Assembly: GCA_016790695.1 (NCBI GenBank)
Contig: JAEUOS010000063.1
Location: forward strand, 1 to 64,000
DNA: 64,000 nt
Source: Burkholderiales bacterium
Lineage (GTDB): Bacteria; Pseudomonadota; Gammaproteobacteria; Burkholderiales; JAEUOS01
Reading direction: 5' to 3'
Shown: in pieces, positions 1 through 64,000 of the stretch
Numbering within the stretch: position 1 is the first letter of the stretch
Layout of the letters: every line of letters begins with the position of its first letter
Made by a program: the position numbers and the translations under genes
Notes under the pieces: model-generated
The model's database searches: none
What the model was told of the DNA's origin: nothing
The model's input: the letters and a program-made list of their open reading frames with translations, nothing else

Positions 1-1
1 C

Positions 2-1810
2 GGGCGCCTGGAGTTTCTCGGGCCGGACAGCTATCGCGCCACCGACGCCACCTACAGCACCTGCGGTCCCGACAACGACGACTGGCACCTGCAGGTGGGG
101 GAACTGAAGCTCGACTACGGCCGCGACGCTGGCGAAGCCGAGGCCGCGCGGCTGTACTTTCTCGGCAAGCAGATCCTGTACCTGCCCAGCATGTCCTTCA
201 CCCTGAACGACCGCCGCAAGTCGGGGTTCCTGGCGCCGTCGTTCGGCAGTTCCGTGACCAACGGCCAGGAGGTGCAGACGCCCTACTACTGGAACATCGC
301 GCCCAACCGCGACCTCACCGTCACGCCGCGCTACATGACCAAGCGGGGGCTGCAGACCGGCGCGCTGTTCCGCTATCTCGGCGAGGACTACCGCGGCGAG
401 GCGCGCGGCGAGATCCTGCCGTCGGACCAGCAGACCCGCACCACACGCTCCGGCGTGTCGATCCTGCACCAGCACAATATCGCGCCCGGCCTGACCGGCT
501 TCATCAACGCCAGCCGCGTCTCCGACGACACCTATTTCACCGACCTGTCGAACCGGATCGCCGCGACCGCGCAGACCTTCGTCCCGCGCGACGCGATCCT
601 GCAGTATTCGTCGCCGTGGTATTCGCTCCACCTGCGCACCCTGTCCTACCAGACGCTGCGCGATCCCCTGAATCCGGTGGTCTCGCCCTACCACCGGCTG
701 CCGCAGATCATCTTCAACACCCGCCGCTACGACGTCGGCGGGCTGGACCTGAACCTGACCACCGAATTCAACCGCTTCACCCACCCGACGCTGGTGACCG
801 GCAACCGGATGACGGTCTATCCGAGCGTCAGCTACCCGATGCTGGCGCCCGGGGGGTTCGTGATCCCGCGCGTGTCGTGGCACGTGACGCACTATGCGCT
901 GGCGTTGACCGGCGGCGCGCCGGACCGGTTCTCGCGCAGCATTCCCACCGCCAGCATCGACAGCGGCCTCATCTTCGAGCGGCCGGTGTCCTACTTCGGC
1001 AGCAACTACACGCAGACGCTGGAACCGCGCCTGTACTACCTGCGCGTGCCCGCCCGCGAGCAGTCGGGCATCCCGGTGTTCGACACCGGGCTGGCGGACT
1101 TCAACTTCGCGCAGATCTTCTCCGACAACACCTACACGGGGCCGGACCGCATCGCCGACGCGAACCAGGTGACGGTGGCGGCGACCACCCGCCTGATCGG
1201 CGAGCGCAATGGCAGCGAGCGGCTGCGCTTCACGCTGGGCCAGCGCTACTATTTCACCGAGCAGCGCGTGACCCTGCCGGGCGAGGCGCGGCGCTCGACC
1301 CGCAGCTCGGACATCCTGGCGTCGTTTGCCGGCGAGGTCGCGCCGAAGGTCAACTACGACACCACGCTGCAGTACAACCCGAATCTGCGCCAGATCGAGC
1401 GGATCAGCCACGGCGTGCGCTACATGCCGGAGCCCGGCAAGACGCTGTCGGCCGCCTATCGCTACCGGCGCGACTTCCTCGAGCAGATCGACGTCGCCGG
1501 GCAGTGGAACTTCGGCGGCGGCTGGTACGGGGTCGGGCGCTACAACTACTCGCTGCGCGAGGGCCGGGTGGTCGAATCGCTGGGCGGCGTCGAGTACGAT
1601 GGCGGCTGCTGGGTCGGGCGGGTGGTGGTGCAGCGCTTCGCCACTGCCAGCCAGCGCGCCTCGACCGGCATATTCTTCCAGCTGGAACTGAACGGGCTGT
1701 CGCGGCTCGGGTCCAATCCACTCGACACGCTGCGGCGCAACATCCCGGGTTACACCAAGCTCAACGAGAATCAGGAACCGCAGCCGCGCACTTTCGGCAG
1801 GTACGAATGA
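2..1810 (+). CDS. lptD: LPS-assembly protein LptD, C-terminal part (5' end cut by window)
   Basis: Outer-membrane beta-barrel that, with the lipoprotein LptE, inserts lipopolysaccharide into the outer leaflet. The reading frame is open from base 2, so the start and the N-terminal part lie outside the window; about 602 residues are visible. The beginning of the fragment (YSTCGPDNDDW, then LYFLGKQILYLP) matches the end of the periplasmic OstA domain, followed by a long barrel rich in alternating aromatic residues. Only two cysteines are visible, one in the STCGP segment and one in GGCWVGR near the C-terminus; both lie where LptD disulphide cysteines are expected. The stop overlaps the surA start codon by 3 bases (ATGA), and the lptD-surA-pdxA order is classic for proteobacteria. 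Identification is firm from family features and context. Confidence 0.95.
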   Translation, partial: GRLEFLGPDSYRATDATYSTCGPDNDDWHLQVGELKLDYGRDAGEAEAARLYFLGKQILYLPSMSFTLNDRRKSGFLAPSFGSSVTNGQEVQTPYYWNIAPNRDLTVTPRYMTKRGLQTGALFRYLGEDYRGEARGEILPSDQQTRTTRSGVSILHQHNIAPGLTGFINASRVSDDTYFTDLSNRIAATAQTFVPRDAILQYSSPWYSLHLRTLSYQTLRDPLNPVVSPYHRLPQIIFNTRRYDVGGLDLNLTTEFNRFTHPTLVTGNRMTVYPSVSYPMLAPGGFVIPRVSWHVTHYALALTGGAPDRFSRSIPTASIDSGLIFERPVSYFGSNYTQTLEPRLYYLRVPAREQSGIPVFDTGLADFNFAQIFSDNTYTGPDRIADANQVTVAATTRLIGERNGSERLRFTLGQRYYFTEQRVTLPGEARRSTRSSDILASFAGEVAPKVNYDTTLQYNPNLRQIERISHGVRYMPEPGKTLSAAYRYRRDFLEQIDVAGQWNFGGGWYGVGRYNYSLREGRVVESLGGVEYDGGCWVGRVVVQRFATASQRASTGIFFQLELNGLSRLGSNPLDTLRRNIPGYTKLNENQEPQPRTFGRYE

Positions 1811-3186
1811 ATCGAATCGCAATGAAGACCGGCATCACGCTCGGCATGGTGCTTGCCATGAGCGCCACGTGGACGGCGGCGCAGGCGCCGGCGCCGCTGT
1901 TGGCCCAGGCCGACCGCCTGTCCCCGTCCCTGGGCACGCGCGCGCCGCGCGCGCGCGTCGAACTCGCCGACCGCATCGTCGCCGTCGTCAATGACGAGGC
2001 GATCACGCTGCGCGAGCTCAACGAACGCGTGAAGCTCGCGCGCGGCCAGCTGCAGCGCCAGCGGGTCACGCCGCCGCCCGACGACGTCCTCGAGAAGCAG
2101 GTCCTCGAACGCATGATCGTCGACCGTGCCCAGCTGCAGTTCGCGCGCGAGAACGCGATCCGCATCGACGATGTCGCGCTCGATCGCACGGTTGCGCGCA
2201 TCGCCGAGGACAACCGGATGTCGCTGTCGCAGTTCCGCGACGTGCTCGAGCGCGACGGCATCGCGTTCGCGAAGTTCCGCGAGGACGTCCGCAACGACAT
2301 CCTGATCGCGCGGGTGCGCGAACGCGAGGTCGACAGCCGCATCGCGATCAGCGACGGCGAGGTCGACAACTTCCTCGCCCAGGCCGACGGCGCCCGCAGC
2401 GACGCCTCCATGGAAGTCAATCTGGCGCAGATCCTGGTGCGCGTGCCGGAGAACGCGACGCCCGAGCAGCTGGCGGAGCGCGGTCGGCGCGCCGAGGCCG
2501 CGCTCGCCCAGGTGCGTGGCGGCGCCGATTTCGGCCAGGTCTCGGCGGCGGTGTCCGACGCGCCCGAGGCGCTGTCCGGCGGCGTGCTCGGGCACCGCAG
2601 CATGGACCGGCTGCCGCAGCTGTTCGTCGACGCGGTGCTCAACCTGCCGGTCGGCGCGGTCAGCGAGATCGTCAAGAGCCCGAACGGGTTCCACATCCTC
2701 AAGGTGCTCGACCGCCGCGGCGGGACGGCGGCCGCGCCGGTCACGCAGACGCGGGTGCGTCACATCCTGGTGCGCCCCAACGAGCTGGTCTCGCAGGATC
2801 AGGCGGAACGGCGCCTGCGCGAGCTGCGCGAACGCCTGGTCAACAAGGCGGCGGAGTTCGCCGATCTGGCGCGCCTGCACTCCAACGACGGCAGCGCGTC
2901 GCGCGGCGGCGATCTCGGCTGGGTCTATCCGGGCGACACCGTGCCCGAATTCGAGAAGGCGATGAACGAACTCAAGCCGGGCGAGATCAGCGTGCCGGTA
3001 CGCACGCAGTTCGGCTGGCATCTGATCGAGGTGCTCGAACGGCGGATCGAGGACGTCAGCCAGGAACGCAAGCGGCAGGCCGCGCGCCAGGCGCTGCGCG
3101 AACGCAAGGTCGACGAGGCATACCAGGAGTGGCTGCGGCAGCTGCGCGACCGGGCGTTTGTCGAAATCCGGCTCGACGAGCGCTGA
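1807..3186 (+). CDS. surA: Periplasmic chaperone / peptidyl-prolyl isomerase SurA
   Basis: Periplasmic chaperone for outer-membrane proteins, including LptD encoded just upstream. The chosen ATG overlaps the lptD stop and gives 459 residues with a signal peptide (residues 1 to about 27, ending TAAQA). The frame is open far upstream, but only inside lptD, so that extension is a shadow; an ATG five codons further in is an alternative start. The SurA N-terminal domain begins near residue 49 (ADRIVAVVNDEAIT). Two parvulin domains follow, starting near residues 201 (NLAQILVRVP) and 315 (RVRHILVRP). The second has the SNDGSASRGGDLGWV and GWHLIEVL motifs typical of active rotamases. It overlaps pdxA by one base, so lptD, surA and pdxA are translationally coupled. 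Confidence 0.96.
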   Translation: MNRIAMKTGITLGMVLAMSATWTAAQAPAPLLAQADRLSPSLGTRAPRARVELADRIVAVVNDEAITLRELNERVKLARGQLQRQRVTPPPDDVLEKQVLERMIVDRAQLQFARENAIRIDDVALDRTVARIAEDNRMSLSQFRDVLERDGIAFAKFREDVRNDILIARVREREVDSRIAISDGEVDNFLAQADGARSDASMEVNLAQILVRVPENATPEQLAERGRRAEAALAQVRGGADFGQVSAAVSDAPEALSGGVLGHRSMDRLPQLFVDAVLNLPVGAVSEIVKSPNGFHILKVLDRRGGTAAAPVTQTRVRHILVRPNELVSQDQAERRLRELRERLVNKAAEFADLARLHSNDGSASRGGDLGWVYPGDTVPEFEKAMNELKPGEISVPVRTQFGWHLIEVLERRIEDVSQERKRQAARQALRERKVDEAYQEWLRQLRDRAFVEIRLDER

Positions 3187-4232
3187 TGGCGGCGCAACGC
3201 GCAGAGGCGCCGGCGGTTGCGGTCACCACCGGCGAGCCTTCCGGCATCGGCCCCGACCTCGCCATGATGCTCGCGGCACGGCCGCGCGCCCGTGCCGGCG
3301 CGCGCCTGGTGCTGGTCGGCGACGCCGACCTGCTCGCGCGCCGGGCGCGGCGCCTGGGCATTGCGCCGCTGCGGCGCGTGATCGCCGCCGACGATGTTGC
3401 GCCCGCCGGGGCGAGCGTGATGCACGTGCCCCTGGCGCGGCGCGAACACGCGGGCCGGCCCGACCCCGCCAATGCCGGCTACGTGCTGCGCACCCTTGAT
3501 GCCGCGGTCGACGGCTGTGCCGGCGGCCGCCTCGCCGCGATCGCCACCGCGCCGGTGCACAAGGGCGTGATCAACGACGCCGGCATCGCCTTCACCGGCC
3601 ATACCGAGTACCTTGCGGCGCGCACCGGGGCGCGCCAGGTCGTGATGATGCTGACCGGCGGACGCCCGGTCCTCCGCGTCGCGCTGGCGACCACGCACCT
3701 CGCCTTGCGCGACGTGGCGGCGACGCTCGACCGCGCGTCGCTGGCGCGGACGATCGAGATCCTCGACGCCGACCTGCGCGGCCGGTTCGGCATCGCCCGA
3801 CCGCGCATCCTCGTGGCCGGCCTCAATCCGCATGCCGGCGAGTCCGGGCACCTGGGCCGGGAGGAGATCGAGATCATCGCCCCGGTGATCGCGCGCCTGC
3901 GCCGGCGCGGGATCGCGCTCGACGGCCCGCTGCCGGCCGATACGCTGTTCACCCCGGCCGTGCTCGCGCGCGGCGACGCGGTGCTCGCGATGTACCACGA
4001 CCAGGGATTGCCGGTCCTGAAGTACGCGACCTTCGGCCAGGGCGTCAACGTCACCCTCGGCCTGCCGCTGATCCGCACCTCGGTCGACCACGGCACCGCG
4101 CTCGACCTGGCCGCCAGCGCCGCGCGAGCGGCGCGCGCCGACCCCGGCAGCCTGATCACCGCGTTCAGGCTCGCGCGCGACCTCGCGCGCGCCGCCAGGC
4201 GACGGCCAGCACAACCAGACAGGCGACGATGA
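3186..4232 (+). CDS. pdxA: 4-hydroxythreonine-4-phosphate dehydrogenase PdxA
   Basis: Cytoplasmic NAD-dependent enzyme of the DXP-dependent pyridoxal 5'-phosphate pathway. 348 residues from an ATG overlapping the surA stop (TGATG). The N-terminal TTGEPSGIGPD motif is diagnostic. The three metal-binding histidines of the family are present in TGHTE (about His139), NPHAGE (about His216) and MYHDQGLP (about His271). The C-terminus runs about 20 Arg/Ala-rich residues past the usual end and overlaps the 3' end of the convergent lnt gene by 68 bp. rsmA, which follows pdxA in many proteobacteria, is not found here. Confidence 0.95.
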   Translation: MAAQRAEAPAVAVTTGEPSGIGPDLAMMLAARPRARAGARLVLVGDADLLARRARRLGIAPLRRVIAADDVAPAGASVMHVPLARREHAGRPDPANAGYVLRTLDAAVDGCAGGRLAAIATAPVHKGVINDAGIAFTGHTEYLAARTGARQVVMMLTGGRPVLRVALATTHLALRDVAATLDRASLARTIEILDADLRGRFGIARPRILVAGLNPHAGESGHLGREEIEIIAPVIARLRRRGIALDGPLPADTLFTPAVLARGDAVLAMYHDQGLPVLKYATFGQGVNVTLGLPLIRTSVDHGTALDLAASAARAARADPGSLITAFRLARDLARAARRRPAQPDRRR

Positions 4233-5661
4233 GCGGCGCATTGCCGGTGCGCACGTAGGGCGTCGCGCCGGCGTGGCCGCGCACGCGCGCGACCAGCGCA
4301 CCCTCGGTGAAGTCCGGCAGCCGGTCGACCAGCCCGCCGCGTGCGTCGATGACCGCGGTGGCGCCGGTGTTGGTGGCGCGCAGCATCGGGCGGCCGGTTT
4401 CGCGCGCGCGCACGCGGCTGATCTGCAGGTGCTGGTGGGGGGCGAGCGAATCGCCGAACCAGGCGATGTTGCTCACGTTGAGCAGCAGGGTCGCCTCGGG
4501 CAGCTGGCGGATGATCTCCTCGCCGAACAGGTCCTCGTAGCAGATGTTGGCCGCCACGCGCTGGCTGCCGAGCGCGAGCGGGCGCGGCTGCGCGCTGCCG
4601 CGCGTGAAGTCGCCGAGGGGGATGCGCATCCAGTCGACGAACCAGCGGAAGCCCGGCGGCACGAACTCGCCGAACGGCACGAGGTGGGCCTTGTCGTAGC
4701 GCTGCGGCGGGCTTGCGCCGCGGCTGGCGACGCTGTTGAAGTAGCGCTCGCGCGAATCGGCGATCGGCACGCCGAAGACGATGTCGGCGCGGCGCGCGCG
4801 CGCCGCGTCCTCGAGCGCGGCGAGGTAGTCGCGCGGGATCGCGTGCAGCATGCGCGGCAGCGCGGTCTCCGGCAGGACCACGATGTCGGCGGGGTGCGCG
4901 CGGACCAGGCGCTCGTACAGGGCCAGGGTGGCCGCGAAGCGTTCCTCCTCGAACTTCAGGTCCTGCGGCACGTTGCCCTGCAGCAGCGCCACGGTGACGG
5001 GCGCGCCGGTCGGCTCGGTCCAGTCGACGCGCGCCAGGAGCGCGCCGGCGGCGAGGGCGGCGATCCAGGCCAGGTCACGACCGGCAGGCCGCAGCCCCGC
5101 CGGCGAGCGCAGGCGATGCCAGAGATCGGCGATGCCCGCCGCCGCGAGCGCATTGAGCATGCCCACGCCGTAGACGCCGAGCACCGGGGCGTAGCCGGCG
5201 AACACGCCGCCGCTGTCGGCATAGCCCGCGGCAAGCCAGGGGAAGCCGGTGAACACCCAGCCGCGCAGCCATTCGCACACGCACCAGGCGGCGGGAAGCA
5301 CCAGGAGCAGCGCGCCGCCGCGCGTGGCGCCCAGCGCGCCGGCGGCGGCACAGGCGAGCGCGCCGAACGCGGCGAGATAGGCGGCGAACAACACCACCGC
5401 GAGGCCGGCGAGCGCCGCCGGCATGCCGCCGACATCGTGCATGCTCACATACACCCAGGAGACGCCGACGACGAAGTAGCCGAGGCCGAAGAGCCAGCCG
5501 AGCAGCGCGGCGCGGCGCGCGCCGGCGCCATCGAGGCAGACGATCAGGCCCGCGAACGCGGCCAGGAACACTTCGATGCGGTCGGCCGGGGCGAAGCCGA
5601 GCGTGGCCAGCGCGCCGAGGAGGGGCGCGACCGCGAGGCCGAGGCGTCCGCGCCGGCTCAT
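4165..5661 (-). CDS. lnt: Apolipoprotein N-acyltransferase Lnt
   Basis: Inner-membrane enzyme that N-acylates the diacylglyceryl-cysteine of lipoproteins, the last step of lipoprotein maturation. 498 residues: a hydrophobic N-terminal half with several membrane segments (to about residue 215), then a nitrilase-type periplasmic domain. The catalytic triad is readable: Glu265 in LPETALPR, Lys324 in YDKAHLVPFGEF and Cys374 in NICYEDLFG, the last two within conserved motifs. A final hydrophobic stretch (PLIVACLVVLAVAW) anchors the C-terminus. The start overlaps the corC stop by 4 bases. The 3' end overlaps pdxA on the other strand by 68 bp. Confidence 0.95.
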   Translation of the reverse strand: MSRRGRLGLAVAPLLGALATLGFAPADRIEVFLAAFAGLIVCLDGAGARRAALLGWLFGLGYFVVGVSWVYVSMHDVGGMPAALAGLAVVLFAAYLAAFGALACAAAGALGATRGGALLLVLPAAWCVCEWLRGWVFTGFPWLAAGYADSGGVFAGYAPVLGVYGVGMLNALAAAGIADLWHRLRSPAGLRPAGRDLAWIAALAAGALLARVDWTEPTGAPVTVALLQGNVPQDLKFEEERFAATLALYERLVRAHPADIVVLPETALPRMLHAIPRDYLAALEDAARARRADIVFGVPIADSRERYFNSVASRGASPPQRYDKAHLVPFGEFVPPGFRWFVDWMRIPLGDFTRGSAQPRPLALGSQRVAANICYEDLFGEEIIRQLPEATLLLNVSNIAWFGDSLAPHQHLQISRVRARETGRPMLRATNTGATAVIDARGGLVDRLPDFTEGALVARVRGHAGATPYVRTGNAPLIVACLVVLAVAWRRARGRARA

Positions 5662-6497
5662 GCCGGCGGGTTCTCGCGCGCCACGCGCAGGAGGTGGAGC
5701 TGCCGGCTGTCGGCGCGCAGCACCGTGAAGCGCAGCCCGCCGATCGCGCAGGTCTCGCCGCGCGCGGGCACGCGCGCGCAGTGATTGACGATCAGCCCGC
5801 CGATGGTGGCCGCGTCGGCGTCCTCCAGGCGGGTGCCGAAGTGGCGGTTGACGTCGTCGATCTCGGTGATCGCGCGCACCCGGCTGGTTCCGCCCGGCTC
5901 GTCGACGATGCCCTCGTCGGCCTCCCCCAGGTCGAACTCGTCGTCGATCTCGCCGACGATCTGCTCGAGGACGTCCTCGATGGTCACCAGACCGGCGACC
6001 CCGCCGTACTCGTCGACGACGATGGCGAGGTGATTGCGGTTGACGCGGAACTGGCGCAGCAGGTTGTCGAGGCGCTTGGACTCCGGCACGAATGCGACCG
6101 GTCGCAGCAGTTCGCGCAGGTTCGCAGGCTGCCCGGCGACCAGGCGCAGCAGGTCCTTCGCGTGCAGGATGCCGATCACCTCGTCGCGGTCGCCCTCGAC
6201 CACCGGGAAGCGCGAGTGGCCGGCGCGGATCATCATCGGCACCGAATCGGCCAGCGGCGTGGCCACGTCGATGACGTCCATGCGCGCGCGCGGCACCATG
6301 ACGTCCGCCGCGGTCAGTTCCGAGGTGCCGAGCACGCCCTCGATCATCGCCAGGGCCTCGGCGTCGAGGATGTCGCGCGCACGCGCCGAGCGCAGCAGCG
6401 CGATCAGCTGCTCGCGATCCTCCGGCGCCCGCATCAGGAGCGCCGAGAGGCGCTCAAGCAGGCTCGGTCGGGCGGGGCCGGGCGGCGGTTCGTCCAT
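5658..6497 (-). CDS. corC: HlyC/CorC-family CBS-domain protein (YbeX)
   Basis: Cytosolic protein of the CorC/YbeX family, associated in enterobacteria with magnesium/cobalt efflux and, through its fixed ybeZ-ybeY neighbours, with ribosome-linked phenotypes. 279 residues. A leader contains RDILDAEALAMIEGVL, followed by the family motif DVMVPRARMDVI that opens the paired CBS domains (about residues 65 to 185; includes HLAIVVDEYGGVAGLVTIEDVLEQIVGEI). A CorC/HlyC C-terminal domain closes the protein. It overlaps ybeY by 44 bases at its start and lnt by 4 at its end, consistent with one transcript. The exact biochemical role in this organism is inferred only from family and synteny. Confidence 0.93.
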   Translation of the reverse strand: MDEPPPGPARPSLLERLSALLMRAPEDREQLIALLRSARARDILDAEALAMIEGVLGTSELTAADVMVPRARMDVIDVATPLADSVPMMIRAGHSRFPVVEGDRDEVIGILHAKDLLRLVAGQPANLRELLRPVAFVPESKRLDNLLRQFRVNRNHLAIVVDEYGGVAGLVTIEDVLEQIVGEIDDEFDLGEADEGIVDEPGGTSRVRAITEIDDVNRHFGTRLEDADAATIGGLIVNHCARVPARGETCAIGGLRFTVLRADSRQLHLLRVARENPPA

Positions 6498-6966
6498 GGG
6501 CGGGGGCGGCGGGCGCGCCGCGGCCGCGGGGCGGCGCGGCGCGATCCTCGTACGGATCGGCGAATCCGAGCGTGCCCAGGATGCGCGTCTCCAGCGCTTC
6601 CATCGCCGCGGCGTCGCGGGGCGTGTCGTGGTCCATGCCGGCGGCGTGGAGCGCGCCGTGGATCGTCAGGTGGGCGTAGTGCGCCGCCAGCGTCTTCCCC
6701 TGGGCGCGCGCCTCGCGCGCGAGCACGGGCGCGCACAGCACGATGTCGGCGGCGGGCGGCGTGCCGCCGTAGGCGAAGGTCAGCACGTTGGTCGCGTAGT
6801 CGCGGCCGCGGTAGCCGCGATTGAGCCTGCGCGCCTCGGCGCCGTTGACGACGCGCACGGTGGCGCAGGCGCCCGCGGGCAGCGCGGCGGCGGCCCAGGC
6901 GCGCAGCCGGGACGCGCTCGGGATGCCGGGCAGGCGGCTGGCACGCTGGACCGCGATCGTCGCCAT
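6454..6966 (-). CDS. ybeY: Endoribonuclease YbeY, 16S rRNA maturation
   Basis: Zinc-dependent endoribonuclease acting in 16S rRNA 3'-end maturation and ribosome quality control. 170 residues. The signature H-x3-H-x5-H is intact as HGALHAAGMDH (His103, His107, His113), preceded by the family stretch RGRDYATNVLTFAY. The C-terminal 30 residues are Arg/Pro/Ala-rich, and their coding sequence is the part that overlaps corC by 44 bp, so they may be a dispensable tail. It sits 4 bases after the ybeZ stop, the usual ybeZYX-lnt arrangement. Confidence 0.95.
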   Translation of the reverse strand: MATIAVQRASRLPGIPSASRLRAWAAAALPAGACATVRVVNGAEARRLNRGYRGRDYATNVLTFAYGGTPPAADIVLCAPVLAREARAQGKTLAAHYAHLTIHGALHAAGMDHDTPRDAAAMEALETRILGTLGFADPYEDRAAPPRGRGAPAAPAHGRTAARPRPTEPA

Positions 6967-6970
6967 GGCC

Positions 6971-7978
<1,008 letters not shown>

Positions 7979-7982
7979 GGGA

Positions 7983-9323
7983 CTAGCCTGCGGGCGTGGC
8001 GTGCGCCAGGATGCCGCGCAGCGAGTGCGGCAGCGCGTCGGTGATGACGACCTCGGCGAAGCGGCCGATCAGCCGCGCGTCGCCGGGGAAGTTGACGACC
8101 CGGTTGTTGCCGGTGCGGCCGCAGAGCTCGGTCCGGTCCTTGCGCGCATGGCCTTCGACCAGCACGCGCTCGGTGGCGCCGACCATCGCGCGGCTGGCCG
8201 CGTGCGCGAGATCGTCGATGCGCGCCTGCAGGCGGGCGAGGCGCGCCTGGCGCACCCGTTGCGGCGTGTCGTCCGCGAGGTCCGCGGCCGGCGTCCCCGG
8301 TCGGCGCGAGTACAGGAAGCTGAACGCGCCGTCGAACCCGACCTCGTCGATCAGGCGCATCGTCGACTCGAAGTCGGCCTCGGTCTCGCCGGGGAACCCG
8401 ACGATGAAGTCGGTCGAGAGCGACAGGTCGGGACGCACCGCGCGCAGCCGGCGCACGATCGACTTGTACTCCAGCACGGTGTAGCCGCGCTTCATCGCCG
8501 CGAGGATGCGGTCGCTGCCCGACTGCACCGGCAGATGCAGCTGCGACACCAGCTGCGGCACGCGCGCGTAGACGTCGATCAGGCGCTGCGTCATCTCCTT
8601 CGGATGCGAGGTCGTGTAGCGGATGCGCTCGATGCCCGGGATCGCGGCGACGTACTCGATCAGCAGCGCGAAGTCCGCGCTCTCGCCGTCGGCGCCGGCG
8701 CCGCGGTAGGCGTTGACGTTCTGGCCCAGCAGGGTGACCTCGCGCACCCCCTGCTGCGCGAGCGCCGCGATCTCGGTGAGCACCCCGTCCAGGTCGCGCG
8801 AGATCTCCGCGCCGCGGGTGTAGGGCACGACGCAGAAGCTGCAGTACTTCGAACATCCCTCCATGATCGAGACGAACGCGGCGGCGCCGTCGACCCGCGG
8901 CGGCGGCAGGCGGTCGAACTTCTCGATCTCGGGAAACGAGATGTCCACCTGCGGCACGCCCGACGCGCGCCGCCGCGCGATCAGCTCGGGCAGGCGGTGC
9001 AGCGTCTGCGGGCCGAAGACGACGTCGACATAGGGCGCGCGCTCGACGATGGTGGCGCCCTCCTGGCTGGCGACGCAGCCGCCGACGCCGATGATGAGTC
9101 CGGGGTTGGCGGCCTTGAGCGACTTGACCCGCCCCAGGTCCGAGAACACCTTCTCCTGCGCCTTCTCGCGCACCGAGCAGGTGTTGAACAGGATCACGTC
9201 GGCCTCCTCCGCGCTGGCGGCGGCGACGGTGGCCTCGTCCTGGTTGAGGACGTCTGCCATCTTGTCCGAGTCGTACTCGTTCATCTGGCAGCCGAAGGTC
9301 TTGATGAAGAGCTTTCTCGGCAT
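7983..9323 (-). CDS. miaB: tRNA-2-methylthio-N6-dimethylallyladenosine synthase MiaB
   Basis: Radical-SAM methylthiotransferase that converts i6A37 to ms2i6A37 in tRNAs reading UNN codons. 446 residues from the ATG giving [21 protein letters not shown]; the frame is open further upstream, but that segment lacks family character. The N-terminal domain holds the three cysteines of the auxiliary cluster (FGCQMN, NTCSVRE, GGCVAS). The radical-SAM cluster motif is [13 protein letters not shown]-like domain ends the protein. It is the first gene of the - strand block that runs to lnt. Confidence 0.95.
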
Positions 9324-9382
9324 CGGGTGCAGGGAACCGTTGTTGAGCGGGGCTGCGGCGGCGCCCGACGGCCGCGGTCGGG

Positions 9383-9718
9383 CTACTTCGCGGGCACGGG
9401 GTCGGGGCGGGCGATTTCCTCGTCGGTGAGGATCCACACGGTCTGGATCAGGCCGGAGAGCTGCTCGACGGTGTACCTGACCTTGTAGGCGCCGCGCAGG
9501 CCGCCGTGCATCTGGAGGAAGTTGTTGCGGTCGAACACCCGCGCGCCGGGTGCGAGCCGGGCGGCGCGCCCGTCGATGCTCACCTCCGGCGAGCCGTCGA
9601 AGACCATGTCCGCGCGCTTGGCGGCATCGGGGATGGCGACCATGCGCTGCTGCGCATGCGCGGCCCCGGCGAGCACGATCGCCAGCAGCGCAACGATGAT
9701 TCCCTGGAACCGGCGCAA
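9383..9718 (-). CDS. Small exported protein of unknown function, TTG start
   Basis: 111 residues, chosen from a TTG codon because it directly precedes a clean signal peptide ([20 protein letters not shown]) and has GGGGA about six bases upstream; no ATG or GTG fits. The mature part is about 85 residues with no cysteine: a conserved-looking segment [17 protein letters not shown], then a predicted beta-rich stretch ending [25 protein letters not shown]. Its length and spacing suggest a periplasmic protein. It lies 59 bases upstream of miaB on the same strand and could share its promoter. I do not recognise the family, so no function is proposed. Confidence 0.7.
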
Positions 9719-9831
9719 TGCACGTCCCCGCTTGCACTCACAGGCACGCAGTTTAGCATTCGCGACCGCCGCCCCTGCCGGCTCGGCCCGCCGGGGCGCC
9801 TGCGCGCCTCGCGCGCGGCGCGCCGGGACAG

Positions 9832-11256
9832 CTATTTCCGGAATACCGGCGAGATGTTGGTCCAGGCGCGCGGCGGCAGGCTCCTGTCCCAGGCCTGGTA
9901 GCGCGCCATCAGGTCGGCGAACACGGCGGGCTGCGCCGCGGCGAGATCGTGCTTTTCCGCCGGGTCGGCTTCCAGGTCGAACAGCCGCGCGACGCCGTTC
10001 CTCGGCTCCAGATACAGCTTCCACTTGCCCACGCGCACCGCGGAATAGGCGGCCAGCTTCCAGAACAGGGCCTCGTGCGGCGTACCGGCCTTTTCCTGGT
10101 TCAGGTAAGGCAGGAGATTGACGCCGTCCAGAGGCTGTGCGGCGGACGTCGGCACGCCGCCGGCGGCCGCCACGGTCGGCAGGATGTCGAGCGTGCTGAC
10201 CGGCTCCTCGTATACCTGGCCGGCGCGCAGGCGGCCCGGCCAGCGCATCATGAACGGCATCCGGATGCCGCCCTCGTAGGTCGAGTACTTGCCGCCGGAG
10301 AACGGCGCGTTGCTGCCCGGCCGGCTCAGCGCATTGCCGTTGTCGCTGACGAAGATGACCAGCGTGTCCTGCGCCAGGCCGCAGGCGTCGAGCTTCTCCA
10401 GGACCGCGCCGACCACCTCGTCCTGCGCCAGCAGCATCGCGTTGTAGCCGCGCACGTTGATGTTGGCGATGCTGTCGCGCAGCTTCTCGAAGTAGCGCGC
10501 GGGGACCTGCAGCGGCGGCACCGGCGAGTTCATCGGGAAGTAGAGCAGGAACGGGCGGTCCTTGCTGGCCTCGATGAAGGCGAGCGCCTCGTCGCGGAAG
10601 AAGAACATCAGGTACTGGTCGACGTCGATGATCTGGCCGTTGCGCCGGATCGCGTTCAGGCCCTCGCGGGTCCACGCGGTGTCCTTGGCCTCGTCGTGGA
10701 AATCGACCTTGAGGCTCACGAGGTCGGGATCGTCCAGCCGCGTCGACTGCAGGCTGGTGTTGCCGTAGAACACGCACGAGTGGTCGAAGCCGCGGTTGTG
10801 CGGCAGGAACTGCGGCGCGTGCCCGAGGTGCCACTTGCCGACGACCCCGGTGCGGTAGCCGGCGGCGCGGAACAGTTCGCCGATGTTCTTCTCGGTGGTG
10901 GGGATGCCGCGGCGCAGGAACTCCGCCTCGCCCTGCAGGGGCGCCAGGCTGCCGTCGTCCTCGCGCACCTCGCGGCGCTCGGGAAAGGCGCCCGACGAGA
11001 CCTGCTGCTCGAACCCGAAGCGCTGCTGGTAGCGGCCGGTGACCAGGCCCGCGCGCGACGGGCTGCACAAGGGTGCCGAACTGTAGCCGGCGGTGAAGCG
11101 CACGCCGTCGCGTCCGATGCTGTCGATGTTCCGGGTCTCGACGAGCTCGCTGCCATAGGACGACAGGTCGCCGTAGCCCATGTCGTCGGCGAGGATGATG
11201 ACGACGTTGGGGCGACGGGCATCGCCGGTGCGCTCGCTTGCAGCAGTGGTGGTCAT
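9832..11256 (-). CDS. Type I sulfatase (arylsulfatase-like, Cys-type)
   Basis: Alkaline-phosphatase-superfamily sulfatase that hydrolyses sulfate esters using a formylglycine made from cysteine. 474 residues from the ATG giving MTTTAASER. Metal-binding N-terminal motif PNVVIILADDMGYGDLSSYG; modification motif CSPSR with the target Cys64; KWHLGH; and VSDNGN with GGK further on, so all catalytic motifs are present. The frame is open 58 codons upstream, but that extension is proline/arginine-rich and not a signal peptide, and neither start gives an export signal. It therefore looks cytoplasmic unless exported with a partner. It faces a formylglycine-generating enzyme gene across a 215-bp divergent gap. 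Substrate unknown. Confidence 0.92.
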   Translation of the reverse strand: MTTTAASERTGDARRPNVVIILADDMGYGDLSSYGSELVETRNIDSIGRDGVRFTAGYSSAPLCSPSRAGLVTGRYQQRFGFEQQVSSGAFPERREVREDDGSLAPLQGEAEFLRRGIPTTEKNIGELFRAAGYRTGVVGKWHLGHAPQFLPHNRGFDHSCVFYGNTSLQSTRLDDPDLVSLKVDFHDEAKDTAWTREGLNAIRRNGQIIDVDQYLMFFFRDEALAFIEASKDRPFLLYFPMNSPVPPLQVPARYFEKLRDSIANINVRGYNAMLLAQDEVVGAVLEKLDACGLAQDTLVIFVSDNGNALSRPGSNAPFSGGKYSTYEGGIRMPFMMRWPGRLRAGQVYEEPVSTLDILPTVAAAGGVPTSAAQPLDGVNLLPYLNQEKAGTPHEALFWKLAAYSAVRVGKWKLYLEPRNGVARLFDLEADPAEKHDLAAAQPAVFADLMARYQAWDRSLPPRAWTNISPVFRK

Positions 11257-11382
11257 GGCGTATCGGGCGTTCGAGGTGGACGGAAACGGCGGAAGCGGTA
11301 TCGGCAGCGCGGACCGGCAACGCGGACTGCCAGCGCGGGCCGCGGCGCCGGCCGGGCATCCCGGTGCCGCGAAGTTGTCGGC

Positions 11383-11411
11383 TTGAGGTCGCTCGGCGCG
11401 GCGCCTATGAT
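11383..11411 (+). promoter_or_regulatory. Sigma-70-type promoter for the formylglycine-generating enzyme
   Basis: TTGAGG at 11383-11388 and TATGAT at 11406-11411 are separated by exactly 17 bases. This predicts a transcript start near 11418, about 54 bases ahead of the ATG at 11472. The sulfatase promoter should lie in the same divergent gap, but no equally good match was seen for it. Confidence 0.55.
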
Positions 11412-11471
11412 AACGAATGCCCTCGCGCACGCACCGACGCCGCGCGGCCGGCGCCGGCCGCGTCGATCGCC

Positions 11472-12347
11472 ATGCCGGCTGACCGCGCCGGGATGCGCCG
11501 CATCGACGGCGGCGTGTTCGCCATGGGTTCGGCGCGCTTCTACCCGGAAGAACGGCCCGTGCGCGCAGTCCGCGTGGCGTCGTTCTGGATCGACGAGACG
11601 CCGGTGACCAACCGGGCCTTTGCGCGGTTCGTCGACGCGACCGGCTACGTGACGCGCGCCGAGCGGCGCGCGACCGATTCCGCGGTCAGCGGCCGGCGAA
11701 CCGGCTCGGCGGTGTTCACGGCGCCGGCCGGTCCGGTGCGCACGCTCGACCCGGGGTTGTGGTGGCACTGGGACGAACACGCGTCCTGGCGCATGCCGCG
11801 CGGCGCCGGCAGCAGCCTTGCCGGATTGGATGACCATCCGGTCGTGCATGTCGCGTTCGACGACGCTCTCGCCTATGCCGCCTGGGCCGGCAAGCGCCTG
11901 CCCGGGGAGGCCGAATGGGAGTTCGCCGCGCGCGGCGGACTGGACGGTGCCGAGTATGCCTGGGGCAATGCGCTCGCGCCCGAGGGGTTGCTGCTCGCCA
12001 ATTACTGGCAGGGGACATTCCCGTCCGCGAACACGCTCGAAGACGGCTGGGAGCGCACCTCGCCCGTCGGCGCCTTTCCGGCCAACGGGTATGGCCTGGT
12101 CGACATGATCGGCAACGTCTGGGAGTGGACGGCCGATGCGTGGTCATTGCCGGCGTCCAGCGACGTGCCGGCGCCCGGCTGTTGCGCCGCGCGCGCGGCG
12201 GGCACGTCCGTGCCGCAGCACGTGCTCAAGGGCGGCTCGTATCTGTGCGCGCGCAACTACTGTCAGCGCTATCGCCCGGCGGCGCGACACCCGCAGCCGG
12301 CAGACTCGCCAACCGGACACATCGGTTTTCGCTGCGCGGCGGACTGA
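11472..12347 (+). CDS. Formylglycine-generating enzyme (sulfatase-modifying factor)
   Basis: Oxidises the cysteine of the sulfatase CxPxR motif to formylglycine, making sulfatases active. 291 residues from an ATG; the frame is open upstream without family similarity. The FGE-sulfatase fold is evident from the opening GGVFAMGSARFYPEERP, the central PVVHVAFDDALAYAAWAGKRLPGEAEWEFAARGG, and MIGNVWEWTAD. The redox/copper cysteine pair is intact as CARNYC (Cys259 and Cys264), matching the spacing of the catalytic pair in authentic generating enzymes; this separates it from the many FGE-like proteins lacking it. No signal peptide, so modification should occur in the cytoplasm, fitting the neighbouring sulfatase. 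Confidence 0.93.
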   Translation: MPADRAGMRRIDGGVFAMGSARFYPEERPVRAVRVASFWIDETPVTNRAFARFVDATGYVTRAERRATDSAVSGRRTGSAVFTAPAGPVRTLDPGLWWHWDEHASWRMPRGAGSSLAGLDDHPVVHVAFDDALAYAAWAGKRLPGEAEWEFAARGGLDGAEYAWGNALAPEGLLLANYWQGTFPSANTLEDGWERTSPVGAFPANGYGLVDMIGNVWEWTADAWSLPASSDVPAPGCCAARAAGTSVPQHVLKGGSYLCARNYCQRYRPAARHPQPADSPTGHIGFRCAAD

Positions 12348-12418
12348 CGCGCGGCGGGCGCGACCGCAGGACGCGGGCGCCGCTTGCGGATGGCGCCTCG
12401 TCCTGCAGGACTGAATTC

Positions 12419-12495
12419 TGGTGGCGATTCAGGGATTCGAACCCCGGACCCGCGGATTATGATTCCGTTGCTCTAACCGACTGAGCTAAATCGCC
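12419..12495 (-). tRNA. tRNA with CAT anticodon, probably elongator Met
   Basis: A 77-nt cloverleaf with encoded CCA. The acceptor stem GGCGATT pairs with AATCGCC; the D arm is GCTC/GAGC; the T arm CGGGG/CCCTG encloses TTCGAAT. The anticodon CAT is at 12459-12461, in loop ATCATAA; the anticodon stem has an A-C mismatch at its top pair (27-43). Initiator tRNA features (unpaired first base pair, three G-C pairs at the base of the anticodon stem) are absent. The alternative is tRNA-Ile2 with a lysidine-modified CAT, which sequence inspection alone does not exclude. Confidence 0.93.
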
Positions 12496-12820
12496 TTGGG
12501 ACCCGGCAGCCGCTTCGTTTGTGGCGTGGCCACCACAGGCTGCGAGGGCGCGAATTATCGTTGATGGCGGCCGGTCTGTCAAACCGTTGCGGCGCACCAT
12601 GCGGTGCCGCACGCCGCCGCGAAATGCGCTTCTGCAATGCGAAAGGAATTTGGCGATGTAAGCGTTTATTTAATCAAATCAAAGGTTAAATTGACGTGAA
12701 TCATCGGTGCGGCGCAGCATTTTTGCGTATGATTGGCGTTCGACAACAAAGCTTCAGGCGTGGGCAGGGGCGGGGTGGCGGCAAGCCATCGCGGGATGCC
12801 CGGGCGCCGCATTTCGCATC
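12496..12820. other. 325-bp intergenic region between the tRNA and panE-like gene
   Basis: The left part holds the tRNA promoter and leader. Around 12590-12611 there is an imperfect GCGG..CACC/GGTG..CCGC hairpin. Bases 12655 to about 12735 are strikingly AT-rich for this genome, with TTGACG at 12691 and TATGAT at 12728, and probably carry the promoter of the downstream + strand gene, although the spacing of those two boxes is too long for a pair. No coding sequence was recognised. Confidence 0.6.
12554..12582 (-). promoter_or_regulatory. Strong tRNA promoter with GC-rich discriminator
   Basis: On the - strand, TTGACA (12577-12582) and GATAAT (12554-12559) are spaced by exactly 17 bases, close to the sigma-70 consensus. 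The bases after the -10 read TCGCGCCC, a GC-rich discriminator typical of stable-RNA promoters repressed by ppGpp. Predicted start is near 12546, giving a leader of about 50 nt before the tRNA. Confidence 0.75.
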
Positions 12821-13843
12821 ATGAAAATCTGTGTGGTGGGTGCCGGCTCGATCGGCGGATTGCTGGGCGTCAAGCTTGCCCTGGCGGGCCACGACGTGAC
12901 CTTGATCGCGCGCGGGCCGAACCTCGCGGCGATCCGTGCCAACGGCATGAAACTGGTGATGCACGACGGCGCGGAGTTCGTTGCCCGCAACGTCAAGGCG
13001 ACCGACAGGATCCGCGAAGCCGGTCCGCAGGACCTCGTGATCCTGGGCATGAAGGCGCACCAGGTCGAGCCGGTGGTCGACGACCTGCCGGCGCTGATGC
13101 AGGACGACACGGTGATCCTGCCGATGCAGAACGGCATCCCGTGGTGGTACTTCCAGCGCCATGGCGGCCCGCACGAGGGCAAGATCGTCGCGTCGGTCGA
13201 CCCCGCCGGGCGCATCGCCGCCGCGATCGATCCGAAGCGGCTGATCGGCTGCGTCGTCTATCCGGCGGCCGAGATCGCGGCGCCCGGCGTGATCCGCCAC
13301 ATCGAGGGCGAGCGCTTTCCCGTGGGCGAACTCGACGCCTCGATGGGCGGCCTCGAGAGCGAACGCGTGAAGGCGGTCGCCGCCACGCTGGTCGGCGCCG
13401 GCTTCAAGTCGCCGGTGCTGCCCTCGATCCGTTCCGAGATCTGGCTCAAGCTGTGGGGCAACCTCACGTTCAACCCGATCTCCGCGCTGACCCATTCGAC
13501 GCTGGTCGACATCTGCCAGTACCCGCTCACGCGCGAACTGGCGCGCAAGATGATGAAGGAGGCCGAGGACGTCGCCGCCAAGCTCGGCGTGGCGTTCCGC
13601 GTCGACATCGACCGCCGCATCGCCGGCGCGGAAAAGGTCGGCAAGCACAAGACCTCGATGCTGCAGGACATCGAGGCCGGGCGCGACCCGGAGATCGACG
13701 CGCTGGTCGGCGCCGTGATCGAGCTCGGCAACACCGTCGGCGTGCCGGTTGCGCACATCGAGGCGGTGTACGCGATGGTCAAGCTGCTCGGCCGCACCAT
13801 GAAGGAAGAAAAGGTCTACGTGCGCGCCCATCCGATCATCTGA
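12821..13843 (+). CDS. panE: 2-dehydropantoate 2-reductase (ketopantoate reductase) family
   Basis: NADPH-dependent reductase family that makes pantoate for coenzyme A synthesis. 340 residues from the ATG starting MKICVVGAGSIGG, the Rossmann motif GxGxxG. Other family features are MQNGIPWW (the N of the MxNG motif), Lys in ELKLWGNLTFNPISALTHST-type context near residue 210, and an all-alpha C-terminal domain. It is somewhat longer than E. coli PanE (303 residues), and bacteria often carry paralogues acting on other 2-oxo acids, so the exact substrate is not certain. It is followed 32 bases later by the ubiH-like gene. Confidence 0.85.
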   Translation: MKICVVGAGSIGGLLGVKLALAGHDVTLIARGPNLAAIRANGMKLVMHDGAEFVARNVKATDRIREAGPQDLVILGMKAHQVEPVVDDLPALMQDDTVILPMQNGIPWWYFQRHGGPHEGKIVASVDPAGRIAAAIDPKRLIGCVVYPAAEIAAPGVIRHIEGERFPVGELDASMGGLESERVKAVAATLVGAGFKSPVLPSIRSEIWLKLWGNLTFNPISALTHSTLVDICQYPLTRELARKMMKEAEDVAAKLGVAFRVDIDRRIAGAEKVGKHKTSMLQDIEAGRDPEIDALVGAVIELGNTVGVPVAHIEAVYAMVKLLGRTMKEEKVYVRAHPII

Positions 13844-13875
13844 CCGATGATCCGGCCCTGCGGTATGCTCGCGCC

Positions 13876-15066
13876 GTGGACTACGACGTTGCGGTCATCG
13901 GCGCCGGGCTGACCGGCCTGTCGCTGGCGCTGGCGCTGGCCCGGGCCGGGCGCCGCGTCGCGGTGCTCGACACGCGGCCGCCGCCGCGCCTGGAACTGCC
14001 GCCGCCCGGACGCTTCGACACGCGGATCTATGCGATCGGGCCGCCGGCGGCGCGCTGGCTCGAACAGTCGCGGGTGTGGGGCGCGCTCGACGGCGCGCGC
14101 CTGTCCCCGGTCTACGACATGCGGGTCCAGGGCGATGCCGCGCCGGCGCTCGGCAGCGGCCTCGCGCTGTCGTCCTACCGCGCCGGCGTCGACCTGCTGT
14201 GCACGATCGTCGAGGAGAACGAGATCGCGCGCGGCCTCGCCGCCGCGGCGCGGTATGCCGCCGGACTCGACCTGCTGCGGCCGGTGACGCCGGTCGCGCT
14301 CGAAACCCGCGAGCAATCGATCCGCATCGTCCTGGCCGACGGCCGGGAGGTCGCCGCCGGCCTGCTGGTCGGCGCCGACGGCGCCGCCTCGTGGACGCGC
14401 GAGCGCGCCGGCATCGCCGTGGACGTGCATGACTACCAGATGAGCGCCGTGGTCGCCAACTTCGCCTGCGCGAAGCCGCACCACGGCACCGCGATGCAGT
14501 GGTTTCGCGAGGAGGCCGACGGCAATCTTGGCATCCTGGCTTGGCTGCCGCTGCCCGGGGACAACCTGTCGATCGTCTGGTCGGTGTCGAGCGCCCAGGC
14601 GCGCGCGCTGATGGAGGAAGACGCGCACGCATTCGCCGCGCGCGTCGCCGCGGCCGGCGGCGAGGCCCTCGGCGCGCTGGCGCCGACGGGCGAGCGCGCG
14701 CTGTTCGCGCTCGCAAGCCGGCGCGCGCGCGCGCTCGTCGCGCCGCGCATCGCGCTCGTCGGCGATGCGGCGCACGTGGTGCATCCGCTCGCCGGCCAGG
14801 GCCTGAACCTGGGCTTCGGCGACTGCGCCGCGCTGCATGCGGCGCTGGAGGGCGCGCGCGACTGCGGCGACCGCGGCCGGCTGCGCGCCTACGAACGCGC
14901 GCGCAAGGCGGCGACGGCCGAGATGCACGCCGTCACCCACGGCCTGGCGCGGCTGTTCGCGCATCGCCACCCGCTGGTCAGGGCGCTGCGCAACGCCGGG
15001 TTGAACCTCGCGGGGCGGATGCCGGTCCTACCGGAACTCCTCGTCCGCGGGGCGATTCGCGGATAA
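13876..15066 (+). CDS. UbiH/UbiF/VisC-family FAD-dependent hydroxylase
   Basis: Flavin monooxygenase of the ubiquinone-ring hydroxylase group; 396 residues from a GTG. The N-terminal FAD motif is [19 protein letters not shown], the internal DG motif is [13 protein letters not shown], and the second FAD motif is [18 protein letters not shown], a diagnostic string for ubiquinone hydroxylases. A TATGCT hexamer lies only six bases before the GTG, which would place transcription almost on the start codon. The following dsbC gene is a frequent neighbour in betaproteobacteria. Which ring position it hydroxylates (UbiH, UbiF or UbiI role) cannot be read from sequence alone. Confidence 0.9.
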
Positions 15067-15161
15067 TGGCGCACCGCGCCGCCGGAACGGATCGCGGGCG
15101 TCCGCCGGGCGCCCCGCAGCGCGACCGGCCGGCGCGGCCGCTCAACCGAAAGCCCTTCCTC

Positions 15162-15929
15162 ATGCCGAACCTTCGCCACCTACTCGCCGCCGCCGTCCTG
15201 GCTTGCGCGGTGCCGTTCGCCGGCCACGCGCAGGACGCCGCCAGGGACGCGGCCAAGGACGCCCCCAGAATCGGCGGTCCCGAGGCCAACATCAAGCGCA
15301 TCCTCGAGTCCCGCATGCGCCCGGGCACGGTCGTCGACGCGGTCACCCGCACGCCGTTCTTCGGGCTCTTCGAGGTGCGGGTCGGCAGCGAGATCGTCTA
15401 CACCGACGAGAAGGTCACCTACCTGTTCCATGGCAGCGTGCTCGACGGCAAGACCATGGACAACCTGACGCAGGAACGGATCGACAAGCTCTCGGCGATC
15501 CGGTTCGACGATCTCCCGGTCGCCAGCGCGATCAAGCTGGTCAACGGCAGCGGCAAGCGCAAGGTGGCCTACTTCGCCGACCCGAATTGCGGGTACTGCA
15601 AGAAGTTCGAGCGCGAGACGCTCAACCGGCTGCCGGATGCCACCATCTACATTTACCTGTATCCGATCCTGTCGCCGGATTCGGTGGTCAAGTCGAAGGC
15701 GGTGTGGTGCTCGCAGGACAAGCTCAAGGCGTGGAACGACTGGATGCTCAAGGGCCAGCCGCCGTCCGCCCAGGGGACCTGCGACAACCCGATCGAGGCC
15801 CTGCAGGCCCTCGGCAAGCGCATGCGCGTCAACGCGACGCCGACGATCTTCCTCGCCAACGGCCGCCGCGTGCCCGGCGCGATCTCGCTCGCCCAGCTGG
15901 AGGCGGCGGTCGCGGAGGCGGGCAAGTGA
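15162..15929 (+). CDS. dsbC: Thiol:disulfide interchange protein DsbC
   Basis: Periplasmic disulfide isomerase that repairs wrongly paired cysteines. 255 residues with a signal peptide ([18 protein letters not shown]). An N-terminal dimerisation domain precedes a thioredoxin fold carrying the active site NCGYC, followed by the cis-proline loop NATPTIF. A second cysteine pair (WCSQDK and GTCDNP) also occurs, as in known DsbC proteins. Its stop overlaps the rpiA start by 3 bases (GTGA). It may help LptD disulphide rearrangement in this organism, an inference from the family role. Confidence 0.94.
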
Positions 15930-16588
15930 CCCAGGACGAGCAGAAGGCGGCCGTCGCGCGCGCCGCGCTCGCGCATGTCGTCGAAGGCGCGGTGCTCGGC
16001 GTCGGCAGCGGCTCGACCGCGAACCTGTTCATCGACGCGCTCGCCCCGATGGCCGGGCGCATCCGCGGCGCGGTCGCGAGCTCGACGGCGACCGCCGCGC
16101 GCCTGGCCCGGAACGGCATCGCGGTGCTCGACCTGAACGAGGTCGACGACATCCCCGTCTACGTCGACGGGGCCGACGAGGTCACCGAGACCCTGGCGAT
16201 GATCAAGGGCGGCGGCGGCGCGCTCACGCGCGAGAAGATCGTCGCGGGCGTCGCGCGCCGCTTCGTCTGCATCGCCGACGGCAGCAAGCTGGTTCCCGCC
16301 CTCGGCCGCTTCCCGCTGCCGGTCGAGGTCATCCCGATGGCGCGCGCCCATGTCGCGCGCGCGCTCGTCGCCCTCGGCGGCACCCCGCGTCTGCGCGCGG
16401 GGTTCGTCACCGACAACGGCAATCAGATCCTCGACGTCGCCGGGCTCGTCATCGCCGATCCGGCCGCGCTCGAGGCGGAGATCAACCAGATCGCCGGGGT
16501 GGTGACGGTGGGACTGTTCGCGCGCCGCGGCGCCGACCTGCTCCTGCTGGGCACGCCGGACGGCGTGCGCACCCTGGGCGCGCGCTGA
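15926..16588 (+). CDS. rpiA: Ribose-5-phosphate isomerase A
   Basis: Interconverts ribose 5-phosphate and ribulose 5-phosphate in the pentose-phosphate pathway; cytoplasmic. 220 residues, the normal family length, from a GTG overlapping the dsbC stop. Family motifs are complete: VGSGSTAN (phosphate loop), YVDGADEV (catalytic Asp region) and [14 protein letters not shown], and the C-terminal [13 protein letters not shown]. It converges on the Fe-trafficking gene, with 13 bases between the two stops. Confidence 0.95.
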
Positions 16589-16601
16589 GGCGCGCGGGCG
16601 G

Positions 16602-16874
16602 CTAGGCCGCGGGCGGCACGTAGCCCGAGGCGGCGTCGGCGCCGCCTTCGAACAGGAACTTCTCCGCCTGCTCCATCAGGTACTTGCGCGCGCGCGGGTC
16701 CGCGCCCGAGAGGCGGTTCTCGTTGATGAGCATGGTCTGGTGCTTGAGCCACATGCCCCAGGCCTCCTTGGAGATGTGCTCCCAGATCCTCTTGCCGAGC
16801 TCGCCCGGGTAGGGGGGGAAATCCATGCCCTCGCCTTCGCGACCGAGCTTCGCGCACTGCACCATGCGGGTCAT
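16602..16874 (-). CDS. yggX: Probable Fe(2+)-trafficking protein YggX
   Basis: Small cytosolic protein that protects iron-sulfur clusters and is thought to handle labile iron. 90 residues beginning [21 protein letters not shown], the highly conserved YggX opening with its single reactive cysteine. I chose the ATG at 16874 because GGAGG sits seven bases upstream; a TTG two codons earlier would leave only one base between ribosome-binding site and start. The body carries [21 protein letters not shown] and the helical [11 protein letters not shown] segment. It lies about 100 bases downstream of argA on the same strand. Confidence 0.94.
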
Positions 16875-16972
16875 TGCCAAACCTCCGGAAACCGGTGAAA
16901 CGGTGAAGACCGCATTCTAGAGGGTGCCGGCGGCCCGCTGGGCGCGCGCCGCCCCGGCCGCGCCGGCGCGGC

Positions 16973-18340
16973 CTACAGCTTCTTGAGAAAGATCTTCGAC
17001 TGGCGCTGAAAGTTGTAGAGGCGCTGCTTGCCCTCGGGCAGCTCGTCGAGCGAGCCTTCGACGAAGCCGTGCTCGATGAACCAGTGCGCGGTGCGCGTGG
17101 TCAGGACGAACAGCCGCTTGATGCGCATCTGCCGCGCCTTCGACTCCATGCGCGCGAGCAGCTCCTCGCCGTAGTTGCGCCCGCGGAAGGCGGGCGCGAC
17201 CACGAAGCAGGCCATCTCCGCGAGGCCTTCGCGCGCGAACGGATAGAGCGCCGCGCAGCCGGCGATCACGCCGTCGTGCTCGAGCACCGTGAACTGCCCG
17301 ATCTCCGCCTCGAGCTTCTCGCGGCCGCGGCGCACCAGCGTGCCGTCGGCCTCGAGCGGCTCGATCAGCATGAGCACGCCGCCGACGTCGTCGATGGTCG
17401 CGTCGCGCAGGATCTCCAGGCGCGCCTCGCTGATCATGCTGCCGACGCCGTCGTAGGAGAACAATTCCATCAGCAGGGCCCCGTCGAGCGCGCGCGGGAT
17501 CAGGTGGGTGCGCGCGACGCCCTCCTTCGACGCGCGCACCGCGGCGTCGAGCGCGCGCAGGGTGTCGGCGCTCATGCCGGAGATCTCCGGCGACTGCGCC
17601 GCCGCCTTGAACAGGCGCTCCGCCTCGGCGGCCGAGAGCTCGCGCGAGATCGCCTGCGCGCGCGCGCGCTTGGTCTTGGCGCCGGGCAGCGGCGGCAGGC
17701 CGGGCGCGTCGATGAGGAAGATCAGCTTCTCGGCATCGAGCGCGACGGCGACGCTGGCGGCGACGTCCTCCATCGCCAGGTTGAACGCCTCGCCGGTCGC
17801 GGAGTAGCCGATGGTGGTGAGGAAGACGATGTCGCCGTTGGCGAGCGCGTGGTGAATGGTCTCGGCATCGACGTCGCGCACCTTGCCGGTGAACTGGAAG
17901 TCGGTGCCGTCGATGACGCCGACCGGCTGCGCGGTGATCAGGCTGCCGCTCATCAGGCGCACGCCCTCGGATTGCGCCATCGGCGTGTTCGGCAGCCCGA
18001 ACGAGAAGCGCTGCTCGAACTCGATGCGCAGCCGCCCGACCGCCTCCTTGACGCAATCCATCGCGCGCGGGTGCGTGATGCGCAGCCCGTCCCGGGACTC
18101 GGTGCTCAGGCCGCGCGCCGCGAGCGCGGCGTTGATCTGCGGCCGCGAGCCGCTGACGATGACCACGCGGATCCCCAGCGAGGTGAGCAGGTTGACGTCC
18201 TGGGTGAGCGACTCGACCTGCCCGGCCTCGACGATCTCGCCGCCGAACGCGACCACGAACGTGCGGCCGCGGAACGCATGGATCCAGGGCGCAGCCGCGC
18301 GGAACCAGGAGACGAAATCGACGGATTGGCTCGGGCGCAT
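16973..18340 (-). CDS. argA: Amino-acid N-acetyltransferase (N-acetylglutamate synthase)
   Basis: First step of arginine biosynthesis, transferring acetyl from acetyl-CoA to glutamate. 455 residues, the size of classical two-domain enzymes. An N-terminal amino-acid-kinase fold (about 20 to 290; GRTFVVAFGGEIVEAG, VVIVSGSRPQIN, TTIGYSATGEAFNL) carries the arginine feedback site. A C-terminal GNAT domain (about 310 to 450; IAGCAALYPF, ACFVVAPAFRGRNYGEELLARM) holds the acetyl-CoA loop. It is divergent from hrpA, with 63 bases between the start codons. Confidence 0.95.
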   Translation of the reverse strand: MRPSQSVDFVSWFRAAAPWIHAFRGRTFVVAFGGEIVEAGQVESLTQDVNLLTSLGIRVVIVSGSRPQINAALAARGLSTESRDGLRITHPRAMDCVKEAVGRLRIEFEQRFSFGLPNTPMAQSEGVRLMSGSLITAQPVGVIDGTDFQFTGKVRDVDAETIHHALANGDIVFLTTIGYSATGEAFNLAMEDVAASVAVALDAEKLIFLIDAPGLPPLPGAKTKRARAQAISRELSAAEAERLFKAAAQSPEISGMSADTLRALDAAVRASKEGVARTHLIPRALDGALLMELFSYDGVGSMISEARLEILRDATIDDVGGVLMLIEPLEADGTLVRRGREKLEAEIGQFTVLEHDGVIAGCAALYPFAREGLAEMACFVVAPAFRGRNYGEELLARMESKARQMRIKRLFVLTTRTAHWFIEHGFVEGSLDELPEGKQRLYNFQRQSKIFLKKL

Positions 18341-18403
18341 GGGCGGATGGCGGCTCTCGGGTGCGCCATTCTAACCGCGCGTCCGTCGTAGAATCCGCGC
18401 CCT

Positions 18404-21400
18404 ATGCCGTTGTCCCAGGAAGCGCGCCTCGCGCGCGCGGCGCGCGTTCCCGCGCTCGCCTATCCCGAAGAGCTGCCGGTCTGCGAGCGCCGCGACGAGA
18501 TCGCCCGGGCGATCCGCGAGCACCAGGTCGTGGTGGTGTGCGGCGAGACCGGCTCGGGCAAGACCACGCAGCTGCCGAAGATCTGCCTGGCGGCCGGGCG
18601 CGGCATCGGCGGCATGATCGGGCACACCCAGCCGCGCCGCATCGCCGCGCGCGCCACCGCCGCGCGCATCGCGCAGGAACTGGGCTGCGAGCTCGGCACC
18701 GCGGTCGGCTACAAGATCCGCTTCAACGAGAAGGCCGGGCGCGACACGTTCGTCAAGCTCATGACCGACGGCATCCTGCTCGCCGAGACCCAGGGCGATC
18801 CCGACCTCGCGGCCTACGACACGCTGATCGTCGACGAGGCGCACGAGCGCAGCCTGAACATCGACTTCCTGCTCGGCTACCTGAAGGAGCTCCTGCCGCG
18901 CCGGCCCGACCTCAAGGTCATCGTCACCTCCGCCACCATCGACGCGGAGCGCTTCGCGCGCCATTTCGCCGGCGCCGCCGGTCCGGCGCCGGTGATCGAG
19001 GTCTCCGGGCGCCTGTATCCGGTCGAGGTGCGCTACCGGCCGGTGCGCCATCCCGACGCGGCGCCCGACGACGAGCGCGACCTCGAGGACGCGATCGTCG
19101 ACGCGGTCGACGAGTGCGCGGCCGCGGGCCGCGGCGACATCCTGATCTTCCTGCCCGGCGAGCGCGAGATCCGCGACACCGCCGAGCTGCTGACGCGGCA
19201 TGCGGCGTCCCGGCGCGCGCCGCTCGACGTCCTGCCCCTGTACGCGCGCCTCGCGGCCGCGGAACAGGAGCGCATCTTCCGGCCCGGCGCGGGGCCGCGG
19301 CGCGTGGTGCTGGCCACCAATGTCGCGGAGACCTCGCTGACCGTCCCCGGCATCCGCTTCGTCATCGACCCCGGCGTCGCGCGCGTGAAGCGCTACAGCT
19401 ACCGCAACAAGGTCGAGCAGCTGCAGGTCGAGAAGATCTCGCGCGCCTCGGCCAACCAGCGCGCCGGGCGCTGCGGCCGCGTCGCCGCCGGCATCTGCAT
19501 CCGCCTCTACGACGAGGCCGACTTCGCCGCGCGTCCGGCCTACACCGACCCGGAGATCCTGCGCTCCTCGCTCGCGGCGGTGATCCTGCGCATGAAGGCG
19601 CTCGACCTCGGCGCGATCGAGGCGTTCCCGTTCCTCGAGCCGCCGCCGCCGAAGGCGATCGCCGACGGCTACCAGCTGCTGCAGGAACTCGGCGCGCTCG
19701 ACGAGTCCAACCGCCTGACCCGCGGCGGCCGCGAACTGGCGCGCCTGCCGCTCGATCCCCGCGTCGGCCGCATGATCCTGGGCGGGCGCGACCACCATGC
19801 GCTGGCCGAGCTGCTGATCATCGCCGCCGCGCTGTCGGTGCAGGACCCGCGCGAGCGCCCGCTCGAGCGCCAGGCGGCGGCCGACCAGGCGCACGCGCGC
19901 TTTCGCGACGAGCGGTCCGAGTTCGCCGGCTACCTCAAGCTGTGGGCGTTCTTCGAGGAGGCGCGCGACGAGCTGACCAACCGCAAGCTGGCGCAGGCCT
20001 GCGAGCGCAACTTCCTGTCGGTCCGGCGCATGCGCGAATGGCGCGACGTGCACTCCCAGCTGTGCCAGCTGGTCGCCGAGGCCGGCTGGCACGCGGGCGC
20101 GAAGCCCGCCACGCACGAGCAGATCCACCGCGCGCTCCTGTGCGGCCTGCTCGGCAACGTCGGCCTGAAGAGCGACGCCGAGGCGCACTACCTGGGCGCG
20201 CGCGGCATCCGCTTCCACGCGCACCCCGGGTCGGCGCTCGCGAAGAAGGCCGGGCGCTGGGTGATGGCGGCCGAGCTGGTGGAGACCACGCGCCTGTACG
20301 CGCGCACCCTGGCGAACATCGATCCCGCCTGGATCGAGGCGGTCGGCGCGCACCTGCTCAAGCGCACCTGCCACGATCCGCGCTGGGAGAAGAACGCCGG
20401 CCGCGCGGTCGCCTTCGAGCGCGCGACGCTCTACGGCCTCCCGGTCTACACCCAGCGCCGCGTCGACTACGCGAAGATCGACGCGCGGCATGCGCGCGAG
20501 CTGTTCATCCGCGGCGCCCTGGTGGCGGGGGAATTCGACACGCGCGCGCCGTTCCTCGCCCACAACCGCCGCCTCGTGCGCGAGATCGAGGAACTCGAGC
20601 ACAAGGCGCGGCGGCCCGACGTGCTGGTCGACGACGCGCTGATCTTCGCCTTCTACGACGCCGCGATCCCGGCGGCGGTGGTCGACGCCCCCACCTTCGA
20701 GGCCTGGCGCACGGGGGCCGAGCGCGCGGACCCGCGCTGCCTGTTCCTCAAGCGCGAGGACCTGATGCGCCACCAGGCGGCGGGCATCACGACCGACCTG
20801 TTCCCGAAGGCGATGCGCCTGTCCGCGGGCCCGATGGAATTCGCGCTCTCGTATCACTTCGAGCCGGGCGCGGCGCGCGACGGCGTGACGGCGACCGTGC
20901 CGCTGGCCGCGCTCAACCAGATCGACCCGGACCGCTGCGACTGGCTGGTGCCGGGCATGCGCAAGGAGAAGGCGCTGCATCTGCTGAAGTCGCTGCCGCA
21001 GAAGATCCGCCGCGGCTGCGTTCCGCTGCCGGAGTTCGCCGCGGCGTTCGCCGCCGCCTTCGACGGCGCGCCGCCGTCGGGCCCGATGACCCAGGCGCTG
21101 GCGCGGGCGGTGCGCGAGAAGACCGGGGCGACGGTGCCGGCCGACGCGTTCCGCATCGACGCGCTGCCGGCGCACCTGGTGATGAACTTCAAGGTCGTCG
21201 ACGAGCACGGGCGGCAGCGCGACATGGGGCGCAACCTGGCGCAGCTGCGTGCCGACCACGCCGAGCATGCGAGCGCGAGCTTCGCCGGCGCGGCCGGCCG
21301 CCTCGCGCGTCCGGCCGGGCCCGACGGTCCCGGCGCCGCGGCGGCCGCGCCGTCCGGAGATTCGGGCCGCGTGCTGTTCGCCGGCCGCACGCAGTGGGAT

Positions 21401-22219
21401 TTCGGCGACCTCGAGGAGATCGTCGAGGTCGGCGCGCTGATCGGCTATCCGGCGCTGGTCGACTGCGGCAGCGCGGTCAACGTCGAGATCCTCGACGACC
21501 CGGCGCGCGCGGCCGCGGCCCATGCGCGCGGCCTGGCGCGGCTGCTGCGCTTGGCGCTCGCCGAGCAGATCCGGTTCCTCGAGAAGGGGCTCGACGTGCG
21601 TTCGCTCGGGCTCCTGTTCGCCCCGTTCGGCGGCGACCGCGACCTGGTGACCGCGGTGGTGGAGGCGTCGCTCGCGCGCGCCTGCCTGGCCGCGCCGCTG
21701 CCGCGCGGTCCTGCCGCGTTCGAGGCGCGGCGCGAGGCCGGCCGCGCGCGCCTGACCCTGATCGCGCAGGAGATGCTGGCGCTGGTGCGGCGCATCCTGG
21801 AGGCGCACCAGGCGACGCAGAAGAAGCTCGCGCAGGCGCGCGGATTCGCCGCTGCCGCCCAGGACATCGGCGCGCAGCTCGAGCGGCTGCTGCCGAAGGA
21901 CTTCATCACCGCGCTGCCGTGGGAGCGCCTCGCGCACCTGCCGCGCTACCTGCAGGCGATCACGGTACGGCTGGACAAGCTGCGCAACGACCCGGCGCGC
22001 GACGCGCGCCTGCAGGCCGAGCTGGCGCCGCTCGCAGCCGCCTGGCAGCGGCGCTTCGCCGAGCTCGCGCGTGCGGGCGCCGCCGATCCGCGGCTCGAGG
22101 AATTCCGCTGGCTGCTCGAGGAACTGCGGGTGTCGCTGTTCGCGCAGGAGCTGCGCACGCCGATGCCGGTGTCGGTCAAGCGCCTGGCGCGGCTGTGGGA
22201 GTCCTACCGCGCGCTGTGA
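18404..22219 (+). CDS. hrpA: ATP-dependent RNA helicase HrpA
   Basis: DEAH-box helicase implicated in resolving stalled ribosomes and mRNA processing. 1271 residues, matching the long bacterial HrpA type. Motif I is GETGSGKTTQLPK near residue 45, Ia is QPRRIAARA, the DEAH box is VDEAHERSLN, motif III is TSATID, and motif VI is QRAGRCGRVAAG. The HA2 and OB regions follow, then the long HrpA-specific C-terminal domain (DUF3418). A TAGAAT hexamer ends nine bases before the ATG, predicting a very short or absent leader. The 3' end overlaps the convergent DUF457 gene by 16 bp. A 1654-codon open frame on the other strand is only a high-GC shadow. Confidence 0.95.
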   Translation: MPLSQEARLARAARVPALAYPEELPVCERRDEIARAIREHQVVVVCGETGSGKTTQLPKICLAAGRGIGGMIGHTQPRRIAARATAARIAQELGCELGTAVGYKIRFNEKAGRDTFVKLMTDGILLAETQGDPDLAAYDTLIVDEAHERSLNIDFLLGYLKELLPRRPDLKVIVTSATIDAERFARHFAGAAGPAPVIEVSGRLYPVEVRYRPVRHPDAAPDDERDLEDAIVDAVDECAAAGRGDILIFLPGEREIRDTAELLTRHAASRRAPLDVLPLYARLAAAEQERIFRPGAGPRRVVLATNVAETSLTVPGIRFVIDPGVARVKRYSYRNKVEQLQVEKISRASANQRAGRCGRVAAGICIRLYDEADFAARPAYTDPEILRSSLAAVILRMKALDLGAIEAFPFLEPPPPKAIADGYQLLQELGALDESNRLTRGGRELARLPLDPRVGRMILGGRDHHALAELLIIAAALSVQDPRERPLERQAAADQAHARFRDERSEFAGYLKLWAFFEEARDELTNRKLAQACERNFLSVRRMREWRDVHSQLCQLVAEAGWHAGAKPATHEQIHRALLCGLLGNVGLKSDAEAHYLGARGIRFHAHPGSALAKKAGRWVMAAELVETTRLYARTLANIDPAWIEAVGAHLLKRTCHDPRWEKNAGRAVAFERATLYGLPVYTQRRVDYAKIDARHARELFIRGALVAGEFDTRAPFLAHNRRLVREIEELEHKARRPDVLVDDALIFAFYDAAIPAAVVDAPTFEAWRTGAERADPRCLFLKREDLMRHQAAGITTDLFPKAMRLSAGPMEFALSYHFEPGAARDGVTATVPLAALNQIDPDRCDWLVPGMRKEKALHLLKSLPQKIRRGCVPLPEFAAAFAAAFDGAPPSGPMTQALARAVREKTGATVPADAFRIDALPAHLVMNFKVVDEHGRQRDMGRNLAQLRADHAEHASASFAGAAGRLARPAGPDGPGAAAAAPSGDSGRVLFAGRTQWDFGDLEEIVEVGALIGYPALVDCGSAVNVEILDDPARAAAAHARGLARLLRLALAEQIRFLEKGLDVRSLGLLFAPFGGDRDLVTAVVEASLARACLAAPLPRGPAAFEARREAGRARLTLIAQEMLALVRRILEAHQATQKKLAQARGFAAAAQDIGAQLERLLPKDFITALPWERLAHLPRYLQAITVRLDKLRNDPARDARLQAELAPLAAAWQRRFAELARAGAADPRLEEFRWLLEELRVSLFAQELRTPMPVSVKRLARLWESYRAL

Positions 22220-22782
22220 CGGCCGAAGCGCGCGCGCAGCGCCGCGATCAGGGCGGCGTCGGCGCGCGCACTGACGATCGCGAGCGGCGAGTAGCCGGTC
22301 GCCACGGCGCGCCGCAGCACGACGACGAGCAGGACCGCGGTGATCGCCATGTTCTGCCAGCCGACCAGCGGCCATTGCCCGGACCAGGCGATCTCGTGGG
22401 CGGTCGAGAACGGCGCGAAGTACCAGATGCCCCAGATGTCCTCGGGGCCGTTGCCGCGCGAGCCGACCAGGTCGCAGGCGAAGTGCAGGTGCACGCTGAC
22501 GAACGCGAGCACGGCGGCGCGCCGTCGCGCCGTCGCCAGCGCGGCCACCGCGAGCGCGATGACGAGCGCCGCGGCCAGGCCGTGCCCGAACAGGCGATGG
22601 AAGTCCTGGTAGTAGTTGGTCTCCGGCAGGCCCAGCGTGCGGGTGGCGAAGTCGACGACGATGCCGAGCCCGTCGAGGTCCGGCGCGAGTCCGGCGAGGG
22701 CGACCAGCGCCTTGTCGCGCCGCGCCGGCAGGGCGCGCTCGAGCGCGCTCCAGCCGACCAGGAAGTGGGTGATCGGGCTCAA
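22204..22782 (-). CDS. DUF457 (YdjM-like) inner-membrane metal-dependent hydrolase
   Basis: 192 residues from a TTG whose bases overlap the stop of the upstream methyltransferase (TTGA). Conserved features of the YdjM/DUF457 family are visible: SPITHFLVGW at the N-terminus, LAPDLDGLG, FHRLFGHGL, and VHLHFACDLVGSRG, giving a set of His/Asp residues suited to metal binding and resembling phospholipase C-type hydrolases. At least four hydrophobic segments indicate an inner-membrane protein. Substrate unknown. The overlap with the methyltransferase gene argues for coupled translation. Confidence 0.8.
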   Translation of the reverse strand: MSPITHFLVGWSALERALPARRDKALVALAGLAPDLDGLGIVVDFATRTLGLPETNYYQDFHRLFGHGLAAALVIALAVAALATARRRAAVLAFVSVHLHFACDLVGSRGNGPEDIWGIWYFAPFSTAHEIAWSGQWPLVGWQNMAITAVLLVVVLRRAVATGYSPLAIVSARADAALIAALRARFGRHSAR

Positions 22783-23639
22783 CGCGCCGGCGCCGCGCCC
22801 GCGGCCCGTGTCGCGACCGCGCGCAGCCCGCCGAGCTTGCCGGCGGCGAACAGCCCGACGAAGAAGCCGTAGGTCGCATCCCAGGCGTCGTAGTGGGCCT
22901 GGCCGAACTTCGCGACCGTGGTGTCGCGCAGACCCCGGTACATGGCCAGGCGCCTGACCAGGATCTCGGTCCAGGCCGCGGACAGGTCCTCGCTCGAGGC
23001 GACCGCGAGGCCGTTCCGCGCGAGGAGCGCCAGGTAGTCGGACGCGGGCAGGACGCCGGGCGCGTGCATCTCGGCGGCCAGGCGCCGCTCCTCGTGCGCC
23101 GCCAGGGGCGCGCGCAGGACCACGTCGGTGAAGGCCAGCACGCCGCCGGGCACGAGCACGCGCGCGCACTCGCGCACCACCGCGGGCTTGTCGGGCACGT
23201 GCAGCCAGGCTTCCTGGCTGACCACGCGATCGAACGCCGCGGTCGGCAGCGGCATCGCGGTGGCGTCGCCGTGGACGAAGTCGACCAGGCCGTCCAGGCC
23301 GACGCGCCGCGTGAGGCGGCGCGCCGCCTCGACACGCGAGAGCGTCAGATCGAGCCCGGTCACGCGGCAGCCGATGCGATGGGCGAGCCAGCGCGCGGGG
23401 CCGCCCATGCCGCTGCAGACGTCGAGCACGCGATGCGCGCGCGCGATGCCGGCGCGCGCGGCGAGGGTGTCGACCACCTCGATGCCGCCATAGTGGTCCT
23501 GGTCGAAGTCCTTGAGCTGGTCCTCGGTCAGGTGCGCGAGGTCGTCGCCGCGCGCGGCCAGCTTGGCGAGGATCTCGTCCTCGTTGATCGGGTGCGTGTC
23601 GTAGAAGCGGATCACCCCCGCCTTGTGCGTCTCGGCCAT
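22779..23639 (-). CDS. Class I SAM-dependent methyltransferase
   Basis: 286 residues from an ATG with GGAGG eight bases upstream. The SAM-binding motif I is HRVLDVCSGMGGPARWLA, post-I VTGLDLTLSRVEAARR, motif II HGDATAMPLPTAAFDRVVSQEAWLHVPD, and motif III RVLVPGGVLAFTDVV. The N-terminus (RFYDTHPINEDEIL) and the QDHYGG segment resemble small-molecule N- or O-methyltransferases such as sarcosine, phosphoethanolamine or sugar methyltransferases; no substrate can be assigned. It overlaps the membrane hydrolase downstream by 4 bases and lies 29 bases downstream of the IclR regulator on the same strand, so all three may be co-transcribed. Confidence 0.88.
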   Translation of the reverse strand: MAETHKAGVIRFYDTHPINEDEILAKLAARGDDLAHLTEDQLKDFDQDHYGGIEVVDTLAARAGIARAHRVLDVCSGMGGPARWLAHRIGCRVTGLDLTLSRVEAARRLTRRVGLDGLVDFVHGDATAMPLPTAAFDRVVSQEAWLHVPDKPAVVRECARVLVPGGVLAFTDVVLRAPLAAHEERRLAAEMHAPGVLPASDYLALLARNGLAVASSEDLSAAWTEILVRRLAMYRGLRDTTVAKFGQAHYDAWDATYGFFVGLFAAGKLGGLRAVATRAAGAAPAR

Positions 23640-23668
23640 CGGCGCGTCCTCCGTCGTTGCGGCGGGCG

Positions 23669-24454
23669 TCAGCCGCGCCCGCCCATCGCCTTGGAGACGC
23701 GCGCCGCCGCCGCGCGCACCAGGGGCGTCCATTGCTCGGGTTTCTGGCGGTCCGCCGGCGCGGACAGGGACAGCGCCGCGATGGTCGCGCCGGTGTCGTC
23801 GGTCACGGCGGCGGCGATGCACCCGACCCCCTGCTCGGCCTCCTCGCGGTCGCGCGCGAAGCCGAGCCGGCGCACCTCGGCGAGCTCGGCCGCCAGCGCC
23901 GCCAGCGTGGTCGTGCTGTTCGGCGTGCGCGCCGCGAGCCCGGTGCGCGACGCGTAGTCGGCCACCGCCTCGGCGCCCTCCTGCGCCAGGAACAGCTTGC
24001 CGGCGGCGGTGATGTGCAGGGGGGCGCGCGCGCCGACGGTCTGCACCACCCGCATCATCGAGCGGTTCTCCGCGGTGCGCTCGACATAGAGGATCTCGTC
24101 GCCCTGACGCACCGACAGGTTGACCGTCTCGCCGGTGGCGCGGGCGAGCTCGCGCATCGCCGGCAGCGCCGCTTCGCGCACCGACAGGCGCGCGCGCACC
24201 GCGTTGCCGAGTTCGAGGAAGCGCATGCCGAGCCGATAGCCGCCGGTGGCGCTGCGGTCGGCGAAGCCGCCCTGCACCATCGCCGCGAGGATGCGGTGCG
24301 CGGTCGACGGATGCAGGCCGGTCGCGTGCGCCAGCGCCGTCAGGCTCAGCGCCTCGTCGCTGGACGCCAGCGCGTCGATCAGATGCAGCATGCGGTCGAC
24401 GACCTGGATCGAGGTCGTGCGGCCCGCGCCGGCTGCCGTCGCGTTTTTCACCAT
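23669..24454 (-). CDS. IclR-family transcriptional regulator
   Basis: 261 residues from the ATG giving MVKNATAAG. An N-terminal winged helix (IQVVDRMLHLIDALASSDEALSLTALAHATGLHPSTAHRIL; about residues 15 to 75) and a C-terminal IclR ligand-binding domain (GETVNLSVRQGDEILYVER; HITAAGKLFLA; about 85 to 255) are both complete. It is divergent from uspA and immediately upstream of the methyltransferase gene, which is its most likely partner or target. IclR proteins usually sense small organic acids or aromatic compounds. Confidence 0.9.
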   Translation of the reverse strand: MVKNATAAGAGRTTSIQVVDRMLHLIDALASSDEALSLTALAHATGLHPSTAHRILAAMVQGGFADRSATGGYRLGMRFLELGNAVRARLSVREAALPAMRELARATGETVNLSVRQGDEILYVERTAENRSMMRVVQTVGARAPLHITAAGKLFLAQEGAEAVADYASRTGLAARTPNSTTTLAALAAELAEVRRLGFARDREEAEQGVGCIAAAVTDDTGATIAALSLSAPADRQKPEQWTPLVRAAAARVSKAMGGRG

Positions 24455-24526
24455 GCGGGAAATTCTCTCACACCGCGTTCGCCACCGGCGCGCGCGGGCG
24501 CCCGCGCCCGTGCTTCTTGCGCCGGT

Positions 24527-24540
24527 TTGATTTCGATCAA
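24527..24540. promoter_or_regulatory. FNR/Anr box upstream of uspA
   Basis: TTGATTTCGATCAA is a perfect match to the FNR-family consensus TTGAT-N4-ATCAA. Its centre is about 74 bases upstream of the uspA ATG. If it acts as a class II site (centre near -41.5), transcription would start near 24575. It is also about 80 bases from the iclR start and could act on both genes. Confidence 0.75.
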
Positions 24541-24607
24541 CCGCGCGCGCGCCGCCGATGCGAAGCTTCGCTGCGGCCATCGCTGGGCCGTGAACCGGAG
24601 TTCGACC

Positions 24608-25441
24608 ATGACCTACAAGACCATCGCCGTCTGGCTCGACCAGAAGCGCAACGCGCCCGCCGAGGCCGCGATCGCGCTCGCACGCGAGTGCGGCGCCCAT
24701 CTGACCGGGCTCACCCATGTGGACGTGGTGCGCCTGCCGCCGCACGTGCGCGCGCTGATGGGCGAGGAGGTCGCGCGCGAGCAGCTGCGGCGCGCGCAGG
24801 CCGACGCGGCCGCCTGCGGCGCGGCGTTCGAGGCGCTGGCGCGGCGCGAGGGCATCGACAGCCTCGAAGTGCGCCAGCTCGCCGGGGATCCGGTGCAGGG
24901 GCTCGCCACCAGCGCGCGCTACGCGGACCTGGTGATCATGGGGCAGACCGATGCCGACCTGGCCGACGGCCCCGAGCAGCGGGACTTTCCGGACCACGCG
25001 ATCCTCGCGACCGGGCGCCCGACGCTGCTGATTCCCTACGCCGGCAGCTATCCGGTGATCGGCGAGCATGCGGTCGTCGCCTGGAACGCCACGCGCGAGT
25101 CGACGCGCGCGGTCACCGACGCGCTGCCGCTGCTGAAGCGCGCGAAGAAGGTCACCGTCATCGTCGGCGACGCCAAGCCCGGGGCCGGGGGCCACGGGCA
25201 GTCGCCGGGCGCCGACATCGCGCTGTACCTGGCGCGCCACGGCGTGCGCGTCGAGGTCTCGCAGGAGCGCACCGCCGGCATCGACGTCGGCTCGCTGCTG
25301 CTCTCCCGCGTCTCCGATCTCGGCGCCGACCTGCTGGTCATGGGCGGCTATGGCCACTCGCGCATGCGCGAACTGGTCCTGGGCGGGGTGACGCGCACCA
25401 TCCTGCGCGAAATGACCGTGCCCGTGATGATGTCGCACTAG
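24608..25441 (+). CDS. Universal stress protein, tandem UspA domains
   Basis: 277 residues from an ATG, long enough for two Usp folds in tandem. The first runs from YKTIAVWLDQ to PTLLIPYAG; the second from HAVVAWNATRESTRAVTDALPLL to VPVMMSH. The second domain keeps the ATP-binding pattern GYGHSRMRELVLGGVT. Family members are induced by stress and oxygen limitation. The FNR/Anr-type site in its upstream region supports low-oxygen induction here, an inference. An 8-bp GC stem (25477-25498) follows the stop and may end its transcript. Confidence 0.92.
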   Translation: MTYKTIAVWLDQKRNAPAEAAIALARECGAHLTGLTHVDVVRLPPHVRALMGEEVAREQLRRAQADAAACGAAFEALARREGIDSLEVRQLAGDPVQGLATSARYADLVIMGQTDADLADGPEQRDFPDHAILATGRPTLLIPYAGSYPVIGEHAVVAWNATRESTRAVTDALPLLKRAKKVTVIVGDAKPGAGGHGQSPGADIALYLARHGVRVEVSQERTAGIDVGSLLLSRVSDLGADLLVMGGYGHSRMRELVLGGVTRTILREMTVPVMMSH

Positions 25442-25476
25442 GGGCGAGGCGCGCGCAGCGCGCCGGCAGGACCGGG

Positions 25477-25498
25477 CGGCCGGCCGCGACGCCGGCCG
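25477..25498 (+). terminator. GC-rich hairpin after uspA (possible terminator)
   Basis: CGGCCGGC and GCCGGCCG form an 8-bp stem around a CGCGAC loop, 36 bases past the uspA stop. There is no T-run behind it, so it is at best a weak or factor-assisted terminator. A TATGAT hexamer follows at 25503 ahead of the next gene. Confidence 0.3.
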
Positions 25499-25565
25499 GC
25501 GCTATGATTCGACCGTGGGTGCGCGGGGCGCGCCCTTATCGACCTGGTGTCCTGGGGAGTGAAAC

Positions 25566-26822
25566 ATGCAGCAGGGACTGGCGCGGCCGGCCGCGCTCGC
25601 CATCGACGCGACGCGCTTCTGGCGCACGATCGAGCGCTCCGCCGAGATCGGCGTCGGCCGGCCCGGCGGCCTCGCGCGCGTGGCGCTGTCGGACGCCGAC
25701 CGGCAGATGCGCGACGAATTCTGCGCCTGGTGCCGCGACGCGGGGCTGGCCGTGACCGTCGATGCCGTGGGCAACCTGTTCGCGCGGCGCGCCGGGCGCG
25801 AGCCCGGCCTGCCGCCCGTCGTGCTGGGATCGCACCTCGACACGCAGATCAACGGCGGGCGCTATGACGGCATCGTCGGCGTGCTCGCCGCGCTGGAGGT
25901 GGTGCGCACGCTCAACGACCGCGCGATCGGCACGCGCCGGCCGCTGGAGATCGCGGTGTGGACCAACGAGGAGGGCGCGCGCTTCTCGCCGCCGATGGTC
26001 GGCTCGGCGGCGTTCGCCGGCGTGCACACGGTCGACTGGGTGCATGCGCGGCGCGCCGACGACGGCGCGACCATCGGCGACGAGCTGCGGCGCATCGGCT
26101 ACCTCGGCGAGGCGCCGGTCGGCGGGCGGCCGCTCGACAGCTATTTCGAGCTGCACATCGAGCAGGGCCCCGAACTGCACGCGCGCGGCGTTCCGGTCGG
26201 GGTCGTCACCCACGGCTACACCGCGCACGGGTTCATCGTCGACGTGCATGGCGAGACCGCGCACACCGGGCCCTGGCCGATGGACAGGCGGCGCAACGCG
26301 CTGGTCGGCGCCGCGATGCTCGCGGTGGCGGTCAACGACATCGGCTGGAAGCACCATGCGACCGGCGGCAAGGGCACCGCCGCGCGCATCCACGCGTGGC
26401 CCAACAAGCCGGGCATCCTGTCGGACTACGCGCAGTTCACCGGCGACGTGCGCCACGACGACCCGGCGGTGGCCGACGCCATGCGCGCGGAATTCATGGC
26501 CGCGCTCGCCGACTGCGCGCGGCGCTCGCAGTGCGAGATGGCGGTGTTCGACGAGTGGCACTGGGGCGCCGACATCTTCGACGCCGCGATGGTGTCGCTG
26601 GTGCGCGACACCGCGCGCGCGCTGGGCGTGCCCACGCTCGACATCGCCAGCCAGGCCGGCCACGACGCCTACCACATCGCCAAGGTCGCGCCGACGGCAA
26701 TGATCTTCACGCCGTGCCGGGACGGCATCACCCACAACAACCGCGAGCATGCGGGGCTGGAGGAGACCGTGCCCGGCATCAACGTGCTGCTGCACGCCGC
26801 GCTCGCGCGCGCCGACCGCTAG
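25566..26822 (+). CDS. M20-family Zn-dependent amidohydrolase (N-carbamoyl-amino-acid hydrolase / allantoate amidohydrolase type)
   Basis: Cytosolic dinuclear zinc hydrolase of the hydantoinase/carbamoylase family. 418 residues. Metal ligands are recognisable: VLGSHLDTQINGGRYDGIVG (His, Asp), TNEEGARFSP (Glu pair), HIEQGPEL (His) and THNNREH (His). The lid/dimerisation domain (TAHGFIVDVHGETAHTGPWPMDRRRNA) is normal. Members hydrolyse N-carbamoyl-beta-alanine, N-carbamoyl-L-amino acids, allantoate or ureidoglycolate, and sequence inspection alone does not discriminate. It is preceded by TATGAT at 25503 and followed 30 bases later by an LLM oxidoreductase with its own GGAGGA ribosome-binding site, suggesting a two-gene operon. 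Confidence 0.9.
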   Translation: MQQGLARPAALAIDATRFWRTIERSAEIGVGRPGGLARVALSDADRQMRDEFCAWCRDAGLAVTVDAVGNLFARRAGREPGLPPVVLGSHLDTQINGGRYDGIVGVLAALEVVRTLNDRAIGTRRPLEIAVWTNEEGARFSPPMVGSAAFAGVHTVDWVHARRADDGATIGDELRRIGYLGEAPVGGRPLDSYFELHIEQGPELHARGVPVGVVTHGYTAHGFIVDVHGETAHTGPWPMDRRRNALVGAAMLAVAVNDIGWKHHATGGKGTAARIHAWPNKPGILSDYAQFTGDVRHDDPAVADAMRAEFMAALADCARRSQCEMAVFDEWHWGADIFDAAMVSLVRDTARALGVPTLDIASQAGHDAYHIAKVAPTAMIFTPCRDGITHNNREHAGLEETVPGINVLLHAALARADR

Positions 26823-26852
26823 CGGCCGGCCGACCCACGGAGGAGACGACGC

Positions 26853-27908
26853 ATGACGCAGGCACGAGCGGGCGGGGCAGGCGCGCCGATGCGCTACTCG
26901 GCATTCTCGGTCAACGACCACCATCCGGCGCTGCCGCGCACGGTGGCCGAGCTCTACGCGCAGGTGATGCGCCAGTGCGAACTCGGCGAGCGCCTCGGCT
27001 ACGACACCTTCTTCTGCGCCGAGCACCACTTCCACGAGTACGGCGTGGTGCCGGACCCGGCGGTGCTGCTTGCCGCGCTGTCGCAGCGCACGCGCCGGAT
27101 CCGCTTGGGCACGGCGATCTCGATCCTCACCTTCCACGACCCGCGGCGCATCGCGGAGACCTACGCGATGCTCGACATGCTCTCCGGCGGCCGGCTGGTG
27201 TTCGGCGTCGGCTCCGGCTACCTGGCGCACGAGTTCGTCGGCTACGACGTGGCGCCGGCCGAGAAGCGCGACCGCTTCAACGAGAATCTCGACATCGTGC
27301 GCCGCCTGCTGGCGGGGGAGACGCTGTCGTACCAGGGCCGCTTCTCGAAGACCGACAAAGTGGCGCTGAACGTGCTGCCGCACGGCGGCCGGGTGCCGCC
27401 GATCCATGTCGCCGTGCTCGCGCGCGACGCCGCGTACCACGTCGGGCGGCAGGGCAACCGCATCTTCACCGTGCCCTACGCCTCCTGCCGGGACTTCGCG
27501 GACATCGGCACCATGCTGTCGGACTACCGCCGCGGCCGCGCCGAGGCCGGCCTGCCCGCGGAGGACGACGACCACGTCTTCACCCTGCACACCTACGTCG
27601 CGGCGAGCGACGCCGACGCGAAGAAGGAAGCCAAGGCCGCCTACGACCTCTACGTCGACACCCGGCTCTACGCGAAGCAGCACTTCTACGAGGACATCCT
27701 CGAGAACGGCATCTGCCTGTTCGGGTCGGTCGACACCGTCGCCGGGAAGATGGCGCGGCTGCACGCGATGGGCATCCGCCACGTCGCAACCCTGCACAAC
27801 TTCGGCGCCATGCCGCAGGCGCAGGTGGAACGCTCGATGACGCTCTTCGCCGAGCAGGTGATGCCGGCGGTGGCGGAGCGGGTGGGCGCGCTCGCGCCGG
27901 CCGGCTGA
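26853..27908 (+). CDS. LLM-class flavin-dependent oxidoreductase
   Basis: Luciferase-like monooxygenase fold that uses reduced FMN or F420. 351 residues. The barrel is marked by RLGYDTFFCAEHHFHEYG, RIRLGTAISILTFHDPRRIAETYAMLD, LSGGRLVFGVGSGY and VPPIHVAVLARD; the HHF/Y segment is typical of bacterial FMN-dependent members. Co-orientation and a 30-base gap to the amidohydrolase suggest they act on the same nitrogenous compound, for example a ring-opening step followed by amide or carbamoyl hydrolysis. That link is inference. Confidence 0.87.
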   Translation: MTQARAGGAGAPMRYSAFSVNDHHPALPRTVAELYAQVMRQCELGERLGYDTFFCAEHHFHEYGVVPDPAVLLAALSQRTRRIRLGTAISILTFHDPRRIAETYAMLDMLSGGRLVFGVGSGYLAHEFVGYDVAPAEKRDRFNENLDIVRRLLAGETLSYQGRFSKTDKVALNVLPHGGRVPPIHVAVLARDAAYHVGRQGNRIFTVPYASCRDFADIGTMLSDYRRGRAEAGLPAEDDDHVFTLHTYVAASDADAKKEAKAAYDLYVDTRLYAKQHFYEDILENGICLFGSVDTVAGKMARLHAMGIRHVATLHNFGAMPQAQVERSMTLFAEQVMPAVAERVGALAPAG

Positions 27909-27932
27909 AGCGGACGCCGCGGGGCGCGGCCG

Positions 27933-28637
27933 TCAGCTGAACACGGTCAGAACCGCCGCCAGCCCGGCGGCAAGCAGGTCCACCGCGTCGGTGTCGTCGG
28001 TGCGCGTCGCGCGCTGCTGCCGCAGGCGGTCGCGCTCATGCTGGAGGACGAGTTCCGCAACGACGTCGTGCGCGCGCGGCGCCGGCTTGTTGGCGGCCGC
28101 CGCATAGGCGGCGAGCGCCTTGTCGACCGCGTCCGCATCGAGCACGGAAATCGGCGCGCGGCAGTGCGCGCAGGCGGTGTCGCGCGCGAGGTCCACCGGC
28201 GCGCCGCAGCCGTTGCAGCGCACCGTGGCGATCCTGGCCTTCAGGGTCGCGATCTCGGCCGGCCGCAGCGTGCGCACGAAGCCCTTCTCGATCAGGAACT
28301 GGTTGAACGGGGTCAGGCGTCCGTGGCCGCCGTCGCAGCGGTAGTAGGCAAAGCGGCCGGCCCGGGCGAGGTCCTGCCGCAGCGCGAGCGCCATCGGGCA
28401 GCGCGGGCAGCGCAGGGCGGCGGCCAGCGGGTGGTCGGCGGCCGTGTTCTCGTGGATCTCGCGAAACAGCGCGATCACCCCGGCCGGCGCCAGCTGGGTG
28501 CTCTCATGCGCGTCGAACCAGATCGCGCGGCACGACCAGCAGATGTCGAGGTGCGCGTTCTCGCCCAGCGCGCGCGCATAGGTGCGTGCCGCCATCGGCT
28601 GGCGGCAGGACGGGCAGGCAAGCGCGTGGTCGCTCAA
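27933..28637 (-). CDS. Multi-zinc-ribbon protein of unknown function
   Basis: 234 residues with three Cys-rich elements. The first pairs ACPSC with ICWSCRAIWF (a TFIIB-type zinc finger pattern). The second has LRCPRCPMAL with YYRCDGGHG. The third pairs RCNGCGAPVDL with ACAHCRAPI. A charged, glutamine/arginine-containing helix and a short hydrophobic C-terminus (LLAAGLAAVLTVFS) follow. The pattern suggests a small metal-binding cytosolic or membrane-tethered protein; no catalytic motif is visible. It converges on the LLM gene and lies 65 bases downstream of the ppk2 stop on the same strand. No function is assigned. Confidence 0.75.
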   Translation of the reverse strand: MSDHALACPSCRQPMAARTYARALGENAHLDICWSCRAIWFDAHESTQLAPAGVIALFREIHENTAADHPLAAALRCPRCPMALALRQDLARAGRFAYYRCDGGHGRLTPFNQFLIEKGFVRTLRPAEIATLKARIATVRCNGCGAPVDLARDTACAHCRAPISVLDADAVDKALAAYAAAANKPAPRAHDVVAELVLQHERDRLRQQRATRTDDTDAVDLLAAGLAAVLTVFS

Positions 28638-28702
28638 TCGGCCTCCATGCGCCCGCGCGGCGGCGGGCCGAGGAGGGCGAGCTTACACCGACCGCTCGGC
28701 GT

Positions 28703-29893
28703 TCAGGCCTGGTTCGACGCGAGCTGGTCGTCGCTCGCCGAGCTGACCAGCGCGGGCCGTCCGACGATCAGCGGGTCGACCGGGCCGATCGCCTCGAGGT
28801 TGCGCCGGGCGTAGGCGAGGCGGTTGAGCAGATAGCGCAGCGCGTTCAGGCGCGCGCGCTTCTTGCAGTCGGACTTGATCACCGTCCACGGCGCGTCCGA
28901 GGTGTCGCAGTGGACGAACATGGTCTCCTTGGCGCGCGTGTAGTCGTCCCACTTGTCGAGGGAGGCCATGTCGATCGGCGAGAGCTTCCATTGCTTGAGC
29001 GGGTGCGCCTGGCGCTCCTTGAAGCGGCGGCGCTGCTCCTCGCGGCTGACCGAGAACCAGAACTTGAACAGGTGCACGCCGGAGCGCACGAGCTGGCGCT
29101 CGAACTCCGGGGTCTGGCGCAGGAATTCCTCGTACTCCGCCTGCGAGCAGAAGTCCATCACGCGCTCGACGCCCGAGCGGTTGTACCAGCTGCGGTCGAA
29201 CAGCACGATCTCGCCGCGCGTCGGCAGGTGCTCGATGTAGCGCTGGAAGTACCACTGGCCGCGCTCGATCTCGCTCGGCTTCTCCAGCGCGACCACGCGC
29301 GCGCCGCGCGGATTGAGGTGCTCCATGAAGCGCTTGATGGTGCCCCCCTTGCCGGCCGCGTCGCGGCCCTCGAACAGGATGACCACGCGCTGCCCGGTGT
29401 CCTTGACCCAGGCCTGCAGCTTGAGCAGTTCGACCTGCAGGCGGTACTTCTGCTTCTCGTAGCTCTTGCGCGACAGCAGGTTCTTGTACGGATACCTGCC
29501 CTCGCGCCAGCCCGGCGCGAGTTCGTTGTCCGGGTCGACGCCCTCGGGCCGGGTGTCGTCGGCCTGGAACAGCGCGCGCCGCAGCGCGCGCACCTCGTCG
29601 GGCGAGGCGCCGGCCACCAGCGCCTGCAGCCGGCGCATGGTCTCGCTGACCTCCTGGCCGTCGCGCCCGGCGCCGAGCAGATCGGCGACCACCATCTGCT
29701 GCACGGTGTGCGTGTTGCTCGTGCGGCGCGCGATGCGGTCGGCCTCGGCGGCGCGCGCGCCCGGGTGCGTCAGGGTGTCGCCGGCCTCGACCGGACGCGG
29801 TGCGCCGCGCGGGCGGCGCGCCGCGGCGCGGGCGACGGCGCCGTGCGACGGGGTGGAACGGGCGGACGGGGCGGGGCGGTTGTTCTTGGCCAT
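28703..29893 (-). CDS. ppk2: Polyphosphate kinase 2 (PPK2 family)
   Basis: Transfers phosphate between polyphosphate and nucleotides. 396 residues from the ATG opening MAKNNRPAPSA; a nearby GTG two codons upstream is possible. Walker A is FEGRDAAGKGGTIKRF, and the Walker B/lid region is LFDRSWYNRSGVERVM and SVSREEQRRRF, all diagnostic of PPK2. The kinase core begins near residue 145; the first 120 residues are Ala/Arg/Pro-rich and then helical. Whether it favours ADP, GDP or AMP is not decided by the motifs read here. Confidence 0.93.
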   Translation of the reverse strand: MAKNNRPAPSARSTPSHGAVARAAARRPRGAPRPVEAGDTLTHPGARAAEADRIARRTSNTHTVQQMVVADLLGAGRDGQEVSETMRRLQALVAGASPDEVRALRRALFQADDTRPEGVDPDNELAPGWREGRYPYKNLLSRKSYEKQKYRLQVELLKLQAWVKDTGQRVVILFEGRDAAGKGGTIKRFMEHLNPRGARVVALEKPSEIERGQWYFQRYIEHLPTRGEIVLFDRSWYNRSGVERVMDFCSQAEYEEFLRQTPEFERQLVRSGVHLFKFWFSVSREEQRRRFKERQAHPLKQWKLSPIDMASLDKWDDYTRAKETMFVHCDTSDAPWTVIKSDCKKRARLNALRYLLNRLAYARRNLEAIGPVDPLIVGRPALVSSASDDQLASNQA

Positions 29894-30015
29894 GACGAGC
29901 GCAACGACGACGGGACGTTGAAAGCTGCCAACTATGCGCCGGCGCGCATGTGCGGAGTTGACCCAGGTCAATCCGCGCGGCGGCGGTGGCGGCGCGCGGT
30001 GGCGGCCCGGCGCGG

Positions 30016-30513
30016 CTAGCGCCCGCGCGCGTCGTCGATCGGCACCTCGAGCCCGACCCGCAGCCCCTCGATGACCACGTTGGACTGGAAGCGCAGCAGC
30101 GCCGGCGAATCGAGCAGCAGCTTCTTGGAGTAGTCGTCGTAGTCCTGCATGTCCTGCACCACCACCACCAGGATCAGGTCGACCTCGCCGGTCACGTAGT
30201 AGGCCTGCTGGGTGCGCGCGTCGGCGAGCAGGCGCCGCTTCAGCGCGTCGACGCCGGCCTTCTGGCCGAAGTCGACCTTCACGCCGACGATGAAGGTCAT
30301 GCGCTTGCCGACCGCATCGGTGTCGACGATCGCCACCTCGCGCGCGATCGCCCCGGTCGCGCGCAGGCGCTTGATGCGCCGCTGCACCGACGACGCCGAG
30401 AGCCCGACCTGCGAGCCCAGCACCTCGGCGGTCACGGCGGCGTCGCGCTGCAGGAGCACGAGCAGGCGCCGGTCGAGATCGTCGATCGGCGTCGCGCGGG
30501 ATTTGCCTGTCAT
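30016..30513 (-). CDS. Lrp/AsnC-family transcriptional regulator
   Basis: 165 residues: an N-terminal helix-turn-helix (IDDLDRRLLVLLQRDAAVTAEVLGSQVGLSASSVQRRIKRL; about residues 10 to 60) and a C-terminal RAM/AsnC ligand domain (YYVTGEVDLILVVVVQDMQDYDDY). It is divergent from the omega-aminotransferase with 104 bases between starts, and an AT-rich imperfect palindrome in that gap is the obvious binding site. By family habit it should sense an amino acid and control the aminotransferase and itself; this pairing is inferred. Confidence 0.92.
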   Translation of the reverse strand: MTGKSRATPIDDLDRRLLVLLQRDAAVTAEVLGSQVGLSASSVQRRIKRLRATGAIAREVAIVDTDAVGKRMTFIVGVKVDFGQKAGVDALKRRLLADARTQQAYYVTGEVDLILVVVVQDMQDYDDYSKKLLLDSPALLRFQSNVVIEGLRVGLEVPIDDARGR

Positions 30514-30530
30514 TACGCACTTTCTTGCAT

Positions 30531-30553
30531 AAATACCGCAATATTACGCGGCA
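30531..30553. promoter_or_regulatory. Candidate Lrp/AsnC operator
   Basis: The divergent gap contains an AT-rich island with the near-palindrome CGCAATATTACG (30537-30548) centred on AATATT, flanked by AAATA and GCGGCATTT. Lrp-type regulators bind such AT-centred dyads. The site lies 24 bases from the regulator start and 70 bases from the aminotransferase start; a TAATAT hexamer at 30583 may be the -10 of the latter. Confidence 0.45.
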
Positions 30554-30617
30554 TTTCGGCGCACGAAGGCGCCGCGGCTGCCTAATATCTAGGCATCCCT
30601 TCAAGGAGGCGCTCGCC

Positions 30618-31946
30618 ATGGACATGACCGACCTGCAGCAGGACCTTGCCGCATTCTGGATGCCGTTCACCGCCAACCGCCAGTTCAAGCAGGCGCCGCG
30701 TCTGCTGGCCGAGGCCAAGGGCATGTACTACAAGACGCCCGACGGTCGCGAGATCCTCGACGGCTGCGCCGGCCTCTGGTGCGTGGCCGCCGGCCACTGC
30801 CGCGACGAGATCGTGCGCGCGGTGCAGGACCAGGTGGCGCGCCTGGATTTCGCGCCGTCGTTCCAGTTCGGCCATCCGCTCGCCTTCGAGGCCGCCAACC
30901 GCCTGGCCGCGATCACGCCGCCGGGCATGGATCGCATCTTCTTCACCAATTCCGGGTCGGAGTCCGCCGACACCGCGCTCAAGATCGCGCTGGCCTACCA
31001 CCGTGCGCGCGGCGAAGGCTCGCGCACGCGCTTCGTCGGCCGCGAGCGCTCCTACCACGGGGTCAATTTCGGCGGCATGAGCGTCGGCGGGATTCCGGGC
31101 AACCGCAAGGTGTTCGGCAACAGCATGCTGCCGGGCGTCGATCACCTGCCGGCCACGCACGACCTGGCGCGCAACGCGTTCTCCCGCGGCCAGCCGGCCC
31201 ACGGCGCCGAGTTCGCCGACGAACTCGAGCGCATCGTCGCGCTGCACGACGCCTCGAACATCGCCGCGGTCATCATCGAGCCGATGGCCGGCTCCACCGG
31301 CGTGCTGCTGCCGCCCAAGGGCTACCTCGAGCGCCTGCGCGCGATCTGCGACCGGCACGGCATCCTCCTGATCTTCGACGAGGTGATCACCGGTTTCGGG
31401 CGCCTCGGCGGCGCGTTCGCCTACGATGCCTTCGGCGTCAAGCCCGACATCATGACCATGGCCAAGGCGATCAACAACGCCACGATCCCGATGGGCGCGG
31501 TGGCCGTGCGCGACGAACTGCACGACGCCATCGTCAATGCCGCCCCCGAGGGCGCGATCGAGTTCATGCACGGCTACACCTACTCGGCGCACCCGGTCGC
31601 CTGCGCGGCCGCCAACGCCACGCTGGCGCTGTACGAGCGCGAGCAGCTGTTCAAGCGCGCCGCCGCCATGGCGCCGCACTTCGAGGCCGCGGCGCACGCG
31701 CTCAAGGGCGCGCGCAACGTCATCGACATCCGCAACTTCGGCATGGTCGCCGCGGTCGAGCTGGCCGCGCGCCCCGGTGCGCCGGGCAAGCGCGGCTACG
31801 AGGCGCTGGTCAAGTGCTTCGGCAAGGGCGTGCTGGTGCGCGTGACCGGCGACATCGTCGCCGTCTCGCCGCCGCTCGTCGCCGAGAAGGCCGAGGTCGA
31901 TCGCATCTTCGCCACGCTGGCCGAGGTGATCGCCACCATCGACTGA
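30618..31946 (+). CDS. Omega-amino acid--pyruvate aminotransferase (class III)
   Basis: PLP enzyme moving the amino group of beta-alanine or other omega-amines to pyruvate. 442 residues, with AAGGAGG eight bases before the ATG. The N-terminus FWMPFTANRQFKQAPRLL and the stretch LDGCAGLWCVAAGHCRDEI are hallmarks of the omega-amino acid:pyruvate group rather than of ornithine or acetylornithine enzymes. The PLP lysine is Lys283 in TMAKAINNATIPMG, with the cofactor Asp in IFDEVITGFGRLG. It is divergent from an Lrp-type regulator and ends in a strong intrinsic terminator. The upstream carbamoyl-hydrolase-type gene could supply beta-alanine, an inference. Confidence 0.9.
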   Translation: MDMTDLQQDLAAFWMPFTANRQFKQAPRLLAEAKGMYYKTPDGREILDGCAGLWCVAAGHCRDEIVRAVQDQVARLDFAPSFQFGHPLAFEAANRLAAITPPGMDRIFFTNSGSESADTALKIALAYHRARGEGSRTRFVGRERSYHGVNFGGMSVGGIPGNRKVFGNSMLPGVDHLPATHDLARNAFSRGQPAHGAEFADELERIVALHDASNIAAVIIEPMAGSTGVLLPPKGYLERLRAICDRHGILLIFDEVITGFGRLGGAFAYDAFGVKPDIMTMAKAINNATIPMGAVAVRDELHDAIVNAAPEGAIEFMHGYTYSAHPVACAAANATLALYEREQLFKRAAAMAPHFEAAAHALKGARNVIDIRNFGMVAAVELAARPGAPGKRGYEALVKCFGKGVLVRVTGDIVAVSPPLVAEKAEVDRIFATLAEVIATID

Positions 31947-31962
31947 GTCGCCGCCGCGCCGC

Positions 31963-31997
31963 CGACGGGGCGCGTTCTCGCGCCCCGTTGTCGTTTT
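31963..31997 (+). terminator. Intrinsic terminator after the aminotransferase
   Basis: ACGGGGCGCG (31965-31974) and CGCGCCCCGT (31979-31988) form a perfect 10-bp stem with a TTCT loop, followed by TGTCGTTTT. It is 18 bases past the stop codon, and it is the clearest Rho-independent terminator seen in the window. Confidence 0.8.
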
Positions 31998-32018
31998 CGA
32001 GTTCCTTCGCCGCCCCGC

Positions 32019-32918
32019 GTGACGCCCGCCCGCAAGCTCCGGCTCGCCTACGTCCTGCTGTTCGTCACCCCCGCGCTGTGGGGCGTGAACTACCTGGTCG
32101 CGCGCCTGGCGGCCGACACCATGGCGCCGCACGCGCTCGCGCTGGGGCGCTGGGCGCTGGCCGGCCTGCTCCTGACCGCGCTGTCGTGGCGCGAGATCGC
32201 CGCCCGCCCGCGCGCGGTCGTCGGCGAATGGAAGCAGCTCGCCGTCTTCGGCCTGCTCGGCATGTGGATCTGCGGCGCGTTCGTCTACATCGGCGCCCGC
32301 ACCACCACGGCGACCAACATCGGCCTGCTGTATGCGATCTCGCCGGTGCTCATTGCGCTGGTCTCGTCGCTCGCGCTGCGCGAGCGCCTCGGCATCGCGC
32401 AGGTCGCGGGCATCGCGCTGGCGCTGGCCGGCGTGCTGCACGTGGTCCTGAAGGGCCGCTGGGGGGCGCTCGCGCAGGTGCAGTGGAGCGTGGGTGACCT
32501 CTGGATCCTGACCGCGGCGCTGTCGTGGACCGTCTACGCGATCCTGCTCAAGGCCTGGCCGTCGGCGTTCGGCCCGATGGCGCGCCTGGCCCTCACCTGC
32601 TGGGCGGGGGTGATCATCCTGCTGCCGTTCGCCGTCGTCGAGGCGCTGTGGTTCATGCCCACGGTGCTCGACTGGACGAGCCTCGCCTACGTGGTCGCGG
32701 TGGCGCTGTTCCCGGGATTCGGCGCCTACCTGTCGTACGCGTTCATGCAGCGCGAACTCGGCGCGGCGCGCGTCGGCGTCGTGCTCTACCTCGGGCCGCT
32801 GTACGCGGCGGGCCTGGCCTGGGCGGTGCTGGGCGAGGCGATCCGGCCGTTCCACGCCGTCGGCGCGGCGCTGATCCTGCCGGGCATCTACCTGGCGACG
32901 CGGCCCGCGCGCGCCTGA
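32019..32918 (+). CDS. EamA (DMT superfamily) transporter
   Basis: 299 residues from a GTG. Two EamA repeats of about five membrane segments each: the first starts LLFVTPALWGVNYLVARLAADT, the second starts GDLWILTAALSWTVYAILLKAWP. The signature ending of repeat two (VVLYLGPLYAAGLAWAVLGEAIRP) is present. Such proteins mostly export amino acids or metabolites; substrate unknown. Its last 176 bases are overlapped on the other strand by the long tail of the neighbouring short-chain dehydrogenase frame. Confidence 0.9.
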   Translation: MTPARKLRLAYVLLFVTPALWGVNYLVARLAADTMAPHALALGRWALAGLLLTALSWREIAARPRAVVGEWKQLAVFGLLGMWICGAFVYIGARTTTATNIGLLYAISPVLIALVSSLALRERLGIAQVAGIALALAGVLHVVLKGRWGALAQVQWSVGDLWILTAALSWTVYAILLKAWPSAFGPMARLALTCWAGVIILLPFAVVEALWFMPTVLDWTSLAYVVAVALFPGFGAYLSYAFMQRELGAARVGVVLYLGPLYAAGLAWAVLGEAIRPFHAVGAALILPGIYLATRPARA

Positions 32919-33801
32919 CGCGGGCCGGCGCCGGGCCGCAGGATTCCGCGGCGGCGCCGCGGGCGGCCGCGGCCTCGCGCCGGCGCATGCGCCGGCCCAG
33001 CGCGACCACCCAGGCCGACGCGCGCGCCGGCGCCAGGCGGAACAGCGCGTCGAGCACGCGCGCGTCGGCGCCGATCAGCAGGCGCGTGCGCCCGGCCAGG
33101 ATCGCGCCGACGATCGCGCGCGCCGCGGCTTCCGGGCTGGTGCGTGCCTGGGTGCGGAAGCGCCGCCGCATGCCCTCGGGGCTGTCGGCGACCATCGAGA
33201 TGTCGCGCAGCCGCGCCGACTCGACGATGTTGGTGCGGATGCCGCCCGGATGCACGCACAGCACGCCGACGCCGGTGCCGGCGAGCTCGCCGCGCAGCGC
33301 GTCCGAGAACGCGCGCACCGCCGCCTTCGAGGCGTTGTACATGCTCTGGGTGGGCACCGAGATCATCGCGAAGATGCTGGAGATGTTGACCAGCAGCGCC
33401 TGCGGGCGCTGCCGCAGCTGCGGCAGGAAGGCGCGGCAGCCGTTGACCACCCCCCAGAAGTTGATGCCCATCAGCCACTGGGCGTCGGCCGGGTCGAGCG
33501 ACTCGACCGGCGCGACCAGGGTCACGCCCGCGTTGTTGATCACCACGTCGGCGCCGCCGTAGCGCGCGGTCGCGGCGGCGGCCAGGCGCTCCAGCGCCGC
33601 CGCGTCGGCGACGTCGGTGGGCTGCATCGCGCAGGACACGCCGGCGGCCACGAGCGTGTCGTGCAGCCGCGCGAGTCCGGCGGCGTCGACATCGGCGATC
33701 AGCAGGCGCGCGCCGTGGCGCGCGCATTCCTCCGCCAGCGCCCGGCCGATGCCGGAGGCCGCGCCGGTGATCACCACGACCTTGTCCCTGAGGCTGTCCA
33801 T
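32743..33801 (-). CDS. Short-chain dehydrogenase/reductase with long antisense C-terminal tail
   Basis: 352 residues. The first about 265 form a complete classical SDR: cofactor motif TGAASGIGRA, the NNAG motif INNAGVTLV, and the catalytic Ser and YNASK (Tyr, Lys) in ISSIFAMISVPTQSMYNASKA, then PGGIRTNI. Function is unknown. After the normal end (about GRRMRRRE) the frame stays open for some 85 more residues of Arg/Pro/Ala-rich sequence, running 176 bp into the 3' end of the EamA gene on the other strand. No stop is present in any frame at the expected end, so the tail may be real, or a stop may have been lost by mutation or sequencing error. Confidence 0.8.
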   Translation of the reverse strand: MDSLRDKVVVITGAASGIGRALAEECARHGARLLIADVDAAGLARLHDTLVAAGVSCAMQPTDVADAAALERLAAAATARYGGADVVINNAGVTLVAPVESLDPADAQWLMGINFWGVVNGCRAFLPQLRQRPQALLVNISSIFAMISVPTQSMYNASKAAVRAFSDALRGELAGTGVGVLCVHPGGIRTNIVESARLRDISMVADSPEGMRRRFRTQARTSPEAAARAIVGAILAGRTRLLIGADARVLDALFRLAPARASAWVVALGRRMRRREAAAARGAAAESCGPAPARVRRARAASPGRCPAGSAPRRRRGTAGSPRPAPPRPGPPRTAARGRARRRRAPRRVRAA

Positions 33802-33937
33802 CGTCTTCTCCGATGTCGTCCGTCGTCCGCGGGCGCCGCGCGGGCGCGCGCGGCCGAGAGAGTATAGGCGGGCCGCCGGCCGCGCCCGCGCGCCTGCCAT
33901 AATCGCCGCCCCCGCGTTCTTTGCCGAAGGAGCCGCC

Positions 33938-35464
33938 ATGCGCGTCGTCATCGCCCGCATGCAGCACGAGACCAACACCTTCTCCCCGGTGCCGACGCCG
34001 CTGGCCGCCTTCGGCACCGGCAACGGCGCCGGCCCGTACTACGGGCGCGACGCCGAGCGCGCGATGACCGGCGCGCGCGTCGCGATGGGCGCGATGCTCG
34101 ACGCGGCGCGGGCGCGCGGCTGCGCGATCGTCACGCCGCTGGCCGCGATGGCCTACCCGAGCGCGCCGGTGCAGGCGGCGGCCTACACGCGCATGTGCGA
34201 CGCGATCTGCGACGCGGTCGCCGCCGGCTGCGACGCCATCCTGCTCGACCTGCACGGCGCGATGGTGGCCGAGAACAGCGACGACGGCGAGGGCGACCTG
34301 CTGGAGCGCATCCGCGCACTCGCGCCCGACACGCCGCTGGCGGTGGCGCTCGATCTGCATGCCAACGTCAGCCCGAAGATGGTCGCCCATGCCGACATCC
34401 TCGTCGGCTACAAGACCTACCCGCACATCGACATGTACGAGACCGGCGAACACGCGGCGCGGCTCCTGTTCGACATGGTCGACGGCAGGAGCCGGCCGGT
34501 GCTGGGCTATGCGCATGCGCGCGTGCTCGCGCAGACGCTGGAGATGAACACCAACCGGGCCGCGATGAAGGCGGCGCTGGACGGGGCGCGCTGGCGCGAG
34601 CAGGATGCCGGCATCCTCGCCTGCAGCGTCTTCGGCGGCTTTCCGCAGGCCGACACCGCGGCGGCCGGCATGAGCGTGGTGGTGGTGGCCGATGCGCGCA
34701 GGCGCGGCGGCGCCGCGCTGGCGCAGCGCACCGCGGACTGGGGCGCGGATTTCCTCTGGTCGCGGCGCGCGGCGTTCATCTTTCACCAGGAACCGCTGGC
34801 GGACTCGATCGTGCGCGCGCGCCGGGCGGCGGCGCGCGCGAACGGCCGGCCGGTGATCCTGATGGACCATGGCGACAACGTGATGTCGGGCGGCACCTGC
34901 GACACCATCGACGTGCTCGGCGCGGCGCTCGACGCCGGCTTCGACGGCATCGTCGTCGGCCCCACCTGCGATCCGCAGGCGGTCGCGCAGATGGCGGCGG
35001 CCGGCATCGGCGCCGAGGTCAGCCTGATGCTCGGAAACAGGACGCCGATGCCCGGGATCGGCCTCGACGCCCCGCGGCCGCTCGCGCTGACCGGCCGCGT
35101 GCGCATGCTGAGCGACGGGACGTACACGGTGCGCGGCCCGATCTTCACCGGCGACACGATGTACATGGGCCGCACCGCGGTGCTCGACACCGGGCGCGCG
35201 CAGATCGTGGTGACCTCGCAGCCGCACGAGCCGCTCGACCTGGGCTGCTTCACCAGCGTCGGCATCGATCCGGGCGCGGCGCGCTTCCTGGTGCTGAAGT
35301 CGCGCATGTACTTCCGGCCCGTGTTCGAGCCCCTGGCCGCGGCCGTCGTGCCGTGCGCGAGCGCCGGCGTGACCAGTTCGGACAACGCGATCTTCCGCTT
35401 CTCCCGGGTGCGCCGGCCGATCTACCCGCTCGATCCCTTCGCCGCGCGGGCGCGGCGACCCTGA
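33938..35464 (+). CDS. M81-family metallopeptidase (MlrC homologue)
   Basis: 508 residues. The N-terminal motif ARMQHETNTFSPVPT is the M81 signature; DLHGAM, DLHANVSPKMV and TYPHIDMYETG supply the conserved His/Asp metal region. The C-terminal MlrC domain follows (VILMDHGDNVMSGGTCDTIDVL). MlrC acts on linearised microcystin, but homologues are widespread in bacteria with no cyanotoxin link and probably cleave other small peptides or amides. A CATAAT hexamer lies at 33898. The last codons and the stop are embedded in the first copy of a 29-bp tandem repeat. Confidence 0.9.
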   Translation: MRVVIARMQHETNTFSPVPTPLAAFGTGNGAGPYYGRDAERAMTGARVAMGAMLDAARARGCAIVTPLAAMAYPSAPVQAAAYTRMCDAICDAVAAGCDAILLDLHGAMVAENSDDGEGDLLERIRALAPDTPLAVALDLHANVSPKMVAHADILVGYKTYPHIDMYETGEHAARLLFDMVDGRSRPVLGYAHARVLAQTLEMNTNRAAMKAALDGARWREQDAGILACSVFGGFPQADTAAAGMSVVVVADARRRGGAALAQRTADWGADFLWSRRAAFIFHQEPLADSIVRARRAAARANGRPVILMDHGDNVMSGGTCDTIDVLGAALDAGFDGIVVGPTCDPQAVAQMAAAGIGAEVSLMLGNRTPMPGIGLDAPRPLALTGRVRMLSDGTYTVRGPIFTGDTMYMGRTAVLDTGRAQIVVTSQPHEPLDLGCFTSVGIDPGAARFLVLKSRMYFRPVFEPLAAAVVPCASAGVTSSDNAIFRFSRVRRPIYPLDPFAARARRP

Positions 35465-35568
35465 ACCGTGCCGCGCGGGCGCGGCGACCCTGAGCCGTGC
35501 CGCGCGGGCGCGGCGACCCTGAACCGTGCCGCACGGGCGCGGCGACCCTGATCGGTGCCGCGCGGGCG
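35441..35568. repeat. 29-bp tandem repeat, four copies plus a partial fifth
   Basis: Units start at 35441, 35470, 35499 and 35528, each 29 bases, with a 12-base partial copy at 35557. Copies 1 and 3 are identical; copies 2 and 4 differ by one and three bases. Each unit opens with GCCGCGCGGGCGCGGC, a 6-bp stem with a CGGG loop (one stem base is changed in copy 4). Copy 1 encodes the C-terminus and stop of the M81 peptidase; the rest lie between it and the liv operon. There are no variable spacers, so it is not a CRISPR. Confidence 0.92.
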
Positions 35569-35680
35569 TCCGCCGGCCGGGGAAAATCACTTGCATAATT
35601 AGACTTTGATTTGCTAGCATGGCGCGCCTTCGTCGCAGGGCAGGCGGCGCGGCGGGGCGTTCACGGGAAGGGCCGAGGGC

Positions 35681-36565
35681 TTGGACGCACACCTGGTGCA
35701 GGTCTTGCAGCTGGCGATCAACGGCGTGTCGGTCGGGGCGATCTACGCGCTGGTGGCGCTCGGCCTGACCCTGACCTACAAGGCCACCGAGGTGCTCAAC
35801 TTCGCCCACGGCGACGTCCTCATGCTGGCCGCCTTCATCGGCTGGGGACTGATCGTCGGCTGGCACTGGCCGTTCTGGCTCGCGTTGCCGGCGACGCTGG
35901 CGCTGGTCGGGATCGCGGCCTACGGTCTCGAGCGCGGCGTGATGCGGCGCATCGCCGGGCAGCCGCAGTTCGCCGGCGTCATGCTCACCATCGGCCTGGC
36001 GTTCATGATCCGCGGCGCGGTCAGCATGGGCTTCGGGCCGGAGTCGCGCAAGTTCGAGACGCCGTTCTCCGGCCACACCACGCACCTGGGCCCGGTGGTG
36101 GTCGCCGACCTCAACCTCGCGATCATCGGGGCGGTGCTCGCGGTGACCGCGGCGCTGTTCGTCTTCCTGACCCGCACCCGCCTGGGCGTGGCGATCCAGG
36201 CGGCATCGCAGGACCAGCTCGCGGCCTACCTCTCGGGCATCCGCGTCAAGCGCCTCAATTCGCTGGTCTGGGGACTGGCCGGCGCGCTCGCCGCGCTCGC
36301 CGGCATGCTGCTCTCGCCGATCACGCTGGTCGACATCAGCCTGTGGTTCGTGCTGCTCAAGAGCCTGGCGGCGCTGGTCCTGGGCGGCTTCGGCAGCGCG
36401 CCGGGCGCGATCGTCGGCGGCCTCCTGATCGGGCTGATCGAATCCTTCGCCGGGGTCTACGCGCCGGGCGCGATCAAGGACGTGGTCGCCTACATCGTGC
36501 TCATCGTCGTCCTGGTGGTGTGGCCGCGCGGCCTCTTGGGCGAAGCCCACGGCCGCCGGGTCTAG
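35681..36565 (+). CDS. livH: Branched-chain amino-acid-type ABC transporter permease (LivH family)
   Basis: 294 residues from a TTG, following GAGGG. Inner-membrane permease with about eight hydrophobic segments; the family opening LQLAINGVSVGAIYALVALGLTLTYKATEVLNFAHGD is textbook LivH. The conserved loop MLSPITLVDISLWFVLLKSLAALVLGGFGSAPGAIVGG contacts the ATPase. It is the first gene of livH-livM-livG-livF-acyl-CoA ligase-livJ. Upstream lie 112 bases free of the 29-bp repeats, with an AT-rich patch around 35585-35615 that may be the promoter. HAAT-family systems also import aromatic acids and amides, so the substrate is open. Confidence 0.92.
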   Translation: MDAHLVQVLQLAINGVSVGAIYALVALGLTLTYKATEVLNFAHGDVLMLAAFIGWGLIVGWHWPFWLALPATLALVGIAAYGLERGVMRRIAGQPQFAGVMLTIGLAFMIRGAVSMGFGPESRKFETPFSGHTTHLGPVVVADLNLAIIGAVLAVTAALFVFLTRTRLGVAIQAASQDQLAAYLSGIRVKRLNSLVWGLAGALAALAGMLLSPITLVDISLWFVLLKSLAALVLGGFGSAPGAIVGGLLIGLIESFAGVYAPGAIKDVVAYIVLIVVLVVWPRGLLGEAHGRRV

Positions 36566-36590
36566 CGCGGCGCCGCCTCCGGATCGCGCG

Positions 36591-37667
36591 ATGCGCTTCG
36601 CCTACGACACCTCGTACCGGGAGAGCCGGCGCCTGCTGCGGTTCGCGTCGGATCGCGCGGCCTACGCGCTGCTCGCCGTGCTGCTGGCGGCGGCGCCGTT
36701 CGTGCTGCCGGTGTTCTACGTCGGCGAGCTCACCTACCTGTTCATCTTCGCGCTGGCCAGCCTGGGGCTGATGGTGCTGACGGGGTACACCGGCCAGGTC
36801 TCGCTCGGCCATGCCGCATTCCTCGCGATCGGTGCGTACGCCGAAGCCCTGCTGCTCAATGCGGGCTGGCCGCTGCCGGCCTCGCTCGCCGCCGCCGCCG
36901 CGCTCTCCGGCGCCGCCGGACTCGCGATCGGCATGCCCGCGATCCGCGTCTCCGGCCTGTACCTGGCGATGGTGACGCTGGCCTTCGCGATCCTGCTCGA
37001 GCATGCGGTGGGCCACTGGTCCTCGCTCACCGGCGGCTTCACCGGCATGGCCGTGCCGGAGCCGCGGCTGGCCGGGGTGTCGCTGGGCACGCCGACCGGC
37101 TTCTACTTCCTGTGCCTCGCGCTCCTCGCCGCGGTGCTGCTCGCGCTGGTCAACCTGATGCGCGGGCACCTGGGCCGCGCCTTCGTCGGGGTGCGCGACA
37201 GCGAGGCGGCCGCCTGGGGCCTCGGCATCCGCGTGCCGCTGGTGAAGGTGCAGGCGTTCGTGCTGTCGGCGGCGATCACCGGGCTGGCGGGCGCGCTGCT
37301 CGCGCACCAGACCAAGTACCTGACGCCGGACGGGTTCGGCATGATGCTGTCGATGCAGCTGGTGCTCGCGGTGGTCATCGGCGGCCTGGGCAGCCTGCGC
37401 GGCGCGATCCTCGGCGCCATCCTGATCGGGCTCCTGCCGTCGTTCATCTCGCACCTCAAGCCGTTCCTGCCCGATCGCATCGCCAAGCAGTTCGGCCTCG
37501 AGATCTTCGTCTTCGGCGCGGTGCTGGTCGGCTTCGTCCTGTTCGAGCCGCTCGGGCTGAACGGCCGCTGGCAGAAGCTGCGCGCGTTCTTCGAGACCTT
37601 CCCGCTGTACCGGCGCGACACCTTCCGGCGCGGCAAGGCCTACATGCGCTCGGAGCGCTACAAGTGA
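36591..37667 (+). CDS. livM: Branched-chain amino-acid-type ABC transporter permease (LivM family)
   Basis: 358 residues, second permease of the transporter. A cytosolic N-terminal tail of about 25 residues precedes the membrane segments. The family motifs are LGLMVLTGYTGQVSLGHAAFLAIGAYAEALL, AIRVSGLYLAMVTLAFAILLEH, the RDSEAAAWGLGI loop and LVLAVVIGGLGSLRGAILGA. A positively charged C-terminal extension (RRDTFRRGKAYMRSERYK) follows the last segment. Its stop overlaps the livG GTG start by 3 bases. Confidence 0.92.
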   Translation: MRFAYDTSYRESRRLLRFASDRAAYALLAVLLAAAPFVLPVFYVGELTYLFIFALASLGLMVLTGYTGQVSLGHAAFLAIGAYAEALLLNAGWPLPASLAAAAALSGAAGLAIGMPAIRVSGLYLAMVTLAFAILLEHAVGHWSSLTGGFTGMAVPEPRLAGVSLGTPTGFYFLCLALLAAVLLALVNLMRGHLGRAFVGVRDSEAAAWGLGIRVPLVKVQAFVLSAAITGLAGALLAHQTKYLTPDGFGMMLSMQLVLAVVIGGLGSLRGAILGAILIGLLPSFISHLKPFLPDRIAKQFGLEIFVFGAVLVGFVLFEPLGLNGRWQKLRAFFETFPLYRRDTFRRGKAYMRSERYK

Positions 37668-38422
37668 GCTTCCTCGAGGTGCGCGACCTCGCGCTCGCCT
37701 TCGGCGGCGTGCGCGCGCTCGACGGCGTCGGCTTCTCGGTCGAGCGCGGCCAGGTGTTCGCCATCATCGGGCCGAACGGCGCCGGCAAGACCACGGTGCT
37801 CAACGTCGTCACGCGCGTGTTCGCGCCCGCCTCCGGGCAGGTGCTGCTCGAGGGCGTCGACCTGGTCCGGATGCCGCGCCACGCCATCGCCGGCGCCGGC
37901 GTCGCCCGCACCTTCCAGAACATCGAGCTCTTCGAGGGTGCCACGGTCCTCGACAACCTGCTGCTCGGGCGCCACCGCTTCGACCACGGCGGCCTCCTCT
38001 CGCAGATGGTCCAGGGGCGGCGCGCGCGCGCGTGCGAGGACGCGTCGCGCGAGCGCGTCGAGGCCCTGATCGACTTCCTCGACCTGGCGCCGCACCGCAA
38101 CCAGCGCGTCGCCGGCCTGCCGTACGGCGTGCGCAAGATCGTCGAGCTCGGCCGCGCGCTCGCCACCGAGCCGCGCCTGCTCCTGCTCGACGAGCCGGCC
38201 TCGGGCCTGAATCCCGAGGAGACGCGCGACCTCGCGTTCTGGATCGACGACATCCGGCACGACCTCGGGGTGACGGTGGTCATGATCGAGCACGACATGT
38301 CGCTGGTCTCGGAGGTCGCCGACCGCGTGCTGGCGATGAACCTCGGGCGCGCGCTCGCCGAGGGCACGCCCGCCGAGGTGCAGTCGCATCCCGACGTGGT
38401 CGCGGCCTACCTCGGGGGATGA
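37664..38422 (+). CDS. livG: ABC transporter ATP-binding protein (LivG family)
   Basis: 252 residues from a GTG overlapping the livM stop. Walker A GPNGAGKTT, Q-loop RTFQNIELFEGAT, a signature region that is degenerate (AGLPYGVRKIVELGRAL, typical of LivG where LSYG replaces LSGGQ), Walker B LLLLDEPASGLNP and the switch histidine in VMIEHDMSLVSEVADR. Overlaps livF by 4 bases (ATGA). It forms the ATPase heterodimer with LivF. Confidence 0.93.
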   Translation: MSFLEVRDLALAFGGVRALDGVGFSVERGQVFAIIGPNGAGKTTVLNVVTRVFAPASGQVLLEGVDLVRMPRHAIAGAGVARTFQNIELFEGATVLDNLLLGRHRFDHGGLLSQMVQGRRARACEDASRERVEALIDFLDLAPHRNQRVAGLPYGVRKIVELGRALATEPRLLLLDEPASGLNPEETRDLAFWIDDIRHDLGVTVVMIEHDMSLVSEVADRVLAMNLGRALAEGTPAEVQSHPDVVAAYLGG

Positions 38423-39225
38423 GCGTGACCGCGGCCCTGCTTTCGGTGCGCAACGTCGAGACCTGGTACGGGCCGGTGTGCGCGATCCGCGGCGTCTCGC
38501 TCGAGGTCGCCGCGGGGCGCATCGTCGCCGTCCTCGGCGCCAACGGCGCCGGCAAGACGACGCTCCTGAACACGATCGCTGGCGTGATCGATCCGTTCAA
38601 GGGCGTGATCGAGTACCGCGGCGCGCCGATCCAGCGGCGCGATCCCGACGCCATCGCGCGCCTGGGCCTGACGCTCGTGCCCGAGGGCCGCCGCGTGTTC
38701 CCGTTCCTCACGGTGGCGGAGAACCTCGCGATGGGCACCTTCGCGCGGCGCGCCGGCGCCGCCAGGAAGGGCGACCGGGACGGCATCGCGGCCGACCGCG
38801 AGCGCATCTACGGCTGGTTCCCGCGCCTGAAGGAGCGCGCCGCGCAGCACGCGGGGCTGCTCTCCGGCGGCGAGCAGCAGATGCTGGCGATCGGCCGCGC
38901 GATGATGGCGCGGCCGGACCTGCTGCTGCTCGACGAGCCGTCGCTGGGTCTCTCGCCGCTGCTCACGCGCGAGATCTTCTCGATCGTCACGCGCATCAAC
39001 GCCGAGACCGGCATGACCATCCTGCTGGTCGAGCAGAACGCGCGCGCGGCGCTCGAGCACGCGCACGACGGCTACATCATGGAGCTCGGCCGCATCGTCG
39101 CCGCCGACACCTGCGCCGCGCTGATGCAGAAGGACGACGTGCGCGAGTTCTACCTCGGCATGGGCGCGAGCGCCGGCGCCGACGGCCGCAAGCGGCGCTG
39201 GAAGCGCACCAAGACATGGCGATGA
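38419..39225 (+). CDS. livF: ABC transporter ATP-binding protein (LivF family) with basic tail
   Basis: 268 residues. Walker A GANGAGKTTLL, the LivF-specific LVPEGRRVFPFLTVAENLAMG, signature LLSGGEQQMLAIGRAMM, Walker B LLLLDEPSLGLSP and LLVEQNARAALEHA. LivF normally ends soon after the FYLG motif; here about 20 more residues follow, ending GRKRRWKRTKTWR, strongly basic. The 3' end overlaps the acyl-CoA ligase start by up to 10 bases. The tail could be a functional extension or simply a by-product of that overlap. Confidence 0.92.
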   Translation: MSVTAALLSVRNVETWYGPVCAIRGVSLEVAAGRIVAVLGANGAGKTTLLNTIAGVIDPFKGVIEYRGAPIQRRDPDAIARLGLTLVPEGRRVFPFLTVAENLAMGTFARRAGAARKGDRDGIAADRERIYGWFPRLKERAAQHAGLLSGGEQQMLAIGRAMMARPDLLLLDEPSLGLSPLLTREIFSIVTRINAETGMTILLVEQNARAALEHAHDGYIMELGRIVAADTCAALMQKDDVREFYLGMGASAGADGRKRRWKRTKTWR

Positions 39226-41054
39226 CGGCCCCGGCGCGCGACGACCTCACGGCGGGCTGCGACACCGCGGCCAAGCTGTTCCGCGCGCGCGCGCGCGCCT
39301 GGGGCGACGACCCGGCGCTGCGCTGGAAGGCGCGCGGCATCTGGCACTCGGCCACCTGGGGCGCGTACTACGACGGCGCGCGCGCGGTCGGCCTCGCGCT
39401 CGCGGCGGCCGGCGTCGCGCGCGGCGAGGTGGTGACCGTGCTCGCCGAGAACCGGCCCGAGTGGCTCTACGCCGACCTCGGGGCGCAGTGCATGGGCATG
39501 ATCGGCAACGGCATCTATCCCACGTCCTCGCCCGAGCAGGTGCAGTACGTGCTGCAGAATTCCGGCACGCGCGTGCTGTTCGTCGAGGACGACGAGCAGC
39601 TCGACAAGGCGCTGGCGGTGCGCGCGCAGTGCCCGCGCCTGGCGCGCATCGTGGTGATGGACACCGAGGGCCTGCGCGGCCTCGCCGACCCGATGGTGAC
39701 CGACTTCGCCGCGTTCCTCGCGCAGGGCCGCGCGCTCGCGGCCACGCGCGCGGCCGACTTCGAGGCGGCGATCGACGCCGGCAGCCCCGCCGACATCGCC
39801 TTCCTCGTCTACACCTCCGGCACCACCGGGGCCCCCAAGGGCGCGATGATCGCGCAGCGCAACCTGATCTTCCAGATCGGCACCGTGCGCGAGTACCTGA
39901 CGGTCGGGCGCGGCGACAAGACCCTGTCGTTCCTGCCGCTGTGCCACATCGCCGAGCGCATGGCGACGACCTTCAACCAGCTCGCGATCGGCTACATCGT
40001 CCACTTTCCCGAGAACGCGGGGACGGTGATGAACGACATGCGCGAAGTGCGCCCGCACATGGTGTTCGCGCCGCCGCGCTTCTGGGAGAAGATGTACTCG
40101 CAGGTCGAGCTGGCGATGCGCGACGCCGTCGCGCCGGCGCGCGCGGTCTACCGCGCCGCGCTCGCGGCCGGGCGCGCGGCCGCCGAGGCGCGGCTCGCCG
40201 GCCGGCCGCCGGCGGATTGGGACACGGCGCGGCTCGCCTGGCTGCGGCGCCTGGCGTTCTCCAACATCCGCGATTTCCTCGGCCTGTCCGAAGTCCGGAA
40301 CGCGATCACGGGCGCGGCGCCGGTGCCGCCGGACCTGCTCAAGTGGTACATGGCCGTGGGCGTCGACCTGATCGAGGGCTTCGGCATGACCGAGACGACC
40401 GGCTTCGTCTGCGCGACCCCGCCGTCGCGCATCAAGGTCGGCTTCGCCGGGCGCAGCGCCCCCGGGGTCGAGGTGCGGCTGGGCGCGGACGACGAGATCC
40501 TGATCCGCGGCGGCAACGTCTTCGCGGGCTACTGGGGCATGCCGGAGAAGACCGCGGAGGCGATCGACGCCGACGGATGGCTCGCCACCGGCGACTGCGG
40601 CGAGATCGACGCCGACGGCTACCTCGCGATCCGCGACCGCATCAAGGACATCATCATCACCTCGGGCGGCAAGAACATCACGCCGTCGCACATCGAGAAC
40701 GCGCTCAAGTTCAGCCCCTACATCGCCGACGCGGTGGTGATCGGCGAGGCGCGCAACTACCTCACCTGCCTGGTGATGATCGACCAGGACAACGTCGCGA
40801 AGTTCGCGCAGGACGCCGAGGTGCCGTTCACCGACTTCGCCAGCCTGACCCGCGCGCCCGAGGTCGAGCGCCTGATCGCGGCCGAGGTCGAGGCCGTCAA
40901 CGCGCGCCTGGCGCGCGTCGAGCAGATCAAGACCTTCCGCATCCTGTCCCAGCTGCTCACCGCCGAGGACGAGGAACTGACGCCGACGATGAAGCTCAAG
41001 CGGCGCGTGATCGCCGCCAAGTACGCGGAGGTCATCGAGGGAATGTACCGATAG
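39216..41054 (+). CDS. Long-chain-type fatty-acid/aryl-acid CoA ligase inside the liv operon
   Basis: 612 residues from ATG 39216 (a second ATG two codons later is equally possible). An AMP-forming synthetase: A3 motif VYTSGTTGAPKGAM, A5 FGMTETTG, A7/A8 TGDCGEIDADGYLAIRDRIKDIIITSGGKNITP, and the A10 lysine in PTMKLKRR. The sequence SFLPLCHIAERM and the size fit the long-chain acyl-CoA synthetase branch. It sits between livF and the substrate-binding gene, overlapping livF, so it is clearly co-expressed with the transporter. This suggests that the imported compound is a carboxylic acid activated as it enters. Confidence 0.92.
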   Translation: MAMTAPARDDLTAGCDTAAKLFRARARAWGDDPALRWKARGIWHSATWGAYYDGARAVGLALAAAGVARGEVVTVLAENRPEWLYADLGAQCMGMIGNGIYPTSSPEQVQYVLQNSGTRVLFVEDDEQLDKALAVRAQCPRLARIVVMDTEGLRGLADPMVTDFAAFLAQGRALAATRAADFEAAIDAGSPADIAFLVYTSGTTGAPKGAMIAQRNLIFQIGTVREYLTVGRGDKTLSFLPLCHIAERMATTFNQLAIGYIVHFPENAGTVMNDMREVRPHMVFAPPRFWEKMYSQVELAMRDAVAPARAVYRAALAAGRAAAEARLAGRPPADWDTARLAWLRRLAFSNIRDFLGLSEVRNAITGAAPVPPDLLKWYMAVGVDLIEGFGMTETTGFVCATPPSRIKVGFAGRSAPGVEVRLGADDEILIRGGNVFAGYWGMPEKTAEAIDADGWLATGDCGEIDADGYLAIRDRIKDIIITSGGKNITPSHIENALKFSPYIADAVVIGEARNYLTCLVMIDQDNVAKFAQDAEVPFTDFASLTRAPEVERLIAAEVEAVNARLARVEQIKTFRILSQLLTAEDEELTPTMKLKRRVIAAKYAEVIEGMYR

Positions 41055-41115
41055 CGCGGTGTCTGCGCCGGGGTAATATTGTCCGCAACAAGCCATCCAC
41101 GACAGGAGACAAGCC

Positions 41116-42297
41116 ATGAAGCTCACCCATCTACTCGCCGCCGCCGGGCTCGCTGCGGCCGTCGCGGCGCCGCCGGCGCAGGCGCAGGCGGCGCGCGTCA
41201 CCGACACCGAGATCGTCCTCGGCAGCCATCTCGACCTCTCCGGCCCGACCGCGGCCGGCATGCCGATGCTGCGCAACGCGATGCAGATGCGCATCGACGA
41301 GGCCAACGAGGCCGGCGGCGTGCATGGGCGGCGGCTGCGCCTGGTGGTCGAGGACAACGCGCTGCAGCCGCAGCAGGCGGTGCGCGCGGTGCAGAAGTTC
41401 ATCAACCAGGACCGCGTGTTCGCGATCATCAACTCGTTCGGCTCCGGGCCGAACGCCGCGGTGGTCAAGGCCGCCACCGACGCCGGCGTGGTCTATTACG
41501 CGCCCTGGGGCGCCTCGGCGGTGTTCCGGCAGATCTCCGGCAACTCGCCGCTGCTGGTCACGACGGTGCAGAACTACGACACCACCACCGCCACCGGCGT
41601 GTCGTGGGCGGTCAAGAACTGGGGTTCGAAGAAGGTCGGCTACATCTTCCAGGAAGGCCCGTTCGGCGACCTCGTGCGCCGCGGGCTCAAGACCGCGCTC
41701 GACGCGCACGGCCTGACCGTGGCCGCCGAGGCCGGCTACAAGCCCGGCGACATCGACTTCTCGTCGCAGGTCGCGCGCATGAAGGCCGCCGGCGTCGACC
41801 TGATCGTCGCCGCCACCGTGGTGCGCGAGACCGTCGGCGTGATGAGCGAGGTGAAGAAGCTCAACTGGAACGACGTGAAGGTGCTCACCACGCTGCCGGG
41901 GCGCAGCACCATCGTCGCCGTCCTCGGCAAGGGCGCGGTCGAGGGGCTCTACGGCATCGGCGGCTGGAAGCTCAACTACGCGGACAGCGCGCCGCCCGAG
42001 GCGAAGAAGGTGATGGATGCCTACAAGCGGAAGTTCAACGTCGATCCCGACGAGAACGCGCTCAACGCCTATTCGTACACCGACTGGTTCGTGAAAGGCC
42101 TGCAGGCGGCGGGGCGCAACCTCACCGCCGACGGCTTCGTCAAGGCGCTCGCGGGCGTCGCCCAGGAGGACTTCACCACCTATGGCCGCATGACCTTCAC
42201 CGGCAACCACGCCGGGCCGGAGATGGTCGAGATCGACCAGGTCAAGGGCGGACGCTGGGTGCCGATCACCAAGCCGATGGCGGGCGTGATCAAGTAG
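41116..42297 (+). CDS. livJ: Periplasmic substrate-binding protein of the liv-type ABC transporter
   Basis: 393 residues with a signal peptide (HLLAAAGLAAAVAAPPAQAQA). A Leu/Ile/Val-binding fold: TEIVLGSHLDLSGPTAAGMPMLRNAMQMRIDEANEAGG, then VRAVQKFINQDRVFAIINSFGS and a second lobe VGYIFQEGPFGDLVRRGLK. ACAGGAG provides the ribosome-binding site, and TAATAT at 41074 may give an extra promoter ahead of it. The presence of a synthetase in the same operon suggests a carboxylic-acid ligand rather than leucine. A 23-bp hairpin (42317-42339) follows the stop. Confidence 0.9.
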   Translation: MKLTHLLAAAGLAAAVAAPPAQAQAARVTDTEIVLGSHLDLSGPTAAGMPMLRNAMQMRIDEANEAGGVHGRRLRLVVEDNALQPQQAVRAVQKFINQDRVFAIINSFGSGPNAAVVKAATDAGVVYYAPWGASAVFRQISGNSPLLVTTVQNYDTTTATGVSWAVKNWGSKKVGYIFQEGPFGDLVRRGLKTALDAHGLTVAAEAGYKPGDIDFSSQVARMKAAGVDLIVAATVVRETVGVMSEVKKLNWNDVKVLTTLPGRSTIVAVLGKGAVEGLYGIGGWKLNYADSAPPEAKKVMDAYKRKFNVDPDENALNAYSYTDWFVKGLQAAGRNLTADGFVKALAGVAQEDFTTYGRMTFTGNHAGPEMVEIDQVKGGRWVPITKPMAGVIK

Positions 42298-42316
42298 GAA
42301 GGAGCGCGCGGGGAGA

Positions 42317-42339
42317 ACCTGCGGGGAGCCCTCGCAGGT
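42317..42339 (+). terminator. Hairpin after the liv operon
   Basis: ACCTGCG (42317-42323) pairs with CGCAGGT (42333-42339), continued by GGG/CCC across an AG loop with one bulged T. It begins 20 bases past the stop of the binding-protein gene. No T-run follows, so intrinsic termination is uncertain. Confidence 0.4.
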
Positions 42340-42404
42340 GGCGCCGGCCCGCGCGGCGGGGCCGTGCGCCGCCCCGACCGCCCGCGCGCGGCCGGAAACG
42401 CGCC

Positions 42405-43001
42405 CTAGGACTTGCCGCCGCCGGTGCGCCGCACCTCGTCGGCGAGTTCCGCGCCGGACTGGTAGTGCGGCACGCGGTTGAAGATGTAGCGCCTGAGGCG
42501 CTGCACGAACGCGTTGGCGCCCTTGACCTCCTCGTTCCAGTACTTGTCGGCCAGCGCGATGTTGCGCGGCAGGTCGACGTAGAAGCCGTCGCGCGAGCCC
42601 TTGCCGCCGAAGATGTAGAGCTTGCCGTTGATGATGCGCCACGAGTCGGCGTCGCCGCCCCACGGGATGCCGTAGACGATGCCGTTGGCGCAGTAGCCGT
42701 TGTACTGCGGCATGTATCTCTGCGGATCGCGGTCGAACAGCGCCTTGTGCTCGTGCGTGGCGAAGCGGAAGGTGACCCCGTCGATCACGGTCCGGATCGT
42801 CGGGTCGCCGCGCCGGTGCCGGCCCTCGGTGAAATAGGCGACGACGTCGTGGCCGAACAGCATCAGGTGCCGGTCGTCGCCGTCGGCGCTCGCGTTGAGC
42901 GGCCGGATCGAGCCGTCCGGGCTTTGGGTGATCAGGGGCGCGCAGGCCGGGAGCAGGAGCGCGCAGGCGGCGGCGAGGGCGAGGGTGCGCAGGGTTCGCA
43001 T
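42405..43001 (-). CDS. YHS-domain lipoprotein
   Basis: 198 residues with a lipoprotein signal peptide; the lipobox is LLPAC, so Cys20 should be acylated. The mature protein has a YHS domain (GHDVVAYFTEGRHRRGDPTIRTVIDGVTFRFA, then HKALFDRDPQRYMPQYNGYCANGIVYG), followed by the usual partner segment ADSWRIINGKLYIFGGKGSRDGFYVDLPRNIALADKYW. YHS domains are associated with metal binding, but this exported subtype has no assigned biochemical role. It is divergent from a Bug receptor; mirror-image TATGAT hexamers lie on the - strand at 43038 and on the + strand at 43072. Confidence 0.88.
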   Translation of the reverse strand: MRTLRTLALAAACALLLPACAPLITQSPDGSIRPLNASADGDDRHLMLFGHDVVAYFTEGRHRRGDPTIRTVIDGVTFRFATHEHKALFDRDPQRYMPQYNGYCANGIVYGIPWGGDADSWRIINGKLYIFGGKGSRDGFYVDLPRNIALADKYWNEEVKGANAFVQRLRRYIFNRVPHYQSGAELADEVRRTGGGKS

Positions 43002-43108
43002 GTCGGGTGGCCTCGGGGATCGACGGTCGGGGCGTCGATCATACGCCGGCCGGCGGCGCGCACCGTGCCGGTATGATCCGGCTTCCATCCCCCTTCCGCA
43101 GGCTCGCC

Positions 43109-44077
43109 ATGACCAGAATGCCGTTTCCGCTCCTCGCCGCGCTGGCGGCCGCGCTGCTCGCGCCGGGCGCCGCGGCCCAGGACTGGCCCGCCAGGCCGGT
43201 GCGCATCGTCGTGCCGTTCGCGGCCGGCGGCACCACCGACATCACCGCGCGCGTCGTCGCCGAGCAGCTCACGCCCGTGCTCAGGCAGTCGGTCGTGGTC
43301 GACAACCGCGCCGGTGCCGGCGGCAACGTCGGCGCCACCGAGGTCGCCAGGGCGGCGCCCGACGGCTACACCTTCCTCATGGGCACGCCGGGCACGCAGG
43401 CGATCAATCAGTTCCTGTACCAGAAGATGCCCTACGACACCGCGCGCGACCTGATCCCGGTCTCGTTCGTGGTGCGCGTGCCCAACGTGCTGATCGTCCA
43501 TCCGTCGGTCGGCGTGAAGACCATCGCCGAGCTGATCGCCAAGGCCAAGGCCCGCCCCGCCGGCATGTCCTACGGCACGCCGGGCAACGGCTCGACCGGC
43601 CACCTCTCGACCGAGCTCTTCAAGAGCCGCGCCGGGATCTTCGTCACCCACATCCCCTACCGCGGCAGCGGCCCGATGCTGCTCGACCTGATCGCCGGGC
43701 AGATCGAGATGGCGATCGACAACCTGCCCTCGGCGATCCCGCACATCCGCTCCGGTAAGCTGATCGCGCTCGGCGTGACCAGCGAGCAGCGCAACGCCCA
43801 GCTGCCCGAGGTGCCGACCATCGCCTCGGTGCTGCCGGGCTACGTCGCCGAGTCGTGGTTCGTGCTGGTCGCGCCGGCGGGCACGCCGGCGCCGATCGTC
43901 ACGCGCCTGTCGGCCGAGGTCGACCGCATTCTCAGGCGGCCCGAGGTGATCGAGCGCTTCAAGGGGCTCGGCGCGGAGCCGGTCGGCGGCACGCCCGAGC
44001 AGCTCGGCGCGGTCATCGCCGCCGCGACCAGGAAGTGGCAGCAGGTGGTCAAGGCCTCGGGCGCGAAGCTGGACTGA
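43109..44077 (+). CDS. Bug/TctC-family periplasmic solute receptor (first copy)
   Basis: 322 residues with a signal peptide ending APGAAAQ. Bug fold: WPARPVRIVVPFAAGGTTDITARVVAEQL, then VVDNRAGAGGNVGATEVARAAPDGYTFLMG, MPYDTARDLIPVS, and VPTIASVLPGY. These proteins capture carboxylated solutes for tripartite tricarboxylate transporters, but no tctA or tctB homologue lies in the window, so it is an orphan receptor. It is convergent with the adenylate cyclase gene (7 bases between stops) and may serve the degradative genes beside it. Confidence 0.93.
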   Translation: MTRMPFPLLAALAAALLAPGAAAQDWPARPVRIVVPFAAGGTTDITARVVAEQLTPVLRQSVVVDNRAGAGGNVGATEVARAAPDGYTFLMGTPGTQAINQFLYQKMPYDTARDLIPVSFVVRVPNVLIVHPSVGVKTIAELIAKAKARPAGMSYGTPGNGSTGHLSTELFKSRAGIFVTHIPYRGSGPMLLDLIAGQIEMAIDNLPSAIPHIRSGKLIALGVTSEQRNAQLPEVPTIASVLPGYVAESWFVLVAPAGTPAPIVTRLSAEVDRILRRPEVIERFKGLGAEPVGGTPEQLGAVIAAATRKWQQVVKASGAKLD

Positions 44078-44084
44078 GGCGGCA

Positions 44085-45337
44085 TCAGTCCGGCGTCGCC
44101 GCGCCGGGCGCCGGCCGACGCGGGCCGATGACCAGGAACGTCTCCAGCTCGCCGCCGCCCTTGATGGCGATGCGGCCGCGCGGCTGCAGTTCGTACGCGT
44201 CCCGGACCAGCGCGGCGGTGGTGGCCGTGATGTGGATGCCGCCGGCGATGCCGGACTGCTCCATGCGCTGCGCGACGTTGACCGCGTCGCCCCAGAGGTC
44301 GTAGATGAAGCGCTTGCGGCCGATCACCCCGGCGACCACGGCGCCCGAATTGATGCCGATGCGCACCGTGATCCCCGGCGTGGCGCCGATCGCCCGCTGC
44401 ATCTCGAGCGCCAGCGCGACGGTGGCCGCCGCATGATCGGCGCGGGCGTCGGGAATGCCGGCCGCCACCATGTACGCGTCGCCGATGGTCTTGATCTTCT
44501 CCAGGCCGAACCGGTCGACCAGCTCGTCGAAGCGGGAGAAGATCGTGTCGAGGGTGCGCACCAGCTCGACCGGCGGTGTGCGCGCCGCCAGCGCGGAGAA
44601 CCCGACGATGTCGGCGAACAGGATGGTGCATTCGCCGAACGCCTCGGCGAACGTGCGGCCTTCGTTGCGCAGGCGCGCGGCGATCGATTGCGGCAGCATG
44701 TTCTCCAGCAGGTCCTCGAGGCGGGCGTTGGCGCGGTTGAGCCGGTCTTCCGCGGCCGAGATGTCGGCGCGGAAGACGGCGAGGCAGACGACGACCACCG
44801 CCGCCGCCATCGCCACGGCGAGCGGGTTGGCGACGGCGAACGCCGCGCGCGAGACCGGCAACAGCGGCGCGACCCGGACCAGGCCCAGCTCGAGGATCGA
44901 GAACGTCGCGAGGCAGACCGCCGCGTAGCCGACGTTGACCCAGGGCTGACCCGGAAAGACCAGGAAGCAGACGAGCGCCAGCGCGATCAGCCACACGTGC
45001 AGGCTGTGCCCGGCGCCGGGGCCGATGCCCTCGAACAGGTTGAAGGCGATGATGAACGCGAACGTGAGAGCGAACGCGCCGTGGGCGGCCACCGCCGCGC
45101 GACCGCGAGCCAGCGCGATCAGCAGCGCGCCCGCAAGCGCCATCACGACGAGTTCCACCGCCGCGGTGAAGAGGTCCCCCGAGAACGCGAACAGCAGGGC
45201 GAAGGCGGCGCAGGATCCCGTCGCCATCCACAGCGCCACGCGCAGGATGCGCGCGCCGCGCCGCGCCCGCACCACCGCGAGGTCGGTCTCGCGGAACGCG
45301 AGATCGTGGAACGCGTGCGCGTGGGCGTCCGCGCCGC

Positions 45338-45341
<4 letters not shown>
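44085..45341 (-). CDS. Membrane-bound class III adenylate cyclase
   Basis: 418 residues. About six membrane segments (residues 35 to 195) are followed by a short coiled linker (SAAEDRLNRANARLEDLLENMLP), then a class III cyclase domain. The metal-binding Asp residues are in FADIVGFS and GDAYM; the adenine-selecting Lys is in EKIKTIGDAYM with its partner Asp in IYDLWGD; the transition-state Asn and Arg are in NVAQRM. All catalytic positions therefore fit ATP rather than GTP. The start codon overlaps the D-aminoacylase stop by 4 bases, linking cAMP output to that catabolic gene. The ligand sensed by the membrane part is unknown. Confidence 0.92.
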
Positions 45342-47074
<1,733 letters not shown>

Positions 47075-47232
47075 GGTCGTCCTTCCGTTCACAGACGGCG
47101 CATCCGCGGAGGCGGAGGCGCGCGCATCATACCAAGCGGTCCCGGCGCCCAAGGCGTCGCCGCCATGGCGCGTGGCCGGGCGCAACGCGGGTGGCTGCCG
47201 TTCCCGGCGCGCGCCGCTGCACCCGCGCCGGA

Positions 47233-48924
47233 CTACCGGAACGACTCCTCGAGGAACTCGCGGGCGTTGCGCGCCGCGCCGGGGGCGCGGCCGGCTTCCT
47301 GGCCGCGCAGTTCCACGCGCCGGATCTTGCCCGAGATGGTCTTGGGCAGGTCGGAGAACTCGATGCGCCGCACCAGCTTGTAGCCCGAGACGCGATCCCG
47401 CAGGAAGGCGAAGATGTCGCGCGCCGTCCCGGCATCGGGCGCGTGGCCGGGGGCCAGGATCACATAGGCCTTGGGCACGAAGCCGCGCACCGGGTCCGGC
47501 GAGGGCACGACCGCCGCCTCGGCCACCGCCGGGTGCTCGATCAGCGCGCTCTCGAGCTCGAACGGGCTGATGCGGTAGCCCGAGGCCTTGAACACATCGT
47601 CGGCGCGGCCCACGTAGGTGATGTAGCCGTCGGCGTCGCGCGTGCCGACGTCCCCGGTGTGGTAGTGGCCGTCGCGCATCACCTCGGCGTTCTTCGCGTC
47701 GTCGCCGGCATAGCCGTTCATCAGCGACAGCGGGCGGTGCGCGAGGTCGATGCAGATCTCGCCCTCGTCGGCGGGCCGGCCGTCGGGGTCGAGCAGCGCG
47801 ACGCGATAGCCGGGCAGCGGCCGCCCCATCGAGCCGGGCTTGAGCGCCTGCCCGGGGGAGTTGCCGATCATCGCCGTGGTCTCGGTCTGGCCGAAGCCGT
47901 CGCGGATGGTCAGGCCCCAGGCCGCGCGCACCTGCTCGATCACCTCGGGATTGAGCGGCTCGCCGGCGGAGATGAGCTCGCGCAGCCGCACCGGCCAGCG
48001 CTTGAGGTCCTCCTGGATCAGCATGCGCCAGACCGTCGGCGGCGCGCACAGGGTCTGCACCGCGTTCCGGACCAGCACCTCGAGGATCGCCGGCCCGTTG
48101 AAGCGCGTGTAGTTGTAGATGAAGATCGTGGCCTGGGCGTTGAGCGGCGCGAACACGCAGCTCCACGCGTGCTTGGCCCAGCCGGGCGAGCTGATGGTCC
48201 AGTGCACGTCGCCCGGCTTGAGCCCGAGCCAGTACATGGTCGACAGGTGCCCGACCGGGTAGCTCGCGTGCGAATGCTGGACCAGCTTCGGCCGGGACGT
48301 CGTGCCGGAGGTGAAGTACTCGAGCAGCGGGTCGCGCGCGGTCGGGCGCGTCGCGGGGGCGAAGGCGGCCGGCTCGGCGTCGGCCGCGCGGAAGTCGGCC
48401 CAGCCGGGGCGCGCCCCGCCGACGCCGATGCGGCAAAGGCCCGCGAGGCTGGCCGGCGGCAGCTCGTCGAACTTGGCGGCGCCGGCCGCATTGGTGATGA
48501 CGAAGCGGATCCTGCCGCGTTCGAGGCGATCCTGCAGGTCGGCGCCGGAGAGCAGCGTCGTCGCCGGAATCACCACCACCCCCAGCTTGATCGCCGCCAG
48601 CATCGCCTCCCACAGGGGAATCTCGTTGCCGAGCATCAGCAGCATGCGATCGCCCTTGACCGCGCCCAGGCGCACCAGGAAGTTGGCGACCTGGTTCGAG
48701 CGCGCCGCGAGCTGCGCGTAGGTGAGCGCGGCCTCGACGCCGGACTCCTCGAGGATGCGCAGCGCCGGCGTGTGGTTGTCGCGCGCGATGTGGTCGAAAT
48801 AGTCGAGCGCCCAGTTGAAGTCCTCGAGGGCCGGCCAGCGGAATTCCGCCGCGGCGCGTGCGTGGTCGTCCGCATGGCGCTGCAGGAAGTCGCGGGCGGC
48901 GAGGAAGCGTTCGAGTTCGGTCAT
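47233..48924 (-). CDS. AMP-forming acyl/aryl-CoA synthetase
   Basis: 563 residues. ANL-superfamily ligase: A3 YFTSGTTSRPKLVQHSH, A5 DGFGQTETTAMIG, A7/A8 GDVGTRDADGYITYVGRADDVFKASGYRISPFELE and the A10 lysine in LPKTISGKIRR. The overall pattern (WTISSPGWAKHAW; SAGEPLNPEVIE) resembles medium-chain and benzoate-type acyl-CoA synthetases more than acetyl-CoA synthetase. Placement just upstream of an N-acyl-D-amino-acid deacylase gene suggests it activates the acid freed by that enzyme. Confidence 0.92.
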   Translation of the reverse strand: MTELERFLAARDFLQRHADDHARAAAEFRWPALEDFNWALDYFDHIARDNHTPALRILEESGVEAALTYAQLAARSNQVANFLVRLGAVKGDRMLLMLGNEIPLWEAMLAAIKLGVVVIPATTLLSGADLQDRLERGRIRFVITNAAGAAKFDELPPASLAGLCRIGVGGARPGWADFRAADAEPAAFAPATRPTARDPLLEYFTSGTTSRPKLVQHSHASYPVGHLSTMYWLGLKPGDVHWTISSPGWAKHAWSCVFAPLNAQATIFIYNYTRFNGPAILEVLVRNAVQTLCAPPTVWRMLIQEDLKRWPVRLRELISAGEPLNPEVIEQVRAAWGLTIRDGFGQTETTAMIGNSPGQALKPGSMGRPLPGYRVALLDPDGRPADEGEICIDLAHRPLSLMNGYAGDDAKNAEVMRDGHYHTGDVGTRDADGYITYVGRADDVFKASGYRISPFELESALIEHPAVAEAAVVPSPDPVRGFVPKAYVILAPGHAPDAGTARDIFAFLRDRVSGYKLVRRIEFSDLPKTISGKIRRVELRGQEAGRAPGAARNAREFLEESFR

Positions 48925-48997
48925 GGCGCGGTTCCGGGGAGAGGGCGGGGACGGAGCGAACTCTAGCAGCCTGCCGGCTGGCAGCCTGCCGGCGGCG

Positions 48998-49354
48998 TCA
49001 CTGCCACGCGCCCTGTTCCTGCAGCACGAGGCGCGCGCCCCGGCGCACCTCGAGGACGCCGCTTTCCCAGACCATGTACCTGGCATCGCCGCTGCGGAAG
49101 ACGTGGCCGAGGAAGCGGCACGGCGTGACGCCGTCCGCGCAGCGCGTGTGGACGCTGCGACCGCGCAGCGTGATCGACTTGCCGGTCGCGCGGTGCACGC
49201 CGGTATAGCGCACGTCGTCGCACGCGACCACGCCCTCGGCGCAGCGCACCTCGATGCTGACCTCGTAGGACGGCGTGACGAGCCGGTCGGCCGCCGGCGC
49301 GCTCGCGAGCGCGCCGGCGAGGAGCGCCGCACACAGGACCCGCAGCAGCTTCAT
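48998..49354 (-). CDS. Small exported protein with twin cysteine motifs
   Basis: 118 residues with a signal peptide (LRVLCAALLAGALASAPAA). The mature part contains two related elements, RCAEGVVACDDV and RCADGVTPCRFL, each with cysteines seven residues apart, about 36 residues from one another, suggesting two disulphide-closed loops or an internal duplication. The remainder is beta-rich (YMVWESGVLEVRRGARLVLQEQG). It starts 10 bases after the M81 peptidase stop, so it is very probably co-transcribed with it. I do not recognise the family. Confidence 0.72.
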   Translation of the reverse strand: MKLLRVLCAALLAGALASAPAADRLVTPSYEVSIEVRCAEGVVACDDVRYTGVHRATGKSITLRGRSVHTRCADGVTPCRFLGHVFRSGDARYMVWESGVLEVRRGARLVLQEQGAWQ

Positions 49355-49364
49355 GCGCGGCTCC

Positions 49365-50849
49365 TCAGTCCCGCCGGCGCGGCAGGGCGGCGAGGTCGGC
49401 CGCCGCCGGCCCGGGACAGTCGACGTCGATGATGGCCGCGGCGAGCGGCAGGAAGGCGGCGCGGAAATGGTTCTTCGCCTTGACGCAGAGCAGGCGCACG
49501 CGCGCGAGGTCGACGCCGTGCAGCCGGAAGAACGCCGGGTCGTTGGCGGCGCCGACCTGCGAGGTGAGGATGACGTGGATCCCGTCGACATCGAGGACCG
49601 CGGTGTCGCCGAGGCCGACGGCGGCGCCGCGTTCCATCGGCCCGGTGTTGACGAACCGGCCGTCGGTCAGCGCGACGACGCGTCCGCGCACCGCGACCGG
49701 CGCGCCGAAGCGCGCATCGAGGCGCGCGCCCAGGCGCAGGTCGAGGAGTGCGCCGACGCCGGCGCGGCGCGCGTGCGCGACGGCCTCCGGGTCGAAGAAG
49801 TACGCGAACACGATCTCCCCGGCGGCGAGGCCGGCGAGGCGGCTGCCGCGATCGCGCCGCGCCGCGAGCAGGGCGCGCGCGAGCGCCGGCGTGTCCGCGG
49901 CGCCGCCGGAGAGCGGGTTGTCGGCGGGATCGGTCACCGCGACCGGCCGGCCCGGCGCGGCGTGTTCGAGGAGCGCGGCCGCCTGCTGCAGCCCGGCCTC
50001 GGGCGTCACCAGGCGCGGCGCGAACGCGGGGGCGTGCACGCGCCAGAGCGCGGCGAGGTCGCGCGCCGCCGCGCGCGCGAGGCCGGCGTCGGCCGCGAAC
50101 GCCATCACCGACGAGCCCGTGTGCGCGGTGTCCGCGTACGGGAAGCCGCCGAACAGCGTGAGCTCGAGCGGCACCGGCGCCGCGCGCTCGCGCGCGCGCG
50201 CCGCCGCGAGCAGGTCGGCCATCGGCGCGGCATCGCTGCGCATGTTGAAGCTGGGCAGCGCCAGCCCGAGCGGTTCGACCGTGCCGTGCCAGGGCGGCGC
50301 GCCGGCCGCGCGCGCCGCCAGCGCGTCGAGCGCGCGCGCCGCGGTCGCGCGCATGTCCACGTGCGGGTAGGTGCGGTAGCCGGTGGCGAAGTCGAGGTCG
50401 GCCGCGATCGCCGGCGGCATGTTGCCGTGCAGGTCGAAGCTGGCCGCCAGCGGCACGCCGGGAAACGCGCGCCGCACGCGCGCGACCAGTTCGGCGTCGG
50501 GGGTCGCCAGGCGGTCGGTGATCGCCGCGCCGTGCAGGGACAGGTAGATCGCGTCCGGCTGCGCGGCGCGGAAGTCCTCCAGCACCTCGGCCGCGAGCTG
50601 CTCGAAGACCGGGTGCGCGATCGGCCCGCCGGGATTGGCCGCGGCGCAGCGCGAGACCGCCGCGCGCCAGTCGCCGCGGCGATCGAGGAAGTCGGTGACG
50701 GCGCCCAGCTCGGTCTCGGTGCCGCGCGCCGCGGCGATCGCTGCCGCCCCGCGCGTCCATTCGCGCGCCGCGAACTGCGCCGCGCCGGTGGCCAGCGGCG
50801 AGAACGCGTTGCCTTCGAACCAGAGGCGGGCGACGGCGAGGACGGGCAT
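49365..50849 (-). CDS. M81-family (MlrC-like) protein, divergent paralogue
   Basis: 494 residues, second M81 protein in the window. The fold is maintained: LSLHGAAITDRLATPDAELV, SFDLHGNMPPAIAADLDFATGYRTYPHVDMRATAARAL, and the C-terminal MlrC region (VTDPADNPLSGGAADTPALARAL). The normally invariant opening HETNTFSP is here FEGNAFSP, with the histidine replaced by phenylalanine, so activity or specificity may differ from the first copy. It is divergent from a Bug receptor and heads a - strand run ending with the cyclase. Confidence 0.88.
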   Translation of the reverse strand: MPVLAVARLWFEGNAFSPLATGAAQFAAREWTRGAAAIAAARGTETELGAVTDFLDRRGDWRAAVSRCAAANPGGPIAHPVFEQLAAEVLEDFRAAQPDAIYLSLHGAAITDRLATPDAELVARVRRAFPGVPLAASFDLHGNMPPAIAADLDFATGYRTYPHVDMRATAARALDALAARAAGAPPWHGTVEPLGLALPSFNMRSDAAPMADLLAAARARERAAPVPLELTLFGGFPYADTAHTGSSVMAFAADAGLARAAARDLAALWRVHAPAFAPRLVTPEAGLQQAAALLEHAAPGRPVAVTDPADNPLSGGAADTPALARALLAARRDRGSRLAGLAAGEIVFAYFFDPEAVAHARRAGVGALLDLRLGARLDARFGAPVAVRGRVVALTDGRFVNTGPMERGAAVGLGDTAVLDVDGIHVILTSQVGAANDPAFFRLHGVDLARVRLLCVKAKNHFRAAFLPLAAAIIDVDCPGPAAADLAALPRRRD

Positions 50850-50956
50850 GGCGGGCGCAGGGAGGGCGTCGGGCCGGCCATTGTAGTGGCGGCCACCGCG
50901 GCGCTGCGCGTATGATCGGCGCAGGGCCGCGCGCGGCCGACCCCGAGAGGACTGCC

Positions 50957-51922
50957 ATGCACGCATCGATCTTCCCGCACCTGCGGCGCCTCGCCGGCGC
51001 CGTGCTGATGGGCATCGCGGCATCGGCCGCGGCCCAGGCCACGCGCATCGTCGTGCCCGGCCCGCCCGGCGGCTTCGCCGACATCACCGTGCGCCTGATC
51101 GGCGAGCGCCTGCAGAAGGATCTCGGCACGCCGGTGGTGATCGAGCACAAGCCCGGCGCCGGCGGCACCGTCGGCCTCGACTACCTGCGCAATCAGCGCG
51201 CCGACGGCCTGACGCTGGGCATGATCAACCTGTCGGCGGCGGCCAACGAATCGATCGTCAGGCGCAAGTCGTTCGCGCTGATGTCGGACTTCGAGAGCAT
51301 CGGGCAGTATGCGTGGCTGGCCAACATCCTGATCGTGCATCCGGCGCAGCCCGGCGCCAGCCTGGGCGCGTTCATCGCCGCGCTCAAGGCGCGGGCGAAC
51401 ACCAACTATTCTTCAGGCGGCGTCGGCAGCCCCGCCCACCTGGCGAGCGAACTGTTCCGCAGCCGCACCGGGGTGGCGCTGACGCACGTGCCGTACAAGG
51501 GCGCGCCGCCGGCGGTGACCGCGGTGGTGGCCGGCGAGGTGGCGTTCATGTTCGGCACCGCGTCGGCGGCGATCGCGCAGGTCCGGGGCGAGCGCGTGCG
51601 CGCGCTCGCGGTCACGACCAGCGAGCGCCTGCGCCAGATTCCGGACGTGCCGACGCTCGCCGAGGCGGGGCTGTCCGACTTCAACATCACCGACTGGGTC
51701 GGCCTGGTCGCGCCGCGCGGCACGCCGTTCGAGACGCGCGAGCGCGTGCACCGCGCGTTCGCCGCCGCCTTCGCCGACCCGGCGATCCGCGAGCGCCTGC
51801 GCGAGGCGACGATCCTGCCGGCCGCCGCGCCGCTGGGCCCGGCCGACTTCAACGTGTTCCTGCGCGCCGAGATCGACAAGTGGGCGAAGGTGGTGCGCGA
51901 GGCGAACATCTCGCAGGACTGA
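50957..51922 (+). CDS. Bug/TctC-family periplasmic solute receptor (second copy)
   Basis: 321 residues with signal peptide (LAGAVLMGIAASAAAQ). Bug-family signatures: TRIVVPGPPGGFADITVRLIGERLQKDLG, VIEHKPGAGGTVGLDYL, THVPYKGAPPAVTAVVAGEVAFMFGT and VPTLAEAGLSDFNITDWVG. The first motif reads PGPPGG rather than the commoner PFPPGG/PFAAGG. No transport subunits are nearby. It is divergent from the M81 paralogue, with TATGAT at 50911, and convergent with an MFS gene (11 bases between stops). Confidence 0.92.
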   Translation: MHASIFPHLRRLAGAVLMGIAASAAAQATRIVVPGPPGGFADITVRLIGERLQKDLGTPVVIEHKPGAGGTVGLDYLRNQRADGLTLGMINLSAAANESIVRRKSFALMSDFESIGQYAWLANILIVHPAQPGASLGAFIAALKARANTNYSSGGVGSPAHLASELFRSRTGVALTHVPYKGAPPAVTAVVAGEVAFMFGTASAAIAQVRGERVRALAVTTSERLRQIPDVPTLAEAGLSDFNITDWVGLVAPRGTPFETRERVHRAFAAAFADPAIRERLREATILPAAAPLGPADFNVFLRAEIDKWAKVVREANISQD

Positions 51923-51933
51923 GCGGGCGCGCC

Positions 51934-53097
51934 TCAGCGCCGCGCGAACGCCCAGCGATCGAGCGACGCCAGCGCGACGGCCCAGACGAGGACCAGCGCG
52001 CCCAGCACCAGGAACGCGGTCTCGATGCCCGCGTGGTCGCGCAGCACTCCCATCAGGAGGGGCGTGGTCAGGTGCGACAGGCCCCAGCCGGAGCCGCCGA
52101 GGGCATTGGCGGAGCCGCGGTCTGCGGGCGCGGTGACCTCCGAGATCATCAGCTGGAAATTGAGCGACATCAGCCCGGATCCGGCGCCGACGACGAACAC
52201 CAGGAGGCTCACCAGCGCGAGGTTGCTGGTCAGCCCCGCCGCGCCGACGGCCAGCGCCACCGTGACCGCCGAGCCGACCGCGACCGCGCCCTTCATCGAG
52301 AACGCGAGGTGCCGGGCCACGAGCAGCCCGATCACCGCCGCGCCGATGCCGCGCAGCGCGAGGATGCTGCCGTTGACCTCGTGGCTGTAGCCGTAGGACT
52401 CGAACAGCAGGGGATAGAACGAGACCGACAGCGAGAACGGCAGCGCCGAGATGTAGGCGCACATGATGATGAACAGCATCGGCCGGAGCCGGAGCAGGCG
52501 CGCATAGCGCGCCAGCGGCGCGAACGCCTCGCCGGGCGGCGGCCTGGAGAGCGGCGGATGGCGCAGCATCGCGACGAACGCGGTCAGGCCGATGCCGGCG
52601 AGCAGCAGGAACGACCTCTCGAAGCCGGCGATGGCGATCGAGAAGCCGGCGACGAAGGTGCCGGCGATCTGGCCGAAGTTGGTCATCGCGTTGAGCCGGC
52701 CCATGGCGAGGCCGCGCTCGCCCGGCAGGTGGCCGGCGATGGTCCAGGTGGCCGGCCAGAACATCGCGCGCGACATCACCATCACCACCTGCGCGGCGAT
52801 CAGCATGGCGAAGCCCGCGGCATGCGCATAGGTGGTGGCGCCCGCGCCCATCAGCAGGCAGGCGGCGAGCACCATCAGCCGCCCTCCGATGCGGTCGGTG
52901 ATCGCGCCGCCGACCAGGTTGAAGGCGATCTGCAGGATCACCGGCAGCGCGATCAGCGCGCCGATCGCCACCCCCGACATGCCGAGCGAATCGGCATAGA
53001 GCGGGATCAGCGGATAGGTCATGCCCAGGCCCGTGTTCCACAGCAGCGCGCACAGGTAGAACGGCGCATCGGCGCGCCACGTCCGCACCGCGCTCAT
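51934..53097 (-). CDS. MFS transporter
   Basis: 387 residues, about 12 hydrophobic segments. The cytoplasmic loop after segment two carries GGAITDRIGGRLMV, a variant of the MFS G-x3-D-R-x-G-R-R signature, and the loop between helices 4 and 5 reads SRAMFWPATWTIAGHLPGERGLAMGRLNAMTNFGQIAGTFVAG. Substrate unknown. The start codon overlaps the stop of the M28-like gene by 4 bases, so both are made from one message and may act on one compound, for example hydrolysis of a peptide or amide followed by export. Confidence 0.9.
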   Translation of the reverse strand: MSAVRTWRADAPFYLCALLWNTGLGMTYPLIPLYADSLGMSGVAIGALIALPVILQIAFNLVGGAITDRIGGRLMVLAACLLMGAGATTYAHAAGFAMLIAAQVVMVMSRAMFWPATWTIAGHLPGERGLAMGRLNAMTNFGQIAGTFVAGFSIAIAGFERSFLLLAGIGLTAFVAMLRHPPLSRPPPGEAFAPLARYARLLRLRPMLFIIMCAYISALPFSLSVSFYPLLFESYGYSHEVNGSILALRGIGAAVIGLLVARHLAFSMKGAVAVGSAVTVALAVGAAGLTSNLALVSLLVFVVGAGSGLMSLNFQLMISEVTAPADRGSANALGGSGWGLSHLTTPLLMGVLRDHAGIETAFLVLGALVLVWAVALASLDRWAFARR

Positions 53098-54254
53098 CGG
53101 CCGGGACCGGGGGGCAGGCCGCTGCCGCCGAGGGCGACCTCCATGAGCTCGGCGAAGGCGGCGCCGAAGCGCGCCACGCGCGCCGCGTCGACCGCGATCT
53201 CCGGCACGTCCTGCGGGCTGTGGAAATAGCGGTGGTGTCCGGCCATCGAGACGAACGGCCGGTCGAACACCTCGCGCGATTCGCCGCCGGGCCGCCGGTC
53301 CGCGTCCATCAGCGTGACGGCGTCGGCGCCGTGGCGCGCGAGCGCGTCCGGGAACCACGCGCGCCAGGCGTGCTCGCGCGAGAACAGCCGCGTCGCGTCG
53401 GTCGCGCGCGCGCCGATCGAGGCGCCGAGGTGGACCCAGAGCGCCGCCTCGTCGCGCAGGCGCGGATCGGCCTCGAGGTGGTGCCGCAGCCCCCAGTGGG
53501 CGAGCTCGTGGCCGGTGGTGAAGAGCACGCGCAGGCTGCGGCGCCGCGCGCGCATGGCGGCGCCGCGCGCGGCCAGCGCCAGCGCGATCGCGATGCCGCC
53601 GCCGCGCTCGGCGGCGCAGGTGAACCAGCCCGACTTCGGCGTCATCAGCACCACCAGGCCGTCGGCACCGGCCACCGGCAGGTCGGCGACGACGTTCGAG
53701 GCGGTGCCCGGCGCCACGGCGCGGTCGACGACGAGGCGCGCCGTGCGCCCGGCCGCGGCGGCCGCGCGCAGCGGCGCCGCGTCGCGCGCGGCCACCTGCA
53801 GCACCGGCCGGGCATGGGGCGCGGCGATGCGCTCGGCATTGCGCAGCACCACGTGGCCGTCGGGGTCGCCGCTGACGGCGATCGCCGCGCGCGGCCGGGC
53901 GGCGGGCGACGCGGCGAGCATCGCGTCCAGCGCGGCGCCGTCCGCGACGACCGCGATGCCGTCGCCGCCGCCGGCGCAGAGCGGGGCGACGATGCCTTCC
54001 GGCGGCGTGGCGCCGCCGTCGTACAGCGGGGTCCCGGCGATGCGGGCGCCGTCGACCTCGACCGCGGCGACGCGCCAGCGGACCTCGGGGAACGCCAGCG
54101 GCTCGATCGTCGCGGCGATCCCGCGTTCGCCGAGCCAGGCGGCGAGCCAGCGGCTGGTCGCCTCGTCCCCGTCCGATCCGGTCCGATGCGTCCCCAGCGC
54201 GGCGAACTGCGCGATCAGCCGCGCCATCGCCTGCGGCGTCAGGTCGTCCTCCAT
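53094..54254 (-). CDS. M28-like peptidase fold protein lacking canonical zinc ligands
   Basis: 386 residues, no signal peptide. The layout follows M28 aminopeptidases: N-terminal fold (TGSDGDEATSRWLAAWLGERGI), a PA-like insert, core strand ASNVVADLP and the late motif GHHRYFHSPQDVPE. However, the places that normally hold zinc ligands are altered: the HxD strand reads MTPKSGWFT, the GAxDN motif reads AAERGGGIA, and the EE pair is TGHELAHWG with only one glutamate. The final histidine in YFHSPQD is kept. It may bind metal differently, or be a non-catalytic homologue. Overlaps the MFS gene by 4 bases. Confidence 0.75.
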   Translation of the reverse strand: MEDDLTPQAMARLIAQFAALGTHRTGSDGDEATSRWLAAWLGERGIAATIEPLAFPEVRWRVAAVEVDGARIAGTPLYDGGATPPEGIVAPLCAGGGDGIAVVADGAALDAMLAASPAARPRAAIAVSGDPDGHVVLRNAERIAAPHARPVLQVAARDAAPLRAAAAAGRTARLVVDRAVAPGTASNVVADLPVAGADGLVVLMTPKSGWFTCAAERGGGIAIALALAARGAAMRARRRSLRVLFTTGHELAHWGLRHHLEADPRLRDEAALWVHLGASIGARATDATRLFSREHAWRAWFPDALARHGADAVTLMDADRRPGGESREVFDRPFVSMAGHHRYFHSPQDVPEIAVDAARVARFGAAFAELMEVALGGSGLPPGPGR

Positions 54255-54362
54255 GCACCTCCCTGTTGCGGTTGCCCAAGTGTGTCACAGCGCGCCGCGC
54301 GGCGGCGCGGCGCAGGCCATAGAATGACCCGCGTTGCCGCACCGCGGCGCCGCCCGCCGACC

Positions 54363-55724
54363 ATGACCGCCGATTTCGCGAAGCCGACGTCGAGGATCTT
54401 CCACCGCGCGCCCGGCCACGACTACCCGGTCGCGGTGCGCGGCGCAGGCATCCACCTCTTCGACGCCGCCGGCCGGCGCACCATCGATGCCTGCGGCGGG
54501 GCGGCCGTCTCCTGCCTCGGCCACGGCCATGCGCGCGTGGTCGAGGCGATCCGGCGCCAGGCCGAGCGCCTCGCCTATGTGCACACCAGCTTCTTCACCA
54601 CCGAGCCGGCCGAGGCGCTGGCCGCGCATCTGGTCGCGCACGCGCCGCCGGGCATCAGCCACGCGACCTTCGTCTCCGGCGGAGGCGAGGCGATGGAGAC
54701 CGCGCTCAAGATGGCGCGCCAGTATTTCCTCGAGATCGGCCAGCCCCGGCGCACGCGCTTCATCGCGCGCCGGCAGAGCTACCACGGCAACACGCTGGGC
54801 GCGCTCGCGATCGGCGGCAACCGCTGGCGCCGCGCGCCGTACGCGCCGCTCCTGATGCCGGCCACGCACGTGAGCCCCTGCTATCCGTATCGCGAGCAGG
54901 CGGCGGGGGAGAGCGCCGACGCCTACGGCGCGCGCCTGGCGCGCGAACTCGACGACGCGATCACCGCCGCCGGGCCGGAGACGGTGATCGCGTTCGTCGC
55001 CGAGCCGGTGGTCGGCGCCACCCTCGGCGCGGCGCCGGCGGTGCCCGGCTATTTCCGTCGCGTGCGCGAGGTGTGCGACCGGCATGGCGTGCTGCTGATC
55101 CTCGACGAGGTGATGTGCGGCATGGGCCGCTGCGGCACGCGCTACGCGTGCGAGGCCGAGGGCGTGGCGCCGGACCTGATCACCATCGCCAAGGGCCTGG
55201 GCGCGGGCTACCAGCCGATCGGCGCGGTGCTCGTCGGCCGGCGCGTGCACGACGCCTTCGCTGCCGGCTCCGGCGCGTTCCAGCACGGCTATACCTACAT
55301 GGGCCACGCGATCGCCTGCGCCGCGGCGCTCGAGGTGCAGCGCGTGATCGACGACGACGACCTGCTCGCCGCGGTGCGCGCGCGCGGTGCCGACCTCGAG
55401 GCCGGCCTGCGCCGCGCGTTCGGCGCGCACCCGCACGTCGGCGACATCCGCGGCCGCGGCCTCATGTGGGCGATCGAGCTGGTCGCCGAGCGCGCCGACG
55501 CGCGGCCGTTCGATCCCGCGCTGCAGGTGCACGCGCGCGTCAAGCGCGCCGCGATGGAGCGCGGCCTGGCCTGCTATCCGAGCGGCGGCTGCGTCGACGG
55601 GCAGCGCGGCGACCACGTGCTGCTGGCGCCGCCGTTCATCGCCTCGCGCGAGGACATCGGCGAGATCGTCGACATCCTCGCGCGCGCCGTCGACGCGGCG
55701 ATCGCCGGCCTGCCGGCCGGCTGA
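54363..55724 (+). CDS. Class III aminotransferase
   Basis: 453 residues from ATG 54363 (an ATG 13 codons upstream is less likely). PLP-dependent fold type I enzyme: DACGGAAVSCLGHGHARVVEAI, FVSGGGEAMETALKMARQYF, ILDEVMCGMGRCG, and the PLP lysine Lys277 in TIAKGLGAGYQPIG. It belongs to the broad omega-aminotransferase group; compared with the enzyme at 30.6 kb it lacks the CAGLWCV signature, so the substrate is probably different. The neighbouring lipid-kinase-like gene begins three bases after its stop. TAGAAT at 54320 is a possible -10. Confidence 0.9.
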   Translation: MTADFAKPTSRIFHRAPGHDYPVAVRGAGIHLFDAAGRRTIDACGGAAVSCLGHGHARVVEAIRRQAERLAYVHTSFFTTEPAEALAAHLVAHAPPGISHATFVSGGGEAMETALKMARQYFLEIGQPRRTRFIARRQSYHGNTLGALAIGGNRWRRAPYAPLLMPATHVSPCYPYREQAAGESADAYGARLARELDDAITAAGPETVIAFVAEPVVGATLGAAPAVPGYFRRVREVCDRHGVLLILDEVMCGMGRCGTRYACEAEGVAPDLITIAKGLGAGYQPIGAVLVGRRVHDAFAAGSGAFQHGYTYMGHAIACAAALEVQRVIDDDDLLAAVRARGADLEAGLRRAFGAHPHVGDIRGRGLMWAIELVAERADARPFDPALQVHARVKRAAMERGLACYPSGGCVDGQRGDHVLLAPPFIASREDIGEIVDILARAVDAAIAGLPAG

Positions 55725-55727
55725 CGC

Positions 55728-56612
55728 GTGGACCTCGCGCTCGTCAATCCGCAGGCCGGCGGCGGGCGCGCGGCGCGCCTGGTCGCGCCGTTGCGCTCGG
55801 CGCTGGCCGAGGGGGCGCCGGGGTGCCGGTTGCATGTCGCCGCCTCGGTGGCCGACGGGCTGGGGCAGCTCGCCGCGCTGCCGCGCGGGTCCCGTGTGCT
55901 GGTCGTCGGCGGCGACGGCACGCTCAACCGCCTGCTGCCGGGTTTGCTGGCCGGAGATCACGGACTTTCGCTGCTTCCCAGCGGCAGCGGCAACGACACC
56001 GCGCGCGCGCTCGGGCTGCACGGCATGCCATGGCGCAGCGCGCTCGAGGTCGCGCGGTCCGGCCGCGAGCGCCGCATCGACCTGGGCGAGGCCGACTGCG
56101 ACGGCCGCACGGTGCCGTTCGTCTCGAGCTTCTCGGCCGGGTTCGACGCCGCGGTCTGCCGCCGCGCGCTCGAGGGGCCGCGCTTCCTGACCGGCCTGCC
56201 GCGCTACCTGCTTGCCACGCTGCGCGAGGTGGCCGCGCTGCGGCTGCACCGCCTGCGCGTGGCCGTCGACGGCATCCCGGTGCACGAGGGCGAGGCGTTG
56301 TTCGCCGCGAGCCTCAATACGCCGAGCTTCGGCAGCGGCATGCCGGCGGTGCCGGGGGCGCGCATCGACGACGGCCGTCTCGACCTGCTGCTGGCCGGGC
56401 GCTTCGGCCGCGCCGGCGCGCTCGCCATGCTGCCGCGCCTGATGGCGGGGCGCCACCTCGGCGACGCGCGCGTGGAGACGCGCGACTTTGCGCGCCTCGA
56501 TCTGACATGCGACACCCCGCTGCCTGTCGCCGCGGACGGCGAGTATCTCGGCCGGGTGACCGGGCTGCGCATCCGCGTACTCGCGCATGCGCTGACGGTG
56601 GCGCAGCCCTGA
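55728..56612 (+). CDS. Diacylglycerol/sphingosine-kinase-like protein (DAGK catalytic domain)
   Basis: 294 residues from a GTG placed three bases after the aminotransferase stop. The lipid-kinase nucleotide site VVGGDGTLNRLL and the GSGNDTARAL motif are intact, and the N-terminal LALVNPQAGGG motif is standard for YegS/DagK-like enzymes. The C-terminal half (SSFSAGFDAAV; LDLLLAGRFGRAG; PLPVAADGEYLG) completes the fold. It probably phosphorylates a lipid such as phosphatidylglycerol or diacylglycerol. The tight spacing implies co-translation with the aminotransferase, an odd pairing with no obvious shared pathway. Confidence 0.88.
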   Translation: MDLALVNPQAGGGRAARLVAPLRSALAEGAPGCRLHVAASVADGLGQLAALPRGSRVLVVGGDGTLNRLLPGLLAGDHGLSLLPSGSGNDTARALGLHGMPWRSALEVARSGRERRIDLGEADCDGRTVPFVSSFSAGFDAAVCRRALEGPRFLTGLPRYLLATLREVAALRLHRLRVAVDGIPVHEGEALFAASLNTPSFGSGMPAVPGARIDDGRLDLLLAGRFGRAGALAMLPRLMAGRHLGDARVETRDFARLDLTCDTPLPVAADGEYLGRVTGLRIRVLAHALTVAQP

Positions 56613-56859
56613 CCGCAGATTTCGCGCCAGGGTGGCCCAGGCACGCGGGACGTCCTCCGGGTGCCCCGCAGTGGCGCAGGACTCGGGCTCGCCGTCGGCG
56701 AGGGGAAGGCGGTTGATTCCACGATCCCGCCGCGGCGCTGTCGCCCGTGCGGCGGAAGCCTGCGAACCGATGGCACGAAATTCCCGCTTCCGCATTTGCG
56801 CAGGGGCACGGGCGTGGCGCATCGTGCACGGCAGTGCGTTGCCCGACGGCTTGGGCATG

Positions 56860-56869
56860 TTTGATCAAA
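56860..56869. promoter_or_regulatory. Distal TTTGATCAAA operator
   Basis: A perfect 10-bp palindrome, identical to the copy at 56924. It lies just upstream of the putative -35 boxes. The centre-to-centre distance to the second copy is 64 bp, close to six helical turns. Confidence 0.65.
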
Positions 56870-56874
56870 ACAAG

Positions 56875-56912
56875 CTGACATTCTTGACATTGTTCGGGTA
56901 GATTCCCAAAAT
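56875..56912 (+). promoter_or_regulatory. gntR promoter region, two overlapping candidates
   Basis: Candidate one pairs TTGACA (56884-56889) with CAAAAT (56907-56912) at 17-base spacing. Candidate two pairs CTGACA (56875-56880) with TAGATT (56899-56904) at 18-base spacing. Either places the transcript start about 15 to 25 bases before the ATG at 56933, with the proximal palindrome at or just after the start. Confidence 0.5.
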
Positions 56913-56923
56913 GATGGCAATTA

Positions 56924-56933
56924 TTTGATCAAA
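56924..56933. promoter_or_regulatory. Proximal TTTGATCAAA operator overlapping the gntR start
   Basis: The second copy of the palindrome ends on the first base of the gntR ATG and occupies the place of a ribosome-binding site; no purine-rich Shine-Dalgarno sequence precedes the start. A bound regulator would block transcription, and the sequence itself may limit translation, so autorepression is expected. Confidence 0.65.
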
Positions 56934-57604
56934 TGTCTACCAGCAACCTCGACATCGGCCTGCGCATCCGCGACGACATCGTCGCCGGCGGATTGCGTTT
57001 CGGCGAACGCATCACCATCGATGCGTTGGCCACGCGCTATGGCGTGAGCCACATGCCGGTGCGCGAGGCGCTGCGCGAACTGCAGGGCGAGGGCCTGGTG
57101 GTGATCGAACCGAATCGCGGTGCGCGGGTGCGCACCATCGACGCGAATTTCGTGGAGAACCTGTTCGAGATCCGCACCGCGCTCGAGGTGATGATGGTGC
57201 GGCGCGCGGCGCGCCGCTGCACGGCCGCCGATATCGCCGAACTCGAGGCCATCGAGGATGCCCTCGAGCGGCGCATCGCGCGCTCGGACCATGCCGGCGT
57301 GGTCGCGGAGAACCGCCGCTTTCACCAGGCGATCAATCGCGTCGCCGACAACGTCGATGCGCTGCCCATCGTCGACAGGCACTGGATGCTCCTGGCCGCC
57401 CTGTGGCGCCATTTCGGCTACGGCGAGGCGCGCTTCGCGGGCGTCGCCAACGATCATCGGCACCTGCTCACCGCGCTCGATGCGCACGACGAGGAGGCGG
57501 CGGCGATGATCATGGGCGCGCATGCGACCAAGGCCAAGCTGGTGCTGCTCGCGCGGGTCGCAGCGGCGGCTGCCGCGCCGGTGATGGAGCGCAAGCGCGC
57601 ATGA
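56933..57604 (+). CDS. GntR-family (FCD subgroup) transcriptional regulator
   Basis: 223 residues. An N-terminal winged helix (IRDDIVAGGLRFGERITIDALATRYGVSHMPVREALRELQGEGLV; about residues 10 to 65) and an FCD effector domain (VENLFEIRTALEVMMVRRAARR; HAGVVAENRRFHQAINRVADN; HRHLLTALDAHDEEAAAMIMGAH) whose Asp/His residues typically bind a metal and a carboxylated ligand. It is followed 91 bases later by the dehydratase gene, so it is the natural regulator of the sugar-acid operon, with an organic or aldonic acid as probable effector. Confidence 0.92.
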   Translation: MSTSNLDIGLRIRDDIVAGGLRFGERITIDALATRYGVSHMPVREALRELQGEGLVVIEPNRGARVRTIDANFVENLFEIRTALEVMMVRRAARRCTAADIAELEAIEDALERRIARSDHAGVVAENRRFHQAINRVADNVDALPIVDRHWMLLAALWRHFGYGEARFAGVANDHRHLLTALDAHDEEAAAMIMGAHATKAKLVLLARVAAAAAAPVMERKRA

Positions 57605-57635
57605 GCGCTCCCGCCCGGCCGTCCGAACGGAGCGC

Positions 57636-57651
57636 CGCATTGCGCAATGCG
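57636..57651. promoter_or_regulatory. Palindrome CGCATTGCGCAATGCG ahead of the dehydratase operon
   Basis: A perfect 16-bp inverted repeat without spacer, 32 bases after the gntR stop. It could be an operator for a dimeric regulator or an RNA hairpin that attenuates read-through from gntR. It does not match the TTTGATCAAA sites. Confidence 0.5.
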
Positions 57652-57667
57652 CCTTCCGCGGGGTGGA

Positions 57668-57682
57668 TGTCACGCAGTGACA
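57668..57682. promoter_or_regulatory. Inverted repeat TGTCAC-GCA-GTGACA before the dehydratase start
   Basis: A 6-3-6 dyad whose last base is the first base of the AGGAGG ribosome-binding site (57682-57687) of the dehydratase gene. Either protein bound here or an RNA stem would cover the ribosome-binding site region. Its form is compatible with a regulator half-site pair; which protein uses it is unknown. Confidence 0.45.
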
Positions 57683-57695
57683 GGAGGGTAGTCCA

Positions 57696-58844
57696 ATGAA
57701 TGCCGCGCCGCTGCGCCGTCTGGCGCTTGACGCATGCACGGTCTCGGGGAAGACGCGCTGGCTGTTCGTCTCGCTCGAAGACGCCGATGGCCGCGTCGGC
57801 TGGGGCGAGGCCACGCTGCAGGGCGCCGAGACGGCGGTTGCCGCGGCCCTGGCAGGCATGGCCGATGCCGTCGTGCGCGCTTCGCCGGAGCGGCCTGACG
57901 CGTTCGCCGCTTCGATCGCCCCCCAGGCGCTGGCCGAGGCCGCCGCCGCGAGCGCCGTTGACCAGGCCCTGTGGGATCTGCGCGCGCGCCAGACGGGGAT
58001 GCCGCTGGCCGCGGCACTTGGCGGTGCGCGGCGCGACCGGCTGCCGGTGTACGCCAACATCAACCGTCGCACGCTCGTGCGCACCCCGGAGGGTTTCGCC
58101 GCGAGCGCGCGCGATGCGCTCGCGGCCGGCTTTCGCGCGCTCAAGATCGCGCCCTTCGACGAGGTCGATCCGGCGCGCTGCGCGCGCGGCGAGGGCGGCA
58201 CGGCGATGCGCGCCGGCCTTGCACGCATCGCCGCGGTGCGTGCCGCCGCGGGTCCCGCGATCCGCCTGATGGTCGACTGCCACTGGCGCTTCGACGAAGC
58301 GACCGCTGCTGCCCTGATCGACGCGGTCGCCGGACTCGAGCTTCACTGGATCGAGTGCCCGCTGCCCGAGAACGCGGCCAACCTGGGCGCGATCGCCCGG
58401 CTGCGCAGCCGCGCCAATGCGGGGGGCATCCGCCTGGCCGGGATGGAGCAGGGCATCGGCTGCGCGGCGTTCCGGCCCTACTGCGAGGCCGGCGCCTACG
58501 ACGTCATGATGCCGGACGTGAAGTACGTCGGCGGCCTGGCGGAGATGCTGCGCGTGGCCGGGATGCTCGAGCGCCACGGCGTGGAGATGTCGCCGCACAA
58601 CCCCAGCGGCCCGGTGGCCCACATGGCGAGCGTGCACGTGGGCGCGGTGATGAACGGCTTCGACATGCTGGAACTCCAGTACGACGAGAGCCCGCTGTTC
58701 GACGCGCTGGCGTTCGGCAACGTGCCGGCACGCGTCGCCGGCGCGACCGCGGTTCCCGCCGCACCCGGCCTGGGGATCGGGCTCGACGGCGCGCTGCTCG
58801 CGCAGCACGCCGCGAGTGCGCGGCGCGTCTGGGAGGCGACATGA
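57696..58844 (+). CDS. Mandelate racemase/muconate lactonizing-family enzyme, probable sugar-acid dehydratase
   Basis: Enolase-superfamily protein; 382 residues, with AGGAGG before the ATG. The capping domain (WGEATLQGAET) is followed by the barrel: general-base lysine region ALKIAPFDEV, metal ligands in LMVDCHWRF, WIECPLPE and AGMEQG, then MPDVKYVGG and SPHNPSGPVA, the last resembling the APHCPLGP motif of galactonate-type dehydratases. The likely reaction is dehydration of an aldonate to a 2-keto-3-deoxy acid. The exact sugar acid cannot be read from sequence. Its stop overlaps the next start by 4 bases (ATGA). Confidence 0.88.
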   Translation: MNAAPLRRLALDACTVSGKTRWLFVSLEDADGRVGWGEATLQGAETAVAAALAGMADAVVRASPERPDAFAASIAPQALAEAAAASAVDQALWDLRARQTGMPLAAALGGARRDRLPVYANINRRTLVRTPEGFAASARDALAAGFRALKIAPFDEVDPARCARGEGGTAMRAGLARIAAVRAAAGPAIRLMVDCHWRFDEATAAALIDAVAGLELHWIECPLPENAANLGAIARLRSRANAGGIRLAGMEQGIGCAAFRPYCEAGAYDVMMPDVKYVGGLAEMLRVAGMLERHGVEMSPHNPSGPVAHMASVHVGAVMNGFDMLELQYDESPLFDALAFGNVPARVAGATAVPAAPGLGIGLDGALLAQHAASARRVWEAT

Positions 58845-59737
58845 TCGCCGAGCGGCCCGATTGCGACGCGCTCGGCGACGCTCGCCATGTGCTCGCCGAA
58901 TCTCCGGTCTGGTGCGCGCGCTCCGCCAGCCTGTGGTGGATCGACGTGCGCGGGCCGTCGCTGCATCGCTGGCACCAGGCATCCGCGCGCATCGATGCCT
59001 GGACCATGCCGGAAGTCATCGGCGCGGTCGTCGCCGCCGCGGACGAGGTCGTCGTCGTCGCTCTCAAGGACGCGCTGCACCGGTTCGATGCCGCCGGCGG
59101 GGCGCTGGCGCGGCTGGCGACGCTGGAGCACGGCATGCCGGAGAACCGTCTCAACGAGGCCAAGGCCGATGCTCTCGGGCGCATCTGGTGCGGCAGCATG
59201 TGGGACTACGGCGCGCGCACCGCGGGCAGCCTGTACCGGGTCGGCGCGGACCGGATGCCCGCGCGCCTGCGCGGCGAGATCACCGTGCCCAACGGCATCG
59301 CCTTCGCGCCCGACGCGCGCACCATGTACTTCGCCGATACCCGCAGCGGATGCATCGACAGCGCGCCCTACGACCTGGCCACCGGTACGCCGGGCCCCTG
59401 GCGCACCCTCGTCGATGCGGGCGTCGCGCCGGGCCGCCCGGACGGCACCGCCGTCGACGCCGACGGCTGCCTGTGGAGTGCGCGGGTCGACGCCGGCTGC
59501 ATCGCACGGTTCCGGCCCGACGGCCGGCTCGACCGCCTGCTCGCCCTGCCCGCATCGATGCCGACGTCCTGCGCCTTCGGCGGCGCCGGGCTCGACACGC
59601 TGTTCGTTACCACCGGCCGGCAGCGTCTCTCCGAGGCAACGCTCGCCGCCGAACCGCTGTCCGGCGCCGTGCTCGCGCTCGATGCCGGCGTGCGCGGCCT
59701 GGCCTGCGCGGCAGCCGGCGCGTGGGCGCTCGCATGA
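58841..59737 (+). CDS. SMP-30/gluconolactonase-family lactonase
   Basis: 298 residues. Six-bladed propeller of the SMP-30/regucalcin family that opens sugar lactones to aldonic acids. The metal ligands are recognisable: Glu in LAESPVWC, Asn in VPNGIAFAPDARTMYFAD and Asp in RPDGTAVDADGCLW; the substrate-side RLNEAKADALGRIWCGSM motif is also intact. It overlaps the dehydratase upstream and the permease downstream by 4 bases each, so all three are translationally linked. In the likely pathway it acts after the dehydrogenase and before the dehydratase. Confidence 0.92.
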   Translation: MIAERPDCDALGDARHVLAESPVWCARSASLWWIDVRGPSLHRWHQASARIDAWTMPEVIGAVVAAADEVVVVALKDALHRFDAAGGALARLATLEHGMPENRLNEAKADALGRIWCGSMWDYGARTAGSLYRVGADRMPARLRGEITVPNGIAFAPDARTMYFADTRSGCIDSAPYDLATGTPGPWRTLVDAGVAPGRPDGTAVDADGCLWSARVDAGCIARFRPDGRLDRLLALPASMPTSCAFGGAGLDTLFVTTGRQRLSEATLAAEPLSGAVLALDAGVRGLACAAAGAWALA

Positions 59738-60513
59738 GCCGCGCCGGGGCGCGCTTCGGCGCGGTTGCGTTGCCGCTGTCCGGCGTGGCGGCAGTGGTCG
59801 TCGTCTGGGAGGTTGCCAGCCGCCTCGCCGCCAACGCGACGCTGGTGCCGCCGCCGCTGACCGTGTGGCGCGCATTCGCCGCGATGCAGGGCAGCGACCT
59901 GCCCGCGGACATCGGTGCGAGCCTCCTGCATCTGGCCATCGGCTACGGCCTCGGGGTGGGCGCCGGCCTGGCGCTCGCGCTCGTGGCCGCGAGCTCGCGC
60001 GCACTGGAGGCGATCGTCGACCCGTTCGTGGAGTTCCTGCGTCCGATCAGCCCGATCGCGTGGATTCCGCTGGCCATACTGCTGTTCGGCGTCGGCCGCG
60101 CGGTGCCGGTGTTCCTGATCTTCTATGCGTCGATGTTCCCGATCTTCGTCGCCACGCTGGACGGCATCCGGCGCGTCGACGCGCGGCTGATCCACGCCGC
60201 GCGGTCGCTCGGCGCGTCGCGGCGGCTGGTGGTCACGCGCGTCGTGCTGCCCGCCGCGTTGCCGTCGGTGATCGCCGGCGCGCGCCTGTCGCTGGGCGTC
60301 GCCTGGATGTCGCTGGTGGCCGGCGAGATCGTCGGCGGCGATGCCGGCATCGGCTGGCGCATCCTCTGGTACCAGGAGTTCTTCCAGATGGACCGGGTCA
60401 TGGCCGCGATCCTGATCGTCGGCGTGCTCGGCCTGGGCGCGGATCTGCTGCTGCGCGCACTGCAGCACCTGGCGCGCCGCTGGAACCCGGCGGCCGCGGA
60501 GAGCGCGGCATGA
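59734..60513 (+). CDS. NitT/TauT-type ABC transporter permease 1
   Basis: 259 residues, about six membrane segments. The binding-protein-dependent permease fold carries the ATPase-contact loop DARLIHAARSLGASRRLVVTRVVLPAALPSVIAGARLSLG, and RPISPIAWIPLAILLFGVGRAVPVF is characteristic of the SsuC/TauC/NrtB group. It is overlapped by 4 bases on both sides. Two different permease genes follow each other, which points to a heterodimeric membrane unit; most nitrate/taurine-type importers use a homodimer. Confidence 0.9.
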   Translation: MSRAGARFGAVALPLSGVAAVVVVWEVASRLAANATLVPPPLTVWRAFAAMQGSDLPADIGASLLHLAIGYGLGVGAGLALALVAASSRALEAIVDPFVEFLRPISPIAWIPLAILLFGVGRAVPVFLIFYASMFPIFVATLDGIRRVDARLIHAARSLGASRRLVVTRVVLPAALPSVIAGARLSLGVAWMSLVAGEIVGGDAGIGWRILWYQEFFQMDRVMAAILIVGVLGLGADLLLRALQHLARRWNPAAAESAA

Positions 60514-61316
60514 CCGGCGGCATGACCCGGCCGTTGTCGCGGCGCGCGCGCGTGCTCCTGCCGCTCTCGGTGCTGCTCGTGGTCCTGGCATCCTGGGAGG
60601 CGGCGGTGCAGGCGACCCGCACCCAGGGCCTGGTGCCGCACCCGGGAGGCGTGCTCTGGAGCGGCGCGCAGCTGACCGCCAACGGCGTGATCTTCCAGGC
60701 GATGTCGGGCAGCCTGGCACGGGTGCTGATCGGCTTCCTGTTCGGCGCCTGCGTCGGCATTCCGCTGGGGCTGGCCGTCGGTGCCTTCGGCACGCTCGAC
60801 CGCGCGCTGCGCCCCGTGCTCGACGCGTTGCGCTCGATCGCGCCGATCGCCTGGATTCCGATGGCCATCCTGTGGCTCGGCGTGCGCGGCAATGCCGCGT
60901 TGTTCGTCGTCGCCTACGGCGCGGTGTTTCCGTTCATCGTCAATTCCAGCCAGGCGGTGCGCCAGGTCGATCGCCGCCTGCTGTCGGCGGCGCGCGCGCT
61001 GGGCGCCGGCCGCTGGGTCATGCTGCGCTCGGTGCTGCTGCCGTCGGCGCTGCCGATGATCTTCACCGGCGCGCGCATCGCCCTCGCGTTCGCCTGGGCC
61101 TCGATCATCGCCGCCGAGCTGGCGGTCGGGATCAAGGTGGCGGGCCACGGGCGCAGCGTCGCCGGCATCGGGCAATTGATGGTCGAGACGCTCTACGTCA
61201 AGCGCGATGTCGATGCGCTGGTCTTCTACATGCTGGTCGTCGGGCTGGTGAGCTTTGCGATCGACGCCGGCCTGCGCCGGGTCCAGGAAAGGCTGCTGCC
61301 ATGGAAAAGCCACTAG
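60510..61316 (+). CDS. NitT/TauT-type ABC transporter permease 2
   Basis: 268 residues, second permease, clearly homologous to the first: RSIAPIAWIPMAILWLGVRGNAALF and the coupling loop DRRLLSAARALGAGRWVMLRSVLLPSALPMIFTGARIALAFAW. The sequence differs enough from permease 1 that the duplication is not recent. A TASWEA-like first segment (LASWEAAVQATRTQGLVPHPG) is typical of the family. Its 3' end overlaps the ATPase gene by 16 bases. Confidence 0.9.
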   Translation: MTGGMTRPLSRRARVLLPLSVLLVVLASWEAAVQATRTQGLVPHPGGVLWSGAQLTANGVIFQAMSGSLARVLIGFLFGACVGIPLGLAVGAFGTLDRALRPVLDALRSIAPIAWIPMAILWLGVRGNAALFVVAYGAVFPFIVNSSQAVRQVDRRLLSAARALGAGRWVMLRSVLLPSALPMIFTGARIALAFAWASIIAAELAVGIKVAGHGRSVAGIGQLMVETLYVKRDVDALVFYMLVVGLVSFAIDAGLRRVQERLLPWKSH

Positions 61317-62119
61317 ACGAACTGGTGCGCCTTCAGGGCGTCGGGATGGTCTATCAGTCCTCGCGCGACGGCGAGCGTGTCGAGGCGCTCGCCGGCATCG
61401 ACTTCTCCGTGCGTCGCGGCGAATTCCTGACCGTGGTCGGGCCGTCGGGCTGCGGCAAGTCGACGCTGCTCTCGCTGATCGCCGGCTTCGCCGCGCCGAC
61501 CTCGGGGTCGGTGCTCTTCGAGGGCAGGCCGGTCGACGGGCCGGACCCGGCGCGCGGCGTCATGTTCCAGGAATACGCGCTCTTTCCCTGGCGCACCGTG
61601 GCCGGCAACGTCGAATTCGGCCCGTTCGCGCGCGGCGTCGACGCCGCCACGCGGCGCGCGCGCGCCCAGACGCTGATCGACCTGGTGGGCCTCAAGGGGT
61701 TCGAGCGACGCTACCCGCACGAGCTTTCCGGCGGCATGCGCCAGCGCTGCGCGCTGGCACGCATGCTGGCCAACGAGCCGACGTTGTGGCTGATGGACGA
61801 GCCGCTCGCGGCAGTCGACCTGCAGACCCGCATCATCCTGCAGGACGAGCTGCTGCGCCTGTGGGGAGACGCGCGCGCCGGCGCGCAACGGCCGACGGTG
61901 ATGTTCGTCACCCACGGCATCGACGAGGCGGTCCTGCTGGCCGACCGCATCCTGGTCCTGGGACGGCGCCCGGGGCGCATCAAGGAAGTGCTCGAGGTCG
62001 ATCTGCCGCGGCCGCGCGCCGCCCTGCGCGGCTCGGCGGAGGTGGCGCGGCTGACCGCGCACCTGTGGGAACTGATTCGCGACGAGGCCGCGCAGGCCAT
62101 CGCCGAGGAGACGCAGTAG
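61301..62119 (+). CDS. NitT/TauT-type ABC transporter ATP-binding protein
   Basis: 272 residues. Walker A GPSGCGKST, Q-loop MFQEYALFPWRTV, signature LSGGMRQRCALARML, Walker B LWLMDEPLAAVD and switch histidine FVTHGIDEAVLLADRI, all of the SsuB/TauB/NrtD type. A C-terminal stretch (RRPGRIKEVLEVDLPRPR) is standard for this group. The ATG lies inside the end of permease 2, with GGAAAGG upstream. Confidence 0.94.
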   Translation: MEKPLDELVRLQGVGMVYQSSRDGERVEALAGIDFSVRRGEFLTVVGPSGCGKSTLLSLIAGFAAPTSGSVLFEGRPVDGPDPARGVMFQEYALFPWRTVAGNVEFGPFARGVDAATRRARAQTLIDLVGLKGFERRYPHELSGGMRQRCALARMLANEPTLWLMDEPLAAVDLQTRIILQDELLRLWGDARAGAQRPTVMFVTHGIDEAVLLADRILVLGRRPGRIKEVLEVDLPRPRAALRGSAEVARLTAHLWELIRDEAAQAIAEETQ

Positions 62120-62160
62120 CCGCCCGTGTCGGGAGATTCATCCAACGAAGGAGACTTGTC

Positions 62161-63366
62161 ATGCAACAGATCGATCGTCGTTCGTTCCTGGCCGGCGCGG
62201 GCGCGCTGGCCGGCCTGCCGATGTTCGGCGTGAGTCCCGCGTTCGCGCAGGCGGTCAAGATGTCCCTGGGCGTGGGCCTGGCGCAGGAATCCGGCGCGCT
62301 GATCATGAAGATGCGCCAGGACAACCTGCTCGAGCAGGCGGCCAAGGAACTCGGGCTGGCCGGCGTCGAGCCGGAATTCCTCTCGTTCCCGGTGCTGCTG
62401 CGCATGCTGCAGGGGATCGCCGCGGGCCAGCTGCAGTTCGGCACCCTCGGCTCGACGCCGACCATCCGCTCGCTCACCGGTCCCGATCCGGTGGTGCCGC
62501 TGGCGATCGTCGGCGGCGGCAACCTGTTTCCGCTGCAGGTGCCGCCGAAGTCGCCGATCAGGAATCTCGACGACCTGAAGGGCAAGACCGTTCTCACCAT
62601 CGTCGGTTCCGACCTGCACCTGGTGCTGGTGCGCATGCTCAAGGCGCACGCCAACATCGACGATCCGAAGGAGTGGGGCATCAACCTGCGCAACATCAAT
62701 GCGCTGACCGAGCTCGGCCGCGCGCAGTCGGGCGTGGATGCATGCCTGAGCCTGGCGCCGACCTCGGCGATGGCCGAGCGCGAAGGCGCGCTCGTCACCG
62801 TGCTGCGCAACGACGGCAAGACCGGCCCGGCCTACAAGGGTCCGGAGGGCAGCGGCGCGGGCAAGACCATCGCCAGCTTCGCGAAGACGCCGTTCGCGCC
62901 GGAGGCCTACTACCCGCATCGCATCTGGATCGTCGCGCGCCGCGACTTCCTGGCCGCCAACCCGAAGGCGGTCACGGCCCTCCTGGTTGCCAACCATCGC
63001 GCGGTCGCGGTGCTGGCCAAGGGCGGCACGTCGGAAATCATCAAGGCCGGCTCGGTGAACTGGGCGGGATCCGCGCAGTCGCAGGGCGACTGGATCGACA
63101 ACGTGCTGTGGAAGCGTCGCGGCTGGTCCTGGGTCACCGAGGGTGACGCGCGCACCCTGGTGGGCCTGTCGACGACCAAGGCGATCTTCCAGTCCGCGCT
63201 CGACCCCGAGGCGGCGAAGAAGATCTTCGCGCTCGGCGCGGATGTCTCGCGCGCCGCCTACGAGGTGGTCGGCCGCGTGCCCGAGCGCAAGGTGTTCGAC
63301 GACATGAAGAGCGACGTGCGCGGACGGCCGGTGTGGGAAGCGGCCAGCTGGAACCTGAAGGCGTGA
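62161..63366 (+). CDS. Substrate-binding protein of the NitT/TauT-type transporter, Tat-like signal
   Basis: 401 residues. The N-terminus DRRSFLAGAGALAGLPM followed by FAQA is a twin-arginine-type signal, suggesting export in folded form. The mature protein has the NMT1/SsuA-like fold (LEQAAKELGLAGVEPEFLSFP; MLQGIAAGQLQFGTLGSTPTIRSL; DDLKGKTVLTIVGSD; ARRDFLAANPKAVTALLVANHRAVA). AAGGAG precedes the ATG. The last codons overlap the GTG of the next gene. Relatives carry aliphatic sulfonates, nitrate or aromatic acids; here the operon suggests a sugar acid or lactone, an inference. Confidence 0.88.
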   Translation: MQQIDRRSFLAGAGALAGLPMFGVSPAFAQAVKMSLGVGLAQESGALIMKMRQDNLLEQAAKELGLAGVEPEFLSFPVLLRMLQGIAAGQLQFGTLGSTPTIRSLTGPDPVVPLAIVGGGNLFPLQVPPKSPIRNLDDLKGKTVLTIVGSDLHLVLVRMLKAHANIDDPKEWGINLRNINALTELGRAQSGVDACLSLAPTSAMAEREGALVTVLRNDGKTGPAYKGPEGSGAGKTIASFAKTPFAPEAYYPHRIWIVARRDFLAANPKAVTALLVANHRAVAVLAKGGTSEIIKAGSVNWAGSAQSQGDWIDNVLWKRRGWSWVTEGDARTLVGLSTTKAIFQSALDPEAAKKIFALGADVSRAAYEVVGRVPERKVFDDMKSDVRGRPVWEAASWNLKA

Positions 63367-64000
63367 CCGCGGGCGGTGGCGATGCGCGCGTCGCCGCGCG
63401 CTTTTCGATGGCCGGCCGGCGCGCGTTCGTCACCGGCGGCAGCCTGTCGATCGGCCGCGCCATCGTGATGGCGTTCGCCGATGCCGGGGCGGAGGTGGCC
63501 GTGCAGTACGCGCCGGCGGCCGACGCCGGGCTCGACCACGCCGGGGCGGCCGCCGAACTCGCCGGCCTGTTGCGAGAGCGCGGCGTGCGCCACGCGATGG
63601 TCGCGGCCGACTTCGGCGACGCCGGTGCGGGGACCCGCGCCTTCGCGGCCGCCGAGGCCGCGCTCGGCGCCATCGACGTGCTGGTGGTGTGCGCCTCGGT
63701 GCAGCAGCGCGAGGCCTTCGTCGACATCAGCGCTTCCGAGCGCGAGCGCCAGACCCGCATCAACTTCCATGCCACGGTCGAACTGCTGCAGGCGGCGGTG
63801 CCCGGCATGCGCGCGCGCGGCTGGGGCCGCATCCTGACCATCGGCAGCATCAACCAGACCCGGCCCGATCCGGAACTGGCGATCTACGCGGCCCTGAAGA
63901 GCGCGCAGCACAACCTGGCCATCAATCTCGCGCGGCAACTGGCCGGGCACGGCGTCACCGTCAACAACCTCTCGCCGGGACTGGTGGCCACCGCGCGCAA
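63363..64000 (+). CDS. Short-chain dehydrogenase/reductase, 3' end cut by window
   Basis: At least 212 residues visible from a GTG overlapping the binding-protein stop by 4 bases (GTGA); an ATG 15 codons later (MAGRRAFVTGG) is an alternative start. Cofactor motif VTGGSLSIGRAIVMAFADAGAEV; the Asn of the NNAG motif is replaced (VVCASVQQ); catalytic Ser and Tyr-Lys are in LTIGSINQTRPDPELAIYAALKSA; PGLVATAR follows. As part of the operon it probably oxidises the imported sugar to the lactone opened by the SMP-30 protein. Confidence 0.88.
   Translation, partial: MTAGGGDARVAARFSMAGRRAFVTGGSLSIGRAIVMAFADAGAEVAVQYAPAADAGLDHAGAAAELAGLLRERGVRHAMVAADFGDAGAGTRAFAAAEAALGAIDVLVVCASVQQREAFVDISASERERQTRINFHATVELLQAAVPGMRARGWGRILTIGSINQTRPDPELAIYAALKSAQHNLAINLARQLAGHGVTVNNLSPGLVATAR

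Follow-up and report, generated by a model that had tools for sequence, protein, structure and literature searches.

A probable FNR operator upstream of a tandem universal stress protein gene in a Burkholderiales bacterium

The 14-bp palindrome TTGATTTCGATCAA, which lies between two divergent genes of a Burkholderiales genome, is in all probability (we put it at roughly 87%, judging from sequence) an operator for the FNR-type regulator that this genome encodes, through which a tandem universal stress protein (Usp) gene would be activated at low oxygen. The observations behind this reading are the box itself, the cluster cysteines of the regulator, the genome-wide set of similar boxes and the fact that the box recurs ahead of Usp homologues in related genomes.

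The box, its gap and the second box of the window

The window, by which we mean the whole stretch of 64,000 nucleotides that was analysed (positions 1-64000 of contig C108; G+C content 72.5%, about 92% coding), carries the following features around the palindrome.

24527..24540, no strand assigned: perfect FNR-type box TTGATTTCGATCAA, an exact TTGAT-N4-ATCAA palindrome
24608..25441, + strand: tandem universal stress protein gene, 277 aa, PF00582 in two stretches, the most likely target
23669..24454, - strand: divergent IclR-type regulator gene, PF09339 and PF01614, control by the box not supported
24563..24568, + strand: predicted -10 element AAGCTT, a weak match, placed on the assumption that the box is centred at -41.5

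With its exact 4-base spacing, TTGAT-N4-ATCAA matches the window at a single place, 24527-24540, precisely where the first-pass annotation had reported an exact consensus site. The box stands in a 153-bp gap between the divergent iclR gene (- strand) and the tandem usp gene (+ strand), its centre preceding the usp ATG by 74.5 bp, a promoter distance suited to an FNR-type operator, and lying 79.5 bp from where iclR is predicted to start; the site is indeed upstream of usp as had been claimed. The description of the target as a tandem universal stress protein also holds, the Pfam Usp domain being found in two stretches, and the gene is assigned by this domain and not as an orthologue of E. coli uspA. 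When up to two mismatches were allowed, the window gave 12 matches, against a mean of 3.16 and a maximum of 8 in 100 shuffles. The neighbouring gene is classed as IclR-type because the IclR domains are present; none of the named IclR-family equivalogs (BhcR, PcaR, KdgR, IclR, AllR) scored above its NCBIfam cut-off, the best being BhcR with 179.3 bits against 350.

At low oxygen FNR is a [4Fe-4S] dimer that binds the palindrome, and from a site centred at -41.5 it recruits RNA polymerase. In the present case, the regulator holding its [4Fe-4S] cluster at low oxygen would dimerise, bind TTGAT-N4-ATCAA and activate the tandem usp gene, probably through a class II promoter that would place the beginning of the transcript near 24575, at a distance of 41.5 bp from the centre of the box, and the activation would stop once oxygen destroyed the cluster. 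The Usp may then aid survival under energy limitation, by analogy with the Anr-dependent Usps of Pseudomonas. A promoter and terminator scan of the usp-iclR gap returned neither a sigma-70-like pair nor a terminator match, and an Rfam search of 24300-24700 gave no match. It could be argued that FNR bound at the box represses usp at low oxygen, given that FNR is described as a dual regulator in passages of the Herbaspirillum work (PMC5934665) and that the gap holds no clear promoter to fix the geometry; we regard this as highly improbable, however, for the direct FNR-type targets of Usp type that are documented in the relevant parts of the literature are activated.

About 5 kb further on, a second box of the same type was located before a polyphosphate kinase gene.

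29958..29971, no strand assigned: second FNR-type box TTGACCCAGGTCAA, 71.5 bp before ppk2
28703..29893, - strand: polyphosphate kinase 2 gene (ppk2), TIGR03707 at 385.1 bits (cut-off 301.8) and PF03976

The ppk2 gene is likely a second FNR target in the window. A survey of PPK2 homologues (66 genomes with a match, 30 loci examined) revealed a box upstream of the match at nine loci, to which all seven of the closest belong, the query being one of these seven.

The FNR-type regulator and the genome-wide set of boxes

Oxygen-responsive control calls for an FNR-family regulator, for which the first-pass annotation had proposed a search of the genome, and such a regulator was found. A Crp-type HTH profile search gave seven matches above the Pfam cut-off, one of them truncated by a contig end, and the best match was the following.

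G000:C31:81050-81781: FNR-type regulator

Its N-terminus reads MNAPLSLSHLKTACSNCNLRELC (CX2CX5C), and with a further cysteine in SEVCIIP all four cluster cysteines are present. The protein passes the NCBIfam Fnr model NF008365 (249.3 bits, cut-off 228) and its best solved relatives, chains named 'FNR type regulator' (2.1e-58), can be aligned with it along 227 residues with the four cysteines matched. In the recognition helix, LETVSR aligns to VETISR of the solved FNR, so that the helix carries the E..SR residues, which we take to be those for TTGAT. None of the other six Crp-type HTH proteins reached the cut-off of any of the NCBIfam models listed. Around fnr on the same contig lie genes for HemN, a single-domain Usp, a COX1-family oxidase and a P-type ATPase, together a hemN-fnr-usp-cbb3 cluster, and boxes stand ahead of hemN, the single-domain usp, the COX1-family gene and the P-type ATPase cluster; the names ccoN to ccoI are our reading of gene order and sequence, the COX1-family gene being ccoN by position.

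The main rival to control by this FNR is that another Crp/Fnr regulator, for example one of the NO-sensing Dnr/NNR type, reads the identical box, in which case the signal would be NO or some other cue rather than oxygen. The sequence TTGAT-N4-ATCAA is common to Anr and Dnr according to passages of PMC5398030, and there are as many as seven Crp-type HTH matches above the cut-off to choose from, the truncated one included. Nevertheless, we consider this very unlikely, given that the protein on C31 alone passes the Fnr model while the other six remain under every NCBIfam cut-off listed, and that oxidase and haem genes are preceded by boxes. The COX1 family includes the haem-copper NO reductases, and the genome search gave just two COX1-family genes, which by sequence and neighbours are of the aa3 type and the cbb3 type; since the assembly is 90.9% complete, a gene may be missing from it.

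Returning to the FNR on C31, the assembly (G000; 5.49 Mb in 228 contigs, 90.9% complete) was searched for other boxes, a check that had been suggested together with the original site, and it yielded six exact TTGAT-N4-ATCAA sites, where base composition by itself would predict about 0.09. The relaxed pattern TTGAY-N4-RTCAA occurs 40 times, against four for the backwards control pattern, and the identical half-sites occur six times with a 3-base spacer (backwards control 4) and not at all with a 5-base spacer (backwards control 0). With genes predicted by our own codon-usage caller trained on the window, on whose calls the regulon list depends, 38 of the 40 relaxed sites are centred between predicted genes and 37 of those 38 face a predicted start; 35 of the 40 lie 40.5-185.5 bp ahead of one, and the two sites inside genes are on contigs C103 and C182. 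Taken as a whole, the distribution of boxes looks like a live operator set.

The idea that the palindrome is a chance match has in its favour that 14-bp sites do arise by chance in large genomes and that the strict box is missing at 13 of 29 Usp loci (see below). It is barely conceivable to us, and we rejected it on the spacing, reversed-pattern and shuffle controls, because spacers of 4, 3 and 5 bases give 40, 6 and 0 sites and 38 of the 40 are intergenic; the six exact sites against 0.09 expected and the recurrence before Usp homologues speak against it as well.

The genes flanking the boxes, part of which were covered by Pfam scans, include those for a second tandem Usp, CBS-domain proteins, a DUF294/CBS protein and a cyclopropane-synthase family protein, for two Glu/Leu-type dehydrogenases, alanine dehydrogenase, OmpW, phosphofructokinase and a pyruvate phosphate dikinase-type protein, for a Cpn60 chaperonin, Hsp20 and Clp-type and LonB-like ATPases, and for a Nuo51-type protein, formate-tetrahydrofolate ligase and PPK2. 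Eleven of the scanned box-flanking proteins had no Pfam match (two at 1e-3, nine at 1e-8). Additionally, exact boxes precede an arylmalonate decarboxylase-like gene and two predicted proteins devoid of Pfam matches (L001 2952-3779; L003 1782-2189; L004 2239-2907).

Recurrence before Usp homologues and the iclR side

At 29 loci of Usp homologues, the query included, the upstream 300 bp were surveyed; 28 of these loci come from a search of 399 genomes belonging to the order, 25 of which had a match, and the remaining one is a further paralogue. The query genome itself has a Usp paralogue, as follows.

L034 2207-3031 (G000:C134): Usp paralogue of tandem type (47% identity), preceded by the box TTGATGTGGGTCAA and transcribed divergently from a DUF6812 gene

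A strict box was present upstream at 16 of the 29 loci, the query counted, and was not found in the 300 bp upstream of the other 13, the rate in shuffled sequence being 0 to 0.004 per locus (500 dinucleotide shuffles each). In a genome of the same genus (G002), the usp-iclR arrangement is kept and the box TTGATGTTGATCAA sits at -73, the matching place. A member of the same family (G003) has the identical 14-mer before usp at -166, not near -74, together with a different predicted upstream neighbour. In another genome of the genus (G001), the Usp orthologue (66% identical) has a different gene upstream and keeps only 8 of the 10 consensus bases, and a Usp paralogue in the same genome has a strict box.

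All 14 genomes with a box before Usp appear among the FNR matches listed at E <= 1e-50 (compared by eye), and two of the 11 Usp genomes without such a box, G104 and G326, are absent among the matches listed and were scored as lacking FNR on that ground; across the 25 Usp genomes the association of box with FNR presence (14/0 versus 9/2) is not significant (Fisher p = 0.18). As a separate observation, one locus (L055, G381:C127) has a Usp homologue and an FNR gene on a single contig, about 330 bp apart.

For the iclR gene the picture is different. That the box might also affect the IclR unit, as the first-pass annotation had allowed, found no backing in a survey of 30 IclR loci (out of 161 genomes with a match; sites counted anywhere in each locus), in which only L075 and L076 carried a box, both being the usp-iclR gap itself, in the query and in its G002 orthologue. 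The possibility of a two-way box, from which FNR would control the divergent iclR as well, draws on the position of the box near the midpoint of the gap (79.5 bp from one start, 74.5 bp from the other) and on the divergent arrangement kept in G002. We judge it unlikely all the same, since the sites at 2 of 30 IclR loci both lie beside usp, and since the 14-mer of G003 stands before usp next to a predicted neighbour that is not IclR by its N-terminus, G003 also being absent among the IclR matches listed at 1e-60. Across the loci examined, then, the box is by position associated with usp rather than with iclR. Directly ahead of the iclR start, a block at 24454-24473, TGAGAGAATTTCCCGC, is kept in G002, and GAGAATTTC is present in two of eight IclR loci checked; the block is perhaps an IclR auto-operator or a promoter element.

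Of the oxygen-control reading as originally put forward, the core linking usp to FNR stands, upheld by the FNR gene, by the boxes at the cbb3 genes, hemN and two other usp genes, and by the recurrence in relatives, while the part concerning IclR gained no support. It is improbable, and offered here as speculation, that FNR may drive a low-oxygen survival programme reaching beyond respiration (boxes precede genes for three Usps, PPK2, CBS proteins, Hsp20, Cpn60 and Clp-type and LonB-like ATPases), with the box perhaps acting as a two-way switch that ties an IclR-type regulator to oxygen.

Comparison with known systems and meaning for the organism

Control of Usp genes by FNR, Anr or FnrL, tandem Usps included, is already known, and the present case is real but ordinary. 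In Pseudomonas aeruginosa, the tandem proteins UspL, UspM, UspN and UspO and the single-domain UspK are, in the parts of PMC8509486 that deal with them, Anr-dependent and linked to anaerobic survival; the likeness to our case lies in a two-domain Usp under an FNR-type oxygen sensor, here predicted from sequence and drawn without orthology. For Herbaspirillum seropedicae, passages of PMC5934665 describe uspA_1 and uspA_2 as directly co-activated by Fnr1 and Fnr3 (group III promoters) and place cbb3 oxidase genes near fnr1, so that usp targets of FNR, putative in our genome, and cbb3 genes near fnr are features of both; H. seropedicae has three Fnr proteins, whereas one protein passes the Fnr model here.

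Furthermore, the FnrL table of Rhodobacter capsulatus, among the portions of PMC4634722 bearing on this question, lists a UspA-domain protein and polyphosphate kinase 2 with TTGAY-N4-RTCAA sites, and uspA is given there as a direct target common to R. capsulatus, E. coli and R. sphaeroides; the R. capsulatus regulon would thus include both target types of our window, matched by type and not by orthology. In Dinoroseobacter shibae, FnrL directly activates Usp genes according to excerpts of PMC5398030; that organism also has three Dnr regulators, whereas none was identified among the Crp-type HTH matches of our genome. Sections of PMC3759415 and PMC9104464 report that the Usps of Burkholderia cenocepacia rise at low oxygen and that TTGATCTCGATCAA precedes its bd oxidase cluster, and FNR sites are discussed for Accumulibacter in part of PMC6446978.

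Existing knowledge of FNR or of Usp is unchanged by the finding. With an FNR that looks intact and a set of operators to go with it, part of the low-oxygen lifestyle of this bacterium becomes readable from its genome, and the comparison across relatives lends support to the view that, in this order, tandem Usp genes are widely under the control of FNR.
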